Assembly: GCA_927405585.1 (NCBI GenBank)
Contig: CAKMJS010000054.1
Location: 1 to 64,000, forward strand
Length of the DNA stretch: 64,000 nt
Source: an uncultured Desulfosporosinus sp.
GTDB lineage: Bacteria; Bacillota; Desulfitobacteriia; Desulfitobacteriales; Desulfitobacteriaceae
Direction of reading: 5' to 3'
Shown here: in pieces, positions 1-64,000 of the stretch
How positions within the stretch are numbered: position 1 is the first letter of the stretch
Layout of the letters: each line of letters begins with the position of its first letter
Notes under the pieces: generated by a model
What the model saw: the letters and a program-made list of their open reading frames with translations, nothing else
The model's database searches: none
Told to the model about the DNA's origin: nothing
Made by a program: the position numbers and the translations under genes

Positions 1-325
1 ACAACTCTAACAACTGTACGCTTATACTTAGTGTAGCACGTGCTTCCTGATTATTGTTCCCCTAAACAGAGTTTTCACTAAAAAAAGGATGTAGACTTTT
101 CTCCCAGTCAACACCCTGAATACCCAAAAAATATTTTTTTAATCTCTAGATTAGAGATTGTTACATGTTTATTACTTATCATAGAAATGACGCTATAGTT
201 GTCGTTCGTATGACTATTATTTTATCTTAAACAAGACCGTTATTTTGTCAGGAAGATGACATTTTTACTTTAAATGTTGAAGTAGCGAGTAACCAATTGT
301 CATCATTTCAAAAAGCTACCCGATT
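1..325. other. gene-free end region, AT-rich
   Basis: No convincing gene is visible on either strand. The longest reading frames here are about 20 codons and lack ribosome binding sites. The only structure is a short hairpin near 141-159, listed separately. Confidence 0.6.
133..159 (-). terminator. possible intrinsic terminator
   Basis: An 8-bp stem (141-148 with 152-159) has a 3-base loop. Read on the minus strand it is followed by a run of T. It could end transcription from the Cys-rich gene, about 190 bases upstream on that strand. Confidence 0.45.
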
Positions 326-373
326 GTAACAATGTTTAAGCTTAAGGCTATGCTTTAAGCTTATATTTGTTAC
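326..373. repeat. long imperfect inverted repeat over a stop codon
   Basis: GTAACAA at 326-332 pairs with TTGTTAC at 367-373. A second arm pair rich in TTAAGCTTAA lies inside, with the apex near 346-353. The repeat spans the last codons and stop of the Cys-rich gene. On the minus strand a T5 run lies about ten bases beyond it, so it may act as a terminator or as a 3' mRNA stabiliser. Confidence 0.5.
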
Positions 374-584
374 CCTTCGATTTATGGCGGGAAGCTGGAG
401 TTGGGTTATCCGTATTTAATAATATATCGTCAATTTCGATTTCGGCGTAATCGCCATCAGGAAATTCGATACATTGACCACAATTATCACATTGTCTGTT
501 TGGATTTTGATCACATTGATCACACTCGCCGCATTCAGTGCATGAACGATCTTCTAATACGCATGCTTCACCAAGATTTTTCAA
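348..584 (-). CDS. small Cys-rich protein, unknown function
   Basis: A 78-residue protein of no family I recognise. Eight cysteines occur as C8, then C15-x2-C18-x2-C21-x2-C24, then C32-x2-C35-x2-C38, spaced by Asp, Glu, Gln and Asn. The C terminus turns acidic and then Lys-rich. The spacing suits a zinc or iron-sulfur site, but that is inference. The TTG start lies about ten bases after a GGAGG box. The gene follows the carboxypeptidase stop by 23 bases, so it may share its transcript. A long inverted repeat covers the stop codon. Confidence 0.65.
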   Translation of the reverse strand: MKNLGEACVLEDRSCTECGECDQCDQNPNRQCDNCGQCIEFPDGDYAEIEIDDILLNTDNPTPASRHKSKGNKYKLKA

Positions 585-607
585 GTTCTACGATCCTCCA
601 TTTAATA

Positions 608-1609
608 TTAAAATACTCCAGGACTCAAAATTAGAGATTTAGGGTCTTTAGCCAGGTCTCTAAGAGCAGCTGTCGGCCGCTGATCTGCCCACCCCTCATC
701 CAGTAACTTGACAGTGTCGTTGTAGCGATTCTTGCTCCCCAATAAGACGAGTAATAACTCTCCGTCTGGTCTTTTGACATAGGATACCAGGCACTGACCA
801 GCCTCAGTGGTTGTACCCGTTTTAAGTCCTTCATCTCCAGGATAAATCCCCAGAAGACGGTTTGTATTCTCTGATTCGGCTTGAAGAAGCACACCTCGTT
901 TATCTTTCCATTGAATTCGAGCGCGAGGTTCTTTGACATAGTTCATAAGACTTTCATTTTTAAGGAATTGGCTTGAAATGATACTCAGGTCATTTGCAGT
1001 GGTGTATTGGTCAGGATCAGGCATTCCATGAGGATTCATAAATTGGCTATCTTCGCATCCGAGACTTGCTGCAAATTTGTTCATTTCCTCTGCAAAGGCA
1101 GGGATTGAACCACTGATTTTTACTGCTAGGGCTGCAGCAGCATCATTAGCACTGTGAACAAATAGTGCAGTTAAGAGTTGTTGAACTGATATTTCATCTC
1201 CAGGGCTAAGACCAAGCTGTGAGCCTTCCAAATTGACTTCATTACCAACACGTATGATATCTGTTTCTTGTAGAGAATTGATAGCTATAAGTCCGGTGAG
1301 GAGCTTTGTTGTACTCGCGGGTGCTCGTTTTAAGTCAGCATTGTATGCTTTCAAAATCTGATTTGTTTTGGGATCCATAAGAAGATAGCTTTCATCTTGG
1401 GTTGAGAGATCCTTTGACGAGATCAAAGTTTTGGAATTAAGTGAGGTTGGCTTGGTCTCTGTTGTAGCGATAAGCAGCCCATTAGCTATAGTCGGACTAA
1501 TGTAATGAAATCCGATATACGATACAGTACTGATGAGAATTATTAGAAATAGAATTGGTAACTTAGAACTTGAAGTACGTTTCGGGATGCGTTTTGAAGA
1601 ATGTTTCAA
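608..1609 (-). CDS. D-alanyl-D-alanine carboxypeptidase (peptidase S11)
   Basis: A 333-residue low-molecular-weight penicillin-binding protein. Enzymes of this family remove the terminal D-Ala from peptidoglycan stem peptides outside the membrane. All three active-site motifs are present: S99-T-T-K102, S153-A-N155 and K263-T-G265. A hydrophobic segment at about residues 18-37 is a signal anchor. It is shorter than DacA and lacks a long C-terminal beta domain and amphipathic tail, closer to DacF-like or sporulation enzymes. The TTG start is preceded by GGGGG at good spacing. An M23 peptidase gene lies upstream on the same strand, so both may remodel the wall. Confidence 0.9.
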   Translation of the reverse strand: MKHSSKRIPKRTSSSKLPILFLIILISTVSYIGFHYISPTIANGLLIATTETKPTSLNSKTLISSKDLSTQDESYLLMDPKTNQILKAYNADLKRAPASTTKLLTGLIAINSLQETDIIRVGNEVNLEGSQLGLSPGDEISVQQLLTALFVHSANDAAAALAVKISGSIPAFAEEMNKFAASLGCEDSQFMNPHGMPDPDQYTTANDLSIISSQFLKNESLMNYVKEPRARIQWKDKRGVLLQAESENTNRLLGIYPGDEGLKTGTTTEAGQCLVSYVKRPDGELLLVLLGSKNRYNDTVKLLDEGWADQRPTAALRDLAKDPKSLILSPGVF

Positions 1610-1784
1610 TGAATACCCCCACTTTAAAAAACTAGTTCAGCAACTTTCATTAAGCAAAATATCCCTTATAAATTTATATAATCATAATATTAATAACGTT
1701 ATTATAACGAATCTAAGGATTAGGAGCAAGTTTTTACATAAACCTAGTGTTACTAAATGCATAGTGTCATTTCAAACTACAAAC

Positions 1785-2582
1785 CTACATTTCTCCCCAA
1801 TACCTCCATACCTCTATAAAGGGATATGGGTTAATCCATTGCTCGTTAGGTATCTCTATTCCAAAATGAAGATGATCTGGTGTTGTTAACGCATCACCAG
1901 TATGCCCCATAGTCCCTAAGGATTCCCCTGCCTTAACTCGTTTCCCTTTAACTAGCTCTGTTGAAATAGATTGGAGATGAGCGTAATAGTAATAATTCCC
2001 ATCATCTCCTCGTATACCGACACGTTCTCCGCCCAATCGATTCCACCCTAACTGCTCAATTTTTCCATCACAGACACTGACTATCGGAGTTCCTTCTTTG
2101 CCAAAAAGGTCAGTTCCTTCATGCCTGCGTTTTCCTCCTTCACGATCTGCTCCAAACGTATTATCAAACCAAGTTTTACCGATAACGGGAAATTGATATT
2201 TATAAGGCTGGTAAAAAGGGTATTGATTAAGTATTTCAAGCCGCCTATTAATTATTTCTTGGGTATTATTTGTGACTGATCCCCAGTTCACTTTCGTGAA
2301 GGTGACCTTGTTCTTAAGCTGTTCAATAAAGGGTTGGGCTTCCCTTTCGGAGAATGTCGAACGAATCGCTAATAACTCCTCCAAGGCAATTGTTGGTGAT
2401 ATTTTATGTTCATCGATACATTGCTTCACTAATGCTGGTGACAATGAAGTTAAATATGGATAGACATCCGATTGTAGTGTGGGCGTACGGTGTAAACCCT
2501 GCCAAGCAATAATAGCCAATAGAATTAGAAACCCAAACTGAACAATTAATCGTTTCATTTTTGATTTTTCTGGTTTTTTCAT
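1785..2582 (-). CDS. M23 family metallopeptidase (cell-wall endopeptidase)
   Basis: A 265-residue membrane-anchored protein. A transmembrane segment spans about residues 11-29 and a LytM/M23 domain fills residues 145-255. Zinc-site residues are visible: H154 and D158 in HEGTD, H202, and H237-L-H239. Known members cut peptide crosslinks in peptidoglycan, and SpoIIQ-like members act in sporulation. The middle region (40-130) is unassigned. I chose the ATG at 2582 because GGGGGAGGGG stands just before it; longer frames would run through the lexA promoter. It diverges from lexA, and the LexA box between them could affect both genes. Confidence 0.85.
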   Translation of the reverse strand: MKKPEKSKMKRLIVQFGFLILLAIIAWQGLHRTPTLQSDVYPYLTSLSPALVKQCIDEHKISPTIALEELLAIRSTFSEREAQPFIEQLKNKVTFTKVNWGSVTNNTQEIINRRLEILNQYPFYQPYKYQFPVIGKTWFDNTFGADREGGKRRHEGTDLFGKEGTPIVSVCDGKIEQLGWNRLGGERVGIRGDDGNYYYYAHLQSISTELVKGKRVKAGESLGTMGHTGDALTTPDHLHFGIEIPNEQWINPYPFIEVWRYWGEM

Positions 2583-2620
2583 TGTCCCCTCCCCCACTTC
2601 CGATAATATTGACAATTTAA

Positions 2621-2634
2621 CGAACATTTGTTTG
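2621..2634. promoter_or_regulatory. LexA operator (SOS box)
   Basis: CGAACATTTGTTTG matches the Gram-positive LexA consensus CGAAC-RNRY-GTTYG at all but one central position. It overlaps the -35 region of lexA, as expected for autorepression. Confidence 0.75.
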
Positions 2635-2660
2635 CACTTTGTTTCGATGAATGATAAAAT
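2632..2660 (+). promoter_or_regulatory. lexA promoter
   Basis: TTGCAC (2632-2637) and TAAAAT (2655-2660) are separated by 17 bases. The LexA box overlaps the -35 element. Transcription would begin near 2667, after the ATG at 2651, which supports the later lexA start at 2690. Confidence 0.6.
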
Positions 2661-2689
2661 TAATGAAAAGATTGGGGGGGGTTGAAATA

Positions 2690-3307
2690 ATGTACCCAGA
2701 TTTGTCACAACGGCAAACAAATATTTTAGAGTTTATTAAACAAGAAATACGTAAAAAAGGATATCCACCTGCCGTACGAGAAATTGGCGAAGCTGTAGGG
2801 TTACTATCTAGCTCTACTGTGCATGGTCATCTGCAAACGTTAGAGGATAAAGGATATATTCGACGTGATCCCACAAAGCCTCGTGCGATCGAAATTCTGG
2901 ATAGTTCTAGTGACATTCTCGAAGCAAAAAAGGTCGTTCACATACCCATTGTAGGCCGAGTCACCGCTGGGCAACCTATTTTAGCTGTAGAAAACATTGA
3001 AGGCACCTTTCCCCTTCCTGTTGAAGTTGTTCGCCAAGATAACGTTTTCATGCTAAGGGTTCAGGGAGACAGTATGATAGGTGCAGGAATATTAGATGGT
3101 GATTTAATTATTGTTCGTCAACAGAATGAGGCTCGTAACGGTGAAATTGTCGTTGCGTTAATTGGAGATGAAGCAACGGTTAAGCGCTTTTTTAAGGAAA
3201 GAACTCTTATTCGACTTCAGCCGGAGAACCCATCCATGGAACCAATTTATTCTCAGGATGTCTCGATTTTAGGAAAAGTTGTTGGTGTTTTTCGCACTCT
3301 TCACTAA
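2690..3307 (+). CDS. lexA: SOS repressor LexA
   Basis: A 205-residue transcriptional repressor of DNA-damage genes that cleaves itself when stimulated by RecA filaments. The N-terminal winged helix spans about residues 1-70. The cleavage bond is A93-G94 in VTAGQ, and the catalytic pair is S128 (GDSM) and K165 (ATVKRF). The start at 2690 follows a run of eight G at good distance; an upstream in-frame ATG at 2651 falls inside the promoter. A LexA box at 2621-2634 indicates self-regulation. The gene is monocistronic, facing ddl across a shared terminator. Confidence 0.95.
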
Positions 3308-3376
3308 ACTGAGAAAGCCTCTACATATTGATATGCACTACAAATCAAAGTTACGCTACAATTTCAATTATTGAAT

Positions 3377-3411
3377 TAAGGGGAGCAGATAATGTAAATC
3401 TGCTCCCCTTA
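3377..3411. terminator. bidirectional terminator between lexA and ddl
   Basis: A perfect 14-bp stem (3377-3390 with 3398-3411) has a 7-base loop. It lies between the converging lexA and D-Ala-D-Ala ligase genes. Confidence 0.8.
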
Positions 3412-3422
3412 CTATGTTTCTG

Positions 3423-4526
3423 TTAATCACGAGAAATTTTACAGTTTTGTTTATCCTGAAAACGTTCTAACCCTAATGAAATTAGTCGATTGATCAGTTC
3501 AGAATATGGAATTCCTGACGCCTCCCAAAGTTTAGGATACATCGATATCTCAGTAAATCCCGGCAAGGTATTAATTTCATTAAGGAAGATATCATTTTCA
3601 GGAGTTACAAAGAAATCAACTCGACTCAGCCCACTAGCTTCTACGGCACGGAAAGCTTCAATAGCCATTTCCTTGATACGTACAATTACAGCTTCATCCA
3701 GAGGTGCTGGAATTAATAAGCTAGAGCCAATATTTGAATACTTTGCTTCGTAGGTGTAAAACTCATGGGCTGGTTTTACTTCTCCAGGAATTGAAGCTTT
3801 TGGAGCATCATTTCCCAGGACGGCCACTTCAATTTCTTGTCCAGTAATATTTTGTTCTATGACAATTTTGCGATCAAATATGGTCGCAACATCCAAGGCT
3901 GCAGATAATTCTTCACGGTGGCGTGCTTTAGAGATACCTACACTCGATCCTAGATTGGCCGGCTTTACAAAGCAGGGATAACCAATCTTAGTTTCAATTT
4001 CATCAAGGCAGGTTTCCCGCCGACTCAGTAAGTCTGAGCGCAGGAGAGTCACATAGCGTGCTTGGGGTAAGTCTCTCTCATGGAAGACTGCCTTCATTCG
4101 ATCTTTATCCATCCCTAGAGACGATCCTAAAACCCCAGACCCTACATAGGGTACATTCGCCATTTCAAGTAATCCCTGGAGAGTTCCATCCTCCCCATAT
4201 GGACCATGTAGCACGGGGAAAATAATGTCAAATTGTCCCTGGTTAGGAAGAGATTGGCCATCTAAGGCCAAAAAATGTGGATTTGTTGGATCTATGATGA
4301 GTGTAACTTGGCGTATCTGCTCAGCCGGAGGAAACCCTTCTCTGATCAGCGTTTCGGGAAGAACACCCCAAAACCATTGGCCTTGTTTATTAATTCCGAT
4401 CGTTTCTACATTATAACGTGCTCGATCAATTGCTTTGAATATGGACTGGGCTGAATTTAAGGAAACTTCATGTTCTCCTGAACGCCCACCAAACAAAATT
4501 AGCACTCTTAGTTTTTGATCTTCCAC
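3423..4526 (-). CDS. ddl: D-alanine--D-alanine ligase
   Basis: A cytoplasmic ATP-grasp ligase that joins two D-Ala for the peptidoglycan precursor. Typical features are the N-terminal GGRSGEHEVSLNSA motif, a central ATP-grasp fold with CFVKPANLGSSVGISK, and the Mg-binding C terminus with FLNEINTLPGFT. The Tyr in the VLHGPYGEDG region suits a normal D-Ala:D-Ala enzyme. I chose the GTG start at 4526 just downstream of AGAGGGTGGGG. A TTG six codons earlier is possible but lacks a site. At about 367 residues it has the usual length. lepB lies upstream on the same strand behind its own terminator. Confidence 0.95.
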   Translation of the reverse strand: MEDQKLRVLILFGGRSGEHEVSLNSAQSIFKAIDRARYNVETIGINKQGQWFWGVLPETLIREGFPPAEQIRQVTLIIDPTNPHFLALDGQSLPNQGQFDIIFPVLHGPYGEDGTLQGLLEMANVPYVGSGVLGSSLGMDKDRMKAVFHERDLPQARYVTLLRSDLLSRRETCLDEIETKIGYPCFVKPANLGSSVGISKARHREELSAALDVATIFDRKIVIEQNITGQEIEVAVLGNDAPKASIPGEVKPAHEFYTYEAKYSNIGSSLLIPAPLDEAVIVRIKEMAIEAFRAVEASGLSRVDFFVTPENDIFLNEINTLPGFTEISMYPKLWEASGIPYSELINRLISLGLERFQDKQNCKISRD

Positions 4527-4601
4527 AAAGCCCCACCCTCTCAATTATGTAATTGAATACTGATAAAATAGTAACTGATAAAAGTATATGCTCAACAAAA
4601 G

Positions 4602-4630
4602 AAAAAAGCTCTCACCTAACGAGCAAGAGC
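4602..4630 (-). terminator. terminator overlapping the lepB stop
   Basis: GCTCT (4608-4612) and AGAGC (4626-4630) form a short stem over the last lepB codons. Six T follow on the minus strand. Confidence 0.55.
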
Positions 4631-5161
4631 ACCTATTTGATCCATTGGCCAATAGCGGAATAGACTTCGCCCAGTAATATTTTGTGCAGGTAAAAAGCCC
4701 CACTCTCTTGAGTCAGCACTATTGTTGCGATTATCTCCCATAACGAAGACGGTATTTTCAGGGACAACGATCGGTTCGAAATCATTTCTTGATTTTTCTA
4801 ATATATAGGGTTCATACAGGGGTTGATCGTTTACGTAGGTAACGTGATTACGTATTTCAAGTTTGTCTCCTGCCACACCAACCACTCGTTTAATAAAGTC
4901 CTCTGTCGCGTGAGCACTTGGTGGTGGATGAAAGACAATAATATCTCCTCGATTAATATGGTCAAAGTGTTTGAAGAAAAACTTATCCACGATGACACGG
5001 TCTTCCAGTTGAATTGTCGGCAGCATTGAACCAGTAGGGACTTTGCGAGCTTCAATAACATAGGTACGCAATACCCACGAAAGTGCGAACGCAATAAGAA
5101 CAATTTCCGCTAGTTCAATCAAAAAACGCACTGTGCTTTTCGGCGACTCAGAATCTCCCAT
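4616..5161 (-). CDS. lepB: signal peptidase I
   Basis: A 181-residue membrane serine protease that removes signal peptides from exported preproteins. One N-terminal transmembrane segment (about residues 12-31) is followed by the extracytoplasmic catalytic domain. S45 (PTGSMLPT) and K91 (FIKRVVG) form the Ser-Lys dyad, and the GDNRNNSADSREWG box is also present. The size and single membrane segment match the Bacillus SipS type. AAAGGGG lies before the ATG. It is followed by ddl, although a terminator-like hairpin overlaps its stop. Confidence 0.95.
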   Translation of the reverse strand: MGDSESPKSTVRFLIELAEIVLIAFALSWVLRTYVIEARKVPTGSMLPTIQLEDRVIVDKFFFKHFDHINRGDIIVFHPPPSAHATEDFIKRVVGVAGDKLEIRNHVTYVNDQPLYEPYILEKSRNDFEPIVVPENTVFVMGDNRNNSADSREWGFLPAQNITGRSLFRYWPMDQIGALAR

Positions 5162-5259
5162 AATTCACCCCTTTCTACCCTTTCATATTAACACAGTTGT
5201 AGGCGTGTTTGAAAGAAAGACTGCTCTGATCGAAAATCGTTTCGATAAAAATCGAAGAG

Positions 5260-6525
5260 TTATCTTATTAGCCCTTGCTGCCATAAATTAAGTGCTGCTA
5301 AAACATTTCCCATCTGAACATATATATGAGAAATGCCCCCTTGCTGATAGACAATATAGGGTTCTCGAAGTGGACCGTCCGCAGAAAACTCGCTGGTTGA
5401 ACCTTGAATAAACGTACCTCCTGCCATGATGACTTCGTCATCATATCCGGGCATTCCAGAAGGAATGGGTAAAGCATGAGAATCTATCGGTGATCCTTTC
5501 TGAATACCCTGACAGAAGGAGATCATCTTATCTCGTGCTCCCAGTTTCACGGCTTGAATAAGATCTGTTCTAGGCGCATCTGGTTCAGGATGTACTTCAA
5601 ATCCCAAGGCTCCCCAAAATGCTGCAGAAAAAACAGCGCCTTTGATGGATTCAGAAACGGTTAAAGGACTAAAAAATAATCCCTGATAAAACAGGCGCTG
5701 CCATTCCAAGGTCGCACCCATATGCTCGCCGATTCCTGGGGCAGTCAAGCGCTGCGCTGTAAGTCTAACCAAATCTGAGCGTCCAGCCACATAACCACCC
5801 GTCGGAGCAAGACTACCGCCTAGATTTTTGATCAGCGAACCAGCCATCAAGTCTACGCCAATATCGCCGGGTTCTTGCTTCTCGACTAATTCTCCGTAGC
5901 AGTTATCTACGAAGATGATTATTTGAGGAAAGTTTGTCCGTATAAAAGTAACTAGCTCTTTGATCTGAGCAATCATCAATGAGTTTCTCCACGCATATCC
6001 TCGTGAGCGTTGAACCATCACCATATGGGTTTTATCGGTTATACTCTTACTTAAAAGTTCGTATTGTAGATTTCCTTGAGAGTCCAGTGGAATGGCGTCA
6101 TAAGAGACTCCGAAATCCATCAGGCTTCCCTGCCCTTTTCCTCTTATCCCAATGACTTCTTCAAGAGTATCGTAGGGGGGCCCACTGACAGAAATTACAT
6201 GATCTCCTGGGCGCAATACTCCAAATAAGGCGGCAGCAATAGCGTGAGTACCAGACACAAATTGACCACGTACCAGCGCAGCTTCAGTGCCTAGGATGCT
6301 CGCGACCACGCTGTCAAGGACTTCACGGCCAGAATCACCAAGACCATAACCAGTCGTGCCCTGCAAATGATAGGTTGAGACACGTTCTGCTTGGAAGGCT
6401 TTCAATACCTTTTCGTGGTTATGTGTTGCAATATCTTGTAACTCGGGAAGCTGACGTAGGAGTGATTCTTCTGCAGTAGCTACTGCATTACGAATTAACT
6501 CCGGCCATGTGGGATCAGAATACAA
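5260..6525 (-). CDS. ynbB: YnbB-type PLP enzyme (methionine gamma-lyase/aluminium-resistance family)
   Basis: A 421-residue pyridoxal-phosphate enzyme of the Cys/Met metabolism fold. The family is often labelled methionine gamma-lyase-like or aluminium-resistance protein, and its physiological substrate is not firmly known. The PLP-lysine is probably the K in SLIKNLGG, and the cofactor region contains GTHAIAAALFG and FVDNCYGE. The TTG start has GAGGAGGAAG upstream. It follows hflX by about 40 bases, matching the spoVK-hflX-ynbB order of Bacillus. In Bacillus glnR/glnA come next; here lepB does. Confidence 0.85.
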   Translation of the reverse strand: MYSDPTWPELIRNAVATAEESLLRQLPELQDIATHNHEKVLKAFQAERVSTYHLQGTTGYGLGDSGREVLDSVVASILGTEAALVRGQFVSGTHAIAAALFGVLRPGDHVISVSGPPYDTLEEVIGIRGKGQGSLMDFGVSYDAIPLDSQGNLQYELLSKSITDKTHMVMVQRSRGYAWRNSLMIAQIKELVTFIRTNFPQIIIFVDNCYGELVEKQEPGDIGVDLMAGSLIKNLGGSLAPTGGYVAGRSDLVRLTAQRLTAPGIGEHMGATLEWQRLFYQGLFFSPLTVSESIKGAVFSAAFWGALGFEVHPEPDAPRTDLIQAVKLGARDKMISFCQGIQKGSPIDSHALPIPSGMPGYDDEVIMAGGTFIQGSTSEFSADGPLREPYIVYQQGGISHIYVQMGNVLAALNLWQQGLIR

Positions 6526-6564
6526 ACAGCTTCCTCCTCAATGGGTTGAAATCAAACCAATTAA

Positions 6565-8175
6565 TCAGGTTAATAATGAGCTAACGGCACTCCAAACTGG
6601 CGTTAAGGAGTCTCCTCGTGCAAGGGACAACTCGATGGGATGTGGAAGGCGCTCTACTAGCTCGGAAATATCCTCTTCAGGCAAGAGCTTATCAACTTTA
6701 TTTAACAAAGTTATCATGGGTTTTTCATCGCACCCCAATTGCTTTAACACCTCATGCACCGTCTCAGCGTGTTGAAGTGCTTGCGGATGACTTGCATCAA
6801 CTACATGTAATAAAATATCCGCTTGCTGAACCTCTTCAAGTGTGGCTAAAAACGCCCGCAACAGTTGGGTTGGCAATTTACGAATAAAACCCACCGTGTC
6901 GCTCAGCAGAATTTCCATGGACGAGTTTACTCTGATACCACGTACAAGTGGATCTAAGGTTGCAAATAATTTATTTTCACCGGTGGGTAGATCAGATCGA
7001 CTACCGGTCTGTTCCATGGCTACTTTTAAGAACGTTGTTTTTCCAGCATTCGTATAACCGACTAAGGCAATGGTCGGTAGTCCACTCCTCGTTCTTTGAC
7101 GACGTTGCACATCTCGATGCTGAAGTACAATTTTTAATTCCTTTTCCAATTGGCTAATTCGATCTCGCATTCGACGTCGATCAAGCTCTAATTTTGTTTC
7201 ACCCGGGCCGCGTGAGCCAACTCCTGCAGTATAACGAGAAAGTGCTTGTCCCTGGCTTGAGCCAGATAAATAGGGTAATAAATGTTTAAGTTGGGCCAAT
7301 TCAACCTGAAGTTTACCTTCACGAGACTGAGCACGTTGCGCAAAAATATCCAAGATTAATCCTGTACGATCTAAGACTTTGAGCCCTGTTTCTGTCTCTA
7401 AGGTGCGTACTTGTGCCGGAGATAATTCATCATCACTAACTACGACATTGGCCTTTGTTTCCTGGATACGGTGAATTAAGTCTTCGATTTTACCGCTCCC
7501 TAAATAGCTTCGGGCCTGCCCGTAACGACGTAGTTGGACCAGTTGTCCAACTACATCCACACCTGCTGTTCGCGCCAGTTCTCGTAGCTCGATCAAATCT
7601 TCATTGTCGTCTTGGTCATTGTCTACGAGCGCGATAAGGAAAGCGCGCTCCTTACCTTTTGCTGTTTCAGTGTTGTTGGGTGTAGTCTTCGAAAAATGCG
7701 CTAAGGAGTCGTTATAATCAAACGATTGCCAGTCTTTTGAACTAAGATTAACGATAAAGGAATCGTCTTCTCCTGTTCGATAAGCAATTTGGATTCCAGT
7801 AAGTGAGCCGTCACGAACTCCAATAGAAGTCATACTTTCTAGTTGGAGGGATAACAGGGCGCTATGATCTAGTGGACTGAGTCTATAGTCCCCATTGGGA
7901 TGTGTATGAATACAACGTAAGTGTTTACCAATTGACCTTCCTTTGATCGGAGGTAGGGTTACAGTAGCATGTCGCCCTACTGCAGCCGCTAGGATTGTAC
8001 CTGGCCGAGAAAGAAATACGGCGATTTCTCGGTTCCAAAGTTGTGTCAGTCGAATCAGTTCTTCAAGGATCTCAGGATGGATTAGTTCAGAACGTTCAGT
8101 CTTAAATTCAGCAAGATCTTTAAGCTCTTGTAATTGGCTTGCCCGGATCCCTGACAATTCTCCCGAAATATCCAT
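6565..8175 (-). CDS. hflX: GTPase HflX (ribosome rescue factor)
   Basis: A large GTPase that binds the 50S subunit and splits stalled or stress-damaged ribosomes. The translated GTPase has G1 VGYTNAGKTT, G3 DTVGFI and G4 NKVDK. The HflX-specific N-terminal domain carries the glycine-rich SGSSQGQALSRYTAG and RGPGETKLE segment. About 150 additional N-terminal residues precede the usual HflX core, which begins near AFLIALVDND. This longer form is also seen in other clostridial proteins. I prefer the ATG at 8175, nine bases after GAGG; another ATG lies at 8190. Neighbours spoVK and ynbB are syntenic with Bacillus. Confidence 0.93.
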   Translation of the reverse strand: MDISGELSGIRASQLQELKDLAEFKTERSELIHPEILEELIRLTQLWNREIAVFLSRPGTILAAAVGRHATVTLPPIKGRSIGKHLRCIHTHPNGDYRLSPLDHSALLSLQLESMTSIGVRDGSLTGIQIAYRTGEDDSFIVNLSSKDWQSFDYNDSLAHFSKTTPNNTETAKGKERAFLIALVDNDQDDNEDLIELRELARTAGVDVVGQLVQLRRYGQARSYLGSGKIEDLIHRIQETKANVVVSDDELSPAQVRTLETETGLKVLDRTGLILDIFAQRAQSREGKLQVELAQLKHLLPYLSGSSQGQALSRYTAGVGSRGPGETKLELDRRRMRDRISQLEKELKIVLQHRDVQRRQRTRSGLPTIALVGYTNAGKTTFLKVAMEQTGSRSDLPTGENKLFATLDPLVRGIRVNSSMEILLSDTVGFIRKLPTQLLRAFLATLEEVQQADILLHVVDASHPQALQHAETVHEVLKQLGCDEKPMITLLNKVDKLLPEEDISELVERLPHPIELSLARGDSLTPVWSAVSSLLT

Positions 8176-8232
8176 ATCCAATAACCTCATATTCTAAGTT
8201 ATTCGTATATCTAACTAACCCAAAAGATCAGA

Positions 8233-9204
8233 TTAGAGATCTTCTAGGGTAATATCCACTGGTAAAATCTGAATTAATTCTTCGCGACTCGAGCTAGGCT
8301 GTTGAAATAGCCGAACAGCTTGTTTCCGCACTGTCTTTTCGACAAGGTTACGAACTAGCCGTGCATTACCCGCATAAGGATCAGTATTTAGTAAATTTTG
8401 CAGGTGAATGTGGAGCGCCTCCGATCCCTCTGGAGTAAGCTCATATTGTCTGGCTTTGAACATTGAATTCCCGATGGCTAACAATTCATCGAGTGTATAA
8501 TCTGGAAAATCGATATGTATCGGGAAGCGGGAGCGAAGTCCTGGATTGGTTTGCAAAAACCATCCCATTTCTTGACGATACCCGGCTAAAATCAAGACGA
8601 GATTATCCTTATTATCTTCCATAGACTTTACTAACGCATCGATGGCTTCCTTGCCGAAATCTTTCTCTCCACCACGCGCTAACGAATAGGCTTCATCAAT
8701 AAAGAGCACTCCGCCTAAGGCCTTTTTTAGTTGCTCCCTAGTCTTTTGGGCGGTATGTCCAATATATTCTCCAACAAGATCTGCTCTCTCACATTCGATC
8801 ACATGCCCTTTCTGGAGAACACCCATCTCTTTAAAAAGTCTCCCGACTAGTCGAGCTACAGTTGTTTTTCCCGTTCCAGGATTTCCACGAAAAATCATAT
8901 GTAATACGAGGGGCTCGGCAATAAGTTTTTCCCGTGTGCGCCGCTTTTGAATTTCCACAAAGGCTTGTAATTCACGAATGAGGCGTTTTACGGTTACTAA
9001 TCCTATATAAGCTTCCAATTCATTAAGAATCTCCGCAACTCTATCTTTGTCCTTTTCAAGGGAAGCAGGATTATTCTTACGATTTCGTCCATTTCCCAGC
9101 AGTTCTGACACAGGAGTAATAATCTGTGCAGTTTCACGTGGCAAGGGAGATTGGATAACCGGAGCTTGAAGATTGTCTGGTCTAAACGTTACACGGATTG
9201 TCAT
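8233..9204 (-). CDS. spoVK: stage V sporulation protein K (AAA ATPase)
   Basis: A 323-residue AAA+ ATPase of the CbbX/SpoVK family, needed in Bacillus for late spore maturation. Walker A is GNPGTGKTT near residue 110, Walker B is GVLFIDEAYSLARGG, and the arginine-finger region includes NPGLRSRFP. The first 60 residues are a variable leader. The ATG at 9204 is preferred; the GTG four codons earlier lies inside the GGGAGGTG binding site. It sits between typA and hflX, in the conserved hfq-spoVK-hflX neighbourhood. Its presence supports a spore-forming host. Confidence 0.92.
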   Translation of the reverse strand: MTIRVTFRPDNLQAPVIQSPLPRETAQIITPVSELLGNGRNRKNNPASLEKDKDRVAEILNELEAYIGLVTVKRLIRELQAFVEIQKRRTREKLIAEPLVLHMIFRGNPGTGKTTVARLVGRLFKEMGVLQKGHVIECERADLVGEYIGHTAQKTREQLKKALGGVLFIDEAYSLARGGEKDFGKEAIDALVKSMEDNKDNLVLILAGYRQEMGWFLQTNPGLRSRFPIHIDFPDYTLDELLAIGNSMFKARQYELTPEGSEALHIHLQNLLNTDPYAGNARLVRNLVEKTVRKQAVRLFQQPSSSREELIQILPVDITLEDL

Positions 9205-9277
9205 AAGTACAGGCACCTCCCATCTTTACTAATATACTCAAGTAAAGATAAAAGGTGTCCCAGAAAACGCATTGTTA

Positions 9278-11101
9278 TTATTTCCCTGTTAATGTCTTAG
9301 AGTATCGTACACGAGAAGTGTGATCTAAGAATTTCTTGCGGAGACGAACGCTTTTAGGCGTAATTTCTACCAGTTCATCATCGTTAATAAACTCTAAAGA
9401 TTGCTCCAACGAGAATTCTCTCGGCTTATCGAGGCGCAAGGCTTCATCGGCTGAACTGGTGCGCATATTTGTGAGCTGTTTTTTCTTACATACGTTCACT
9501 TCGATATCTTGTTCACGTTTATTTTCTCCAACAATCATACCTGCATACACATGGAGGCCTGGGTCGACAAACAATACTCCTCTATCCTGAGCCGAATAAA
9601 GCCCGTAAGCGTTGGTTTCTCCCTCTTCAAAAGCAATGAGGGCGCCACGATTTCGACCAGGGATATCTCCTTTATAGGGTTCATACCCTAAGAACACATG
9701 GCTCATCATTCCTTCACCCCGTGTCTCAGATAAGAAGTCCCCACGGAAGCCAATCAGCCCACGTGCCGGAATTCTAAATTCAAGTCGGAGATGTGTAGCC
9801 GAAAGGCTTGTCATATTAGCCATTTCCGCTTTTCGCTTGCCCAGAAGCTCCATGATCGAACCCAGTGCACTTTCGTGTAGGTCACAGATTAGAAACTCGA
9901 TCGGTTCGCATTTGACACCATCGATCGTTTTATAGATAACCTCGGGTTTAGAAACTTGGAGTTCATACCCTTCCCGACGCATGTTTTCGATCAGAATTGA
10001 GAGGTGAAGTTCTCCTCTACCCGATACTTGAAAACAATCTGCAGAGTCGGTTTCTTCGACTCGTAAGCTAACATTCGTCTCGACTTCTTTCCAAAGACGT
10101 TCGCGAATTTTCCGAGAAGTTACAAAATGACCTTCTCGTCCGGCGAACGGACTGTTATTAACCATGAAATTCATTGACAAAGTGGGTTCATCTACTTCGA
10201 TGGTTGGTAGGGCTTCAGGTGATATAGAACAAGCAACCGTTTCTCCGATATTAGCACTGGAAAGTCCAGTCAGTGCCACAATTTCACCGGCGGATGCTTC
10301 GGGAACGTCTAGCCGTTTAAGTCCTTCAAAGATCATAACTTTACCGACTTTAACTCGTTCGAAACTCTCATCTCGCTTAATTAAGGTGACACTTTCGTTT
10401 TGATGGATCGTTCCACGAACAATTCTACCCACTGCAATTTTTCCGACATAATCATCGTAGTCAAGAGTGGTGACAAGCATCTGAAAAGGAGCCTCGAGAT
10501 CGACAACAGGGGCTGGAATGTGTTCCATGATCACCGAAAAAAGAGGCGCTAACGTGGCTTCCAGAGCGTCGTGAGCGAGTCCTGCAGTTCCTGCCCTCGC
10601 TGAGGCATAAACAACTGGGAAATCTAGCTGATGGTCTTCTGCACCCAGCTCAATAAAGAGATCAAGTACTTCATCAACCACTTCATCTGGACGAGCGTCC
10701 GGTCGGTCAATCTTATTAATCACTACAATTGGTATGAGTTTAAGTTCTAAGGCTTTTCTTAACACAAAACGGGTTTGGGGCATGGGTCCTTCAAATGAAT
10801 CAACAATGAGGAGTACCCCATTGACCATTTGTAAGACACGTTCAACCTCTCCCCCGAAGTCAGCATGTCCTGGAGTATCAATTATATTGATCTTTGTTCC
10901 TTGCCAGTGAACGGAGGTGTTTTTAGATAAAATGGTAATTCCACGTTCACGTTCTAAATCATTGGAATCCATGACGCGTTCAATAACTTGTTGGTTAGCT
11001 CTGAAGGTTCCACTTTGTTTTAGCATGACATCTACAAGCGTCGTCTTCCCATGATCAACGTGAGCGATAATTGCAATGTTTCTTAAATTTCGAGTTTCCA
11101 T
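9278..11101 (-). CDS. typA: ribosome-associated GTPase TypA/BipA
   Basis: A 607-residue translational GTPase related to EF-G. It aids 50S assembly and growth under stress or cold. G1 is AHVDHGKTT, G2 lies in RGITI, G3 is DTPGHADFGGE and G4 is NKIDR. Domains V and the BipA-specific C-terminal domain follow, with SVRLRKKFLD near the end. Length is typical. The ribosome binding site AAAGGAA is somewhat distant (about 13 bases). A hairpin separates it from hfq upstream, so it may have its own promoter. Confidence 0.95.
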   Translation of the reverse strand: METRNLRNIAIIAHVDHGKTTLVDVMLKQSGTFRANQQVIERVMDSNDLERERGITILSKNTSVHWQGTKINIIDTPGHADFGGEVERVLQMVNGVLLIVDSFEGPMPQTRFVLRKALELKLIPIVVINKIDRPDARPDEVVDEVLDLFIELGAEDHQLDFPVVYASARAGTAGLAHDALEATLAPLFSVIMEHIPAPVVDLEAPFQMLVTTLDYDDYVGKIAVGRIVRGTIHQNESVTLIKRDESFERVKVGKVMIFEGLKRLDVPEASAGEIVALTGLSSANIGETVACSISPEALPTIEVDEPTLSMNFMVNNSPFAGREGHFVTSRKIRERLWKEVETNVSLRVEETDSADCFQVSGRGELHLSILIENMRREGYELQVSKPEVIYKTIDGVKCEPIEFLICDLHESALGSIMELLGKRKAEMANMTSLSATHLRLEFRIPARGLIGFRGDFLSETRGEGMMSHVFLGYEPYKGDIPGRNRGALIAFEEGETNAYGLYSAQDRGVLFVDPGLHVYAGMIVGENKREQDIEVNVCKKKQLTNMRTSSADEALRLDKPREFSLEQSLEFINDDELVEITPKSVRLRKKFLDHTSRVRYSKTLTGK

Positions 11102-11182
11102 AGTTGGGTTGAGTTCCTTTCTTTCACCAATATAAAAGCATATGACTTTAAGATATCACAAATGACGAGTGAATTCAAGAGA

Positions 11183-11219
11183 AAGAACTAAGTTCGGTAT
11201 GTTACCAAACTTAGTTCTT
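11183..11219 (-). terminator. terminator after hfq
   Basis: A 12-bp stem (11183-11194 with 11208-11219) is extended by further pairs toward the loop. A T-rich tail follows on the minus strand. Confidence 0.7.
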
Positions 11220-11255
11220 CATGTTTCGAGCTTAGCCTGATTATGGGTTTTATGC

Positions 11256-11510
11256 CTAAGAATTAGTAGTCGTTTCTCCAGCGCTTGCAGCCATAAAGTT
11301 AATCGGGCGAATCGGCATAACGGTCGAAATAGCATGTTTATAGACCATCTGTTGCCTACCTTCAAACTCAATAACCACTGTGAAGTTATCAAAGCCTTTG
11401 ATAAGTCCCTTAAGTTGAAATCCGTTAACCAAGTAAATAGTCACCGGAAGATTTTCCTTACGTACCTGATTGAGAAAGGTATCTTGTAAATTGATGGGCG
11501 ATTTATTCAT
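11256..11510 (-). CDS. hfq: RNA chaperone Hfq
   Basis: An 84-residue Sm-like protein that forms hexamers and binds small RNAs and mRNAs. The Sm1 motif spans about residues 12-45 ([30 protein letters not shown] in part) and Sm2 contains YKHAIST. Hydrophobic and Gln residues typical of the proximal RNA face are present (NLQDTFLNQ). GGAGG lies before the ATG. It directly follows miaA, the most conserved hfq context in bacteria, and is closed by its own terminator. Confidence 0.96.
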
Positions 11511-11544
11511 ATATTTACCTCCATCACCTTATATTTCTACTTTA

Positions 11545-12489
11545 CTATTCTACACGAGTTTGACATGCTCTGCAAGTCTTGACCAGCTCTCTGAGTAATA
11601 CGTCGGAATCTGTTTCAGTATTATACCAACTGATCCGAGGATCACGACGAAACCAGGTCATTTGACGCTTAGCAAAATGTCGAGTATCTCTTTGTAGCAA
11701 TCGAAGCATTTCAGGTTGTGTGACAAGCCCTTTTATGTGCCAAATAGCATGACGATAACCAATGCTTTGAAAGGGTTTTAAGGTCGATGAATATCCGGAG
11801 TTTAAGAGCGTTAGTGTTTCTTCGATTAAGCCTTGAGAGAGCATAGTAATACAACGTTGATTGATTCGCTCATAAATGACTTCACGTGAAGCAGTTAGCC
11901 CAATATAGAGAATCGACGGATCCAATATCATGTATTCATTATCCCGGAATTGACGTTGACTCGATAAGGTACTACCGGTTAACTCAAAGACTTCAAGCGC
12001 ACGAATAATTCGAAAAACATCGTTGGGGTGCAACTGCTGTGCTGTTTCAGGGTCCCGCCCCCTCAACTCCTCATGCAGAGCTAGGTTCCCGAGTAATTGG
12101 GAAAATTCATGCCATTTGGCTCGTATTTCATCCGAGCCTTGTTGAGAGAAATCGTAAGGGTCGAGCAATGAACGAATATAAAGTCCTGTCCCCCCGACCA
12201 CGATTGGAACATGTCCACGACTTCTAATTTCATTAATTAAGGCTGTAGCTTTCACCTTAAACTGGGCTGCCGAAAACGGCTCTGAGGGATCTAAATAGTT
12301 AATAAGGTGGTGTGGGATGAGTTGTAGTTCAGCTTCAGAAGGTTTGGCTGAACCAATATCAAGTTCTTTATATATTTGGACGGAGTCCCCAGAAATTATT
12401 TCCCCGCCTACTTCCTGGGCTAGGGCAATTCCAAGCGACGTCTTACCGACAGCGGTCGGGCCGATAATAATGATCAGTGGATACACCAT
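11545..12489 (-). CDS. miaA: tRNA dimethylallyltransferase MiaA
   Basis: It transfers a dimethylallyl group to N6 of A37 in tRNAs reading UNN codons; MiaB, also in this window, then methylthiolates that base. The P-loop is GPTAVGKTSL at about residues 9-18 of the preferred form. Other signatures are SGDSVQIYKELDIGSAKP, VGGTGLYI and FRRDPRISWY near the end. The ATG at 12489 is chosen for its GGGGG box; two earlier in-frame start codons at 12501 and 12504 overlap the upstream methyltransferase end. Tight spacing suggests one operon with mutL, the methyltransferase and hfq. Confidence 0.95.
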   Translation of the reverse strand: MVYPLIIIIGPTAVGKTSLGIALAQEVGGEIISGDSVQIYKELDIGSAKPSEAELQLIPHHLINYLDPSEPFSAAQFKVKATALINEIRSRGHVPIVVGGTGLYIRSLLDPYDFSQQGSDEIRAKWHEFSQLLGNLALHEELRGRDPETAQQLHPNDVFRIIRALEVFELTGSTLSSQRQFRDNEYMILDPSILYIGLTASREVIYERINQRCITMLSQGLIEETLTLLNSGYSSTLKPFQSIGYRHAIWHIKGLVTQPEMLRLLQRDTRHFAKRQMTWFRRDPRISWYNTETDSDVLLRELVKTCRACQTRVE

Positions 12490-12500
12490 ACCAACCCCCA

Positions 12501-13301
12501 TCAAATAGAAATAACGCCATAATCGACCGGACTGTACTGCCCTCCAAGTAGTATATCAAACCCCAGACGCCGGAATTCTGAACTGTTTTTACGTTCTTTG
12601 AGAATAACCCGTTTACGAGCTACCCGACAGGCCTCTAATACAGCCTCCTGATCGAGTGGATTATGATCTGACCACAAGTGTAAGGGTAGCATAGAGTCAG
12701 ATTGTCTACAGGTGCGGCGAAACATTGGATCTAAATAGACCACATCGACCGATCGAGAGGGGATTTGCTTTAAGTACTCACGGTGTTCTCCCCATCGAAC
12801 TACGATATGCTTAGAAGCTCGTGTTAAAGCATTCCATGCCGCTTGCTTATCTTTGTTCTTAACGTTTTGAGGGATTTCCGAAAAATGATTTAAACCATCA
12901 CTCACAAACGCAGCTAATATTGGAGATTGTTCGATCCCGAGAACGCTTCCCCTTTCACCGACAGCCCATGCCCCAATCAGAGCATCCGTGCCTAAACCCA
13001 GTGTAGCATCAATTAAAGAATCGCCAGGCTGTAGTTGTGTTGCTTCGAGATATCGGTCTGTTCCTCCTCGCAGGAGATTGATGAGTCGTATAAGGGCCAT
13101 ACTTGGATGAAAGGATAGATGATTTACACCATTCGTCAAGAAAACGCCTCGACGCGTTATTGTGAGGTCTGGCACCTCTTCTTCCCCACCCCTTGTTGTG
13201 GTCCAGTTGCATCCCGGTTGTTGTTGAAACCACGCGAATCTTTTTAGGAGTTCAGCATCGGAATGCGTTATCTTAATGAGGATAGGTTTTTCCTTGAACA
13301 T
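12501..13301 (-). CDS. class I SAM-dependent methyltransferase, RsmJ-like
   Basis: A 266-residue methyltransferase resembling the RsmJ (16S rRNA m2G1516) family. Motif I is DATLGLGTDALIGA (about residues 98-111), and motif IV is LDPMF, as in RsmJ. The N-terminal region carries DLTITRRGVFLTNGVNHLSFHP. The rRNA target is inferred from family resemblance; many Firmicute members are untested. It lies between mutL and miaA and touches the miaA start, so co-expression is likely. The ATG has a nearby GAGGCTC box. Confidence 0.75.
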   Translation of the reverse strand: MFKEKPILIKITHSDAELLKRFAWFQQQPGCNWTTTRGGEEEVPDLTITRRGVFLTNGVNHLSFHPSMALIRLINLLRGGTDRYLEATQLQPGDSLIDATLGLGTDALIGAWAVGERGSVLGIEQSPILAAFVSDGLNHFSEIPQNVKNKDKQAAWNALTRASKHIVVRWGEHREYLKQIPSRSVDVVYLDPMFRRTCRQSDSMLPLHLWSDHNPLDQEAVLEACRVARKRVILKERKNSSEFRRLGFDILLGGQYSPVDYGVISI

Positions 13302-13356
13302 AGAGCCTCCTCACAGAAAGTATGCCCGTGTAAGAGTGCACACAAACTTCTGCAGA

Positions 13357-15279
13357 TTATGTACGGTAAAAGCGTTTTTCCAACTCTTGTCTGGTCATTT
13401 TAACCATAGTTGGGCGTCCATGTGGACAGGTATACGGATTAGCACTTCGGCCAAGTAGCGCTATAAGCTGTTCCATTTCAAGTAACGAAAGTGAGTCTTG
13501 TGCCTTAATGGACTCTTTACAGGCTAATAGATAAATCCACTCTTCTAATAATCTTTCAATGGTCGGTGAAGAATTCTTCTGTAAGACCTCTTCAATAAAC
13601 TGACGCAGAAGTCTGTCTGCTGGGATTGTTCCTGTCTGAACGGGTACACCCCGTAAAAGGTAAGTTCGCTCACCAAATTGTTCGAGGATAAATCCCATTT
13701 CGGTAAGATTCCATAAGTTTTCTAGCACCACCTGTTCTTCCTGAAGAGTAAACTCCATAGAAAGTGGAATTAGAAGCGTCTGACTAGAATGTTCGGCTTG
13801 TCTGAACTGGGCAAACAGACGCTCATAGTTAATCCGCTCGTGAGCAGCATGTTGGTCAATCATCAAGAGGACTTCACCGTCAGTCGTTAAGATATAGGTG
13901 TTGAATACTTGCGCCAAAGGCCAGATATGAGCCAGTGTATCCTTCGTGACTGGTTCAGACTCGCAAGGGGGGTTGTTTTGAGAAATAGAAGCCTCTTGGA
14001 GATTTGACGTAACTAAGGCTTCTTGACTCATTTCAGAGACAGGACTCTGAAATAAGTCAATTTCATGCACTGGTAAGTATAGTTTTGCTTGGTCAAAGAT
14101 TTCAGGTCTGAGGGGTTCTATCTCAGGGACACTGCCAGTAAGTGGTGCTTTAGTCTCCTGATATTCCCCTCCAGCTTTGGAGTTCCCTAAAACAACGGAT
14201 ACGACAGAGCGTGGAGAATTTTTAAACGAGAAGGCAGCTTTAGGTTCGTGTGTTGAAGGGAGTTTATCTTGAAACGAGCGTAAAGGTTTATTTTTGATGA
14301 GGGTTTGATAGACAGCTTGTGTGATAAACGGTGCTAAGGCTTGCTCATGTTTAAAGCGTACATCCATTTTTGTGGGGTGAACATTAACATCATACTCTGA
14401 GGGCGGAATATGCAGATGAAATACCACGACAGGATGAAGTTTGTTTGGAATGATTGTGTGATAGCCTTCCTCTAGAGCCCGGTTTAAAAACGGTGAGCGT
14501 ACAATTCGCCCGTTAATCATAAATGTCTGGGTTTGCTTGGATGATCGAACCAGATCTGGTGGACTGATAAACCCCTCAATTTGCCAATCATCTTGTTGAG
14601 CGTTGATCGGTATAAGCTGCCGAGCCATCGTATGACCGAGGATTGCACCAATCGTTTCTCGTAAATCTCCGCGACCGGACGTTTGTAAAACGACTTGGTG
14701 AGGATGTGTTAACGAAAAAGCAATCTCTGGATGTGCAAGAGCAATTCGCCCAATAGTATCGCTGATAAGGCCAAATTCTGTCGGGGTGGATTTTAGAAAC
14801 TTCAAGCGAACCGGTGTATTAAAAAAAAGATTGCGTATCGTGACGGTCGTTCCAACTGGGCACCCCACTTCTGAAAATTCCGCTTGCTCTCCACCTCTAA
14901 GCTTAAGGCTTAAGCCAGCCACCTCATCGGCAGGACGTGAGGATATTTCCATCTCGGAAACTGATGCAATGCTCGGTAAGGCTTCCCCTCTGAAACCGAG
15001 AGTTCGTAAATGGTCAAGATCTTCAATCTGATGGATCTTACTAGTTGCATGGCGAATTACGGCTAACGGCAAATCATCAATCGCGATCCCGCAACCGTCA
15101 TCTCTCACCCGAATTAACGGAATACCGTTCCCTTCAATGGTTATGTCAATCCGTTCTGCCCCCGCGTCGATCGCGTTTTCAACCAACTCCTTGACGACAG
15201 ACGCTGGGCGTTCCACAACCTCTCCTGCGGCAATTTGGTTGGCCGAGTGCGAATCAAGAATATGAATCACCGGTGTCAA
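13357..15279 (-). CDS. mutL: DNA mismatch repair protein MutL
   Basis: A 640-residue mismatch-repair ATPase. N-terminal GHKL motifs are ELVENAIDAG, RDDGCGI and TLGFRGEALPSIASV. The C-terminal domain carries the endonuclease metal motif DQHAAHERINYE and a CPHGRP motif, so this MutL should nick DNA itself, as in bacteria without MutH. The linker around residues 330-440 is variable. The TTG start overlaps the end of the deacetylase gene by four bases. mutS is about 3 kb upstream on the same strand, separated by the hydantoinase and deacetylase genes. Confidence 0.96.
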   Translation of the reverse strand: MTPVIHILDSHSANQIAAGEVVERPASVVKELVENAIDAGAERIDITIEGNGIPLIRVRDDGCGIAIDDLPLAVIRHATSKIHQIEDLDHLRTLGFRGEALPSIASVSEMEISSRPADEVAGLSLKLRGGEQAEFSEVGCPVGTTVTIRNLFFNTPVRLKFLKSTPTEFGLISDTIGRIALAHPEIAFSLTHPHQVVLQTSGRGDLRETIGAILGHTMARQLIPINAQQDDWQIEGFISPPDLVRSSKQTQTFMINGRIVRSPFLNRALEEGYHTIIPNKLHPVVVFHLHIPPSEYDVNVHPTKMDVRFKHEQALAPFITQAVYQTLIKNKPLRSFQDKLPSTHEPKAAFSFKNSPRSVVSVVLGNSKAGGEYQETKAPLTGSVPEIEPLRPEIFDQAKLYLPVHEIDLFQSPVSEMSQEALVTSNLQEASISQNNPPCESEPVTKDTLAHIWPLAQVFNTYILTTDGEVLLMIDQHAAHERINYERLFAQFRQAEHSSQTLLIPLSMEFTLQEEQVVLENLWNLTEMGFILEQFGERTYLLRGVPVQTGTIPADRLLRQFIEEVLQKNSSPTIERLLEEWIYLLACKESIKAQDSLSLLEMEQLIALLGRSANPYTCPHGRPTMVKMTRQELEKRFYRT

Positions 15280-16610
15280 AATTCGCTCAGTCCTTCTTTC
15301 TTATTCCAAACGGTTAGTTTATCGTGAAGCTGGTTTTGTAATAAACCGTTTGCATTATCGGCACTATGATGGTGTAGATGGTCCCAAAGGTCATAGCCCG
15401 CTTGCTCACACGCTGAGCAGGCTTGAAACGGAATTCTCACTAACCCAGACTTCTGAGACGAAAGCGAACTTTCAATATACACGGTTCCACCGCACTCGCT
15501 ACACTCTCGAATGTAATCATGTCGGGTTTCTTGGAATCCTTCCGTATCATAATAGATCGAATGAGGATTATAAATCCATTTCCCTTTGGGAAAATAGGTT
15601 TTGCTTTGGCTTGTAAAACGGGGTTGAATGGTTTGGTGCTGATGCTTGAGTGCTTCAAAATACGGCTTTAAAGCAGCCAGAGATAAAGCCGGGCTATCTT
15701 GTTTTTGTGGTTCATGGACATGATGGTAATCTTCTCCGGCTAGCGCAAGTAGTATTGCTAGATTGACATAGGGTAGTGCCCCTTCGATCGAATAACCACC
15801 TTCCAGCACGGCTAAATCCGGCCGGAGCAGTTCGGTAATCCGACCGTACCCGTTGGCAGTGAGCTTCATCGCTCCTAGTGGGTCCGTGAAATGATTGTCC
15901 TGTCCGGCTGAATTTATAATAAGCTCAGGGGCAAACGCTTTAAGTCTCGGTAACACCCAGTTCTCTAAAACGTAGAGATACCCCTCATCTCCTGTCCCGG
16001 GCGGAAGAGGAATGTTTAACGTCTGATCCCAAGCATTAGGACCCCCTTTTTCATTAACAAACCCCGTGCCAGGATAGATTGTGCGTCCGTCTTGATGGAG
16101 GGAAATGAACAAAACATTGGGATCGTGATAAAAGATATCTTGGGTTCCGTCTCCATGATGAACGTCAGTATCAACAATTGCGATCTTCTTAATGCCAAAA
16201 CGAGCCCTCAAATGATTGACAAGGATAGCCTCATAGTTAAGCGTGCAAAACCCACGATTTCCCCAAACCGTTGCCCCGGAATGATGCCCAGGAGGACGCG
16301 CAAGGACAAAGCCATTCGCTATATCGCCGCGGACGCGTGCTTCACCAAGTAAAATAGCACTCCCTGCAGCAATCAGGTGGGGATCTAACGAATCCTTATA
16401 CGATCCAGGGTTTGGAAATATAGCTTGGGTCCGTAACCCCTGATGGAGCGTAGCAACCCGTGGTGAATACTGTTTGATTTGGGGTAAATCCAGAATACCT
16501 TCTTCAAATAGTTGCTCCTGAGTATAGAGGAGACGTTCTTCTCGTTCGGGATGGGATTCTCCAAGTGACCAATCGAAGGCTGGGAAAAACAAAATTCCAG
16601 TTCGTTTCAT
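15276..16610 (-). CDS. histone-deacetylase-family protein with C-terminal Cys4 domain
   Basis: A 444-residue member of the arginase/deacetylase fold (AcuC/HDAC type). Catalytic features are H109-H110, the zinc ligands D149 and H151 (DTDVHHGDG) and D238, and Y273 (EGGYS). Known relatives deacetylate acetyl-lysine proteins, polyamines or small acetylated compounds; the substrate here is unknown. After the roughly 310-residue catalytic domain comes an extension with C370-x2-C373 and C398-x2-C401, probably a zinc ribbon, then a His-rich stretch. It overlaps the hydantoinase gene by ATGA and mutL by four bases, so translation of all three is likely coupled. Confidence 0.85.
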   Translation of the reverse strand: MKRTGILFFPAFDWSLGESHPEREERLLYTQEQLFEEGILDLPQIKQYSPRVATLHQGLRTQAIFPNPGSYKDSLDPHLIAAGSAILLGEARVRGDIANGFVLARPPGHHSGATVWGNRGFCTLNYEAILVNHLRARFGIKKIAIVDTDVHHGDGTQDIFYHDPNVLFISLHQDGRTIYPGTGFVNEKGGPNAWDQTLNIPLPPGTGDEGYLYVLENWVLPRLKAFAPELIINSAGQDNHFTDPLGAMKLTANGYGRITELLRPDLAVLEGGYSIEGALPYVNLAILLALAGEDYHHVHEPQKQDSPALSLAALKPYFEALKHQHQTIQPRFTSQSKTYFPKGKWIYNPHSIYYDTEGFQETRHDYIRECSECGGTVYIESSLSSQKSGLVRIPFQACSACEQAGYDLWDHLHHHSADNANGLLQNQLHDKLTVWNKKEGLSEF

Positions 16611-18283
16611 ACGTGTATCCTCCCAATCACACCAGGCCGCAGATGAACGGCCCCGCGGACAATTTGACCCACGGTTTTATATCCCTTAACAATTGGGAAG
16701 AAATCGAAGGGCTCTTTTTCCACGTCTTCAAGCGTCATGCCATAGGATTTAGCCATCTGCTGTGCGAGAGTATCTAGAAAGCTCTCGACCTCGCGATGAG
16801 GACGTAGTGTACCAGACCATGTCCCCTGTTCTCCAGTTTCTTCGACTCGATAGCGCTTCATATAGGTGTCTAGATGAAGTGTGCAATCCATGGTTGGTTT
16901 GGCCATCGCCGCACCCAAGGCATTAGAGACTTCCGGATAAAGTCCCAGCAGAACAGAAGTCTTAAGTCGTTTTTTCAGAGCGACTGCCATCCCTCGAGCG
17001 CCTCCTCCGCTGACCAGTGTTTGGAAGGTATGGCTTTCTTGGGGATGGAGAACCTCCCAAACTTTATACGCTGGTTCCTCTTGCCACTCTTGCTTCAGGG
17101 AATCAACAGCCGCAGCGATTTTCTCAGAGACACTATCAATAATTGCCGAGGCCAGCTCCTGCAGACATTCGTGTGTTCGGCGTTCCACGGGCAGTAGCGT
17201 GGCAAGGCCCTCTTCTGCCAAACGCTCATTTCCATAATCAATCAACCCCAGATAACGCATCGCATCGGTGGGAGTGGGTAGGGTCCCTCCCAAACAATAG
17301 GCGGGTCCTAGTCGGTAGCTTTCTAGAACAAACCCCTGATCTGTGGTTCGGATGGCGGAGTCCCCACCTACCGGTATTGAACGGACCGCGAGTGAACGAA
17401 CAAGTGTTGAATAAGGTCCGATTTTAGCGCCTTTGGAACTGAGTAATGGGACACCGGAAAGAACGAGACCAATATCGGTGGTCGTTCCGCCAATATCAAC
17501 GATGATAGTCGAAGCAGTGGGTTCATTTTGGGTCAGTGCGGCAAGGATACTCGCCGCTGGACCAGAGTAGATGGATTCAATAGGCCGAAGCTTGGCAATC
17601 GGTACAATCCCGCCATCCGCCTTTAAAATAGAAATCGGTGCCAAAATTTTTCTGGCGGATATGGCACTTTGTAACTGCTGGGCAAAGTCATAATATATGT
17701 CGGTAACGCCGAGATTAAGATATGTAGTCAGACTACGCCTATGAAAATTTGCTTGTCCCCAAGTGTGACCAAAAGCAATGCGTAAAGAGGGATTAATTCT
17801 CCTCAAATAGGTTGCCAGTTGTTCCTCATGAAGACTGTTTCGATGTGAGAACTTACCTACAATAGCTACGTTGGCTGGGTTCTCACGAAGATGTAGCGTT
17901 AGAAGCTTTTCCCATTCAGTTGGATCCGTTGGTTCAGTTTCACGACCCCGAAAATCCATTTCTCCAGAAAGCTCATGATAACTAACGGGCCAAGGGAGAG
18001 CATCAATTCTCATGCCATTTCCTGAAAATAATAACATTTCAATGGGAGGGATTCGGTTTTGGAGAATAGCGTTGGTGACGAGTGTTGTGCTCACCGTTAT
18101 CTGGTTCAGCGCTTGTTCATCTGGGATAGCTAACTTGTCAAAGGCCTCCATGAGTGTTTCCACTAAGTTGTCAGACTGGGTGGGTACTTTGGCTGTCCGT
18201 TCAATATGGTTATCGTGAATAAACACAGCGTCAGTATAGGTCCCACCCACATCGATCCCTACTCGATTAGGAATATTAGACAC
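16607..18283 (-). CDS. hydantoinase/oxoprolinase family protein
   Basis: An ATP-dependent amidohydrolase-family protein of about 560 residues, related to the HyuA subunit of N-methylhydantoinase and oxoprolinase. The N-terminal nucleotide motif is GIDVGGTYTDAVF. A second is IIVDIGGTTTDIGLV. The C-terminal part has LVSGGGARGMAVA and LGAAMA. No HyuB-like gene lies beside it, so it may be a stand-alone member; the substrate is unknown. The start is uncertain: GTG at 18283 overlaps its AAGGGG site, GTG at 18319 has none, and an ATT at 18274 is better spaced. Its stop overlaps the deacetylase ATG. Confidence 0.8.
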   Translation of the reverse strand: MSNIPNRVGIDVGGTYTDAVFIHDNHIERTAKVPTQSDNLVETLMEAFDKLAIPDEQALNQITVSTTLVTNAILQNRIPPIEMLLFSGNGMRIDALPWPVSYHELSGEMDFRGRETEPTDPTEWEKLLTLHLRENPANVAIVGKFSHRNSLHEEQLATYLRRINPSLRIAFGHTWGQANFHRRSLTTYLNLGVTDIYYDFAQQLQSAISARKILAPISILKADGGIVPIAKLRPIESIYSGPAASILAALTQNEPTASTIIVDIGGTTTDIGLVLSGVPLLSSKGAKIGPYSTLVRSLAVRSIPVGGDSAIRTTDQGFVLESYRLGPAYCLGGTLPTPTDAMRYLGLIDYGNERLAEEGLATLLPVERRTHECLQELASAIIDSVSEKIAAAVDSLKQEWQEEPAYKVWEVLHPQESHTFQTLVSGGGARGMAVALKKRLKTSVLLGLYPEVSNALGAAMAKPTMDCTLHLDTYMKRYRVEETGEQGTWSGTLRPHREVESFLDTLAQQMAKSYGMTLEDVEKEPFDFFPIVKGYKTVGQIVRGAVHLRPGVIGRIHV

Positions 18284-18299
18284 CCCCTTATTCGGTACG

Positions 18300-18436
18300 A
18301 AGTTTGAGGTTCGATGCACGATCTTTAAAACCGAACATCACTTCGAACTTCGACTTTAACTTTGGAACAGGTCCACTAACATCGACTTACTCAACTCAGA
18401 ATTCGCGTTACAATTTCGAACCTCGAACTTCGAACC
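18300..18436. repeat. TTCGAA-rich degenerate repeat between mutS and hydantoinase
   Basis: On the minus strand the heptamer RGTTCGA occurs in tandem near 18415-18436, and again near 18339-18354 and 18306-18314. The stretch does not code for a clear protein and separates two otherwise close genes. Confidence 0.5.
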
Positions 18437-18441
18437 TTGAT

Positions 18442-20991
18442 TTAGGTTTCAGAGGATTGAATGCGTTCTCGAAGGTCAAAGAGATACTGGAGGGCTTGCC
18501 GTGCTGTCATATCTTCCATGGGCAACTTGTTGATCTCTTGTAAAATTGGGTGGGTTTGCGGGACATCAAAAAGCGCTAATTGAGCAACCTGCTTAGGTGG
18601 ATCACTGCTTACAGGTGCTGGTTGAGAGGCTTCTAACTCCAGCAGCAGGGCTTTAGCCCGTTGGAGAAGGTTTTGAGGCAGACCCGCTAATCGAGCTACT
18701 TGGATACCATAACTACGATCAGCTTTACCAGCCAATATCTTGTGAAAAAAAACAATATCCTCTCCCCGTTCTTTCACGCCAACATGAAGGTTAAACAGCC
18801 CAGAGAATTCGTCTTGGAGATGCGTTAGCTCATGATAATGCGTGGCGAAGAGGGTTTTAGGGTTAAACTTAGACTGTTGAACTAGGTGCTCCGCTACCGC
18901 CCAAGCGATGCTAAGCCCATCAAACGTCGCAGTCCCTCGTCCAATTTCGTCTAAAATAATCAAGCTTTTTCCAGTGGCATATTTTAGAATATGAGCGACT
19001 TCTTGCATTTCTACCATGAAGGTGCTTTGTCCAGCTGCTAAATCGTCCGAGGCACCGACTCTTGTAAAGATCCGATCAACCAGGGTAATGCTGGCCCGCT
19101 TAGCAGGTACAAAGGATCCGATATGGGCCATGAGAACAATCAAGGCAACTTGACGCATATAGGTCGATTTCCCAGCCATATTGGGGCCTGTGATCAAAGC
19201 TAAGTGAAGACTTTGAGACATGAGGGTATCATTGGGGACGAACACACCTGGATCCAGCACTTGTTCGACAACTGGGTGTCTGCCATCTGTGATAAGTATT
19301 TGACCGTCGTCTTTAATCAGGGGACGAACATAGTGGTTGCGAACGGCCACTTCCGCTAAACTGACGAAGACATCGGTTTCCGCTAACACCTGAGCTATGT
19401 GCAGAATGCTCTTAGTGTGTGTTCGGACCTCTTCCCGAAGAATCAAAAGCAGCTCATACTCTAAATCCTTGAGTTTTTCCTCTGCCCCTATGATTTTTTG
19501 TTCGTATTCTTTCAATTCGGGAGTAATGAAGCGTTCAGCATTAGACAAGGTTTGCTTCCGTTGATAGTCAGGAGGACTTAGATGAGCATTGGCATGGGTT
19601 ATTTCAATATAATAACCAAATACTTTATTATACCCAATTTTTAGCGAACGAATTCCAGTCCGTTCACGTTCTGAGTTCTCCAGTTGGGCAACCCACGCTT
19701 TACCACCCGTTGAAATGAAACGCAGTTCATCAACTTCTTGGGAATAACCTGTTTTGATAAGATTGCCATCCCGTAGAGAGATTGGGGGATTGGGATTTAG
19801 TGCACTTTGCAGTTTATCAACGAATGCGTCAAGTCCATCAAGATGGCTCGCATAGCTTTTAAGGTTCTCTGAAGAGCTAGACTTCAAGAGAGTACGAATT
19901 TCCGGAAGAAGTGCTAAGGTATGCGCCAAGGCTAATAAATCTTTCGCATTGGCAGTCCCATAAGAAACTTTCCCCATCAGGCGCTCGAGATCATACACTT
20001 CGGACAGAAGCTTAATTAAGTCTCTGCGAAGAAATGAGTCTAAAGTCAGTTCTTCTACCACATCCAGACGATGATTTATTGCATCTTGCCTAAGCAAGGG
20101 TTTATCAATCCAATGCTTTATTAGCCTACCCCCAAATGCAGTCTGAGTTAAATCAAGAACTGACAAAAGCGTACCTTTTTTATCGATACTACGCAAGGAT
20201 TCTGTCAGTTCAAGATTACGACGGGTCCATTGGTCCAGAAACATCCAGTGTTCAGAACGGAAGGTCGTAATTTCTAGGATATGGCTTGGATCAACACCAG
20301 GCATTGTTTCAAGTAGATAGACCCATAAAGCTGTGGCGGCTTGGGTTCCTACTGGAAATTCTTGAAACAAATCTTGCTGACTATGAAAGCGCTCTCTTAA
20401 AGTTTGTCCACAGAACGTTTTTCGCTCGCGTACGCTACAGTAATAACCCAACCAAGGCTTAGGTTTTTTCATAAGTTCAAGAGGCAATAATAGCTCTGCT
20501 GGATTAATTCGAGATAGTTCCGTGAGAAGAACGTCAAGGTCTGGGGTTTGGAATAACGAAAATTCCCCCGTGGATAAGTCTAGAAAAGCAAGTCCCCAGT
20601 TAGTTTCATAATACACACTGGCTATATAATGATTGCTCCCTTCAGAGACTGATTCAGTCAGCGTCCCTGGAGAAACAATACGAATGATGTCACGTTTGAC
20701 AATCCCTTTTGCCTGTTTAGCGTCTTCCACTTGTTCACATATAGCGACTTTATGGCCAGCTTTAACGAGCTTTGACAAGTAATTATCTAAAGCATGATAA
20801 GGGACGCCACACATGGCAATTCGTTTCCCGTCTCCTGCATCTCGACCGGTTAAGGCTATTTGAAGTATAGGTGCTGCTAATTCCGCATCTTCCCCAAACA
20901 TTTCGTAAAAATCCCCTAGTCGATAGAAAAGTATCGTTCCCGGGGCTTTCTCTTTAATTCCTCGGTATTGGAGCATCATTGGGGTGGTCAT
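18442..20991 (-). CDS. mutS: DNA mismatch recognition ATPase MutS
   Basis: An 849-residue MutS1. The mismatch-reading motif is GDFYEMF near residue 26, where Phe and Glu contact the mispaired base. The ABC-type ATPase has Walker A GPNMAGKSTYMRQ, the STFMVEMQE signature and Walker B LIILDEIGRGT, then the helix-turn-helix GIQVARLAGLP. GGGGAG lies about ten bases before the ATG. Upstream is a ylbF/ymcA-type gene and miaB, as in Bacillus. mutL lies downstream after two intervening genes. Confidence 0.97.
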   Translation of the reverse strand: MTTPMMLQYRGIKEKAPGTILFYRLGDFYEMFGEDAELAAPILQIALTGRDAGDGKRIAMCGVPYHALDNYLSKLVKAGHKVAICEQVEDAKQAKGIVKRDIIRIVSPGTLTESVSEGSNHYIASVYYETNWGLAFLDLSTGEFSLFQTPDLDVLLTELSRINPAELLLPLELMKKPKPWLGYYCSVRERKTFCGQTLRERFHSQQDLFQEFPVGTQAATALWVYLLETMPGVDPSHILEITTFRSEHWMFLDQWTRRNLELTESLRSIDKKGTLLSVLDLTQTAFGGRLIKHWIDKPLLRQDAINHRLDVVEELTLDSFLRRDLIKLLSEVYDLERLMGKVSYGTANAKDLLALAHTLALLPEIRTLLKSSSSENLKSYASHLDGLDAFVDKLQSALNPNPPISLRDGNLIKTGYSQEVDELRFISTGGKAWVAQLENSERERTGIRSLKIGYNKVFGYYIEITHANAHLSPPDYQRKQTLSNAERFITPELKEYEQKIIGAEEKLKDLEYELLLILREEVRTHTKSILHIAQVLAETDVFVSLAEVAVRNHYVRPLIKDDGQILITDGRHPVVEQVLDPGVFVPNDTLMSQSLHLALITGPNMAGKSTYMRQVALIVLMAHIGSFVPAKRASITLVDRIFTRVGASDDLAAGQSTFMVEMQEVAHILKYATGKSLIILDEIGRGTATFDGLSIAWAVAEHLVQQSKFNPKTLFATHYHELTHLQDEFSGLFNLHVGVKERGEDIVFFHKILAGKADRSYGIQVARLAGLPQNLLQRAKALLLELEASQPAPVSSDPPKQVAQLALFDVPQTHPILQEINKLPMEDMTARQALQYLFDLRERIQSSET

Positions 20992-21019
20992 ACCATGTAT
21001 TCTCCCCTTTATTATTAAT

Positions 21020-21061
21020 GTAGGGGCAATTCATGAATTGCCCTCATAGGGTTGCCCCTAC
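21020..21061. repeat. nested palindromic intergenic repeat
   Basis: GTAGGGGCAA (21020-21029) is inverted as TTGCCCCTAC (21052-21061). A perfect 16-bp palindrome centred on TCATGA lies within the left arm. The form suggests a mobile intergenic palindrome or a small hairpin RNA; no coding capacity is visible. Confidence 0.6.
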
Positions 21062-21080
21062 GGGATTAATCTTTAATCCT

Positions 21081-21116
21081 AAAAGGGAAGAGCTACGGAT
21101 TTAGCCCTTCCCTTTT
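21081..21116 (-). terminator. terminator after the ylbF/ymcA-type gene
   Basis: AAAAGGGAAG (21081-21090) pairs with CTTCCCTTTT (21107-21116). It ends the miaB-ylbF transcript before mutS. Confidence 0.65.
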
Positions 21117-21146
21117 AATAACTTATTCACTGTGTTTCATTGAATG

Positions 21147-21578
21147 TTAGTTTCCTGAGCAACCGCAGCCTCCGCTACCACATCCACCAGGTTCGCATCC
21201 ACCAGGATCACAGGTGTTGTCCTGGCAGGAACAACCATCGGATGAACCAGCAATAGCACCGGCTAGAATGGCATTAACACTATCCAACATTTCCGTGAAT
21301 TTGTCTTGTGCTGCCATATAAGCCACAATGGCTGGGTTTCCTTCTACTTTTGTTTCAATTTCGTCGACTACATTTTTTTCGATTTCTGAAGGCTCGCTAC
21401 CGGCTTGTTGCTTCTCCATAAATCGTTCTTGCGCTTTCTGTAATTCTGCAATCAATTGTTGGGCTGAAGCATCAGCTGACATTTCATCTTCTGTTCTACG
21501 TAATTCGGCAAGCTCCGTACTTCGAGCAATAGCATCAGCTAAGAGTCCAGCTTTTTCAGTAATTTCATTATTCATCAT
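21147..21578 (-). CDS. YlbF/YmcA family protein with Cys-rich tail
   Basis: A 143-residue Com_YlbF-family helical protein (core about residues 1-110). In Bacillus, YlbF and YmcA form a complex with YaaT that binds iron-sulfur clusters and steers RNase Y cleavage of mRNAs, affecting competence, biofilm and sporulation. Position between miaB and mutS corresponds to ymcA (ricA). After the core comes a roughly 28-residue Gly-rich tail with seven cysteines, in CxC and C-x4-C steps. That tail suits metal or Fe-S binding (inference). Whether this is the YmcA or YlbF orthologue is unclear. GGAGG lies eleven bases before the ATG. Confidence 0.85.
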   Translation of the reverse strand: MMNNEITEKAGLLADAIARSTELAELRRTEDEMSADASAQQLIAELQKAQERFMEKQQAGSEPSEIEKNVVDEIETKVEGNPAIVAYMAAQDKFTEMLDSVNAILAGAIAGSSDGCSCQDNTCDPGGCEPGGCGSGGCGCSGN

Positions 21579-21619
21579 TAATTAAAACACCTCCGAAATA
21601 TTACATTCTACACATAACT

Positions 21620-23041
21620 CTAAATTCCTGCATTAAATTCAAAGGTCCAAGATTTTTTGAAATCTTCAACTTCTCCCATCAGAGTCCACGAACCCGCTTC
21701 ATTAATCCTTACATTGACTAGCGAGCCAATTATTTCTTGAGGTCCATTGAAAACGACCAGTTCGTTGCCCCGTGTTCGTCCGGTTAAACGCTGAGGATTT
21801 GTTTTACTAGGCCCTTCAACTAAAACTTCAACAAGTTTTCCAATCATGAGTTGCCGCCATTCCAGACTTTCTTGGTTTTGAACACTCATCAATTTTTGTA
21901 AACGCCTTTTTTTGACGTCTAATGGAATTTGATCTTCCATCTTAGCGGCAAGCGTTCCTGAACGTTTAGAATACATAAAGGTGAAAGCTTGACTATAATG
22001 AGCCTGCTTCATCATAGCGAGAGTTTGTTCGAAATCTTCTTCCGATTCACCAGGAAATCCAACGATAATATCGGTTGTTAAGCTAGCATTTGGAACAAGT
22101 TCGTGAATTTTTTGAACTCGGCTTAAATAGTATTCCCTAGTATATTTCCGATTCATGCGCTCTAATATAAAATTACTGCCTGACTGAATGGGGAGATGAA
22201 AGTGTTCGCAAAGTTTCTTCCCTTCAGCGACAGTTTTTATTAGCTTGTCTGATAAATCTTTAGGATGAGATGTGATAAATCGTATCCTTAAAAGCCAGGG
22301 GATTTGATCTACTTCCTGAAGTAGATCTGCAAAGTCATAGGTGGGGGAAAATTCCTTACCGTAGGAATTTACATTTTGCCCCAATAATGTAACTTCACGG
22401 CACCCACTCTCCACAAGAGATTTGATTTCTTGAAGTATTTCTTCAGGTTTTCGGCTTCTTTCCCTGCCTCGTACATGGGGAACAATGCAATACGAGCAAA
22501 AATTATCACAACCATACATGATGTTGACACTGGCATGGCGTTTGCCTTTCTCAGGCAGCGGTGCAATTTCTAAGGTAGCTTTAGGTTCATGCCAAACCTC
22601 TGCCACTTTTCCTCCCCGTTCCACCTTCTTAATGAGGGAGGAGAACTCGTGCAAATTATGGGTTCCTGCCCATATATCCACATGAGGTGCGCGTTTTTGC
22701 AAACGTTCTAAAGCACCCGGTTGTTGAACCATACATCCAGTGATCGCTATCTTTACCTTAGAATTTCGTTCTTTTAGCTTTTTCAGTTCACCAATTTTTC
22801 CAAGTATTTTATTTTCTGCACTTTCTCTAACACAACAAGTATTAACAATCACCAAAGCTGCCGTTTCAAGGTCATCAGAAGGTTCATAACCCAAACGTCT
22901 GGTAATCTCCGTCAAAGTATCAGCGTCACGTTCAGACATTTGGCAACCATAGACTAATGTTACAACCTTGTTATTCAATCGTGAGTCTCCCAATGAAGTT
23001 TCATTGTTCAAGGTTCGTGGATCGAGTTCACTATTATCCAA
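21620..23041 (-). CDS. miaB: tRNA-2-methylthio-N6-dimethylallyladenosine synthase MiaB
   Basis: A radical-SAM methylthiotransferase acting after MiaA on A37 of tRNA. The N-terminal domain has three cluster cysteines (YGCQMS, NTCCVRE, TGCMVQ). The radical-SAM motif is CDNFCSYC, and a TRAM domain ends the protein. I prefer the TTG at 23041, eight bases after AGGAG; the GTG at 23050 is inside that site. The roughly 20-residue leader before VVTLVYGCQM is variable. It precedes the ylbF/ymcA-type gene and mutS as in Bacillus. Confidence 0.95.
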   Translation of the reverse strand: MDNSELDPRTLNNETSLGDSRLNNKVVTLVYGCQMSERDADTLTEITRRLGYEPSDDLETAALVIVNTCCVRESAENKILGKIGELKKLKERNSKVKIAITGCMVQQPGALERLQKRAPHVDIWAGTHNLHEFSSLIKKVERGGKVAEVWHEPKATLEIAPLPEKGKRHASVNIMYGCDNFCSYCIVPHVRGRERSRKPEEILQEIKSLVESGCREVTLLGQNVNSYGKEFSPTYDFADLLQEVDQIPWLLRIRFITSHPKDLSDKLIKTVAEGKKLCEHFHLPIQSGSNFILERMNRKYTREYYLSRVQKIHELVPNASLTTDIIVGFPGESEEDFEQTLAMMKQAHYSQAFTFMYSKRSGTLAAKMEDQIPLDVKKRRLQKLMSVQNQESLEWRQLMIGKLVEVLVEGPSKTNPQRLTGRTRGNELVVFNGPQEIIGSLVNVRINEAGSWTLMGEVEDFKKSWTFEFNAGI

Positions 23042-23108
23042 GCAAGTCACTCCTATAATTGCGCCTTAAATTCTTAACCATCTCATTATAAGATAAATGA
23101 CAGAGAAA

Positions 23109-23160
23109 AGCCAAACAGACGCCTGCCTGAGTCTATGCTCTGACCTGCTTTTGTTTGGTT
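23109..23160 (-). terminator. probable terminator after the second carboxypeptidase
   Basis: AGCCAAACA (23109-23117) pairs with TGTTTGGTT (23152-23160) with one G-U. TTTTC follows on the minus strand. The loop is long (34 bases), so confidence is moderate. Confidence 0.45.
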
Positions 23161-23190
23161 GAACTTGCAACGTAAGTACATATACTTTAC

Positions 23191-24456
23191 TCACTTAATA
23201 AGTGTATATTTTTTTCTAATTAGTCTCATTTGCCTGCGCCATCGCCAATCGGCAAGTAGTTTTTGGCTGATGAGGAGTGCAAAGACGACTCCTAAAAATA
23301 TAAGTCCTGTTGTCCAAGAAAGATACTTTGTACGCACATTGCTTGTTAAGGGAGGTGACAAAATTGTACGCGTAGATAATAAAGGAAGCGTGCTTACTAG
23401 GGTTGTCCCGTCTAAAACCTCAACATGGGCTACAACCTGACCCTCTTGTACTGAGCTAAGAGGACTGGAATAAGCCGGTTTAACCTGTAATTTCAAAGCT
23501 GTACTCTGTTCATCGATTTTCTGAGTCATATAAATCGGACGATCGATAATTAAATTAACAAGTTCATTATTCACACTAACAGTAGAAATAATCGATCCAG
23601 AGGGTTTAAAAATAGTCTGTTTAAATTGAGTAAAGCCAAACTCAAACATAGCTTGCATATCTGTGTAGATTTCCGGACCAGGAGATTTAAGGATCACGCC
23701 AATAAATTGGCGGCCATCTTTGGACACCGAAGCGACAAGACAATTTTGGGCAGCAGCAGTGTACCCAGGTTTAATACCATCAACTGCAGAGTCTCTCCAC
23801 AATAATTTGTTTTCATTAACCATGAGCGTGGGAATATCAGTTTTTAAGCGAGAAATGGCTTGTGATTTAGTACGGACAAATTCGGCAAATGTGGGATTTT
23901 GATAGGCAACACGCGCTATAAGCGCAAGGTCATGAGCAGTCGTAACCTGTCCAGTCTCAGTTAAACCACTTGGGTTAACAAAAGTGGTCCGGTTAGCGCC
24001 TATTTCATGGGCACGTTGATTCATCATTTCGACAAAGGTCTGTAAGTCGCTGCCTACATGTTCCGCAATAACAACAGCGGCATCGTTAGCTGAGTTTAGC
24101 AGCAAAGCATATAGAAGGTCTTCTAAGGGCATTTTCTCTCCAGGTTCAAGGTATATTTGTGTACCATATACAATTTTATTATTTAGCAAAGTCGAACTCG
24201 GCGTCACGATATCGTTTAAATTTCCATGCTCAATCGCTAAAAGTCCAGTCATAATTTTTGTTGTGCTTGCTGGAGCTAATGGCTTATCTGGATTCTTAAT
24301 ATAGAGTGTTTGACCTGATAAGACATCGATAAGATAGGCACCCTCTCCAAGTATTTGAGGTTCTTTAGACGATGTTTCTACAGCGAAAGCGGTGGGATTA
24401 TTAATACTAACCATCATAAGTACTGCAAGGAGAAAAGCAGTGATGAATCTCAACAA
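23191..24456 (-). CDS. D-alanyl-D-alanine carboxypeptidase, DacF/DacA type
   Basis: A second S11 carboxypeptidase. A clear signal peptide (hydrophobic run ending at TAFA) comes first. The catalytic domain has STTK (PASTTKIMTG) and SAN (NSANDAAV). The third motif, normally KTG, reads KPG here (DGIKPGYTAA), which is unusual. A C-terminal beta domain and a final transmembrane segment with a basic tail anchor it. I chose the TTG at 24456 after AAGAGGTG; longer forms overlap degV and lack a signal sequence. It lies 29 bases after degV. Confidence 0.88.
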   Translation of the reverse strand: MLRFITAFLLAVLMMVSINNPTAFAVETSSKEPQILGEGAYLIDVLSGQTLYIKNPDKPLAPASTTKIMTGLLAIEHGNLNDIVTPSSTLLNNKIVYGTQIYLEPGEKMPLEDLLYALLLNSANDAAVVIAEHVGSDLQTFVEMMNQRAHEIGANRTTFVNPSGLTETGQVTTAHDLALIARVAYQNPTFAEFVRTKSQAISRLKTDIPTLMVNENKLLWRDSAVDGIKPGYTAAAQNCLVASVSKDGRQFIGVILKSPGPEIYTDMQAMFEFGFTQFKQTIFKPSGSIISTVSVNNELVNLIIDRPIYMTQKIDEQSTALKLQVKPAYSSPLSSVQEGQVVAHVEVLDGTTLVSTLPLLSTRTILSPPLTSNVRTKYLSWTTGLIFLGVVFALLISQKLLADWRWRRQMRLIRKKYTLIK

Positions 24457-24485
24457 CGTAGTACACCTCTTATTCCTAACGAGTT

Positions 24486-25331
24486 TTAAGTCTGATAAAA
24501 AAGGGCCAAGGTTCCCGGTCCAGTGTGGCTTCCAACGACACATCCGATTTCACTGATCCAGATATCCTTCACAGTATGCAGCTGGCGAATTTCATCGGCC
24601 AATAAATGGGCATCTTTCAAACAGTCAGAATGGGAAATTCCAATTACTTGCTGTTCGGGATGAGTTATTTCATTTTTCATGACTTCAGCTAATTTTCGAA
24701 TGGCAGCGCGTCGGGAACGTACTTTTGCATAGGGTTCTAGTCTACCATCCGGTGTCATGTGCAAAATTGGTTTTACATCGAGTAATCCACCAATAAATCC
24801 TGCTGGTTTGCTCACTCTTCCCCCTTTAACCAGATATTCAAGTGTATCTAAGGTAATGACATATCTCATATTCTGGCGAATTGTAATTATTTTGGCTTCG
24901 GCTTCATCCCAGGAATCAGCTTTTGCAAGTATTTCCTGTGCTAACAGTGCAAGTAATCCATACCCAAATGATGCTCCAAGGCTATCAATAATATGCACTC
25001 GTTCCGGGGCAGAGGAGTTATCACGCATCAATTGGGCAGTAGCAAAGGTTGAACTTAAAGCAGAGGAAAGATGAATTGCTACTACTTCATTTCCCTCGGA
25101 CAAGATCTTCTCATATTCTTCTAGTAGAGTAGCTGGATTAGGCTGGGATGTTTTAGGTAATTCCTTAAAACTAGTAAATTGGGCATAGAATTCCTTAGTA
25201 GTTAGATTAACCCCTTCAAGATAGGTTTTACCCTCTATGTTCACTGGCATAGGAACCGTGACAATTCCCGCAGCCCTTGCTCGGTCATGGGGTATATCCG
25301 ACGCACTATCAACCACTAGAGTGTATGACAT
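24486..25331 (-). CDS. DegV family fatty-acid-binding protein
   Basis: A 281-residue DegV protein. Family members bind a fatty acid in a two-domain fold, and in some Firmicutes feed acyl groups to a fatty-acid kinase (FakA/FakB). Features are VVDSASDIP at the N terminus, HLSSALSSTFATA and the GGRVSKPAGF region that lines the acyl pocket. No FakA kinase is adjacent. GGAGG-like sequence lies before the ATG. A terminator upstream separates it from the 40-residue gene. Confidence 0.9.
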   Translation of the reverse strand: MSYTLVVDSASDIPHDRARAAGIVTVPMPVNIEGKTYLEGVNLTTKEFYAQFTSFKELPKTSQPNPATLLEEYEKILSEGNEVVAIHLSSALSSTFATAQLMRDNSSAPERVHIIDSLGASFGYGLLALLAQEILAKADSWDEAEAKIITIRQNMRYVITLDTLEYLVKGGRVSKPAGFIGGLLDVKPILHMTPDGRLEPYAKVRSRRAAIRKLAEVMKNEITHPEQQVIGISHSDCLKDAHLLADEIRQLHTVKDIWISEIGCVVGSHTGPGTLALFYQT

Positions 25332-25407
25332 AGCAGTACCCTCCTTCTCCTTTAGGCAACTACCATTAATTATTCGAGGAAAAGTAAAATAATCCTGCTG
25401 AACGTAA

Positions 25408-25437
25408 ATAAATGTCCATCAGATGATGGACATTTAT
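25408..25437 (-). terminator. terminator after the 40-residue gene
   Basis: A perfect 13-bp stem (25408-25420 with 25425-25437) has a 4-base loop, followed by a T-rich tail on the minus strand. It sits between the small gene and degV. Confidence 0.7.
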
Positions 25438-25486
25438 TATTATATAAAAACAATTATTATTACTTAGTTAGAGTTTTGAGGTTAGA

Positions 25487-25609
25487 TTACGACTCAAATT
25501 TTTGAATAATAGCATTTTGCCCAAAAGAAGCCATTAGTGTTGGAAGTTCCTGCTTCTTTACGAGTCGATAATTGACCTCTTCGCCTTCGATCCACGTTAC
25601 AAGAAACAT
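25487..25609 (-). CDS. 40-residue protein, unknown function
   Basis: A short gene with strong expression signals: ATG at 25609 after AGAAGGG, a good promoter upstream and a terminator downstream. The protein begins MFLVTWIEGEEVNYRLVKKQ and ends QNAIIQKFES. It has no membrane segment or Cys, and looks like one small beta-alpha unit. I recognise no family. A 20-bp perfect palindrome over the promoter -10 suggests tight repression. The 375-base space between degV and the thioesterase otherwise holds only these control sites. Confidence 0.6.
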   Translation of the reverse strand: MFLVTWIEGEEVNYRLVKKQELPTLMASFGQNAIIQKFES

Positions 25610-25628
25610 AGAATCCCTTCTTTCCAAT

Positions 25629-25648
25629 GTATTATGTATACATAATAC
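25629..25648. promoter_or_regulatory. 20-bp perfect palindrome, probable operator
   Basis: GTATTATGTATACATAATAC is its own reverse complement. It overlaps the -10 element and the expected start of transcription of the 40-residue gene, where a dimeric repressor would block initiation. The regulator is not identifiable. Confidence 0.6.
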
Positions 25649-25670
25649 CATAACCCAGAAAGAATTTCAA
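25642..25670 (-). promoter_or_regulatory. promoter of the 40-residue gene
   Basis: On the minus strand TTGAAA (25665-25670) and TATTAT (25642-25647) are 17 bases apart. This is a good vegetative sigma-factor promoter, partly covered by the palindrome. Confidence 0.65.
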
Positions 25671-25707
25671 CAGCTTATATCACTTAATAAGGAAGTTCTC
25701 ATTCAGC

Positions 25708-26133
25708 TTATCTTTCACTTTTATGTTGCTCAATAATAGCATGCAAACGCGTCCATATTGCATACTGTCGGACGTCTGCAAGGTGCCCTTCTTTATTAAT
25801 AAATACATGGACTGTTTTACCTTCGGCTAAAAGGGTTTCCCCTCGATAAACATGGTAAGAGAAACGTGCTGAGCGCGACGTCATGTGATCTATACTAGTA
25901 ATAATCTTGAGTTCATCATCATAGCGCGAAGGTTTGCGATACCGACAACTAGCCTCGATGACTGCTAAACCTAAACCCTGTTCCTCAAATTGAGTATATG
26001 GAAGATCCAACTCTCGAAATAGTTCCGATCTTCCAACCTCAAACCAGACAAGATAATTAGCATGATATACAATTCCCATTTGGTCAGTTTCAGAATAACG
26101 CACACGCAAACGTGTATTTGCTGACAATCCCAT
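25708..26133 (-). CDS. acyl-CoA thioesterase (YbgC/FadM-like, 4HBT)
   Basis: A 141-residue hotdog-fold thioesterase. The motif VRYSETDQMGIVYHANYLVWFE near the N terminus holds the catalytic Asp of YbgC-type enzymes and the His-Ala-Asn-Tyr segment. Family members hydrolyse acyl-CoAs such as short-chain or 4-hydroxybenzoyl-CoA; the substrate cannot be told. The ATG at 26133 follows AGGAGGG; an earlier TTG at 26160 lacks a site. Its upstream neighbour, the LysM-M23 gene, ends in its own terminator, so this gene is probably separately transcribed. Confidence 0.9.
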   Translation of the reverse strand: MGLSANTRLRVRYSETDQMGIVYHANYLVWFEVGRSELFRELDLPYTQFEEQGLGLAVIEASCRYRKPSRYDDELKIITSIDHMTSRSARFSYHVYRGETLLAEGKTVHVFINKEGHLADVRQYAIWTRLHAIIEQHKSER

Positions 26134-26180
26134 AAAGTCCCTCCTAAGAGTAATGTACAATAATATAATGAGCCTATATT

Positions 26181-26207
26181 TAAAAAAGCGCCAAAGGCGC
26201 TTTTTTA
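26181..26207 (-). terminator. strong intrinsic terminator
   Basis: AAAAAAGCGCC and GGCGCTTTTTT form a perfect stem with a 3-base loop, right after the LysM-M23 stop codon. Confidence 0.9.
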
Positions 26208-26209
26208 AA

Positions 26210-27694
26210 TTACTTTAAATAGTTCATGGGGTTAACCGGAGTACCATTCTTAATGACTTCAAAATGTAGATGTGAACCTGTTGAATTTCCGGTTGAGCCT
26301 ACCAATCCGATGTTCTGTCCTTGTTGGACTTGTTGTCCAACAGAAACAAGTAGTTTTGAGGAATGAGCATAACGCGTCGTAATACCATTACCGTGGTCTA
26401 TAAGGAGCACGTATCCATATCCTCCACCCCATCCAGCTGAAATTACCTTCCCTGCTGCTGCAGCGTAATAAGGAGTACCTGTCTTCCCACCGATATCTAT
26501 TCCTGCATGTACACCGCCCCAACGAGATCCAAACGAAGAATTAATCGGTCCTCTCAAGGGCCAAGCAATCCCAATAGAGATATTTGTACCCCTAGACACA
26601 TTACTCGCTATAGAAACTGGTGCTGGTCCTTTAGAAACGACTTGAGTAACAGGCTTCTTGATTACTTTTTCTTCTACCACTTGCTTAGATAAATTTTGTC
26701 CATTTTTTTGAGTATAAGAGTAAGTGACAACCTTCGAACCCTCACTGCCTGGTTCTTTAACAACGGTTTTTCCGCTAGCTAATTTTGTATCAGTATTTGT
26801 CACGACATCATAAGGAATTGTTTCCGTACTGGTTAAAGTCCCTTTACTTATGACCGTCAGATAGGGACTTACAGTAACTATATTGAGCTTCTGACCAGGT
26901 TTAATGATACTATCTTCAGTCATTCCCGGATTACCCGCTATAACTTCCTTAGTTAACATGTCATTATTGCGAGCAATCTGCCACAAAGAATCCTTTTCTT
27001 GAGCTGTATATTCGGTAGTTGTTATCCTTCCGTCAGTTAACTCTTTCAAGGCTTGATCAAGAGCTATAACCTGATCAGGTTGAGCTTCAACTGGCGTAGT
27101 GACAATGGATTCGCTAAACTCAACTGATATAACCTGGTTGTTGTCACTGGGTTTTGTATAGAAATCCTGATATGATTTAAGAAGTGTCTGAACATCCTCT
27201 TGACTTGGCAAGATTGCGACTTGTGTTCCTTCAATCTCTAAAGCATACCCATCAATATAGGAGGTTAGCACTTTTTGAAGTTCATTGTCCATTGACACAC
27301 CGTCTAAAAGTTCTACTTTTTTGATGCGAACTGGTTCATACGCTAAGAGATCATGAGTTTTGGCCACCTTGCCAGTAGACAGACCACGTTCTGTCAATAT
27401 ACCTTCAACAAGTTTTTGACCCTTATCAACACTCTCAACGATACCAATCTTTTGACCATTAACGACTAGATAGGCTGCAGAAGCTGTACCTCCAAAGTAT
27501 ACGATTGCACCACCTATAACCAGTGTAACGGTCATTGTTCCTACTAGGAATTTCGGTGATTTCCAAGATATTGCAAGGAGATGCTTTGACCTCCCTAATC
27601 TTAACCCTGAAAAATAGGATTGGGTCGATAGTTTTAAATGTGTTAAAAATTCTTGAATTACATTCGATGACTTTTTTCTCTTTAACTTTTTCAT
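26210..27694 (-). CDS. LysM-G5-M23 cell-wall metallopeptidase
   Basis: A 494-residue exported peptidoglycan hydrolase. After a basic N terminus a membrane segment lies near residues 47-70. A LysM domain (about 225-275, KDSLWQIARNND) binds glycan. A G5 domain (about 280-360) follows. The C-terminal M23 endopeptidase (about 385-490) has HAGIDIGG, YAHSSKL and HLHFEV metal motifs. The domain order matches large clostridial M23 proteins used in growth or spore-wall remodelling. The ATG at 27694 follows GGGGG; an in-frame TTG lies four codons upstream. It diverges from the DUF896 gene. Confidence 0.92.
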   Translation of the reverse strand: MKKLKRKKSSNVIQEFLTHLKLSTQSYFSGLRLGRSKHLLAISWKSPKFLVGTMTVTLVIGGAIVYFGGTASAAYLVVNGQKIGIVESVDKGQKLVEGILTERGLSTGKVAKTHDLLAYEPVRIKKVELLDGVSMDNELQKVLTSYIDGYALEIEGTQVAILPSQEDVQTLLKSYQDFYTKPSDNNQVISVEFSESIVTTPVEAQPDQVIALDQALKELTDGRITTTEYTAQEKDSLWQIARNNDMLTKEVIAGNPGMTEDSIIKPGQKLNIVTVSPYLTVISKGTLTSTETIPYDVVTNTDTKLASGKTVVKEPGSEGSKVVTYSYTQKNGQNLSKQVVEEKVIKKPVTQVVSKGPAPVSIASNVSRGTNISIGIAWPLRGPINSSFGSRWGGVHAGIDIGGKTGTPYYAAAAGKVISAGWGGGYGYVLLIDHGNGITTRYAHSSKLLVSVGQQVQQGQNIGLVGSTGNSTGSHLHFEVIKNGTPVNPMNYLK

Positions 27695-27731
27695 CCTAGC
27701 CCCCAATCGTCCAGTAGACGTTTTTACGTAT

Positions 27732-27740
27732 ATTATAGCA
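27732..27740 (-). promoter_or_regulatory. extended -10 promoter of the LysM-M23 gene
   Basis: On the minus strand TGCTATAAT stands about 40 bases before the start codon. It has a TG extension and no good -35. Confidence 0.5.
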
Positions 27741-27786
27741 TTGATTCTTTATGATAGGAATAGATTTTTCATTATTTTAACCATTA

Positions 27787-27795
27787 TGCTATAAT
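27787..27795 (+). promoter_or_regulatory. extended -10 promoter of the DUF896 gene
   Basis: TGCTATAAT lies 50 bases before the TTG start. It is the mirror twin of the divergent promoter at 27732-27740. No clear -35 is seen. Confidence 0.55.
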
Positions 27796-27844
27796 GTGTT
27801 AATAAATCACACTAGCGACAGGGATGTAAGAAGGAGTGTTAACC

Positions 27845-28039
27845 TTGAGTACTTCACCTATTAAAATAGTTATCGAGCGAATTAATGAGCTATCGCGTAA
27901 GCAAAGGACCATTGGCCTTGAAGATTGGGAACGCGAGGAACAAGAGGCCTTGCGCCAGGAGTATTTATCGTTTATTCGCGGGCAAGTTAACGAAACCTTA
28001 AGCAAAGTTCAGATTGCAGAGGATCCTCTAATACAATAA
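27845..28039 (+). CDS. DUF896/YnzC-family small protein
   Basis: A 64-residue protein of the UPF0291 (DUF896) family, whose Bacillus members YnzC and YneA-operon relatives are small three-helix proteins linked to the SOS region; function is unknown. The pattern IERINELSRKQRT...GLEDWEREEQEALRQEYL is typical. I chose TTG at 27845, nine bases after AAGGAG; GTG at 27836 lies inside that site. It is followed 80 bases later by another small gene, perhaps in one transcript. Confidence 0.85.
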   Translation: MSTSPIKIVIERINELSRKQRTIGLEDWEREEQEALRQEYLSFIRGQVNETLSKVQIAEDPLIQ

Positions 28040-28119
28040 AAAATCATGATGTATTTGTTTTGGGCATTAGGCAAATAATAAGATCAATAAATTTAGTCCG
28101 ATTAAAGGAGGAAGATCTT

Positions 28120-28407
28120 TTGCCGGAGCGCATTATGAAATACGGAGGAGTTAAATTTCGAAATCTCGTCCCACCTGTAAAAATAAATCGTTTTGTCAAT
28201 CGTTTACTTCGTGATAAACGAGTTTCGCTCTTTGAAATTGCCAGTGAGTTACAAGATGCTGGAATGATTGACGTTTTGAATGGCCGCTCCCAAAGTACGA
28301 TTGATAAAGATACGATTGATAATCAAATGACGAATACCGGGAGTTTTGCTCATGACTTGGATGGGTTAAAACGACATACAAACGACTCAAAAACACTTCC
28401 CAAGTAA
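28120..28407 (+). CDS. 95-residue hypothetical protein
   Basis: No family recognised. The TTG start follows AAAGGAGG at eight bases; an ATG at 28135 is the alternative. The first 55 residues are basic and probably helical (KINRFVNRLLRDKRVSLFEIASELQDAG), recalling a small DNA-binding or protein-binding helix pair. The rest is polar and likely disordered. It ends just before a strong bidirectional terminator. No cysteines or membrane segments are seen. Confidence 0.6.
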   Translation: MPERIMKYGGVKFRNLVPPVKINRFVNRLLRDKRVSLFEIASELQDAGMIDVLNGRSQSTIDKDTIDNQMTNTGSFAHDLDGLKRHTNDSKTLPK

Positions 28408-28419
28408 AGAGCGAGATGT

Positions 28420-28453
28420 AGGGCGTACAGTAGACTTATCTACTGTACGCCCT
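28420..28453. terminator. bidirectional terminator before pyk
   Basis: A perfect 15-bp stem (28420-28434 with 28439-28453) has a 4-base loop. A T-rich tract follows on the plus strand. It serves the converging 95-residue gene and pyruvate kinase. Confidence 0.85.
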
Positions 28454-28493
28454 ATAATTTTCTCAGTATTTCGAGCATAGCTTTCAAATGGTA

Positions 28494-30230
28494 CTAAAGA
28501 ATACTGATTGACCCCTCATACATTACGCCGCTCAAGGCATCCACAGTAATAGTCTGTCCATCCGATACCATGGCAAAGGCTTCTTGTGCACCAACGATTG
28601 TAGGAATTCCATAATGCAAGGCGACAATGGCTGCGTGTGATGTCAAACCACCTTCCACGATAACTAACGCTCCCGCTCGGGCAATTATGGGTACATAGTC
28701 CGCATCAGTTGTCTCTGCTATCAGTATATCCCCATCGTTAAAGGTATCTTTTTTCGGAAATAGGACTTTACGGGCGGTACCCGAATACGATTTTCGTCCA
28801 ATTCCAGTCCCTCGTGTTAAAATATTTCCCATGACCTGCACTTTGATCATATTTGTGGAGCCGACCTTACCAATTGGAACGCCCGCAGTGATAACCACGA
28901 CATCTCCAGCATGGATAAAGTTTTTACTTAAGGATGTATTTACAGCCACAGATAACATTTCGTCTGTTCCTAAACTTTGAGGAACAATCATGGGTTGAAC
29001 ACCCCATTGTAATGCTAATTTTCTTGCTGTGGTCTCAAATGGGGTTGCGGCGACGATCAGGGCGATAGGACGATACTTAGAGATCATACGCGCAGTTAAA
29101 CCTGAATGAGTGGGCGTAAGGATAGCCGTGGCTTCTAAGTTTTTAGCGATTGAATAGCTTGCATGACTAATCGCCTCTGCTACATTACGATGAAGATGAA
29201 GAATTACCTGATTATCTAAAGAGGTCTGTTCTATTCGCTTGGCAATTTTGTCCATCATCTGGACGGCTTCAAGAGGGAAAAGCCCAGCCGCTGTTTCACC
29301 GGATAACATAATGGCATCTGTTCCATCCAAAATGGCATTAGCAACATCACTCGCCTCTGCACGAGTTGGCCGAGGTTGACGTATCATCGAATCCAGCATC
29401 TGAGTCGCGACAATAACCGGTTTGCCAAGTAAATTGCATTTACGAATCATTTCTTTCTGTCTGATGGGGACTTCTTCAACCGGAATTTCAACCCCGAGGT
29501 CGCCACGAGCAACCATCAATCCATCAGCAACTTCAAGGATATCGTCTAAATTATTCAACCCTTCTTGGCTTTCGATCTTGGCGATGATGTGGACATCGGC
29601 ATTCATGTCTTCAACGACACGACGTACATCCAAAACATTTATGGCCTTACGGGTGAAGGAAGCGGCAATAAAGTCAATCCCTTGAGAAATCCCAAAGCGA
29701 ATATCTTCAATATCTCTGTCGGTAACTGCAGGTAAGTCGTTAAGAGCACCTGGAACATTAACCCCTTTTTGAGACTTAAGAATTCCACCGTTTCGAATCA
29801 CAGTTCGAATGACTTGATTGTCCACTGAGGTTACTTCTAAATCGAGTTGACCATCATCAATGAGGATATGGCCACCTAGATTAACCTTCCGCCATAGATC
29901 AGCATAAGTAATCCCGACCCGTTGGTGATTACCAAGTAAACTCAGATCTGTATCTAGAATATATTCAGAACCGTTTTCAAGGGTAATACCCCCTTCAGGA
30001 ACCTTACCCGTACGAACTTCAGGTCCTTTAGTGTCTAGCAGAATTCCCAGATGCTTTCCGATCCTGGCAGCTTCCTCTTTTAGAATCGAGATTCTTCGGC
30101 CGTGCTCCTCATGCGTGCCGTGTGAAAAATTCAATCTTGCTACATCCATTCCTGCAGCTAGCAGAGCTTGAACCTTTTCTCTAGATTCACTGGACGGGCC
30201 GATAGTACAGACAATTTTAGTCCTTCTCAT
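28494..30230 (-). CDS. pyk: pyruvate kinase with C-terminal PEP-utilising domain
   Basis: It converts phosphoenolpyruvate and ADP to pyruvate and ATP. The barrel has RLNFSHGTHEEH, the active-site Lys segment IIAKIESQEG, and ARGDLGVEIP. After the allosteric C domain, the final 105 residues form an extra domain with GGLTSHAAIVALHYGIPTIVG, like the mobile phosphohistidine domain of PEP-using enzymes and as in Geobacillus pyruvate kinase. The length of 578 fits this form. It starts 16 bases after gap, so the two form a lower-glycolysis operon. Confidence 0.96.
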   Translation of the reverse strand: MRRTKIVCTIGPSSESREKVQALLAAGMDVARLNFSHGTHEEHGRRISILKEEAARIGKHLGILLDTKGPEVRTGKVPEGGITLENGSEYILDTDLSLLGNHQRVGITYADLWRKVNLGGHILIDDGQLDLEVTSVDNQVIRTVIRNGGILKSQKGVNVPGALNDLPAVTDRDIEDIRFGISQGIDFIAASFTRKAINVLDVRRVVEDMNADVHIIAKIESQEGLNNLDDILEVADGLMVARGDLGVEIPVEEVPIRQKEMIRKCNLLGKPVIVATQMLDSMIRQPRPTRAEASDVANAILDGTDAIMLSGETAAGLFPLEAVQMMDKIAKRIEQTSLDNQVILHLHRNVAEAISHASYSIAKNLEATAILTPTHSGLTARMISKYRPIALIVAATPFETTARKLALQWGVQPMIVPQSLGTDEMLSVAVNTSLSKNFIHAGDVVVITAGVPIGKVGSTNMIKVQVMGNILTRGTGIGRKSYSGTARKVLFPKKDTFNDGDILIAETTDADYVPIIARAGALVIVEGGLTSHAAIVALHYGIPTIVGAQEAFAMVSDGQTITVDALSGVMYEGSISIL

Positions 30231-30246
30231 GCTGAAACCCTCCTGA

Positions 30247-31257
30247 TTACAAGCCTTTCATTACAATAAGCTTCACTAAATCTAAAATGCGGTTTGAGTA
30301 ACCCCATTCATTATCATACCAAGCCAGGACTTTAACCATACGATCTCCCATCATCATGGTCGACAATCCATCGACTATGGAACTAGCTGGGTTACCATTA
30401 AAATCATGAGAAACTAAAGGCAGCTCATTATACTCGAGGATTCCCTTAAGTTTCCCATCAGCTGCTTGACGGAGAGCTGCGTTTACTTCGTCTTTTGTAG
30501 TCGGATTGGTTAAATTGGCGACAAAGTCAACCAAAGAAACATTTGGGGTCGGCACTCGGACAGCGAGTCCATTCATTTTGCCAATCAATTCAGGTAAGAC
30601 TAGCGTAACAGCTTTGGCAGCACCTGTGGTCGTCGGGATCATCGATTGATAAGCTGCCCGAGATCGGCGCCAATCGGAATGTTCTAGGTCTAAGATTCGT
30701 TGGTCATTGGTGACGGAATGAGTGGTTGTCATCATCCCTTGTTCAATTCCGAAAGAATCAAGTAATACTTTAGCGACAGGAGCAAGGCAGTTCGTTGTAC
30801 AGGAAGCGTTCGAAATCACATGGTGATTCAGCGGGTCATATTTATCATCGTTCACTCCCATGACTATTGTGATATCTTCGTTTTTAGCGGGAGCAGAAAT
30901 GACGACCTTTTTGGCCCCAGCAGTCAGGTGTTGAGCAGCAGCATCACGCTTTGTGAAGCGACCCGTGGATTCAATGACAATATCTACTCCAAGTTTACCC
31001 CAAGGCAAATCTAGAGGACTTTTCTCAGCAAATATTTCAATGCGTTTTCCGTCAATAATCATTGTTCTTCCATCAATTTCCACCGTATTAGGAAGAACGC
31101 CGTGAACTGAATCATACTTGAATAAATGAGCTAATAAATCAGGACTTCCCAAGTCATTGATGGCCACTACTTCAAAGGGAAGAGATTGATTTAGAGCGGC
31201 ACGAAGTGTAAGACGACCAATTCTACCGAAACCATTAATTGCAACTTTTAAACTCAT
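30247..31257 (-). CDS. gap: glyceraldehyde-3-phosphate dehydrogenase
   Basis: A 336-residue glycolytic enzyme that oxidises glyceraldehyde-3-phosphate with NAD. It has the nucleotide-binding start [14 protein letters not shown] and the active-site Cys in [12 protein letters not shown]. The acidic residue after the second strand (AINDLG) indicates NAD preference. The gene is followed at once by pyk and has GGAGG before its ATG. No pgk or tpi gene is linked here. Confidence 0.96.
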
Positions 31258-31414
31258 TGGGTTAACCTCCTTTTAATATCCGGGCATCCGGACAAAGCAT
31301 GAAAAATGCTTATGCTTAACATCTTCTGTACAAATAAACAAATTCCTTCTTTTAACCTGATTATTGCACAATTGTTTACCTACAATACTTCATATAGTTC
31401 CCTAAAGTAGGGAA

Positions 31415-31443
31415 AAACTTGCAAAGCAATACTTTGCAAGTTT
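31415..31443 (-). terminator. terminator after the duplicated ATPase gene
   Basis: AAACTTGCAAAG and CTTTGCAAGTTT (31415-31426 with 31432-31443) form a perfect stem with a T tail on the minus strand. Confidence 0.8.
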
Positions 31444-31485
31444 ACTCATAGTTATCAAATACTGTCAATTATAGAACTAATTACA

Positions 31486-32628
31486 TTATATCCTATGAGG
31501 TTGAACTGGACTCGATGCAGCTATACCCGGTTCATCAATGAAAGCAAGAATCCTATTGAAAATGGAATTCAGCTTCTTTTCAACATCAGAGAAATTCATG
31601 GCAGGTACATAATATGTTTCAAGTAAATCATGTGTAGCTTTTGCTTTTTCCGAATGCTTTCGTGCTCGAGTAAGGTGCTGATTAACTCGTATTTGACAAT
31701 CCCTAAGGTTCTCCCCGCACTCTGCCATAAGTTGTACCGTATCGAGGGATTGCTCGAAATCTAAAGTAATAATACTCCCATCAAACTTTGTTGTATAAGC
31801 ATATGGCTCTGCGTTAATGACGAAAGCGATCCGAAGCTCAGGTAGGATGATAAGATCGAGTTTTTCAGGATCTAGTGTGTTGTGGTAGTACTCAACATCT
31901 ATACCATAAAGCATTGCTCGCCCAGCAATTCCCGACAGAAATGTTGACTTACCAGTCCCCGGTTGTCCTTCGAGCATATATAGCTTATTCGTATTATTGA
32001 GTAACGTATCAATAAATTCTGTTTTTCCTTGAGGTGTATGCGCCCAAGCGAATAGATGCCGTTCATTACCTTGTTCTTTTGGCGAAATAGTGAAAATCTC
32101 GTTCTGAATCCTCAATGTCATCTGGTTAATTTTACTCCAATCCTGATAGGCTTTCGTGTAGTACTTCCATTCATCTAAAGCAATTTTCGCTTCTTGCAAG
32201 GCGAAGTAAGCTCTCTGAAAATAACCACTTACTTTTAGATTACAGGATAAGATTTCATTTTTAGATTTCTTTATCATCTCTTCGTTCCAATATTCACCGA
32301 GATTAACGATTTCATCGACTGCTCCTGGATTTTTAGGATCTACAATATGAGGAGCAGTACCATCGAGTAAAGCGATTTTTAGTTTGGGGATGACTACTCC
32401 GTCGATTGAACCGTTGTCTGAGGAACAACAGTGATATTCGATATCATAGCCGTAATCTAACATAGTCTGACCAATTTTCTTCATAAAGGTTGATTTCCCT
32501 ACACCCGGGCCTCCTTTAAGGACGAATATGTGGTTGGAATCTTGTTGAATCATGTAATGGTAGTAGGAGTAGAACCCTTGAGAAGTTACCGCACCAGGAA
32601 ACATCTTTTTAATATGTGCCTTAGACAT
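31486..32628 (-). CDS. P-loop ATPase with internal duplication (PRK06851-like)
   Basis: A 380-residue cytoplasmic ATPase of unknown role. It has two Walker A motifs, GGPGVGKSTF at residues 39-48 and GQPGTGKSTF at 221-230. Each is followed at a matching distance by a D-x-E-Y pattern and by PKLKIALLDGTAP or PELRIAFVINAEP, so the protein is a tandem duplication of one unit. I know this type as a conserved but uncharacterised Firmicute family. The ATG at 32628 follows AAAGGGG. It stands alone, with a terminator behind it. Confidence 0.75.
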   Translation of the reverse strand: MSKAHIKKMFPGAVTSQGFYSYYHYMIQQDSNHIFVLKGGPGVGKSTFMKKIGQTMLDYGYDIEYHCCSSDNGSIDGVVIPKLKIALLDGTAPHIVDPKNPGAVDEIVNLGEYWNEEMIKKSKNEILSCNLKVSGYFQRAYFALQEAKIALDEWKYYTKAYQDWSKINQMTLRIQNEIFTISPKEQGNERHLFAWAHTPQGKTEFIDTLLNNTNKLYMLEGQPGTGKSTFLSGIAGRAMLYGIDVEYYHNTLDPEKLDLIILPELRIAFVINAEPYAYTTKFDGSIITLDFEQSLDTVQLMAECGENLRDCQIRVNQHLTRARKHSEKAKATHDLLETYYVPAMNFSDVEKKLNSIFNRILAFIDEPGIAASSPVQPHRI

Positions 32629-32756
32629 GTAAAGAACCCCTTTCATTATAAGCGTCTGCACACCATTTTTATTCTAAAGTAAATGTTTTCGTTCCTAATT
32701 TTAAAAAATAATCTTAAGCCTTCGGTATTTATGAAAGCGCAAGTTATGCAGTGAAA

Positions 32757-32784
32757 AGACCAACCGATAATCATCAGTTGGTCT
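32757..32784 (-). terminator. terminator after the 39-residue gene
   Basis: AGACCAAC (32757-32764) pairs with GTTGGTCT (32777-32784). TTTTC follows on the minus strand. Confidence 0.6.
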
Positions 32785-32809
32785 AAGATTACGCTCCTTT
32801 TTCCTAAGT

Positions 32810-32929
32810 CTAATTACCTGGTAGAGGTTTTTGGATATTTCGCTCTTTATGTGTATCAAACTCCGAATAATGTGGGTCTCTTACAGTAACTGAGGATTTT
32901 GCTCTTGAAACTTTTTTGCGTGTACCCAT
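32810..32929 (-). CDS. 39-residue basic protein, unknown function
   Basis: A short gene in the 436-base space between the ATPase and the Crp/Fnr gene. The ATG at 32929 has a strong GAAAGGAAGGA site, and a terminator follows the TAG stop. The protein starts MGTRKKVSRAKSSVTVRD and ends NIQKPLPGN. It is basic at the N terminus and polar throughout, with no Cys and no membrane segment. It may be a small nucleic-acid-binding or spore protein, but that is a guess. No family recognised. Confidence 0.55.
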   Translation of the reverse strand: MGTRKKVSRAKSSVTVRDPHYSEFDTHKERNIQKPLPGN

Positions 32930-33018
32930 AAATATCCTTCCTTTCAAGTCAAAATACCTTACCTTGATGAGTTTAGCTACTAAAATTTAATATACCCTTA
33001 AACTGCCCTTAGTAAGCG

Positions 33019-33027
33019 TGCTATAAT
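33019..33027 (+). promoter_or_regulatory. extended -10 promoter of the Crp/Fnr gene
   Basis: TGCTATAAT lies about 40 bases before the GTG start. The same 9-mer is used by the two divergent promoters near 27.7 kb. The -35 is weak. Confidence 0.5.
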
Positions 33028-33065
33028 AATCATAAGTACAGATTCAGCAGTAATGGAGTGATTTC

Positions 33066-33785
33066 GTGTCAAAAGAGCAGCAAATCCGCGCAATTCTTGA
33101 ACGTAAACTTTTCTCGGGCTCTATGCCAACTGAATTTATTACCTTCTGCCTAGAGAATGGGCGATTACGCCATTATGCTCCTAAGCAATATCTATATTTC
33201 TCGGACGATGAGGGCAATACCTTATATATTCTCATATCTGGAAGAATTCGATTATCATTAATGGGTGAATTCTCCGAAAAAATTATTCGCGTTCTTAGTC
33301 CCCCAGCTTTATTTCCTGAAATTGTGTTAGACGGTAAACCTTATCCGCATGCAGCGCTTTGTATGGAGGATACAGAAGTTCTGTCCCTCGATCGGCAGAC
33401 CTTCATGCGATTTATCGATAGTAATCCTTCCGTACTGTGGATCTTATACCGCGAACTCGCTTTGGACTTACGTCGTTCCTACCGACAAATTAGAAATCTT
33501 TCACTTGGAGATGCTCGGTTACGCTTAGGAGCTAAGCTATTTGCACTTGCCCATGTTCACGGAAAGCCTACTGTTCACGGAGTTCTGATTACTATCCCCT
33601 TATCAGCAACAGAACTCGCAGGAATGTGTAGCCTAGCACGAGAGTCAGTTAGCCGTATTTTAGGAGAATTGAAAAAAATTAAGATAATTAAAATTGAGAG
33701 AAAGGCCATAACCGTTCTCGATGTCGAAAATTTACGTTCCTGGATTCATGAACGTGCAGCAAATTCTCGTGCCTCCATTGACTAA
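33066..33785 (+). CDS. Crp/Fnr family transcriptional regulator
   Basis: A 239-residue regulator. A cyclic-nucleotide-binding-like beta barrel spans about residues 20-130. A long dimer helix follows, then a winged helix with recognition segment SLARESVSRILGELKK. No N-terminal Fe-S cysteine set is visible, so it is unlikely to sense oxygen as FNR does; CooA-, CprK- or ArcR-like effectors are possible. The GTG start follows GGAG. It converges on the ferredoxin-like gene with a gap of six bases. Confidence 0.88.
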   Translation: MSKEQQIRAILERKLFSGSMPTEFITFCLENGRLRHYAPKQYLYFSDDEGNTLYILISGRIRLSLMGEFSEKIIRVLSPPALFPEIVLDGKPYPHAALCMEDTEVLSLDRQTFMRFIDSNPSVLWILYRELALDLRRSYRQIRNLSLGDARLRLGAKLFALAHVHGKPTVHGVLITIPLSATELAGMCSLARESVSRILGELKKIKIIKIERKAITVLDVENLRSWIHERAANSRASID

Positions 33786-33791
33786 CGATTT

Positions 33792-34391
33792 TTATCGTTC
33801 AAGATAGTGGGTTAATCTCTCTTTAGGTCGTCCATTTTCAATATAGCGAAGCAGTGTCTTTGAAACCCATAACAACACTTCTTCATCTGTTTGAGCTTGT
33901 CCAGCAAATTCCGCAAATTTTGGGTGTCGTCCAACACGACCACCTACACGTAATGTCCATCCTCTTTCTCCAGCGATTAGTTTTCCCGAAGGGCAGACAC
34001 GCTGACAATCACCACAGGAAATACAGCGAGAATCGTCGATGACAATTCCCCCCTCATTCCTAGTTATGGCCTTTTCAACGCAAGAACGGACGCATTCGTT
34101 ACATCCTATACACGGAACATCAGTAATTTGTGGTGTTACATATCCAGATATTCCAAAATCCTTTATATTTGGATGAGAGCATCCATTGGGACACCCCGCT
34201 AGACAAATCTTTGGGATATTATGATAAATAACAGGCTTAAACTTTTCTTCAAGCGATTGATCTAATTTTAGAGTCGTTAAATTGATGATCAGTGTATCAA
34301 AAAGATTCTGCCAATTTTTAGCTGTTTTTGGACAATTTGAGCGACAGTGCTCTATCTGAAATCCCGCTTTTACAACTTTCACAATATTCAC
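33792..34391 (-). CDS. mini sulfite/nitrite-reductase-like ferredoxin protein
   Basis: A 199-residue iron-sulfur protein. C16-x3-C20 and C63-x3-C67-x3-C71 resemble the siroheme-[4Fe-4S] site, and A-G-C67-PNG-C71-x6-DFGI fits the nitrite/sulfite reductase signature except for the first residue. A ferredoxin insert follows with C94-x2-C97-x2-C100-x3-C104 and C123-x2-C126-x2-C129-x3-C133. Anaerobic sulfite reductase subunit C and Dsr subunits have this order but are over 300 residues, so the N-terminal half is missing. The start codon and upstream region look intact. Role unknown: electron carrier, siroheme protein or assembly factor. Confidence 0.75.
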   Translation of the reverse strand: MNIVKVVKAGFQIEHCRSNCPKTAKNWQNLFDTLIINLTTLKLDQSLEEKFKPVIYHNIPKICLAGCPNGCSHPNIKDFGISGYVTPQITDVPCIGCNECVRSCVEKAITRNEGGIVIDDSRCISCGDCQRVCPSGKLIAGERGWTLRVGGRVGRHPKFAEFAGQAQTDEEVLLWVSKTLLRYIENGRPKERLTHYLER

Positions 34392-34500
34392 CCCAGATAT
34401 TTATTCTTCCTTCAGGGGTTATTTTAACAAAATTTCTATTTGAATAGTGTGCCTTGAATCACAGTTCTTAACCTACCAATATATTCAAAGTAAAATGCAT

Positions 34501-34531
34501 AAAAAAGAAGAACTGGCTTAACCAGTTCTTT
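34501..34531 (-). terminator. terminator after phoU
   Basis: AGAACTGG (34509-34516) pairs with CCAGTTCT (34522-34529), with A and T tracts on both sides. Confidence 0.8.
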
Positions 34532-34546
34532 TTTATGTAATACAAT

Positions 34547-35206
34547 CTATTCATTTAAATTTAATCGTTTACCAGTACAGATATAGATAACCTCTTCAGC
34601 AATATTAGTACAGTAATCTCCTAGGCGCTCAAGAAAGCGACTGACAAAAAGTAAGTAATTAGCCTGAGTCACCTGCGAGGGATCTTTCATCATTATGTCC
34701 AATAATTCCCCGAAAACTTGTGAGTAAATTTCGTCAACTTCATCATCAATCGCGGCCATTTCTGCTGCAGTCTTGCAATCTTCTCGAATATAGGCTTGGA
34801 GTCCAAGGTTGATCATTTCCTCTACTAGAGTAGTCATGCGTGGGATATCAAGGAGTGGTTTAATCAATTTATCCTGACCAATTCTGATGGTTATCTTTGC
34901 TATATCGACTGACAAATCGCCCATTCTTTCAAGATAAATAGAGATTTTAAAACCCGCTACAACCTTGCGTAGATCTCGAGCAAAAGGCTGCTGTGTAGCA
35001 ATTATAAGTATACATCTTTCCTCAATCATTGCTTGGAGTCGGTTAACTTCCAAATCTCCCACTATAACAGTATTCGCAATTTCCATATCCTGATTACTTA
35101 ACGATTCAACTGAGGAAACTATTCGTTGGGATACCATCTTCCCTAGGGCTAAAATATTTAGACGTAAATCTTCTAATTCATTATCAAACTTCTGTCGAGT
35201 CGGCAT
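34547..35206 (-). CDS. phoU: phosphate signalling protein PhoU
   Basis: A 219-residue protein of two three-helix bundles that links the Pst phosphate transporter to PhoR control. It is Glu/Asp-rich, with the repeated PhoU metal motif (VGDLEVNRLQ, ERMGDLSVDIA, AIDDEVDEIY, ERLGDYCTNIAEEV). I chose ATG at 35206, which follows AGGAGGGGG; the longer frame lacks a site. No pst or phoPR genes lie nearby, so here phoU is solitary. Confidence 0.93.
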   Translation of the reverse strand: MPTRQKFDNELEDLRLNILALGKMVSQRIVSSVESLSNQDMEIANTVIVGDLEVNRLQAMIEERCILIIATQQPFARDLRKVVAGFKISIYLERMGDLSVDIAKITIRIGQDKLIKPLLDIPRMTTLVEEMINLGLQAYIREDCKTAAEMAAIDDEVDEIYSQVFGELLDIMMKDPSQVTQANYLLFVSRFLERLGDYCTNIAEEVIYICTGKRLNLNE

Positions 35207-35400
35207 TACTAGCCCCCTCCTATCATTATAGAATTCACATAAATTCATGTTAATTATACCAAAAGAATTAATTATCGAATCTCTACTATTCATCTCTCTT
35301 CTATAGATTATCAATACTATTATATCATTATTAACATTAAACGAATAATTAATTTATCTGATTAAGAAAAAATGATTCACCCTATCAAATCGTTATATCA

Positions 35401-35429
35401 AAACAAAAACCCGCAATAACTTGCAGGTT
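35401..35429 (-). terminator. terminator after tRNA-Lys
   Basis: AACCCGCA (35408-35415) pairs with TGCAGGTT (35422-35429) with one G-U. A T5 run follows on the minus strand. Confidence 0.75.
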
Positions 35430-35440
35430 TGATGTACATT

Positions 35441-35516
35441 TGGTGCGCCACCCAGGGATCGAACCAGGGACCTGCCGATTAAGAGTCGGATGCTCTACCA
35501 GCTGAGCTAGTGGCGC
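35441..35516 (-). tRNA. tRNA-Lys (anticodon CUU)
   Basis: A 76-base cloverleaf with encoded CCA. The 7-bp acceptor GCGCCAC/GTGGCGC is perfect. The anticodon loop reads CTCTTAA, giving CUU (AAG lysine). The T loop is TTCGATC between CCTGG arms; base 27-43 of the anticodon stem is unpaired. It stands alone, with its own terminator. Confidence 0.95.
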
Positions 35517-35576
35517 ACATTAGACGACCTAAGGAAGTAAACTTCTATACCATAAAATAGTCAAGGCATGCATCCA

Positions 35577-36980
35577 CTAGCGGTTCTCCGGGTCAGCAGC
35601 TAAGTTAAGAATTGCCTGAGCATACACTTTGGTCGTTATCAGAAGGTTTTCGATGGAGATGTATTCATCAGGACAATGAATCACTTCAGGTTCACCTGGA
35701 AAGAGTGGTCCAAAGGCGACCCCTTGGGGGAGTGCTTTAGCATACGTTCCGCCGCCAATGGCAAAGGCATAGGGTTCGAGCCCCGTCACATCAGCATAGG
35801 CTTTGAGCAAGGATTGAACTAAAGCACTTTCTTTTGGGACATGATGTGCTTCCTGATGCGTTAATACTTTTAGGCTTAGTTTTTCAAGCTGGGTTATTTC
35901 TTTTATGGGCTGAAGAACATCCTCTAGCTTAAATGTCACAGGGTAACGAATATCAATGACGAAGCGAACGTTTTCGAAAGTCAAGTCTAAAATACCTAGA
36001 TTTAGCGACAGATTACCAGAGGGTTCATCACTTAAAGCGATTCCAAAACCTTCTCCATAGAAGCCTGTACCGGGGTACTTCAAAATAAAATTAATAATTT
36101 GAAGTTCTTCTGTGCTTAAAGGTAAGGTCTGAAGGAATTGTAAGGCATAGAGAGTCGCATTTTTTCCATTTTGGGGGAGGCTTCCATGGGCACCTACTCC
36201 CCTAAAGGTAAGCTTCGTTTCCTGTTCTGTTGCCAGACTATCTAGCTTAGCGTTAACGCCCGCTGGAAAAGAAACGTCTCTCAATTTATCTGAAATGATT
36301 TGACTTGGGATCCCCTTAACGGTCACTTCGCAAAGATCAGGAACGACGTTTGCTCTTTCTCCACCCTGAATACGAACTAAATGAGGAAATGAAGTTTGGT
36401 GGGATTTACTCAATTCGAGATGAAGAATCCCTTTTTCTGCGTGGATCACAGGAAAATCAGCATCGGGAGCAAAGCCGATCTGTGGCACGTCTTCTTTCTT
36501 GAAATAATAGTCCATATCTGCCCAGCCCGACTCCTCATCGGTACCTAAGATCAGGCGCACTTTCATGTTTAAGGGAATATTGGCGTCTTTAATAGCTTTC
36601 ATGGCGAACAAAGCCGTTAAGGTCGGCCCTTTGTCATCTAATGCACCTCGACCAAATATTTTGCCGTCTTTAATTGTGGCACTATAGGGTGGGACAGACC
36701 AACCATCCCCTTCTGGTACGACATCAATATGACCTAGTATCCCTAATAGCTCCCCTGAGCCCATTTCAATATGCCCAGCATATCCTTCAACATTTTTAAC
36801 GTTAAAGCCAAATTCTTCACCTAATTTCAAGGTCCACTCTAAGGCTTCTTGAATTCCTGGACCAAAGGGAGCACCTGGCGCGGGATGTTCTACATCCTTG
36901 ACACTCCTAATCTGGATACACGTTTGGATGGCAGCAATTAAGTCATCTTTCATAAGGTCAATCTGTTGGTTTAGACGCAT
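35577..36980 (-). CDS. pepV: dipeptidase PepV (M20 metallopeptidase)
   Basis: A 467-residue cytoplasmic zinc dipeptidase. Metal ligands are in GHIDVVPEGDGW, GRGALDDKGP and GTDEESGW, with the general-base Glu in DEESG, and HCPDEYI near the C terminus. A lid domain is inserted in the middle, as in PepV of lactobacilli. It hydrolyses Xaa-Xaa dipeptides with a free N terminus. It lies between the tRNA and a penicillin-binding protein; no operon partner is clear. Confidence 0.92.
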   Translation of the reverse strand: MRLNQQIDLMKDDLIAAIQTCIQIRSVKDVEHPAPGAPFGPGIQEALEWTLKLGEEFGFNVKNVEGYAGHIEMGSGELLGILGHIDVVPEGDGWSVPPYSATIKDGKIFGRGALDDKGPTLTALFAMKAIKDANIPLNMKVRLILGTDEESGWADMDYYFKKEDVPQIGFAPDADFPVIHAEKGILHLELSKSHQTSFPHLVRIQGGERANVVPDLCEVTVKGIPSQIISDKLRDVSFPAGVNAKLDSLATEQETKLTFRGVGAHGSLPQNGKNATLYALQFLQTLPLSTEELQIINFILKYPGTGFYGEGFGIALSDEPSGNLSLNLGILDLTFENVRFVIDIRYPVTFKLEDVLQPIKEITQLEKLSLKVLTHQEAHHVPKESALVQSLLKAYADVTGLEPYAFAIGGGTYAKALPQGVAFGPLFPGEPEVIHCPDEYISIENLLITTKVYAQAILNLAADPENR

Positions 36981-37072
36981 TTTTCCATTCCTCCGATTAT
37001 TAATCCACAGTAATTCCAGCTTACCTAGAGATAATAGTATTGTCTCATAATGAGTTCCATTTTATATAAGTA

Positions 37073-39106
37073 CTAGGGAATTGGAACGACCACGTTCAAA
37101 GCAGAGAACGTCACTTCAATGGTTGTACCTTTAACCACGACTTTTCCAGCTTGAGGTGACTGTGCCTTGACTAAGCCACTCCCAGAAAAATTAAAGTGTA
37201 GCTCTGCCTTTGCCAATGTATCTCCTACTTGACGCATGGTCATACCCGTTAGATCAGGAACAGTAACTTCCCCGCTTACAGGTGTACGCTCAGGTATTAC
37301 CGGTTGGGGTATGGGTCTAATTGCTAAATCGTTTGGAGAAATAGTAACGGTACTTTCCGTATTTTTTGCTACAGGCAGGCCAAAATATTGTAGAGCCCCT
37401 TCAATAATGGCTTTAGCAGGCGGTCCTCCTAAGGCTCCTCCTTGATGGCTTTCGCCCTCTTTAGGCGTATCGATAATGACTAGCACAGCAATTTTAGGGT
37501 CCTCTGCTGGTGCGTAAGCTGCGAACGAGGCAACGAAGTCTGTTTCCGAATAGAGCCCGGTCGTAGGTACTACTTTCTGAGCAGTTCCAGTTTTCCCTGC
37601 AACATTAACGCCTTGGATTTTGGCGAGTTGCCCAGTTCCATCGTCAACGACTTGTTTCAGGATTTCTGTCATTTGTGAAGCAGTTGCTTTAGTGATCACC
37701 TGACGAATGGAAGTCGGTTTTTTGTGTTGGACAAGTTGACCATCAGGTGTCGTTATTCTATCAACTACGTACGGTCGATACAGAGTCCCTCCATTGGCAA
37801 CCGCAGAAATTGCAGTCAATAATTGGATTGGGGTCACAGAATTAGCCTGACCAAAAGACATTGTAGCTAGATCAATATCTCTAACTTTGTCATAGGGAAG
37901 GAGCAATCCGCTTTCTTCCCCGGAAATATCTATCCCTGTCTTGGCTCCAAAGCCGAAAGCTTTTAAATAAGTGTAAAAGGAGTCCTTACCCATCTTCATT
38001 CCTACCTGTGCTAGTACTACATTAGAAGACAATTGCATCCCTTTCGTAAAGGTGGGGTTACCATGTGGTTTTTGATCAGAGTCCCAGTTGGTAATTAAAC
38101 GAGGCGGAATTCTTAAGAAACCAGGATCAGAAAACGTATCATTGGGGTTGATGACCCCTTCTTCTAAAGCGGCTGATCCGGTAACAATCTTAAAAGTTGA
38201 TCCTGGTTCATAGGACATACTGATCGCTAGGTTACGGCGTTCATCCGGTGTTGCTTTATCATACTCTGTGGGATCGAACGAAGGACGGGATCCCATACCC
38301 AAAATACGACCTGTCATCGGGTCCATAGCCAAAATCGTCACACTATTAGCTTTAGTTGCTTGTACTATTTGGTCAAGTTGTTGTTCCACAAAGTATTGAA
38401 TCGTCGAATCTATCGTTAAAGATATGTTGTTGCCGGGTCTTGTTGGATCGATTTGATGGAGAGCATCAAGAATAGAACGAGCTTTAATATCCTGCTCCTG
38501 AGATTTGAAACCAGGCATACCAAATAACACTTTATCATAATAGGATTCAACGCCTTCTACTCCATGACCCTCTCGATTGACAATTCCAAGTACTGCCGCT
38601 GCAAAATTTCCCATAGGATAGATTCGTTTTTCCTCTTCACTTAGGCCGACTCCAGGAATCTTGAGAGCCATGATTTGATCTGCTTTTTGAATGTCCACTT
38701 GATGAGCTAAGCTTACCCAAGATAAATCTTTACTTAATTTATCGAGTACGTCCTGTGGTTCGATAGCTAAGATACTTGCAAGCTCTTGAGCAACTTCTTC
38801 TTTTGTTTTTTTAAATTTTTTATCGGCAATTAAAATACTTAAAATCTTGGGATCTGCAAAGATCTCTTTCACGGGAATGCTCTGTGCTAAGACATTGCCT
38901 TGAGTATCAAAAATGGTGCCTCTTTCAGATCGAAGACTTTTATCAGTCGTCCTACGCTCAATCCCTTTGGCCTTAAGATCGGCAGCTTGAACGATTTGTA
39001 ATGTAATTAGCCTTGCAAACACTAGAGTGACCATAAAAAGCAAGATTAAATGGACCCACCGATCACGTGAAAAGTAACTATTGGTACGTTTGTTTACTTT
39101 CTTCAA
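37073..39106 (-). CDS. class B penicillin-binding protein with PASTA domain (SpoVD/FtsI type)
   Basis: A 677-residue peptidoglycan transpeptidase. An N-terminal membrane anchor (about residues 16-38) is followed by a dimerisation domain. The transpeptidase has STFK (GSTFKIVTG), SSN and KTGT (GKTGTAQKV). One PASTA domain ends the protein (from TVPDLTGMTMRQVGDTL on). SpoVD of Bacillus and FtsI/PBP2B share this plan; solitary PASTA and lack of an mraW-ftsL-murE neighbourhood leave the specific role (division or spore cortex) open. No binding-site oddity seen. Confidence 0.9.
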   Translation of the reverse strand: MKKVNKRTNSYFSRDRWVHLILLFMVTLVFARLITLQIVQAADLKAKGIERRTTDKSLRSERGTIFDTQGNVLAQSIPVKEIFADPKILSILIADKKFKKTKEEVAQELASILAIEPQDVLDKLSKDLSWVSLAHQVDIQKADQIMALKIPGVGLSEEEKRIYPMGNFAAAVLGIVNREGHGVEGVESYYDKVLFGMPGFKSQEQDIKARSILDALHQIDPTRPGNNISLTIDSTIQYFVEQQLDQIVQATKANSVTILAMDPMTGRILGMGSRPSFDPTEYDKATPDERRNLAISMSYEPGSTFKIVTGSAALEEGVINPNDTFSDPGFLRIPPRLITNWDSDQKPHGNPTFTKGMQLSSNVVLAQVGMKMGKDSFYTYLKAFGFGAKTGIDISGEESGLLLPYDKVRDIDLATMSFGQANSVTPIQLLTAISAVANGGTLYRPYVVDRITTPDGQLVQHKKPTSIRQVITKATASQMTEILKQVVDDGTGQLAKIQGVNVAGKTGTAQKVVPTTGLYSETDFVASFAAYAPAEDPKIAVLVIIDTPKEGESHQGGALGGPPAKAIIEGALQYFGLPVAKNTESTVTISPNDLAIRPIPQPVIPERTPVSGEVTVPDLTGMTMRQVGDTLAKAELHFNFSGSGLVKAQSPQAGKVVVKGTTIEVTFSALNVVVPIP

Positions 39107-39311
39107 AGCATCCCCTCTTTTCTCCTTTTACATTATAGCATTTAACGTGTCCTTCCCACACCTTAAAACTTAATAATTATACAAAATGAGCTCACGCTTT
39201 CTTAACTAACGATAGCAATTGTTGATTGCCACCTTGCTAAGAAATCGCAAGCTCTTGATTGTATTTTGTCCTTAGAGGGGGACATTATGCTGGCAAAAAG
39301 AGGTATTGTTT

Positions 39312-40259
39312 TCATGTTTTAGGTTTTTTTGATAAAAGAACACAGGTTAACGTTCCAGTAATAAGTCCACCAAGATGTGCAAAGTTATCAATCCCTGGTT
39401 GGACGAGACCAAATCCGAAATTGACCATAAGTACAACTACCAGATTCATTCCTAAACCAGACTTCCAAAGTGCAGGGCGTTTATAGCTATAATAAAGTAG
39501 CGCACCTAATAGTCCAAAGATCGCTCCAGAAGCTCCCGCTGAAAGCGCTGGAGAGAAAAAGAAGCTGGCAGTTGACCCTCCGAGACCGCTCAAGATATAT
39601 ATCATAAAAAACCGTCGATGTCCGTAGCCTTCTTCTGAGAGCGGACCTAATGCCCACAATGCATATAAGTTAAATATAAGATGCATAACGCCAATATGAA
39701 TAAATGTACTCGTTAGTAAACGCCATACTTCACCGGCCTGAATCAAGGTGTTAACTTTGGCTCCAAAGTCTATAAGAACTTGTTGATTGGTTGAGCCTCC
39801 TGCAAGCGTCATAAGTAAAAAAACAATAAGGTTAATGCCAAAAAAAGCATAGGTGAAATATGGTACGAAAAGCTTTTTCCCTTTGGAATTATCCTCTAGC
39901 ATAATTGACTTCCCATTGGCGAGCTGCTTTAACCACTGCGGAATTAGGGGATCGTTAGTTGGCGGGAACGGAAATAAGTTACCTAGTTGGGTATCCCAGT
40001 ACCAAAGTTGGATAGCATCAAAACGGTGTTGTTTTAACTGTGACGAATCGATTCCATCGGGACAAAAAACAATAACGTCCCATTTAGAAATGTTAGAGTA
40101 TGGACCAATCCACAGCGCAGCATCATGGGGAAGGTTGTTGTAATTGCCGAAGATAAGTCCACGCTTCAACGAATAGTGAGTTGCTCTAACCCATTTATCT
40201 TCTAAAGTTTCTATCGTCCAGCCAGATTGTCGGAGGCTATTTATTATCTGTTCGAACAT
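39312..40259 (-). CDS. rhomboid family intramembrane serine protease
   Basis: A 315-residue membrane protease. The first 130 residues are a soluble domain, as in Bacillus YqgP/GluP. Six or so membrane segments follow. The catalytic Ser is in GASGAIFG and the His in NFAHLGG. Such proteins cleave substrates within the membrane, and YqgP works with FtsH on metal transporters. It follows larC by 15 bases and has AGAGGTG before its ATG, so it may be cotranscribed with the nickel-cofactor genes. No terminator is clear behind it. Confidence 0.92.
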   Translation of the reverse strand: MFEQIINSLRQSGWTIETLEDKWVRATHYSLKRGLIFGNYNNLPHDAALWIGPYSNISKWDVIVFCPDGIDSSQLKQHRFDAIQLWYWDTQLGNLFPFPPTNDPLIPQWLKQLANGKSIMLEDNSKGKKLFVPYFTYAFFGINLIVFLLMTLAGGSTNQQVLIDFGAKVNTLIQAGEVWRLLTSTFIHIGVMHLIFNLYALWALGPLSEEGYGHRRFFMIYILSGLGGSTASFFFSPALSAGASGAIFGLLGALLYYSYKRPALWKSGLGMNLVVVLMVNFGFGLVQPGIDNFAHLGGLITGTLTCVLLSKKPKT

Positions 40260-40274
40260 TTTATCACCTCTGTT

Positions 40275-41051
40275 TTAAATCTCCCCCAGAACTCCACGTA
40301 ATAAACTTGGTATGCCGTAATCATTTTTTCCCGCTCCATACCCGACATTCAGTAAAGTCATCTCCGGAAACGTTGATTGTTGGGCTAACGCACGGATAAG
40401 TGCAGCACCAGTAGGGGTAATGAGTTCACCCGTGATGCCTGATTCTTGAAATTTAAAACCGCGCAAAAGCATAACTGTCGCTGGAGCGGGTAATGGTAAT
40501 ATTCCATGTGCACAGTGCACAAAACCATGTGACCAAGGAAGTGTAGAGACACGGACCATGTCTATATCTAGCTGCTCCAAGGCAATACAGGTCCCTACAA
40601 TATCGACAAGGGAATCAACTGCCCCTACTTCGTGAAAATGAACCTGGTCAAGCGTTGTCCCGTGAACATGCGCCTCAGCTTCAGCTAACACATTGAATAC
40701 TAGAAGAGCTCTCTTTTTAGAACGATCTGACAAAGTACCACTTAGGATCATTTCTTGAATATCTTGAAGGCGTCGATGATGATGTTTATGTTCTTTATGT
40801 TCTTTATGTTCTTTATGTTCTCCATGACCATGACCGTTATCTTCTTGGCTCTCCTTAGGAATAACGACATCAATATCGGTTGCTTGAATTCCATGGACTT
40901 GGCGCGCACGAACATCAAGCACAAATTCTGTCAGTCCGATAGAATGAAGTTGTGTAACAATTATTTCTGGATCAGCCCCTAAAGCAATCAATGAACCTAG
41001 GGCCATATCTCCGCTTATACCAGCAAAAGTATCCCAATATAAAATTCTCAA
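40275..41051 (-). CDS. larC: LarC N-terminal domain (nickel insertion for nickel-pincer cofactor)
   Basis: LarC inserts nickel into the pincer nucleotide made by LarB and LarE, using CTP. This 258-residue protein has the N-terminal motif YWDTFAGISGDM, a His-rich loop with nine His at residues 74-92, and VHFHEVGAVDSLVDIVG. It stops at RGVLGEI, where full LarC proteins (about 400 residues) run on into the CTP-binding half. In L. plantarum two parts are joined by frameshifting, but here the rhomboid gene begins 15 bases later and no second half is visible. It starts at TTG after GAGAGGAG. Confidence 0.85.
   Translation of the reverse strand: MRILYWDTFAGISGDMALGSLIALGADPEIIVTQLHSIGLTEFVLDVRARQVHGIQATDIDVVIPKESQEDNGHGHGEHKEHKEHKEHKHHHRRLQDIQEMILSGTLSDRSKKRALLVFNVLAEAEAHVHGTTLDQVHFHEVGAVDSLVDIVGTCIALEQLDIDMVRVSTLPWSHGFVHCAHGILPLPAPATVMLLRGFKFQESGITGELITPTGAALIRALAQQSTFPEMTLLNVGYGAGKNDYGIPSLLRGVLGEI
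40791..40817. repeat. 9-bp tandem repeat in larC
   Basis: Three perfect copies of TTCTTTATG encode Glu-His-Lys units in the His-rich loop. Degenerate copies flank it (40782-40790 and 40818-40826). Copy number may vary by slippage. Confidence 0.85.
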
Positions 41052-41092
41052 GCCAATACTCCTCTCTGTCTTCCAATAGTGTTGCTTTCTCT

Positions 41093-41881
41093 CTACAAGG
41101 GGGAGTGGTTCCCCGCGCTCTGCTTCACTCTCGAAATACGGCGCACTATCGCTGAGGCTAAAGAAGCCGCCCCAAAGCCATTATCAATATTTACGACTCC
41201 AACACCCGACGCGCAACTGTTTAGCATGCTAAGCAAGGCGGCTAGTCCTTGAAAGTGGGCACCATAACCCACACTTGTTGGTACAGCGATAACTGGTTGT
41301 TCGACTAGTCCTCCAACAACACTTGCTAAAGCGCCTTCCATACCAGCAACAACTATAAGTACTTCTGCACGTTCCATTAGCTCTCTCTGACTAAGCAGGC
41401 GGTGTATACCGGCGACACCAACGTCAAATAGGGTATCAACCTCATGGCCCATATAACGCGCCGTCAGCCACGCTTCTTGGGCCACAGGAAGATCGGCAGT
41501 TCCAGCGGTCATAATTAGGATCTTCCCGGGAATGGTGGGTTCCTCTAAGGGCCGGAGAAGAAGACAACGTGCTCGGAGATCATACTGTGCATTTGGAAAG
41601 TGGGATAATATTATTTCCGCATTATCAGGATCGAGACGAGTGGCTAATACGTTTTTGGACTTTGCGCCCAAGTGAGCTAAAATTGAAATAATATCGTCGG
41701 GTCGCTTACCTTGACAAAAGATTACTTCTGATTGTCCAGTGCGTAGTGCTCGGTGATGATCTAACCGCGCAAACCCCAGATCTTCATAAGGGAGATCCTT
41801 TAATTGTAGTAACGCCTCAGCGGGGGAACACGAACCTTGCTGAACTGATTCTAATAACGCCTTTATGGTCTCTTCATTCAT
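41093..41881 (-). CDS. larB: LarB, pyridinium-3,5-biscarboxylate synthase
   Basis: A 262-residue PurE-like carboxylase. LarB carboxylates nicotinic acid adenine dinucleotide and releases AMP, the first step of nickel-pincer cofactor synthesis. The C-terminal AIR-carboxylase-like domain has MTAGTADLPVAQEAW and GMEGALASVVGGLVEQPVIAVPTSVGYG. The N-terminal third is the LarB-specific region. AGGAGGG precedes the ATG, which lies two bases after the larE stop, so larE and larB are translated together; larC follows. Confidence 0.93.
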   Translation of the reverse strand: MNEETIKALLESVQQGSCSPAEALLQLKDLPYEDLGFARLDHHRALRTGQSEVIFCQGKRPDDIISILAHLGAKSKNVLATRLDPDNAEIILSHFPNAQYDLRARCLLLRPLEEPTIPGKILIMTAGTADLPVAQEAWLTARYMGHEVDTLFDVGVAGIHRLLSQRELMERAEVLIVVAGMEGALASVVGGLVEQPVIAVPTSVGYGAHFQGLAALLSMLNSCASGVGVVNIDNGFGAASLASAIVRRISRVKQSAGNHSPL

Positions 41882-41882
41882 A

Positions 41883-42710
41883 CTAACCCTCCTGTTGAAT
41901 AGGGTTGAGGCTCCCCGAGCGTAGACCCATTAAGTCTAAAGAAATGTAACGAAAGCCCAGCCTAAGCATTGAGTCAATGACTTCCTCACGATGCTGAAGG
42001 AAGATGGGCATGTTCTCTATCGGAATTTCAATACGGGCAATATCCTTGTGAACTCTTACTCGACATTCTATAAACCCTTTAAGATGAAGTATAGCTTCAG
42101 CATTGGCAACTCGTTTAAGCAGTTCGGCAGTGATTGTCTCTCCGAAAGGAATTCGAGAAGCCAGACAGGCCATAGAAGGCTTATTCCACGTCGGCAAATT
42201 CCGGCTTCTTGATAATAATCGGATTTCAGCTTTTGTGAGGCCAACTTCCAGAAGTGGACTAATAACCCTTAATTCGTGAAGCGCGGTCCGCCCAGGGCGA
42301 TAATCCTTCGTATCTGAAGCATTTGTTCCCTCAATGAGTATTGGAAAATCTGCTCGTTTGCCATAATCCAGAAAGGTCTGGAAGAGTTCTTTCTTGCAAA
42401 GATAACAGCGATTTGGCGGATTTTCTCGAAACCCCTTAATATCCAAAATATCTAAATCCATCACCTCTACTGGAAGATCTAACTGCTGTACCATTTCCAG
42501 AACTTCTTTCTCTTCTTGAGCAGAAATCATGGGTCCTCGTGCAAAGATTGCTCGACAATTATTCCCTAAGGTTTCTTGGGCAACAGCTAGTAGATAAGTT
42601 GAGTCCACTCCTCCAGAGAAGGCCACTAAGACTTTATTGAAGGATTCTAAACGTTTGATGAGTTGAGCTTCTTTAATATTGGCTTGTTCGATGGTTATTT
42701 CTTTATCCAT
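41883..42710 (-). CDS. larE: LarE sulfur transferase for nickel-pincer cofactor
   Basis: A 275-residue PP-loop ATPase with AFSGGVDSTYLL (SGGVDS at 32-37). LarE adenylates the biscarboxylate nucleotide and converts both carboxylates to thiocarboxylates. L. plantarum LarE sacrifices its own Cys; here three cysteines, C102-x2-C105 and C182, fit the [4Fe-4S] type reported from Thermotoga. I chose ATG at 42710 after AAGGGAG; a longer frame lacks a site. It is first of larE-larB-larC. No LarA racemase lies in the window. Confidence 0.92.
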   Translation of the reverse strand: MDKEITIEQANIKEAQLIKRLESFNKVLVAFSGGVDSTYLLAVAQETLGNNCRAIFARGPMISAQEEKEVLEMVQQLDLPVEVMDLDILDIKGFRENPPNRCYLCKKELFQTFLDYGKRADFPILIEGTNASDTKDYRPGRTALHELRVISPLLEVGLTKAEIRLLSRSRNLPTWNKPSMACLASRIPFGETITAELLKRVANAEAILHLKGFIECRVRVHKDIARIEIPIENMPIFLQHREEVIDSMLRLGFRYISLDLMGLRSGSLNPIQQEG

Positions 42711-42798
42711 ATATAAGTGCTCCCTTCCTCCCCCTATTCTATCTATTGAATAAATCGCTGTCAAAGTAACTTTGCACCTGCATATGTATTTAAAATTT

Positions 42799-42837
42799 AA
42801 GAGCAGAGGCGGCATTTTGATATGCTCCCCTGCTCTT
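42799..42837 (-). terminator. terminator of the etfB-fixX operon
   Basis: AAGAGCAG (42799-42806) pairs with CTGCTCTT (42830-42837). A nested GCAT/ATGC stem lies inside. An AT-rich tail follows on the minus strand. Confidence 0.6.
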
Positions 42838-42875
42838 TGTATAATCTAAGAGTAATCTTGTAAATCAACTAAATA

Positions 42876-43157
42876 TTATCCGTTCTTCCATGAAACCCCA
42901 AATCCGCCTCTAGGGTACTTCCAGTCAATGTTGCCAAACGGGCAACCAATCAGGCAAGTGCCACACTCTAGGCACCCTTCATACCCGACGGAGATGCGTT
43001 TTTCTTCTTCATCCCAATCATAGACATGGGCTGGGCAAAAACGAGTACAAGGTTTGTCTTGACACTGCTTTAAACATACATTAGAGTCATTGATCTTAAT
43101 GTGATTTAACTTATCGGTATTAAACCGTACCAAAAAAAGTTTATCATCTAATTTCAT
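42876..43157 (-). CDS. fixX: FixX-like ferredoxin
   Basis: A 93-residue ferredoxin-like protein of the FixX/ETF-QO partner type. Cluster ligands lie in CLKQCQDKPCTRFCP and GCLECGTCLIGCPFG, with the second set the conventional CxxCxxCxxxC. It passes electrons between FixC and another carrier. Its ATG overlaps the fixC stop (ATGA), so translation is coupled. It is the last gene of the operon. Confidence 0.9.
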   Translation of the reverse strand: MKLDDKLFLVRFNTDKLNHIKINDSNVCLKQCQDKPCTRFCPAHVYDWDEEEKRISVGYEGCLECGTCLIGCPFGNIDWKYPRGGFGVSWKNG

Positions 43158-44446
43158 AACAGCGCCCTCCATGCCCCATAGACATCCTTAATCAGACCGC
43201 CTTTTGAGCGATGTTCAAAGGCCATTTTAATAATTTCTTTTTGACGTTCCTTCTTAGGTGTTCCGTCAGCGGTTAAATACATCTTGGCTGCTTGAGAAAG
43301 TAGTTTTGGATACGTTTTCAAAAGGTGTGGATTATTTTCAAAGAATTTACCCATATGGCGATAATGGTGAAGGTCTTTGAGCACGAAGGAATCGCGCAAC
43401 CGAGTTTCGTAAACAGTCATGGCCTGGTCACTGACATCCCCAGACTGAATGGCCCCGGCAGCGACTTCCCCCGCTATTTTACCCGATATCATAGCTAGGT
43501 TTGAGCCTTCTCGATTCAATGAATTCATGAGCATTGCCGTATCTCCAACAACAAGTACTCCTTGGCGATGAAGTTTGGGTACTGATGTATATCCGCCTTC
43601 AGGGATTAGATGAGCCAAATATTCTTTGGTTTCTCCGCCTTGAAGAAGACGTTTTACATAAGGCTTTGATTTCAAATTTTCGAGCAGATCATTGGGCGTC
43701 CAATTATGACGGATCATAGGTTCCAGAATCGCTCCGACACCGATTGAAATAGACTCTTTATTAGTATAGATAAAACCTACACCCATCAGTCCGGCAGTAG
43801 AATCCCCATACAGTTCGATTGTAGCCCCTTGTCCTTCGTCAAGACAGAAACGATCTTCTATCTTTTCTGTAGGCAAAGAAATGACTTCTTTTACCGTAAC
43901 TGCAACTGCTTCAGGCTTCAAAGGTTTTGCAAGTCCAGCTTTAACAGCTAAGAAGTTATTAACTCCTTCAGCTATGATAACAACCTTGGCTCCTAAATTC
44001 CCTTCGGCTCGCCCAGTGCGAATGCCCACGACTCGATCATCTTGATAGAGTAAATCTTCTACTAAAGTTTCGGTAATAATCATAACGCCCGCTTTTTCAG
44101 CCTGCCCCGCTAACCATCGATCGAACTTAACCCGCAAAACTGAATGCGCATTATAGGGCTCAACTCCCCAAGCAGGATCGCGATAACCTGCCATGATCGA
44201 CTCATCACCACTTAACATTGCAATACGTTGTTCAATGATCGGACGTTCTAAAGGTGCTTCTTTCCAGAACTCAGGAACGACCATACTGGTTGCTTTAGTA
44301 TAGAGGATGCCCCCCATGACATTCTTGGTTCCTGGATAATCCCCGCGTTCAACGACGAGAGTTTTCATGCCTGCTTGGGCAGCACTGATCGCGGCAGACA
44401 GGCCAGCAGGGCCGCCTCCAACGACGATTACATCAAAGTTTTCCAT
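43154..44446 (-). CDS. fixC: FixC, electron-transfer flavoprotein-quinone oxidoreductase
   Basis: A 430-residue FAD enzyme. The dinucleotide-binding start is VVGGGPAGLSAA, and the later FAD motif is VLVVGDTAML. It has the ETF-QO/FixC fold but lacks the fused ferredoxin, which is supplied by FixX. It takes electrons from EtfAB (or gives them) and connects with the quinone pool. Its ATG follows AAGGAGGGG, 12 bases after the etfA stop. Confidence 0.93.
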   Translation of the reverse strand: MENFDVIVVGGGPAGLSAAISAAQAGMKTLVVERGDYPGTKNVMGGILYTKATSMVVPEFWKEAPLERPIIEQRIAMLSGDESIMAGYRDPAWGVEPYNAHSVLRVKFDRWLAGQAEKAGVMIITETLVEDLLYQDDRVVGIRTGRAEGNLGAKVVIIAEGVNNFLAVKAGLAKPLKPEAVAVTVKEVISLPTEKIEDRFCLDEGQGATIELYGDSTAGLMGVGFIYTNKESISIGVGAILEPMIRHNWTPNDLLENLKSKPYVKRLLQGGETKEYLAHLIPEGGYTSVPKLHRQGVLVVGDTAMLMNSLNREGSNLAMISGKIAGEVAAGAIQSGDVSDQAMTVYETRLRDSFVLKDLHHYRHMGKFFENNPHLLKTYPKLLSQAAKMYLTADGTPKKERQKEIIKMAFEHRSKGGLIKDVYGAWRALL

Positions 44447-44458
44447 GTTTGCCCCTCC

Positions 44459-45799
44459 TTAATTTGCCACGCCGTGCTGAAGGCGTTTTTTAAACTCTGC
44501 CGTCAGCGCTGGTACAATTTGAAATAGGTCTCCCACAATGCCATAGTTCGCTACTTTTAAGATTGAAGCTTCTGGATCATTGTTAATGGCGATAATGAAG
44601 TCTGATGTTTCCATTCCAACTAAATGTTGAATAGCACCAGAAATCCCAATCGCGATATATACTTTAGGACGAACCGTTACCCCAGATTGTCCAACTTGTT
44701 GATCATGGGTTAACCAACCTGCCTCTACAGCCCCTCGCGATCCCGCAAGAGTTGCTCCTAAGGCTTCTGCTAAGTCTTCGGCCAGAGCCAAGTTTCGTTT
44801 TGCGCCAAGACCTAAGCCAACTGCTACGATGATTTCAGCCTTATCTAAAAAGGCACTCTTCGCATCGGAGGTGATGAACTCAAGGACTTTTGTATGGAAA
44901 TCGCTCTCGCTAAAACTAAATTCCTCACGAATCAGCTCGCCTTCACGACCCTCAACACGTTCTGGCATACCCATAACTCTTGGGCGAACGGTTGCCATTT
45001 GTGGACGTCTGGTACGACACATAATGGTTGCCATGATATTTCCACCGAAGGCAGGTCGAGTTTGAAGCAAGAGCTTTGTTTCTGGGTCAATGCCGAGGAC
45101 CGTACAGTCAGCGGTTAAACCCGTTTGAAGCTTTGTTGCAACAGCCGGGAAAACATCTCGGCCCATAGAGGTTGCTCCCATTAATATGATTTCCGGTTGA
45201 TATTTGGTGACGAGACTAGTAATCGCTTCAGCATAGGGTTCTGTGCGGTAATCTTCAAGTACGGGGTGATCGATGACAAAAACTTTCTCAGCCCCATGCG
45301 CAAAAGCTTCAGGTATCACACTATCAACCATGTGACCGGTGATCACTCCACAGAGGTCACACCCAATTGAGTTAGCAAGTTTGCGACCTTCTCCTAGTAA
45401 TTCCCAGGAGACGGGCGCCACGTTCCCATTGGTATATTCAATAATAACCCAGACACCACTCCAGATATCTCCACCCGCAACTGGCTTAACGTGGGAACGA
45501 ATGGTCTTTTTCTCGTTGCCTGCGGCGTAATCGCTGACAGATTCTGGTAGTGGATCTTGAATATTATATTTCGAACCGGATTTCGGATTAATAGTTTCTT
45601 TTGGTTCAGAGGGTTGGATGGGTTGATTCGGTAAAGCCAGGGCATTAGTCGGACACACTGAGACGCATTTGCCTAGGTTATCACATTTCTTCGGGTCGAC
45701 CACGGCGAGCCCATCAATGAGGTCTATGGCTTCTAAGGGACATTCCGTGACGCACGCTCCACACCCAATACATTTTGCCTTGTCAACTAAGACGGTCAT
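44459..45799 (-). CDS. etfA: electron-transfer flavoprotein alpha subunit with N-terminal ferredoxin
   Basis: A 446-residue EtfA/FixB. The first 60 residues hold two [4Fe-4S] ligand sets (CIGCGACVTECP and CDNLGKCVSVCP). The ETF-alpha core follows, and the FAD-binding end contains SRGAVEAGWLTHDQQVGQSG and IGISGAIQH. The N-terminal ferredoxin is seen in anaerobic EtfA and suggests a route for low-potential electrons. It is preceded by etfB with a one-base overlap and followed by fixC and fixX. Confidence 0.94.
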   Translation of the reverse strand: MTVLVDKAKCIGCGACVTECPLEAIDLIDGLAVVDPKKCDNLGKCVSVCPTNALALPNQPIQPSEPKETINPKSGSKYNIQDPLPESVSDYAAGNEKKTIRSHVKPVAGGDIWSGVWVIIEYTNGNVAPVSWELLGEGRKLANSIGCDLCGVITGHMVDSVIPEAFAHGAEKVFVIDHPVLEDYRTEPYAEAITSLVTKYQPEIILMGATSMGRDVFPAVATKLQTGLTADCTVLGIDPETKLLLQTRPAFGGNIMATIMCRTRRPQMATVRPRVMGMPERVEGREGELIREEFSFSESDFHTKVLEFITSDAKSAFLDKAEIIVAVGLGLGAKRNLALAEDLAEALGATLAGSRGAVEAGWLTHDQQVGQSGVTVRPKVYIAIGISGAIQHLVGMETSDFIIAINNDPEASILKVANYGIVGDLFQIVPALTAEFKKRLQHGVAN

Positions 45800-46632
45800 T
45801 AGTGTTTTCCTCCCTTTGCACGGGGATTAACCATGATAATATTTTGCTGGAAGATTTTTTGCACGATAGATGAGGCTGTTCCGGCAGGGTCTTTCGTTCC
45901 ATCCATTATTTCTCCACCGCTGCGGCCAGGGGGTGCAAAAATTCTTGAGACACTGGTCGGCGAGCCCTTAAGACCCATTTGTGTTGTATCATAGGGTAGT
46001 GTTTTAGCATTCCACATCTCGGGTTCATAGGCGGCAGCTTTCATCATATTGGGCAAGGTTGCGTAACGTAAGTCGTTAAGTTCTTTTTCCACAGTGAGTA
46101 GTGCAGGTAACTCAGCTTGGACAACTTGTCGTCCGCTCTCTGTCTTACGTACGACTGTTACAGTCTTGTCAGTGAGTTCTTTAACTTTAATAGCATACGT
46201 TAATTGAGGAAACCCGAGGCGCTGAGCAATGCCAGGGCCAGTTTGGGCAGTATCTCCGTCAATCGCTTCTTTTCCTGTAAAGACGAGGTCGATGGGCTCG
46301 GTTTCATGGATCTTTAGTAGAGCAGTTGCGATAATGTAGGCGGTTGCTAAAGAGTCTGACCCACCAAAAGCACGGTCGCTTAAAAGAATCGCGCGGTCCG
46401 CTCCATAGGACATGGCCTTTTTCAAGGCTTCTTTGGCTTGCGGAGGTCCCATACTCACGATGGTAACTTTTCCCCCCACTTTTTCTTTAAGACGCATTGC
46501 TTCTTCTAGGGCATGGGCATCGTACGGGTTAATAATCGAGGGTACACCCTCCCGCATAAGGGTATTCGTAATCGGATCGATTCGAACTTCGGACGTGTCC
46601 GGAACTTGCTTAAGACAGACCACGAAATGCAC
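45799..46632 (-). CDS. etfB: electron-transfer flavoprotein beta subunit
   Basis: A 278-residue EtfB/FixA. It contains MHFVVCLKQVPDT at the start, NPYDAHALEEAMRLKE and the FTGKEAIDGDTAQTGPGIAQRLG nucleotide site. In FixABCX complexes the EtfB-side FAD is the bifurcating one, splitting NADH electrons between quinone and ferredoxin. I chose GTG at 46632, downstream of GGGGAGGG. First gene of the etfB-etfA-fixC-fixX operon. Confidence 0.94.
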   Translation of the reverse strand: MHFVVCLKQVPDTSEVRIDPITNTLMREGVPSIINPYDAHALEEAMRLKEKVGGKVTIVSMGPPQAKEALKKAMSYGADRAILLSDRAFGGSDSLATAYIIATALLKIHETEPIDLVFTGKEAIDGDTAQTGPGIAQRLGFPQLTYAIKVKELTDKTVTVVRKTESGRQVVQAELPALLTVEKELNDLRYATLPNMMKAAAYEPEMWNAKTLPYDTTQMGLKGSPTSVSRIFAPPGRSGGEIMDGTKDPAGTASSIVQKIFQQNIIMVNPRAKGGKH

Positions 46633-46801
46633 AAAAATTCCCTCCCCTACTGTGATCGATGTTTGTTTATTCCATTGCAACTTTACAATACAGTTATATA
46701 GTATATCATAATTCTAAGTCGAGAATATATCAAGTTTAGACATATCTTTAGAATTTTCTTATTATTAACATCATTTTCAAAAATAATGAACCAAAATTCG
46801 A

Positions 46802-47716
46802 TTATGCTTTCTCCGATAGAAACTTTTCGACTTCAACTGCGGCCAGAGCACCATCTCCTACTGCTGTGGCTACTTGTCGCAAAGGAGTGTTACGAATATC
46901 TCCTGCGGCATATACGCCAGTAATATTCGTTTGCAAGAGTGGATTGGTTAAAATATAACCACGAGTATCGGCCTCAATTTCTCCATTAATAAATTGAGTA
47001 TTAGGATCAGTACCAACATATATGAAAACGCCATCCGCAGAGATTTCGCTTTTATCTCCGCTGAGTACATCGATAATACGTACGCCTTCCACATTGTTAG
47101 ATCCCAGGACTTCCTCGATCCTAGTGTTAAGTACGAACCGGATTTTCGGGTTAGCTTTTGCTCGGTTCATGGCGATTTGAGAGGCTCGGAAGCCTGCCCT
47201 TCGGTGTACGATGATAACTTCTTCTGCAAACTTAGTCAGGTATACTCCTTCTTCAATGGCTGCATCTCCTCCACCGACCACAACAACTTTTTTACCTCTG
47301 AAAAAGGCTCCATCACAAGTTGCGCAATAAGACACCCCCCTGCCTTTGAAAACATCCTCACCCGGTACGCCCAATAGTCTGGGCTTGGAACCAGCAGCTA
47401 CAATAATAGCTCGTGCTTCAAGGACTTGACTGTCGGTATGAATTTTTTTAATAGGATCTTTAAGGTCGAGTTTATGAACTTCCTCAAAAATAAACTCCAC
47501 TCCAAAAGTCAATGCTTGTTTATGAAAAGAATTCATCAGTTCATATCCGTTAATTCCTTCTGGAAATCCAGGATAATTTTCAATATTTTCCGTTGATGCT
47601 GCCTGTCCTCCAGGCATCGCAAGTTCTAAAATAGCTGTTTTCAGTCCACCTCGTGCAGCATATATCCCAGCAGTTAGGCCTGCAGGGCCCGCACCAATTA
47701 TTATTACGTCATACAT
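46802..47716 (-). CDS. trxB: thioredoxin reductase
   Basis: A 304-residue FAD/NAD(P)H enzyme that keeps thioredoxin reduced. It contains GAGPAGLTAGIYAARGG, the redox-active CATC (CATCDGAFF) and a second nucleotide-binding VVGGGDAAIEEG. The C-terminal FAD motif is GVYAAGDIRNTPLRQVATAVGDGA. The GGAGTGG site precedes its ATG. No thioredoxin gene is adjacent. It diverges from the UPF0182 gene. Confidence 0.95.
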   Translation of the reverse strand: MYDVIIIGAGPAGLTAGIYAARGGLKTAILELAMPGGQAASTENIENYPGFPEGINGYELMNSFHKQALTFGVEFIFEEVHKLDLKDPIKKIHTDSQVLEARAIIVAAGSKPRLLGVPGEDVFKGRGVSYCATCDGAFFRGKKVVVVGGGDAAIEEGVYLTKFAEEVIIVHRRAGFRASQIAMNRAKANPKIRFVLNTRIEEVLGSNNVEGVRIIDVLSGDKSEISADGVFIYVGTDPNTQFINGEIEADTRGYILTNPLLQTNITGVYAAGDIRNTPLRQVATAVGDGALAAVEVEKFLSEKA

Positions 47717-47931
47717 GTCTTTCCACTCCTCTTAGATACTTGCACCTTCATACCCCTTAAGGGTATTTCTAAAACAGTATATCATATCTACTCTCGATTG
47801 AAAATAAACGGGTATAATTTCTGTAAACTTAATGAAGGGATTTTTATCATAGAGAAGAATATACTACATTATAATAAGTATGTCTTTATCATAAGGTTAA
47901 TAATTCCTGAAGGTTAAAGGAGGAAAGATCA

Positions 47932-50682
47932 TTGAATCGTTTTCTTAAAGTTTTAATTGGTTTAATCATGATAATAACCTTACTGACTGCGTCAAGTGGG
48001 TTATATGAAGATTGGGTTTGGTTTAAAGATCTCGGTTATACACAATTATTTTGGACACCAATTCTTAGTAAATTGCTTTTTCAAGCCATAAACGGTACGA
48101 TTCTTTTTGTATTTATAGCTGGCACCTTACTTTCTATACGCCATGCCATTATTACCTTTGTCAATGAACGATTGCGTAGGCGTATGCGTTTAGTTCAAGA
48201 CATGAACCGATCATTTTTTAGTCTTAGTCAGCGGAAGGTTACCGTTTGGTTACTTGCAATTTCAGCTATTGTCAGTTTTGGAGTGAGCTTTGTTGCTGGT
48301 TTTACGGGCTGGTTGGACGTATTATCGTTTGTCCATTCCACTTCTTTCGGACAAGTTGATCCGATTTTTAGCAAGGACTTAGCATTTTACTTCTTTCAAT
48401 TGCCCTTTTTGAAAACTCTATTTAATGCATTTTTTGGTCCACTATTCTTACTTACTCTATTTACTACCATTTTTTATATTGTCACTGGGGTCTTACGATT
48501 CCGTTCGAAAAAACTATGGCAGCAAGGCTCTGTCTCTTTAGGATCCGCTCGGAAGCACCTAGCTTTTCTAATAGGAATACTCTTCGCCTTAAAAGCTTTC
48601 GGATTCTATCTTGATATATACCAGTTACTGTACTCTGTACACGGACATCTCTTTGGTGCCGGATATACAGACTTAACGGCTACCCTTCCTGCCTTGAAAA
48701 TTTTATTAGTTATTAGTGTTTTAGGGTCACTTTTAGCCTTTCTTTCACTGGCTTCAAGTGAAGCACGTTTATTAACTTTACCAGTAACGGGTATTTTTAT
48801 CGTTGGATTTTTAATCAATGGAATTATCCCGGCACTTATTCAATCATTTGTCGTCACCCCGAACGAGCTCAGCAAAGAACAGGCGTATATTCAACATGAG
48901 ATTGCCTTGACACGATTTGGGTATGGCTTAGACAAGATTACTGAAATTGACTATCCAGGGAACACACCCATCACAATCAACGCTTTGAAAGCAGATCAGT
49001 CGACACTTAACAATATTCGCTTAAACGATGCTAGACCCATGTTACAAACCTATAACCAAAAACAGGCCATTCGTCTCTATTACAAGTTTCATGATATAGA
49101 TATCGACAGGTATACAGTCAATGGGGAGTACCGGCAAGTTATGATTGGCCCTCGAGAAATCTCAACCCCTGATTTAGAAGCCAGTGCCAAGACATTTGTG
49201 AATATGCGTTTCAAATATACGCACGGTTTCGGAGCATCCGCTTCGTTTGCCAATGCCGTCACCTCTGAAGGTCAACCCTCCTTTGCCATTAAAGAAGTCC
49301 CTCCTGTCAGTGATTTTAAGGAATTCAAGATGACAGAGCCACGGATTTATTACGGTGAATTAACGGATGACTGGGTCGTAGCTAATACTGCTGTTAAAGA
49401 ATTTGATTACCCCCAAGGTAATGAAAATGCCGAAAATTCTTATCAAGGTAAAACGGGGATTGCTTTAACCCCTCTTAATAAGCTGATGCTTTCCCTTCGC
49501 CATGCAACCCCGCGCTTTTATCTTGCCACTCAGGTAACCCCTGAGAGCAAAATGCTTTTGTACCGAAATATACAAGAACGCGTTCAAAAGTTAGCGCCGT
49601 TTTTAACCTATGATTCAGACCCCTATATCGTCATCGATGGAGGCCGTCTCAAGTGGATTATCGATGCTTACACTACCTCCGATGCCCTTCCTTACTCTAG
49701 CATCTACCCTAGTCAAGATTTTAACTATATCCGGAACTCTGTCAAAGTAATCATCGATGCCTATGACGGAACAGTTGATTTTTATGCAATTGATTCTAAA
49801 GATCCCATTCTAATGACTTATATGAAAATATTCCCCGGCGTATTTAAAGACATAGCCACCCTGTCACCGAGTTTGATAAGCCACCTTCGATATCCTGAAA
49901 CACTTTTTACTGTTCAAAGTACTATGCTTAAAACCTTCCATATGACCAATGCCCCTGTTTTCTATAATAAAGAAGATTCTTGGGCTGTTGCCAAGGAACT
50001 CTTTAATGCGGATCCCCAAGATGTAGCACCCTATTACACGATCATGAAAATTCCGGGAGAGGATAAACCGGAGTTTGTTCTCATGTTACCCTTCACACCA
50101 GCATCCAGTGCAACCAATTCACGAAACAACATGATTGCTTGGATGGCTGCTCGCATGGATGGGGAGCATTATGGAGAGCTATTGCTCTATAAACTGCCTA
50201 AGAATATTGAAGTTGACGGTCCGTTGCAAATCGAATCAAGAATTGATCAAGACCCAAGAATATCGGAACAGCTTTCTTTGTGGGATCAAAAAGGCTCACG
50301 CGTAATTCGAGGAAATCTCTTAGCTCTTCCCATCGGAGGAAACTTTCTCTATGTAGAACCAATCTATTTACAATCAGATAAAGAAGGTAGTATACCGGAA
50401 ATGAAACGAGTAGTACTCGCTTATCAAGATAAGTTAGTGATGACCGATAACTTAGGTTTAGCTTTAACACAACTCTTTGGAGACGAGGCACCTCAACCTA
50501 TAACCCCAGGACAAAGCATACCTCTTCCTGTTCCAGCTCCTCAAGTACAAATACCAACTGATCCGAATGTATCGAACATGACTTCAATCATTGATCAGAT
50601 GAATCAAATCCGTACCTTACTCGATAATCTGGAAACTCAACTTAAAGGATTAGAGAATGATTCCAGTAAGGTTGCAGAGTAA
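47932..50682 (+). CDS. UPF0182 family membrane protein
   Basis: A 916-residue integral membrane protein of an uncharacterised family. The first 310 residues hold about seven membrane segments. The large remaining part is soluble, probably extracytoplasmic, with a coiled-coil-prone end (IDQMNQIRTLLDNLETQLKGLEND). Length is typical for the family. TTG start after AAAGGAGG. A promoter-like TATAAT occurs near 47870 but no good -35. A terminator follows the gene. Function is not known; relatives occur widely in Firmicutes and Actinobacteria. Confidence 0.9.
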   Translation: MNRFLKVLIGLIMIITLLTASSGLYEDWVWFKDLGYTQLFWTPILSKLLFQAINGTILFVFIAGTLLSIRHAIITFVNERLRRRMRLVQDMNRSFFSLSQRKVTVWLLAISAIVSFGVSFVAGFTGWLDVLSFVHSTSFGQVDPIFSKDLAFYFFQLPFLKTLFNAFFGPLFLLTLFTTIFYIVTGVLRFRSKKLWQQGSVSLGSARKHLAFLIGILFALKAFGFYLDIYQLLYSVHGHLFGAGYTDLTATLPALKILLVISVLGSLLAFLSLASSEARLLTLPVTGIFIVGFLINGIIPALIQSFVVTPNELSKEQAYIQHEIALTRFGYGLDKITEIDYPGNTPITINALKADQSTLNNIRLNDARPMLQTYNQKQAIRLYYKFHDIDIDRYTVNGEYRQVMIGPREISTPDLEASAKTFVNMRFKYTHGFGASASFANAVTSEGQPSFAIKEVPPVSDFKEFKMTEPRIYYGELTDDWVVANTAVKEFDYPQGNENAENSYQGKTGIALTPLNKLMLSLRHATPRFYLATQVTPESKMLLYRNIQERVQKLAPFLTYDSDPYIVIDGGRLKWIIDAYTTSDALPYSSIYPSQDFNYIRNSVKVIIDAYDGTVDFYAIDSKDPILMTYMKIFPGVFKDIATLSPSLISHLRYPETLFTVQSTMLKTFHMTNAPVFYNKEDSWAVAKELFNADPQDVAPYYTIMKIPGEDKPEFVLMLPFTPASSATNSRNNMIAWMAARMDGEHYGELLLYKLPKNIEVDGPLQIESRIDQDPRISEQLSLWDQKGSRVIRGNLLALPIGGNFLYVEPIYLQSDKEGSIPEMKRVVLAYQDKLVMTDNLGLALTQLFGDEAPQPITPGQSIPLPVPAPQVQIPTDPNVSNMTSIIDQMNQIRTLLDNLETQLKGLENDSSKVAE

Positions 50683-50691
50683 GGTTAGAAG

Positions 50692-50716
50692 GGAGACATT
50701 ATAAGTGTCTCCTTTT
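50692..50716 (+). terminator. terminator after UPF0182
   Basis: GGAGACA (50692-50698) pairs with TGTCTCC (50706-50712), followed by TTTT on the plus strand. Confidence 0.8.
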
Positions 50717-50765
50717 CTAATTATATGTTTGGGTGTGTGTAGGTTTGCTTTGAGCTATTTGCCCA

Positions 50766-51185
50766 TTAATGTGTGGGATTAATTTCGATCCTGTAAGTGA
50801 GATTAGCTGCTTTGTCAATCATGTTGGCAACACTACAATATTTTTCCATCGAAAGTTGAGCAGCCCGCTGTAATTTATCTTCAGAAAGTGATTCCCCCCA
50901 AAACTTATAAACGACCTCAATATCGATAAATACCCGAGGATGGTCACTTGCCCGTTCCCCTTCTACCGTCGTTTCAAAGCGTAGAAATTTGACCTTCATT
51001 TTTTCAAGAATAGAAACAATATCCATCCCGCTACAACCTGCTATCGCCATTAGTAACAGTTCCATGGGATTTGTTCCATGCCCAGTTCCTCCAGCAGTTA
51101 CGCTCGCATCAATATTTGTCATAACTTTTGTACTTCCTTCACCTTGAAAGTGCATTCCTTTTATGTACTTAACCGAAACTTTCAT
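50766..51185 (-). CDS. OsmC family protein
   Basis: A 139-residue OsmC/Ohr-fold protein. The conserved Cys is in MAIAGCSGMD near residue 50, and a second Cys lies in YCSVANMI; together they match the thiol pair of peroxide-detoxifying members. The YhfA-like branch is likely. Actual substrate unknown. AAAGGAG lies before the ATG. It lies 42 bases after the ANTAR gene on the same strand. Confidence 0.88.
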   Translation of the reverse strand: MKVSVKYIKGMHFQGEGSTKVMTNIDASVTAGGTGHGTNPMELLLMAIAGCSGMDIVSILEKMKVKFLRFETTVEGERASDHPRVFIDIEVVYKFWGESLSEDKLQRAAQLSMEKYCSVANMIDKAANLTYRIEINPTH

Positions 51186-51227
51186 TCATAAGACTCCTTT
51201 CAATCAAATGTTCAAGTAATGTATTCG

Positions 51228-51812
51228 TTACTCAATATGTTCTGGCACCCACGTACCCTTAATGACATCTTGAGCAATCCTACGTAATGATTTGCGCGTT
51301 GTCATCGCTTGTTTACGCAATACAGCATAGGCTGACTGCTCAGTATAGCCACGTTGTTGAATAAGGGAAAGCATAGCTTGAAAAATAAACTTACGAGTTT
51401 TAAGTTCTTCCTCTAATCGTTGAAGCTGCTGAGAGTGTTCCGACTCCCGTGTATAACGATGCTCAGCAAGCATAATTGCAGCGACTAATTCATGTATTCT
51501 CCAAGGGTAAAGTATTACATGATGAGCGTCCTGATTAATGACTTCTGATAAAACATGTTGTTCTTCTTGGGTAAGTACGACAATAATAGGACAAAGATGT
51601 TGATCAATCAGATTTTGAAAAACATCGGACGAACTAAGTCCTCGTAAATTCCATCCCATAATGATCAAATCAGGCTCAAATCGGTGAATGAGACGTAATG
51701 CTTCCATCCCATTATCTGTCGTGGCAAGAACCTGGTAATTTGCCAACGGTAGCATAGATTTAATCTCCTGATTTAAGGAGTCTTTTTCTGATACTAATAT
51801 AGCCCTCTTCAT
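51228..51812 (-). CDS. ANTAR-domain response regulator with degenerate receiver
   Basis: A 194-residue AmiR/NasT-type regulator. The receiver occupies residues 1-120, but the phospho-acceptor Asp is replaced by G53 (IIMGWNLRG) and the conserved Lys by Y102 (LYPWR), so normal phosphorylation is unlikely. A coiled-coil linker (about 120-145) leads to an ANTAR RNA-binding domain at about 135-190 (AMLSLIQQRGYTEQSAYAVLRKQAM). ANTAR proteins bind paired hairpins in nascent RNA and prevent termination. No partner kinase or glutamine synthetase gene is nearby. Confidence 0.87.
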   Translation of the reverse strand: MKRAILVSEKDSLNQEIKSMLPLANYQVLATTDNGMEALRLIHRFEPDLIIMGWNLRGLSSSDVFQNLIDQHLCPIIVVLTQEEQHVLSEVINQDAHHVILYPWRIHELVAAIMLAEHRYTRESEHSQQLQRLEEELKTRKFIFQAMLSLIQQRGYTEQSAYAVLRKQAMTTRKSLRRIAQDVIKGTWVPEHIE

Positions 51813-51923
51813 TATAAATCACTCTTTTCATAAACTTCAATAATCACTTGCGACGTCTTCGAGAAGGTTATATATTTGTTCCCCTTAATCTTTCTACAAT
51901 GGAATCGAATTTCCCTGCTATGT

Positions 51924-51946
51924 AAAAAGCGCTCGATATTGAGCGC
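51924..51946 (-). terminator. terminator after the two-helix membrane protein
   Basis: GCGCTC (51929-51934) pairs with GAGCGC (51941-51946). Five T follow on the minus strand. Confidence 0.85.
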
Positions 51947-51970
51947 ATTCGTTCGGATTATGAGTGTTAG

Positions 51971-52633
51971 TTACTTTGCAACTGCTCCAATTACCTCTTC
52001 TGAAGCACTATATTCCTGGTCTTCTTGTATAAAAGGTTGAGTAGGCGTTGTGGTGACTAATCTTAGTGGAAAAATGAAGATTATTAAGGCAACCCCAGCA
52101 ATTGCGAGAGCAAGATATTGGAGCGACAATACAAAGAAGACAACAGAGGCAAGTTTAGAAGGGGTCCCTATTGCATAGCTATACTGTTGCACAGATTTAT
52201 AATTGGAATTAAGTAGCTGATTCCAGCTTTGTTCCGATTCAGTTGCCTCACTTTTGCTTGATCTTATCCAGACTGGTTTTCCTTCGTAATCTACAGAATT
52301 CATGAGTTGCTGTCCAGTTTTATAATATTTATCTAAAGAAGACATGAAGATAAACCCCTTGACAGTAGAAATTCTAACCATCTCCACAGGTGTGCCGGTA
52401 ATGGCAACCTTTGTATAGGACCTTTCAATTCTTAGAACATCATCATGACTAATATTAACGGGTCCTCTATCGGTAATAACAGTAAACAATCCTCGGTCGA
52501 CCAATTCAATGTTAGAAACCTTAACATCTAAAAACCGCAAACTCACAACTGACAATATGATTACTAAGATGCAAATAAGAATTACCATTCCCGCAATGCA
52601 TTCTCGATCTAGCTGTCTGTCTTTAATAACCAC
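51971..52633 (-). CDS. two-helix membrane protein, unknown
   Basis: No family recognised. About 220 residues from the preferred GTG at 52633 (about ten bases after AAGGA); longer frames reach 52684 or beyond but lack a site. One membrane segment is near the N terminus (GMVILICILVIILSVVS) and another near the C terminus (YLALAIAGVALIIFIFP). Between them lies a soluble, probably extracytoplasmic region of about 120 residues with a beta-rich start (ELVDRGLFTVITDRGPVNIS). Terminators on both sides mark it as a single transcription unit. Confidence 0.65.
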   Translation of the reverse strand: MVIKDRQLDRECIAGMVILICILVIILSVVSLRFLDVKVSNIELVDRGLFTVITDRGPVNISHDDVLRIERSYTKVAITGTPVEMVRISTVKGFIFMSSLDKYYKTGQQLMNSVDYEGKPVWIRSSKSEATESEQSWNQLLNSNYKSVQQYSYAIGTPSKLASVVFFVLSLQYLALAIAGVALIIFIFPLRLVTTTPTQPFIQEDQEYSASEEVIGAVAK

Positions 52634-52796
52634 AGTAATCACGTCCTTACTTCTGCCATTTCTATGCCTAAGACTAAACTCCATTAAGTTAAGGTTCAGA
52701 AATAAATAATTGTACATACGTGTAATTTCTGTCAACCTAAGACTAGTTTAACCACAAATCTCGATGTACTATGAATATTTATATAAAAATATTTAA

Positions 52797-52852
52797 AAAG
52801 TATAAAAGGCTATAAAGAGGCAACCTGCGCTCAATATAACCTTTTATACTTT
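52797..52852 (-). terminator. terminator upstream of the two-helix protein
   Basis: A 13-bp AT-rich stem (52797-52809 with 52840-52852) has a 30-base loop and a T-rich tail on the minus strand. It ends the 233-residue gene. Confidence 0.6.
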
Positions 52853-52913
52853 GTTTTATCATGTTTCATTGTTAAGATTACATGATTGGATATTAATTGG
52901 TCTTGTAGCCACT

Positions 52914-53615
52914 TTATTGATTCTCCAACTTTTTTCTAAACTTAGTAAGAAATTGTAGAAGTTCATTTGGTGAGTAGGTTAGAGGATTATTACTCTTAGT
53001 TCCGGTACTAGCAAGTGGTTTAGATCCCGTAGATTCTGGTGGAACAACCGAACGCACAAAAATTGTAGAAAGCAAACCAAGTATAAGAAGCGGTAGTGCT
53101 CCTCTTATTCCAGGAAAGGTGAGTATGGGAATAAACATCGCTACACTAGGCGTAAAAGGCTTTGTTGAATAATCTGCAGAGAAATATATTGAAATAACTA
53201 GGGGTGCTTCTGGAGTAGTGACAGTTACAAGGGTTGGGATAGTTGCTCCTTCAATCTGTTCATCTGAGCCAGTAATATTTCTACTATTGATTATTAGGTT
53301 ATGGATAGGAGAGGGGCCAGATCCGTTGGCTATCCAGCGCAAGAACTCTTGAAGTTCGGTAAGAGGTATTTGCACTGTCTGTCCATTACTTGCGTTAAGA
53401 ATGGGTAGGCTTTTAAGACTCAGTAGATGCTTAGCAATGAAGAGTAAGACTTCTGATGCGATTATAACTATAGAAGATGCTAAAACACGTCCAATCAGGA
53501 TAGGTTGAGCAAATATAAGGGAAGAACTCCCCACCACTGAACTGATAGGTACGGATACACCTATCCCCATGCTAAGTGGATCACCCCTAAGGCTACTTGG
53601 CTGATTTCCAGACAT
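52914..53615 (-). CDS. 233-residue membrane protein, unknown
   Basis: No family recognised. A hydrophobic helix near residues 45-65 and another near 160-185 (FIPILTFPGIRGALPLLILGLLS in part) would place a domain of about 90 residues (70-160) outside. A Ser/Thr/Asn-rich tail and a basic C-terminal helix (LLQFLTKFRKKLENQ) follow. AGGGGGCG lies before the ATG. It is similar in plan, but not in sequence, to the neighbouring membrane protein. Confidence 0.6.
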   Translation of the reverse strand: MSGNQPSSLRGDPLSMGIGVSVPISSVVGSSSLIFAQPILIGRVLASSIVIIASEVLLFIAKHLLSLKSLPILNASNGQTVQIPLTELQEFLRWIANGSGPSPIHNLIINSRNITGSDEQIEGATIPTLVTVTTPEAPLVISIYFSADYSTKPFTPSVAMFIPILTFPGIRGALPLLILGLLSTIFVRSVVPPESTGSKPLASTGTKSNNPLTYSPNELLQFLTKFRKKLENQ

Positions 53616-53697
53616 TACAATCGCCCCCTATAGCAATATATGGTAATATTTAGGGAGGTGTACTGAAAATTAATTAAAGTTAATCGAATATTTTTGA

Positions 53698-54429
53698 CTA
53701 TGTAATACGTAGGCGGTTTTTTCGACGTGTCGCTAAATATTCCAGTACTCGTTCAGGAGAAGTATTAAGAATCTGATGCTCTTGAACCCCTACCTCATGA
53801 ATTAGTTCGAGAGCATGGCTAAAATCACCGACCCGATCCCAGAAATGGGCATCACTTCCCAAGATAACAGGACCTTTATACTGCACCATGTAACGGGCAA
53901 ATCGTCGGCAATTATCCCAAGCTCCTCTTTTTTCCTTAGCTAGTGAACTGTTGTTTATCTCGACTGGGACATTTAATTGTGCGGACATATGAGCAATGAG
54001 TTCTAAATCCATATCAAACTGTGGTCGCCCTGGATGCACCATCATATCAGTATAAGGATTTCTCATAGCCCTGGTATAAGCCTTTGTATTTTGTTCAGAT
54101 GTACCTCCGGGATAACATATTTCATGCAGTCCAACAAGTACAAGTTTCATTCGAGATAAATACTCTATAGGAATATCTAATCTTCCGTCATAGTTGGTTA
54201 TATTTGCTTCTACTCCGGGTAAAATTCTTACCCCGTAAAGATCTTCAGGGAGGATTGATAAATTTCCAAAATGATAAAGCTGTGGTGCACCGGGCATACT
54301 CGGGCCATGATCTGTCATGCCCAGCAATTCAATTCCTTTACGCGAGGCAGCTAGTGCGTTTTCAGAAAGGGTACTGTAGGCATGCCCACTTGACACGGTA
54401 TGCGTATGTAAATCGACTTTTATATCCAT
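53698..54429 (-). CDS. PHP-domain phosphatase, YcdX-like
   Basis: A 243-residue metal-dependent phosphatase. It has the PHP signature KVDLHTHTVSSGHAYST, then LGMTDHGPSMPG, and later metal ligands in NNSSLAK and GSDAHFWDRVG. YcdX of E. coli is a tri-zinc phosphatase of similar length with unclear substrate. I chose ATG at 54429 after GTGAGGTG; the GTG four codons earlier is part of the site. A terminator precedes it. Confidence 0.9.
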   Translation of the reverse strand: MDIKVDLHTHTVSSGHAYSTLSENALAASRKGIELLGMTDHGPSMPGAPQLYHFGNLSILPEDLYGVRILPGVEANITNYDGRLDIPIEYLSRMKLVLVGLHEICYPGGTSEQNTKAYTRAMRNPYTDMMVHPGRPQFDMDLELIAHMSAQLNVPVEINNSSLAKEKRGAWDNCRRFARYMVQYKGPVILGSDAHFWDRVGDFSHALELIHEVGVQEHQILNTSPERVLEYLATRRKNRLRIT

Positions 54430-54470
54430 ATAACACCTCACTAGAGAGTATTATATCCCTAATGAAGGCA

Positions 54471-54510
54471 AATAAAAATAAGTGCTACCCCACAAGCACT
54501 TATTTTTATT
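54471..54510 (-). terminator. terminator after the 192-residue exported protein
   Basis: A perfect 16-bp stem (54471-54486 with 54495-54510) has an 8-base loop, A tracts on one side and T tracts on the other. Confidence 0.9.
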
Positions 54511-54521
54511 ATATTTTATGA

Positions 54522-55100
54522 TTATTGTTTTTTAACGGTTGAAGGAACTTTAACCGTTGTATCCACTGTGAAGCGAAAACTCGCCTCCGTAGCTTGATCA
54601 ACGCCCCCTACAGGATTAGGTTTGATGCTTAAGGTCATTAGATGCTGTCCAGCTGTAGCGCTTTTCCCTGCTGCGTCACCTAATATTTTAATTTGTCGGA
54701 AAGCTACTCGAGCCGTGGCTCCCGGTTCTAAGGAGGGTAGTGTACCAGGGGAAGTTATTTTATTTGTATCATCTCCAACAAGTGTTACTTGCAATTCTAC
54801 TGGTACGTTGGTCATTTTTTTGGCAGTTGTATTTTGGACAGTCGCAATTAGGTCAAACGTTTTTGTTGTGATTACTTGTGCCCCTTTTAAGGTCACGCTT
54901 CCATAAGTTAGATCCTGGACTATCGATGCGGGTTCGACTGTAATACTAAGCATTTTAATTTCTGGAACATCGTTAACTTTGCTCACACTTGCATTCGTGT
55001 TTTGCCAGAATGATAATCCAGCATACCCAATCAGACAAATCGCAACAATACTGAAGACCATGACGAAGTATTTTCGGTTAATCGCAATAATTTTAGCCAT
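54522..55100 (-). CDS. membrane-anchored exported protein, Ig-like, unknown
   Basis: A 192-residue protein with one N-terminal membrane segment (about residues 12-31) and a beta-rich outer domain. The pattern ATVQNTTAKKMTNVPVELQVTL and SLEPGATARVAF resembles CARDB or other bacterial Ig-like folds, which often bind surfaces or partners. No catalytic motif. GGAGG precedes the ATG. It has terminators on both sides and so is probably a single gene. Its role is unknown. Confidence 0.65.
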   Translation of the reverse strand: MAKIIAINRKYFVMVFSIVAICLIGYAGLSFWQNTNASVSKVNDVPEIKMLSITVEPASIVQDLTYGSVTLKGAQVITTKTFDLIATVQNTTAKKMTNVPVELQVTLVGDDTNKITSPGTLPSLEPGATARVAFRQIKILGDAAGKSATAGQHLMTLSIKPNPVGGVDQATEASFRFTVDTTVKVPSTVKKQ

Positions 55101-55143
55101 AGCTGAACACCTCCTATTAAATTAGAGATTTAATCCCTTTAAA

Positions 55144-55180
55144 AAACCTATGCATGTCTTTTAAGGACATGCATAGGTTT
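55144..55180 (-). terminator. terminator after dnaI
   Basis: A 14-15-bp perfect stem (55145-55158 with 55166-55179) has a 7-base loop and T6 on the minus strand. Confidence 0.9.
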
Positions 55181-55201
55181 AGAAATATATTTTTTTACCA
55201 G

Positions 55202-56059
55202 TTACTTTTTTCCTTCTCGTTCATGATACATCTGATGGCGAATATCTTTTTCAACCGATAAACGAAAGATCCTTGACGATTGAATTATCCGAGAGGTTGT
55301 ACGTACCCCAATATACTCTTCCATTTCATCAAGCGAAAGATTTGAAGTAATAATGGTAGGTAGCAACTCGTTCATACGATAATTAATAATTGAATAGATC
55401 CGATTTCGAGTCCAGTCGGTATAATTATGTGCTCCTAAATCATCAAGTATAAGAAATGGAATCGTACGAGCAGTGTCCAGTAAATCTATTTCATTGATTT
55501 CTGACTTATAAGTTGCCCTTAATTCATCCAAAAGATCAGGTACGACTAAGAATAAAACTTGAAGTTGTGCTTCCATGAGTTCATTGGCAATGGACGCCGC
55601 TAAAAATGTTTTTCCCGTACCTACTGGACCAGTGAATAGAATTCCCAACCCATGAGGGTTGACCTTACACTCCTCAACAAAACTCTTAGAGGCATCCAGT
55701 GCTCTTGTCGCCGCTTCACGATGTGATTGATCTGCCTTATCCTGTGTGTAATAATCGAACCTAAATTTATCTAGACGACACTTCATTAATTCACGTGAGA
55801 TCCGAGCATTGCGAAACTGATTTTCTATTTTTCTTATTTGCATACAACTACATGGATAGGCAACATCCCCTTCAAGAACGATCCCCCGATCTTGACATAT
55901 AGCACATTTAAAAACCTCAACTTGATTTGGTTGATTAGTCGCATTGTATTTATCGTGAGCTGAGGTATTTAATTTAGAGTTAAGCGCGGTTTCTAAGTTG
56001 GGATTATGTGTTTTAAGGGCTGACACATTACTTTTCAAGATATCTTTTATACTTTTCAT
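55202..56059 (-). CDS. dnaI: DnaI/DnaC-type helicase loader
   Basis: A 285-residue AAA+ ATPase that loads the replicative helicase. The N-terminal zinc-binding region is CAICQDRGIVLEGD...CSC near residues 51-73. Walker A is GPVGTGKTFLA near 145, Walker B is PFLILDDLGAH, and the sensor/Arg motif is TSNLSLDEMEEYIGVRTTSR. AAGGAGG lies before the ATG. It lies 55 bases after a DnaD-domain gene on the same strand, so both loader components are linked. Confidence 0.9.
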   Translation of the reverse strand: MKSIKDILKSNVSALKTHNPNLETALNSKLNTSAHDKYNATNQPNQVEVFKCAICQDRGIVLEGDVAYPCSCMQIRKIENQFRNARISRELMKCRLDKFRFDYYTQDKADQSHREAATRALDASKSFVEECKVNPHGLGILFTGPVGTGKTFLAASIANELMEAQLQVLFLVVPDLLDELRATYKSEINEIDLLDTARTIPFLILDDLGAHNYTDWTRNRIYSIINYRMNELLPTIITSNLSLDEMEEYIGVRTTSRIIQSSRIFRLSVEKDIRHQMYHEREGKK

Positions 56060-56114
56060 CTTGCTTCTACCTCCTTAAAAGTAACGCTTTATTATGAATA
56101 CTTGTTCTATGAAA

Positions 56115-56879
56115 CTACAAGTAGAAATTGTCATATTTATTGGACCCTGTTTTCGGTACTAGATTTTTGGGCTTTGTAGTCTTCTTCTCTTGTCGGGATT
56201 GAAAATAGGCATCTTCCGCTTCAATTTCTGTTCGTGTACGAAGTCCCTTCTTCTCCCATTCTCGAAGAATAGAATCGAGATAGCGAAAGTTTCGAATACC
56301 AGCACTTACTCCTCTTCTCAATGCTTCAATAATTAGTTCCTCGGAAAAATGAGATGAAAGCCAACGATCAATGTTTTCACACTCAAGGCGAGTGAGCAGT
56401 CGGCCTAATTCTTGCTCAAAAGTATGGACTAAGTTTTCCATTGACGAATTTATTGGAGTAGCAATCGATTGCGATGTAGATTGGGATTGCTTCAGGTTCC
56501 GTTCTTCATCTAATTGTTGAGAACGCTCAATGGCCCATAGTTCGGCAAGTTCATCAATAAGTTTAACAAAACTATAAGTATTACTCCATTTTTGGTCTAT
56601 AGGATTCCAATACCTTTCAATCGTGAGTAATTTTCGTTCAACCAATTGGCCCAAAACTTCCTCAATCTCGCTTGAAGTAGCGGTCATTCGATCAGCCAAG
56701 GTGGCAATTGAAGGATATGGATTTGATTCAGATTCACAGAGAATCTGAATCAATACCATCATCTCACGATCATTCAAGCCAATTCTTACATAATGGGTTA
56801 AAAGATATTTGGGAATCGATACTACACCGGAAAAGAAAAGAGCTTGTGTAAAGCTCCCATAAACGCTGACTTTATTCAT
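56115..56879 (-). CDS. DnaD-domain replication initiation protein
   Basis: A protein of about 254 residues with a winged helix in the first 110 residues and a DnaD-like C-terminal domain at about 150-225 (FEQELGRLLTRLECENIDRWL). DnaD/DnaB proteins remodel DNA at origins and restart sites. It is followed by dnaI, which fits joint helicase loading. Start uncertain: ATG at 56879 follows GGGGAG at ten bases; ATG at 56897 follows AGGGAAC closely. The last 30 residues are basic. Confidence 0.85.
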   Translation of the reverse strand: MNKVSVYGSFTQALFFSGVVSIPKYLLTHYVRIGLNDREMMVLIQILCESESNPYPSIATLADRMTATSSEIEEVLGQLVERKLLTIERYWNPIDQKWSNTYSFVKLIDELAELWAIERSQQLDEERNLKQSQSTSQSIATPINSSMENLVHTFEQELGRLLTRLECENIDRWLSSHFSEELIIEALRRGVSAGIRNFRYLDSILREWEKKGLRTRTEIEAEDAYFQSRQEKKTTKPKNLVPKTGSNKYDNFYL

Positions 56880-57102
56880 TGGACGCACACTCCCCATGTT
56901 CCCTATAAGAAATTACCCTAAATAATTCTTCTCTTTTTGTTTATAATCCTCCTATAAATAGGGTAACAAAGATTTTTATGCTAAATAAAGACTCTATCAA
57001 ACAGAAATTATAAAAATAGCTCGATATATTTTCCTTATTATGGAAGGACAATGAGCACTCTTTGGAGTATATAGTTTACAAATAAACTTAGGAGGATGAA
57101 AT

Positions 57103-57693
57103 ATGGACTTTCGGCAAGAACTCGTTGATATCATAACTAAATCTGGTGCCCATCCTGCTTATGGGGTTAACCATTGTTTTAGAGTCTATCATATGGCCAA
57201 AGAGCTCTCTAATGGTATACCTCTAGATGACGAGGTTCTTTATACAGCAGCAATGTTACATGACATAGGAAAATACCCCGTCTATGCACTCAAAAACATT
57301 GATCACGCTTTGCGATCTAAAGGGGTGACATCAAACCTTCTACAACAGATGATGTTTTCTCCCATCAAGTTGCCGATTGTTTTAGATGCTGTAGAAAACC
57401 ACATGTATTACTCCGAACCAGGACGAAGTGATGAGGCAGTCTATTTACGAGATTCAGATATATTGGATAATTTCGGAAATATTGGCTTAATGCGGTTATT
57501 TAGTTTAGTAGGTCACGATGAATTAGTTATGACAACTGAAAATGCGGTCGACAGAGCCCGTCTCTTTGCTGATGCCCTTCCTCGTAAAGTATCAACCAAA
57601 GCCGGAAAACGTTTGGCGGTAAAGCGACGTGAAGAAACTCTTCGTTTTTTGTCGGGGATTAAACGTCAAACTGCGGAATTTGCTTGGCTTTAA
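57103..57693 (+). CDS. HD-domain protein
   Basis: A 196-residue HD-fold metal phosphohydrolase. The ligand set is HCFRVYHMAKEL, then MLHDIGKYP, then a later DSDILDNFGNIG. Related small HD proteins hydrolyse nucleotides or are uncharacterised. GGAGG precedes ATG. It converges on the beta-CASP gene with a 13-base gap. No partner gene on its strand. Confidence 0.82.
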   Translation: MDFRQELVDIITKSGAHPAYGVNHCFRVYHMAKELSNGIPLDDEVLYTAAMLHDIGKYPVYALKNIDHALRSKGVTSNLLQQMMFSPIKLPIVLDAVENHMYYSEPGRSDEAVYLRDSDILDNFGNIGLMRLFSLVGHDELVMTTENAVDRARLFADALPRKVSTKAGKRLAVKRREETLRFLSGIKRQTAEFAWL

Positions 57694-57706
57694 TGTATGA
57701 AATATT

Positions 57707-59449
57707 CTACTTTTTAGGAAGTTTTCCTCGTTCTTGTTCTTCTAGAATACGTGTCATACTGTTGAGAAGACTTACTACCCTATCAAAATTTTGTGTCCGT
57801 TGGCCTTCGTTGATCAGCTGCTTGATATGGTGACGTAGTCGGACGTATGCTCTATTAACTTGAGCTCGAGATTGGCGTGGTTCAGACGTTTTAGAACGTT
57901 TGAGTATATGTTTAATCGGCTGATATGTTGATGTGCTCGCTCGTTTTACTGTGGAAAGGTCCGTCTCGTCGCTCGTCTTAGTAGAAGCGTTCAAGGATAG
58001 CCATTCTTGATCTGGTAGATGCCTAACGATTTGATCAAATAGGAATTCAATCTTCTCACCTAGCTGAGGGATAATTGGGGTAATGCCAAACCTTTCTGCA
58101 ACTTTTGTGGAAAAAATGGTTTGAGAATCCAATTCTCCGTGAACAAGAATGATTTGCTCTGCTTTTTTGCCTATAAGAGAGAGCCATTGGAGTAATGCGT
58201 CTTGATCAGCGTGCGCCGAAAAGCCGTCCATGTGACTGATACGAGCTTTAACTGCAACCTTCTCTCCATGAATTTTTACTGACTCTGCTCCATCAGAAAG
58301 AATTCGGCCGAGTGTTCCTTGAGCTTGATATCCTACAAAAAGGACAGTAGAATTCTCTCGCCATAGGTTGTGTTTAAGGTGATGCTTTATTCGCCCAGCA
58401 TCAGCCATGCCGCTAGCTGCAATGATGATTGCTCCGCCTTTGATCTCATTAAGTTTCATAGAATCCTCAGCAGTTAAACTGAAATGAACGTTCGCCATGT
58501 TCAGAGGACTACGACCCTGTTGAACTAGTTCACGAGTCTCAGCATCAAACGTTTTAGTGTTTTCTTGGAATATTTTCGTCGCCGCAATAGCTAAAGGGCT
58601 ATCTATATACACAGGTAAAGTAGGGATGCGATTTTCGTTTTGTAATTTGAAGAGATAATACAGAAGATCTTGGGTCCTTTCGATAGCAAAGGCGGGTATG
58701 ATTAAATTCCCTCCCGCTGCATAAGTTGTCCTTATCGTTTCTGCAAGCTGTTCAGCGCGTTCCATTTTAATCACATCGGTATCTTTATCAACATGAAGAC
58801 GGTTTCCATAGGTTGTTTCCATAACGACTACATCAGCTTCATTCAAAATACTTGGATCTTCAAGATAAGGTTGATTATCATTGCCAATATCACCGGAAAA
58901 TACAATTGTTTTAGTGAAGTTTGGTTCTTTGATGTATATTACAACATTTGAGGAACCTAAAATGTGACCAGCGTTATAGAGTTGAAATGATACCGTCGGA
59001 CCTAGGTCAATTATTTCATTATAAGGCGTTGCACGTAAGTGTGGGAGGGTATCGAGTGCATCTTGAACTGAGTAAATCGGAACTAAAGGCTCAAGTCCAG
59101 CCCTAGCTTGTTTTCGGTTCTTGCGCTCAACTTCCATTTCTTGAATATGTCCACTATCTGGAAGCATGATTGAACATAATTTTGTCGTTTCAGAGGTAGC
59201 CCAGATAGTGCCCTTGAACCCTGCCTTGAACAATTTGGGTAGCATTCCTGAGTGGTCAATATGGGCGTGGGTTAAAATAACGGCGTCTATACTTTCTGGA
59301 TTATACGGGAATTTACTATAATTCAATTCTTTGAGTGCTTTTGACCCTTGAAACATTCCACAATCAATTAATATGCGGGATTCGCCTGATTCCACTAGAA
59401 ACGATGATCCAGTGACAACCTGTGCCGCTCCAAAAAAACTAATTTTCAT
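57707..59449 (-). CDS. beta-CASP metallo-beta-lactamase-fold hydrolase (RNA-type)
   Basis: A 580-residue enzyme. The metallo-beta-lactamase core has [26 protein letters not shown] and FSGDIGND; the beta-CASP insert and the C-terminal HGE ([10 protein letters not shown]) follow. Relatives (YSH1/CPSF73-like bacterial proteins) cut RNA. The final 100 residues (about 480-580) are a basic extension with a helical end that is not part of the family core. ATG at 59449 follows GGAGGATG; the longer frame has no site. No RNA substrate known. Confidence 0.87.
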
Positions 59450-59536
59450 ATGTACATCCTCCATAAAATGCTTCAAATTGCCTATTTTATAGTTTAATTA
59501 AGATTTAGCAATATCTTTAATCACTCATTGCGTTAT

Positions 59537-60175
59537 CTAATCAAGATGAATAAATTTAAGTTTTACCGCCTTAAGAGCTGCTTGTGTGCGATCCTCAACG
59601 GCTAATTTGCGATAAATGCTTGATAAATGATTTTTAACAGTTTTTTCACTAATGAATAAGGCGGTTCCAATCTCCCGATTCGAAGATCCCCTCACGACAT
59701 ATTGTAGAATTTCCATTTCCCGTTCACTGAGTCCACAAGTATTTTTTACAGGGCTAGGATGGGTTAATTGATTTAGTAATTTCCCTGTTACACTAGGGGA
59801 TAAGATTGGTTCACCCGCATACACCTTACGAATGGACTGAATCAGTGTTTTGGAGTCAACATCTTTTAATAAATAGCCCGCTACACCGATTTGAAGTACC
59901 TGAAAGACTTTTTCATCGGAATCATCAACAGTTAATACTAAAATACCGATTTCTGGGCTCTCTCGTCGGATGACGCGGCCAGCTTCTAAGCCATTGACCC
60001 CAGGCATATTCAGATCCATTAGTAATATATCAAACTTTATGTTCCGTGCGGCATTAATGGCGCCTTGTCCATCGCCAACTTCTGCAACGACTTCAATTCC
60101 ATCTTCAAATTCTAAAATTCGTCGAAGTCCCTCTCTTAACAGTGGGTGATCATCGGCAATCACAATTTTGATCAA
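59537..60175 (-). CDS. NarL/FixJ-type response regulator (DegU-like)
   Basis: A 212-residue response regulator. The receiver has DDHPLLREGL and phospho-acceptor D54 (LLMDLNMPG) and Lys in LLKDVDSK. The C-terminal LuxR-type helix-turn-helix is LSEREMEILQYVVRGSSNREIG. It overlaps the kinase gene by four bases and is translationally coupled, which makes them a cognate pair. Resemblance to DegU is by domain order and partner; the regulon is unknown. Confidence 0.9.
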   Translation of the reverse strand: MIKIVIADDHPLLREGLRRILEFEDGIEVVAEVGDGQGAINAARNIKFDILLMDLNMPGVNGLEAGRVIRRESPEIGILVLTVDDSDEKVFQVLQIGVAGYLLKDVDSKTLIQSIRKVYAGEPILSPSVTGKLLNQLTHPSPVKNTCGLSEREMEILQYVVRGSSNREIGTALFISEKTVKNHLSSIYRKLAVEDRTQAALKAVKLKFIHLD

Positions 60176-61314
60176 GTCGTTGTACCTCCCTCGTGTCTTG
60201 ATGGAATTGATAGTTCAATCGTAGTCCCCTTTCCTAAAGTTGATTGAATCGAAAAATGTCCAGAGAACATTTCTACTCGTTCACGCATTCCAATGAGCCC
60301 AAAATGTTCTCCAGGAGTCGTTAAAGCAAAGCTCACCTCAAAACCTTTGCCGTAGTCTCTGATACGGGCAATGGTCCAATCCTCTTGGTAGATCAACGAA
60401 ATGTCCACCTTTGCTGAGAATGCATGTTTAGCAACATTGGTCATTCCCTCTTGGACTAAACGAAATAGCGCAACCTCTAGTGCAGGAAGGAGTCGTTTTT
60501 CTCGACCTTCTATCACAAATTCACATTTAATGCCATAGTTTTCTTGATAGTTAGCAAGGTATTTAGCAATGGCTGGTACAATTCCTAAATCATCCAGTGC
60601 CATTGGACGAAGATCAAAAATAATCCTTCGAATATCTTGCAGATTGGATCGCACAAGATTCTTTAGGTCATTGAGTTCTGCTTTAACCCGAGTAGGATCA
60701 TATTCGAGTAGCTTTTCAGCGATTTCCAAGCGTAAAACGATATTAGCAAGTGTTTGAGCCGGTCCGTCATGTATTTCCCTTGCAACTCGTCTTCGTTCTT
60801 CCTCTTGTGCTTTAATTACTCGTAAACCCATTTCAATTTTTTGTTCATTATTTTGGGTTTGTAGGGAGTCCGCTATCCCGCCCTGCAATAAGCTAATTGC
60901 CATATTAACCTGCGTCATCAGATTTTGGGCTCTTTCAACCGTCGCTTGCATCTGGCGCAGGGATCGTTCAAGTTCATCTCGTCGTTTTCGCAACTGGATT
61001 TCTCTAGCTTGCAAGAGTTGAAGATTGACCTGAGCATCCTTGGCTTGTTTATAAGATTCGAACATCTCTTCTTGAGTGTATTTATCATGTGCTCTATTTA
61101 CTTCCATAAGTCTCTGACGCATTCGTCGATCAATTTTTTCATGTTGGTCGACTTGTAAGATAACCTCCGTAATATCTGATTTAAGCTGAGAGAGTTCAAA
61201 AGTCAGCCTGAGCGTTTCAGTTCGGGATGTTTCTGCTATAGAAAAAATTTCTTCTTTACCTGATTCGATCGCAGTCAAGGTGGTTTTCATGACTTCTCCC
61301 AACTGGTCAGACAT
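60172..61314 (-). CDS. DegS-type cytoplasmic sensor histidine kinase
   Basis: A 380-residue soluble kinase with no membrane segments. The first 150 residues are a long coiled coil (DegS sensor domain). The phosphorylated His is in VAREIHDGPAQTLANI, and the ATP-binding domain has VQEGMTNVAKHA and RDYGKGFE and GLIGMRERVEMF. It would phosphorylate the adjacent response regulator. In Bacillus, DegS senses an internal cue and controls exoenzymes, motility and competence. Its ATG is preceded by GAGGG-like sequence. Confidence 0.92.
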   Translation of the reverse strand: MSDQLGEVMKTTLTAIESGKEEIFSIAETSRTETLRLTFELSQLKSDITEVILQVDQHEKIDRRMRQRLMEVNRAHDKYTQEEMFESYKQAKDAQVNLQLLQAREIQLRKRRDELERSLRQMQATVERAQNLMTQVNMAISLLQGGIADSLQTQNNEQKIEMGLRVIKAQEEERRRVAREIHDGPAQTLANIVLRLEIAEKLLEYDPTRVKAELNDLKNLVRSNLQDIRRIIFDLRPMALDDLGIVPAIAKYLANYQENYGIKCEFVIEGREKRLLPALEVALFRLVQEGMTNVAKHAFSAKVDISLIYQEDWTIARIRDYGKGFEVSFALTTPGEHFGLIGMRERVEMFSGHFSIQSTLGKGTTIELSIPSRHEGGTTT

Positions 61315-61425
61315 AATTTATTCCCTCATTTCGATGTCTAGGTTAAACTCTAGATTTGTCCATCTTTAGTTAATTCGACAAAGAACTAATTTTTTCCTAC
61401 TAAAACTCTACAAAAAAAAAATAAC

Positions 61426-62259
61426 TTAAACTTTCCTATTCTTGTACGGTATTCCTGAACGCTGGATTAGTTTGATTCCTCTTTCTAATCTACGAGGGAA
61501 CATAAGATCATCAGCACTACACACATAGACCTTCCAGCCTTCCTTATTGAGGGTTTCTACATGACAAGGTCGCTCGGGGTTATGTACATAAATAAGGATA
61601 TCCTCTATTTGGGCCAGAAAGGTATGACCCATTAGCTTCAGGTTCCAGCAGACTGAGACCCTAGGAAATAAGACACTTAATACGTCTTTCAGACGATCTG
61701 CTTGCACAGGAATTTGAGTCTTACGAATAATACCGTAGGGCTTAGCAGAAATTTTAGGATCTACGGACGGATTTTGCAACTTTTCTTTGGTATCCGAGAG
61801 CTTAGAGATCATGTGTTTGATGGATGCAAGAGCAGCTATGACTGGTTCAGTAACATATTCATTATTTACTTCATTCAAAGGCCTTCCTGGATATTCATCA
61901 CAACGTACTGAGAGAATTTCGCTATCAGCTCTGCTTGCAAGCTCAGGGGTTTCGATCGCTCTCGACATACCTTCCCGTAACATTTTGTTCATGGTGTCTT
62001 GGAAGGTAGGAAAGTTATTAATAACTCGTGAATCAGGGAGTTGTTGTTCGAGGAGTTGTTTAAGTCCATTTTCTAAATATTCTGATGGAAATATTGATAT
62101 TCCCTGTAGTAAATGTGTTAGTTTCGCAATAATTTGACAACCACTTTGAAACTCCACCTCCGAATCGACTCCAGTTAAGAGACACACTGTAAATATCTTT
62201 TCTGTAATTTGATTTACCCACGTTTCTATACGAGGATCACTATGAAAATACGCATCCAA
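61426..62259 (-). CDS. 277-residue protein, unknown function
   Basis: No family recognised. No signal peptide or membrane segments. The N-terminal 170 residues look helical (ITEKIFTVCLLTGVDSEVEFQ, HLLQGISIF). The C-terminal 90 residues are mixed alpha/beta (VSVCWNLKLMGHTFLAQIEDILIYVHNPE, WKVYVCSADDL). TTG start after GGAGG. It lies upstream of degS-degU and downstream of acsE behind a terminator, so it may be the first gene of the regulatory operon or independent. Confidence 0.65.
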   Translation of the reverse strand: MDAYFHSDPRIETWVNQITEKIFTVCLLTGVDSEVEFQSGCQIIAKLTHLLQGISIFPSEYLENGLKQLLEQQLPDSRVINNFPTFQDTMNKMLREGMSRAIETPELASRADSEILSVRCDEYPGRPLNEVNNEYVTEPVIAALASIKHMISKLSDTKEKLQNPSVDPKISAKPYGIIRKTQIPVQADRLKDVLSVLFPRVSVCWNLKLMGHTFLAQIEDILIYVHNPERPCHVETLNKEGWKVYVCSADDLMFPRRLERGIKLIQRSGIPYKNRKV

Positions 62260-62351
62260 GCTTATCCACCTCCAGATTATATGTCAGTTGATATCTATGC
62301 TTGTATTCTAGAAGGTATGAATATCTCAAGTAAATAACTCACAGTGCTCAA

Positions 62352-62392
62352 AAAGAAAAGCCCCTCGGAGTATTTCCGAGGAGCTTTTCTTT
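62352..62392 (-). terminator. terminator after acsE
   Basis: A long stem with CCTCGGA and TCCGAGG arms and AAGAAAAGC/GCTTTTCTT extensions. T-rich tail on the minus strand. Confidence 0.85.
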
Positions 62393-62403
62393 GATTTTAA
62401 CTA

Positions 62404-63198
<795 letters not shown>

Positions 63199-63250
63199 TC
63201 AGTCACGACCTTTCAAATTAATAAAGATATCGATTTCATCATGTTTATCA

Positions 63251-63278
63251 AAACCCTCACTTCAATAAGTGGGGCTGG
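63251..63278 (-). terminator. possible attenuator hairpin between acsD and acsE
   Basis: CCCCACTT and AAGTGAGGG form an imperfect stem followed by TTTT on the minus strand. It may trim transcription into acsE. Confidence 0.45.
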
Positions 63279-63290
63279 GTTCTTCGTAAA

Positions 63291-63320
63291 CTTCAGATGG
63301 GGTAAAGCCCCCATCTGAAG
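63291..63320. repeat. perfect hairpin between acsD and acsE
   Basis: A 12-bp perfect inverted repeat (63291-63302 with 63309-63320) with a 6-base loop. It lacks a T run on either strand, so it probably shapes mRNA processing or stability. Confidence 0.7.
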
Positions 63321-63349
63321 CCTCGATGTTCATCTGTAGTAGAACGAGA

Positions 63350-64000
63350 TCACTTACTCATCAAGTCAGCTATGTTCTTCTGTACTAAACGTACTGCCGT
63401 TGGGTTGCGCATGACAAGTATGCTGGCCCCAACTTGTAGCACACCAGAAGCGGTTACTGCTTCCCAAAGCACGCCACGGTCTTCGAGGCCTCCCCATCCG
63501 GGAAACTCTTCTTCGGATGCATAAGCCTCTTTACAGCGATTGGCTTCGTAGCCAACAGTACAAATGATCGGCATAGAGAGCATTTTATCATTAGCTAACG
63601 CGCCTAGACGTGCTCGCTCCATAATAGAATACACATACTCAATACCAAATCCAAGTCCTGCAACCGTTGGATCAATAATGATTTTGTTTAAAGGTAAACC
63701 CATTTCGTTGATTAGAATATTAAGCTGTTTGCAAATGTTGATATCTAGGGGTGAGCGAGCGATCAGAGTATGTTTATGAACCATCGCAGCAGCTGCAATG
63801 GACTTGTAGTTATCCTGCTCAGCAATACCAATTAGGAGGTTTTCTCCAGCAGCGGCTTCTGCAATTGCCGTTATTACCTCATTATTTTTTGCAGAATCGT
63901 CACACCCTTCTACGATGATTGGAACTCCAACTGCAGCCAGTACTTCTTTAACAATACGGGCACAATCTTCGGGTGAACGGTTTTCGCCTTCAGGATCTGC
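63350..64000 (-). CDS. acsD: acetyl-CoA synthase corrinoid iron-sulfur protein small subunit (partial)
   Basis: The C-terminal 216 residues of AcsD; the 5' end lies beyond the window and the frame is open to 64000. AcsD and AcsC form the CoFeSP that carries methyl from MeTr to acetyl-CoA synthase. Recognisable segments are [48 protein letters not shown] and [24 protein letters not shown]. The ATG inside the frame at 63784 is internal. acsE follows downstream. Confidence 0.93.

Follow-up and report, generated by a model that had tools for sequence, protein, structure and literature searches.

The window analyzed here (the whole stretch of 64,000 nucleotides) harbors a 40-codon open reading frame on the minus strand (25609-25487), which is preceded by the Shine-Dalgarno sequence AGAAGGG. 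A degV-like frame (24486-25331) lies on one side of it and a thioesterase-like frame (25708-26160) on the other. The features of the locus are as follows:

About 25404-25438, minus strand: intrinsic terminator of the small gene, with a 15-bp inverted repeat (25407-25421/25424-25438); the hairpin TGTCCATCATCTGATGGACA is followed by TTTATTTAC
25487-25609, minus strand: coding sequence of a microprotein of 40 residues, from the ATG at 25609 to the TAA stop codon at 25489-25487; based on homologs, codon-position bias, and an AlphaFold2 model with a pLDDT of 90
25615-25621, minus strand: Shine-Dalgarno sequence AGAAGGG, read from the sequence; a G-rich Shine-Dalgarno sequence is retained in relatives
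25629-25648: perfect 20-bp palindromic operator GTATTATGTATACATAATAC, covering the -10 element and the presumed transcription start
25642-25650, minus strand: extended -10 element TGG-TATTAT, overlapping the operator, with TG before the second hexamer; conserved as TGGTATTAT in relatives
25665-25670, minus strand: -35 element TTGAAA with a spacer of 17 nt, found by promoter search; TTG is kept at the same position in relatives

The frame (MFLVTWIEGEEVNYRLVKKQELPTLMASFGQNAIIQKFES) begins at 25609. Because conservation also begins there, the ATG at this position is considered the start codon, and not a second in-frame ATG at 25651, which overlaps the operator. A preliminary description of the region had reported the AGAAGGG site, a promoter of the form TTGAAA-17-TATTAT, and a perfect 20-bp palindrome over the -10 element and the start of transcription. 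Each of them was recovered, and the promoter, which spans 25670-25642 on the minus strand, additionally has the TG of an extended -10 element. The small gene had also been credited with a terminator of its own. Such a terminator is real (its hairpin has a folding energy of -11 kcal/mol) but lies outside the span of 25487-25670 that had been assigned to the gene. Equivalent terminators are present at 28 of 30 loci of the family and show many compensatory changes.

There is abundant evidence that the small frame is translated into a protein. Homologs are present in 25 of the 29 other Desulfosporosinus genomes searched, with identities of 72-93% and a nearly constant length, and in six of seven other genomes of the taxonomic family beyond the genus. 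Among the 24 members with exactly 40 codons, the differences at codon positions 1, 2, and 3, summed over all pairs, amount to 1804, 654, and 4731, and, for those members of the genus that allowed a value to be computed, the dN/dS relative to the gene of the window is about 0.04-0.2. The small gene is under strong purifying selection. The evidence from homologs, from codon-position bias, and from the conservation of the operator is overwhelming in each case and goes beyond chance; by these comparisons the frame is a real protein gene. The same lines of evidence strongly support the regulated 40-residue protein with an operator over -10/+1 that had been proposed in the preliminary description; a search of related genomes with the 20-mer and the protein found reading frame and operator both conserved, and neither a lack of homologous frames nor variation typical of noncoding DNA was encountered. 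A noncoding RNA or leader located between operator and terminator, without any protein gene, would agree with the short transcript and the strong terminator but is hardly conceivable and, as the sole function of the region, is refuted by the protein-like codon-position variation and dN/dS. Moreover, the protein remains recognizable across families at about 40% identity, and a scan against Rfam yielded no match above the gathering score, only sub-threshold chance matches on the hairpin.

The family extends well beyond Desulfosporosinus. In a sample of the phylum, 44 of 398 genomes possess a homolog, usually of 38-42 residues; they represent 25 genera, and the family was recorded in Desulfosporosinus, Paradesulfitobacterium, Acididesulfobacillus, Desulfotomaculum, Ammonifex, Desulfofundulus, and further Clostridia. 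The small gene was not found in four Desulfosporosinus genomes (G001, G012, G025, and G029); the completeness of G012 is only 67%. All four have the ispE-linked GntR gene discussed below, and G001 retains the operator of aspA. Neighboring genes vary between families (degV and thioesterase; an amidotransferase and a PrkA-like kinase; others), and an assignment of function by gene neighborhood was rejected for this reason. Small size, tight control, and shifting neighborhoods are also what a toxin, an antitoxin, or a phage-derived protein would display. Such an origin is nevertheless very improbable, because nearly every genome has just one copy of the gene, which is conserved throughout Desulfosporosinus, has no partner gene, and is unmatched in the plasmids and viral contigs searched and in PHROGs.

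The microprotein had no match in sequence and profile searches of Pfam, NCBIfam, PHROGs, and PDB. In the first alignments the motif LVTWIEGEE hardly varies, and distant members deviate from it slightly (TWLEGEE, TWINGEE); literature searches for the peptide motif and the regulator yielded nothing direct. AlphaFold2 predicts a confident beta-beta-alpha-beta miniprotein (mean pLDDT 90.4, pTM 0.64), for which a Foldseek search against PDB and viral models gave no significant structural match (nothing below E 0.5).

The operator is as distinctive as the gene it precedes. None of 100 shuffles of the window contained the palindrome GTATTATGTATACATAATAC, even when three mismatches were allowed, and in its own genome it is unique except for one copy with three mismatches before aspA. 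Within the genus, the operator region TGGTATTATGTATACATAATAC is almost invariant, and the DNA upstream of the -35 element is close to random. Among the distant homologs, the exact core TGTATACA is present within 100 bp upstream at 25 of 28 loci, a few of which represent one genome fetched twice, so that the independent number is somewhat smaller; as a background, these loci contain the core twice in 123,783 bases, which corresponds to 0.0015 per 100-base window. The exceptions are L082 and L199 (one genome, one mismatch) and L221, which has no operator upstream. Four more distant loci examined later also carry the core, and the consensus operator of the distant homologs is AATAnTGTATACAnnATAC. 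Read across these alignments, the operator is linked to the small gene in different families despite changing neighbors. In the Desulfofundulus-type homologs (L080, L201, and L213), the operator is doubled (TGTATACAAGTATACA), which suggests two overlapping sites. A half-site motif, in which the extended -10 element is fused to GTATACA, was rejected as a genome-wide promoter class, since the only genomic site with at most one mismatch is the one described here.

The preliminary description had matched the palindrome neither to LexA nor to any other operator that it recognized, a statement that has to be revised. Operators of the FadR subfamily of GntR regulators follow the consensus GTM-N0-1-KAC (PMC4494728), which is fitted by the T-GTATAC-A core with its T/A flanks, a palindrome in an A/T-rich context. 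Moreover, the central 10 bp of the operator (ATGTATACAT, 25634-25643) are identical to the site of Atu1419, an FCD-type GntR repressor of the VanR group from Agrobacterium fabrum. Atu1419 binds exactly ATGTATACAT, as defined by crystallography, reads it through Ser44, Arg45, Thr46, and Arg49, and has sites that overlie -10 boxes (PMC7797058), an arrangement shared by the operator of the small gene. By contrast, the palindrome studied here is longer (20 bp), Atu1419 controls the degradation of hydroxycinnamates, and the overall similarity of the candidate repressor to Atu1419 is modest. By its base sequence, the palindrome is a recognizable operator of the FCD/FadR-subfamily GntR type.

The candidate repressor in the same genome is an FCD-type GntR protein encoded next to ispE (G000:C55:39603-40310; L127), which scores above the cut-offs of PF00392 and PF07729. 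It aligns with Atu1419 over SRTPVREA without a single change, and its recognition helix (SRTPVR), identical to that of Atu1419, differs from those of the other full-length FadR-type GntR proteins of the genome. The ispE-linked regulator reaches the cut-off in 29 of 30 genomes (in G050 by a weak, paralog-like match only). In G084 and G085, two carriers with small genomes, no true GntR protein was found besides it, and the carriers G030, G089, G090, and G091 encode it as well; other GntR clades were rejected as regulators, because none of them has a member shared by the carrier genomes. No GntR gene was found in the carrier G083, where ispE ends at the contig edge at which the GntR gene would begin, so that the absence probably reflects an assembly gap. 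Together, these observations indicate that the ispE-linked protein is likely the cognate repressor.

The core might instead be read by a different repressor, either another GntR protein or an unrelated regulator, although this is considered rather unlikely. SRTPVR helices are common among VanR-type GntR proteins, so that the pairing with the operator is not unique proof, and no operator site was seen at the ispE-linked GntR gene itself. In addition, a paralogous FCD-type GntR clade with the same SRTPVREA helix, which could share the operator, is encoded next to a polyprenyl-synthase-like gene in three Clostridia MAGs (G089-G091; L151, L152, and L153). This paralog, however, is absent from G030, G084, and G085, which have both gene and operator, and GTATAC with the symmetry of the operator fits the FadR-subfamily consensus.

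Further copies of the site point to the metabolic context of the operator. The operator occurs before the aspartase gene (aspA) in six Desulfosporosinus genomes, including the genome under study, where it has three mismatches to the full 20-mer, and in Acididesulfobacillus; the assignment as aspartase was above the cut-off of TIGR00839 in both genes tested. Other sites are located before the glutamate dehydrogenase gene in two genera (Acididesulfobacillus and Paradesulfitobacterium), between gdhA and gltB in G045, before the malic enzyme gene in Desulfofundulus, and before an ABC transporter in G011, whose binding protein is nearest to an aspartate/glutamate-binding model but remains below its cut-off. 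The sites at aspA, at the gdh of Acididesulfobacillus, and at the malic enzyme gene share the placement of the one at the small gene: each overlaps a -10-like hexamer, and the register is the same. By our own count, about 12 of 21 extra sites are found at metabolic genes of the aspartate/glutamate type; about half of the extra sites (with at most one mismatch) are at genes without an obvious role in nitrogen metabolism, such as hisS, an Fe-S oxidoreductase, and a nitroreductase-like gene, and some are intragenic. The operator is best read as the mark of an aspartate/glutamate (nitrogen) regulon, of which the microprotein gene is the commonest target found.

Weak sites with two mismatches number 27 in the genome under study, compared to 17 for the reversed control, and those inspected are mostly intragenic. 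They were left out of the regulon except for a pair that was retained as a lead: two weaker TGTATACA sites (L046/L047; G000:C45:1409 and 1679), about 270 bases apart, upstream of the substrate-binding protein of a branched-chain amino-acid ABC transporter. Two Desulfosporosinus genomes (L107:2990, L109:3000) have a copy of the palindrome (CATAATGTATACATAATA) about 280 bases before a hisS-like gene. The region between a yidC-like gene and aspA (L002:780-1480; G000:C137) comprises about 700 unusually GC-rich bases without a convincing long open reading frame and contains repeated GTGTCACACAAG-like words.

The distribution of the sites also bears on the signal to which the small gene responds. 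The stress, metal, or envelope signal suggested in the preliminary description found no support: a protein induced in this manner is suggested by nothing more than the general pattern of tight control over a small gene, whereas the other sites are at the genes for aspartase, glutamate dehydrogenase, gdhA/gltB, an aspartate/glutamate-type transporter, and malic enzyme. The microprotein sequence has no conserved Cys/His cluster or membrane segment, and operators of this type belong to FCD GntR proteins that respond to metabolites. A role in stress, metal, or envelope responses is very improbable.

The mechanism proposed instead combines elements that are established at the level of sequence (gene, operator, promoter, terminator, their deep co-conservation, and the extra sites at aspartate/glutamate genes) with steps of lesser certainty. 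The microprotein gene would be free-standing and transcribed alone, with its own extended -10 promoter at one end of the transcript and its own terminator at the other. An FCD-type (VanR/FadR-like) GntR protein, most likely the ispE-linked one, would bind to GTATTATGTATACATAATAC and block RNA polymerase at -10/+1. The effector of the repressor would be an aspartate- or glutamate-related ligand; a carboxylate or an amino acid that signals the aspartate/glutamate status probably frees the site from the repressor. The microprotein would then be made together with aspartase, glutamate dehydrogenase, and the products of related genes with the same site, in the same or in other species. With its beta-beta-alpha-beta fold, it probably binds a protein partner, which may be an enzyme of nitrogen metabolism, a transporter, or a PII-type protein. 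As a whole, a GntR-controlled microprotein that responds to aspartate/glutamate status and acts on a protein partner is the best explanation of the locus and somewhat more probable than not; its specific role as a protein-level modulator in nitrogen and amino-acid metabolism can be proposed only tentatively.

Alternatively, the microprotein might be a feedback co-factor that attaches to the FCD GntR protein and adjusts how it binds DNA, forming a loop rather than an arm that acts on enzymes. A loop predicts that the small gene is the most consistently conserved operator target, as was found here, and small proteins that modulate transcription factors exist, for example PipX (PMC7760959). This alternative is nevertheless unlikely, because the ispE-linked regulator is more broadly distributed than the small gene and occurs in many genomes that lack it, and is therefore not dependent on the microprotein.

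An action of the microprotein on a protein partner in nitrogen metabolism would have parallels in other prokaryotes. In cyanobacteria, the genes of the glutamine synthetase (GS) inactivating factors IF7 and IF17 are repressed by the nitrogen regulator NtcA, and PirA binds PII (PMC7760959). These proteins are small, like the microprotein, and tied to nitrogen metabolism, as the microprotein would be; they act via protein-protein interactions, whereas the resemblance of the microprotein is restricted to size and regulon context, and the class of regulator differs. The small protein sP36 of Methanosarcina mazei, which likewise stems from an overlooked small open reading frame in a nitrogen context, binds a transporter and GlnK1 (PMC10714827) but is longer (61 amino acids), relocates to the membrane, and is archaeal. 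The content of the regulon has its analog in regulators of the GdhR type; GdhR of Neisseria is a GntR-type regulator named for its control of glutamate dehydrogenase, according to the respective reports (PMC5388806, PMC6957213). The likeness to IF7/IF17, PirA, and sP36 is at most one of analogy, and membership in those families is not claimed. To our knowledge, there is no sequence link between the microprotein and IF7/IF17 or PirA, and we know of no microprotein target of GdhR.

The microprotein probably serves as a regulator in the metabolism of amino acids and nitrogen that has so far escaped notice. More speculatively, it may be the principal target of an ancient and hitherto undescribed circuit of Firmicutes, in which an aspartate/glutamate-sensing FCD GntR protein controls a microprotein of 40 residues, which in turn acts as a direct switch of a central nitrogen enzyme, a transporter, or PII, a Gram-positive counterpart of the cyanobacterial GS-inactivating factors. 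The family is missing from the annotation libraries searched, yet it is widespread, with 25 genera in a single sample of the phylum, and is tied to a specific operator. It thereby offers a handle on a conserved GntR regulator for which the literature searched holds no described role, and on how sulfate-reducing and related anaerobic Firmicutes control their amino-acid and nitrogen metabolism.
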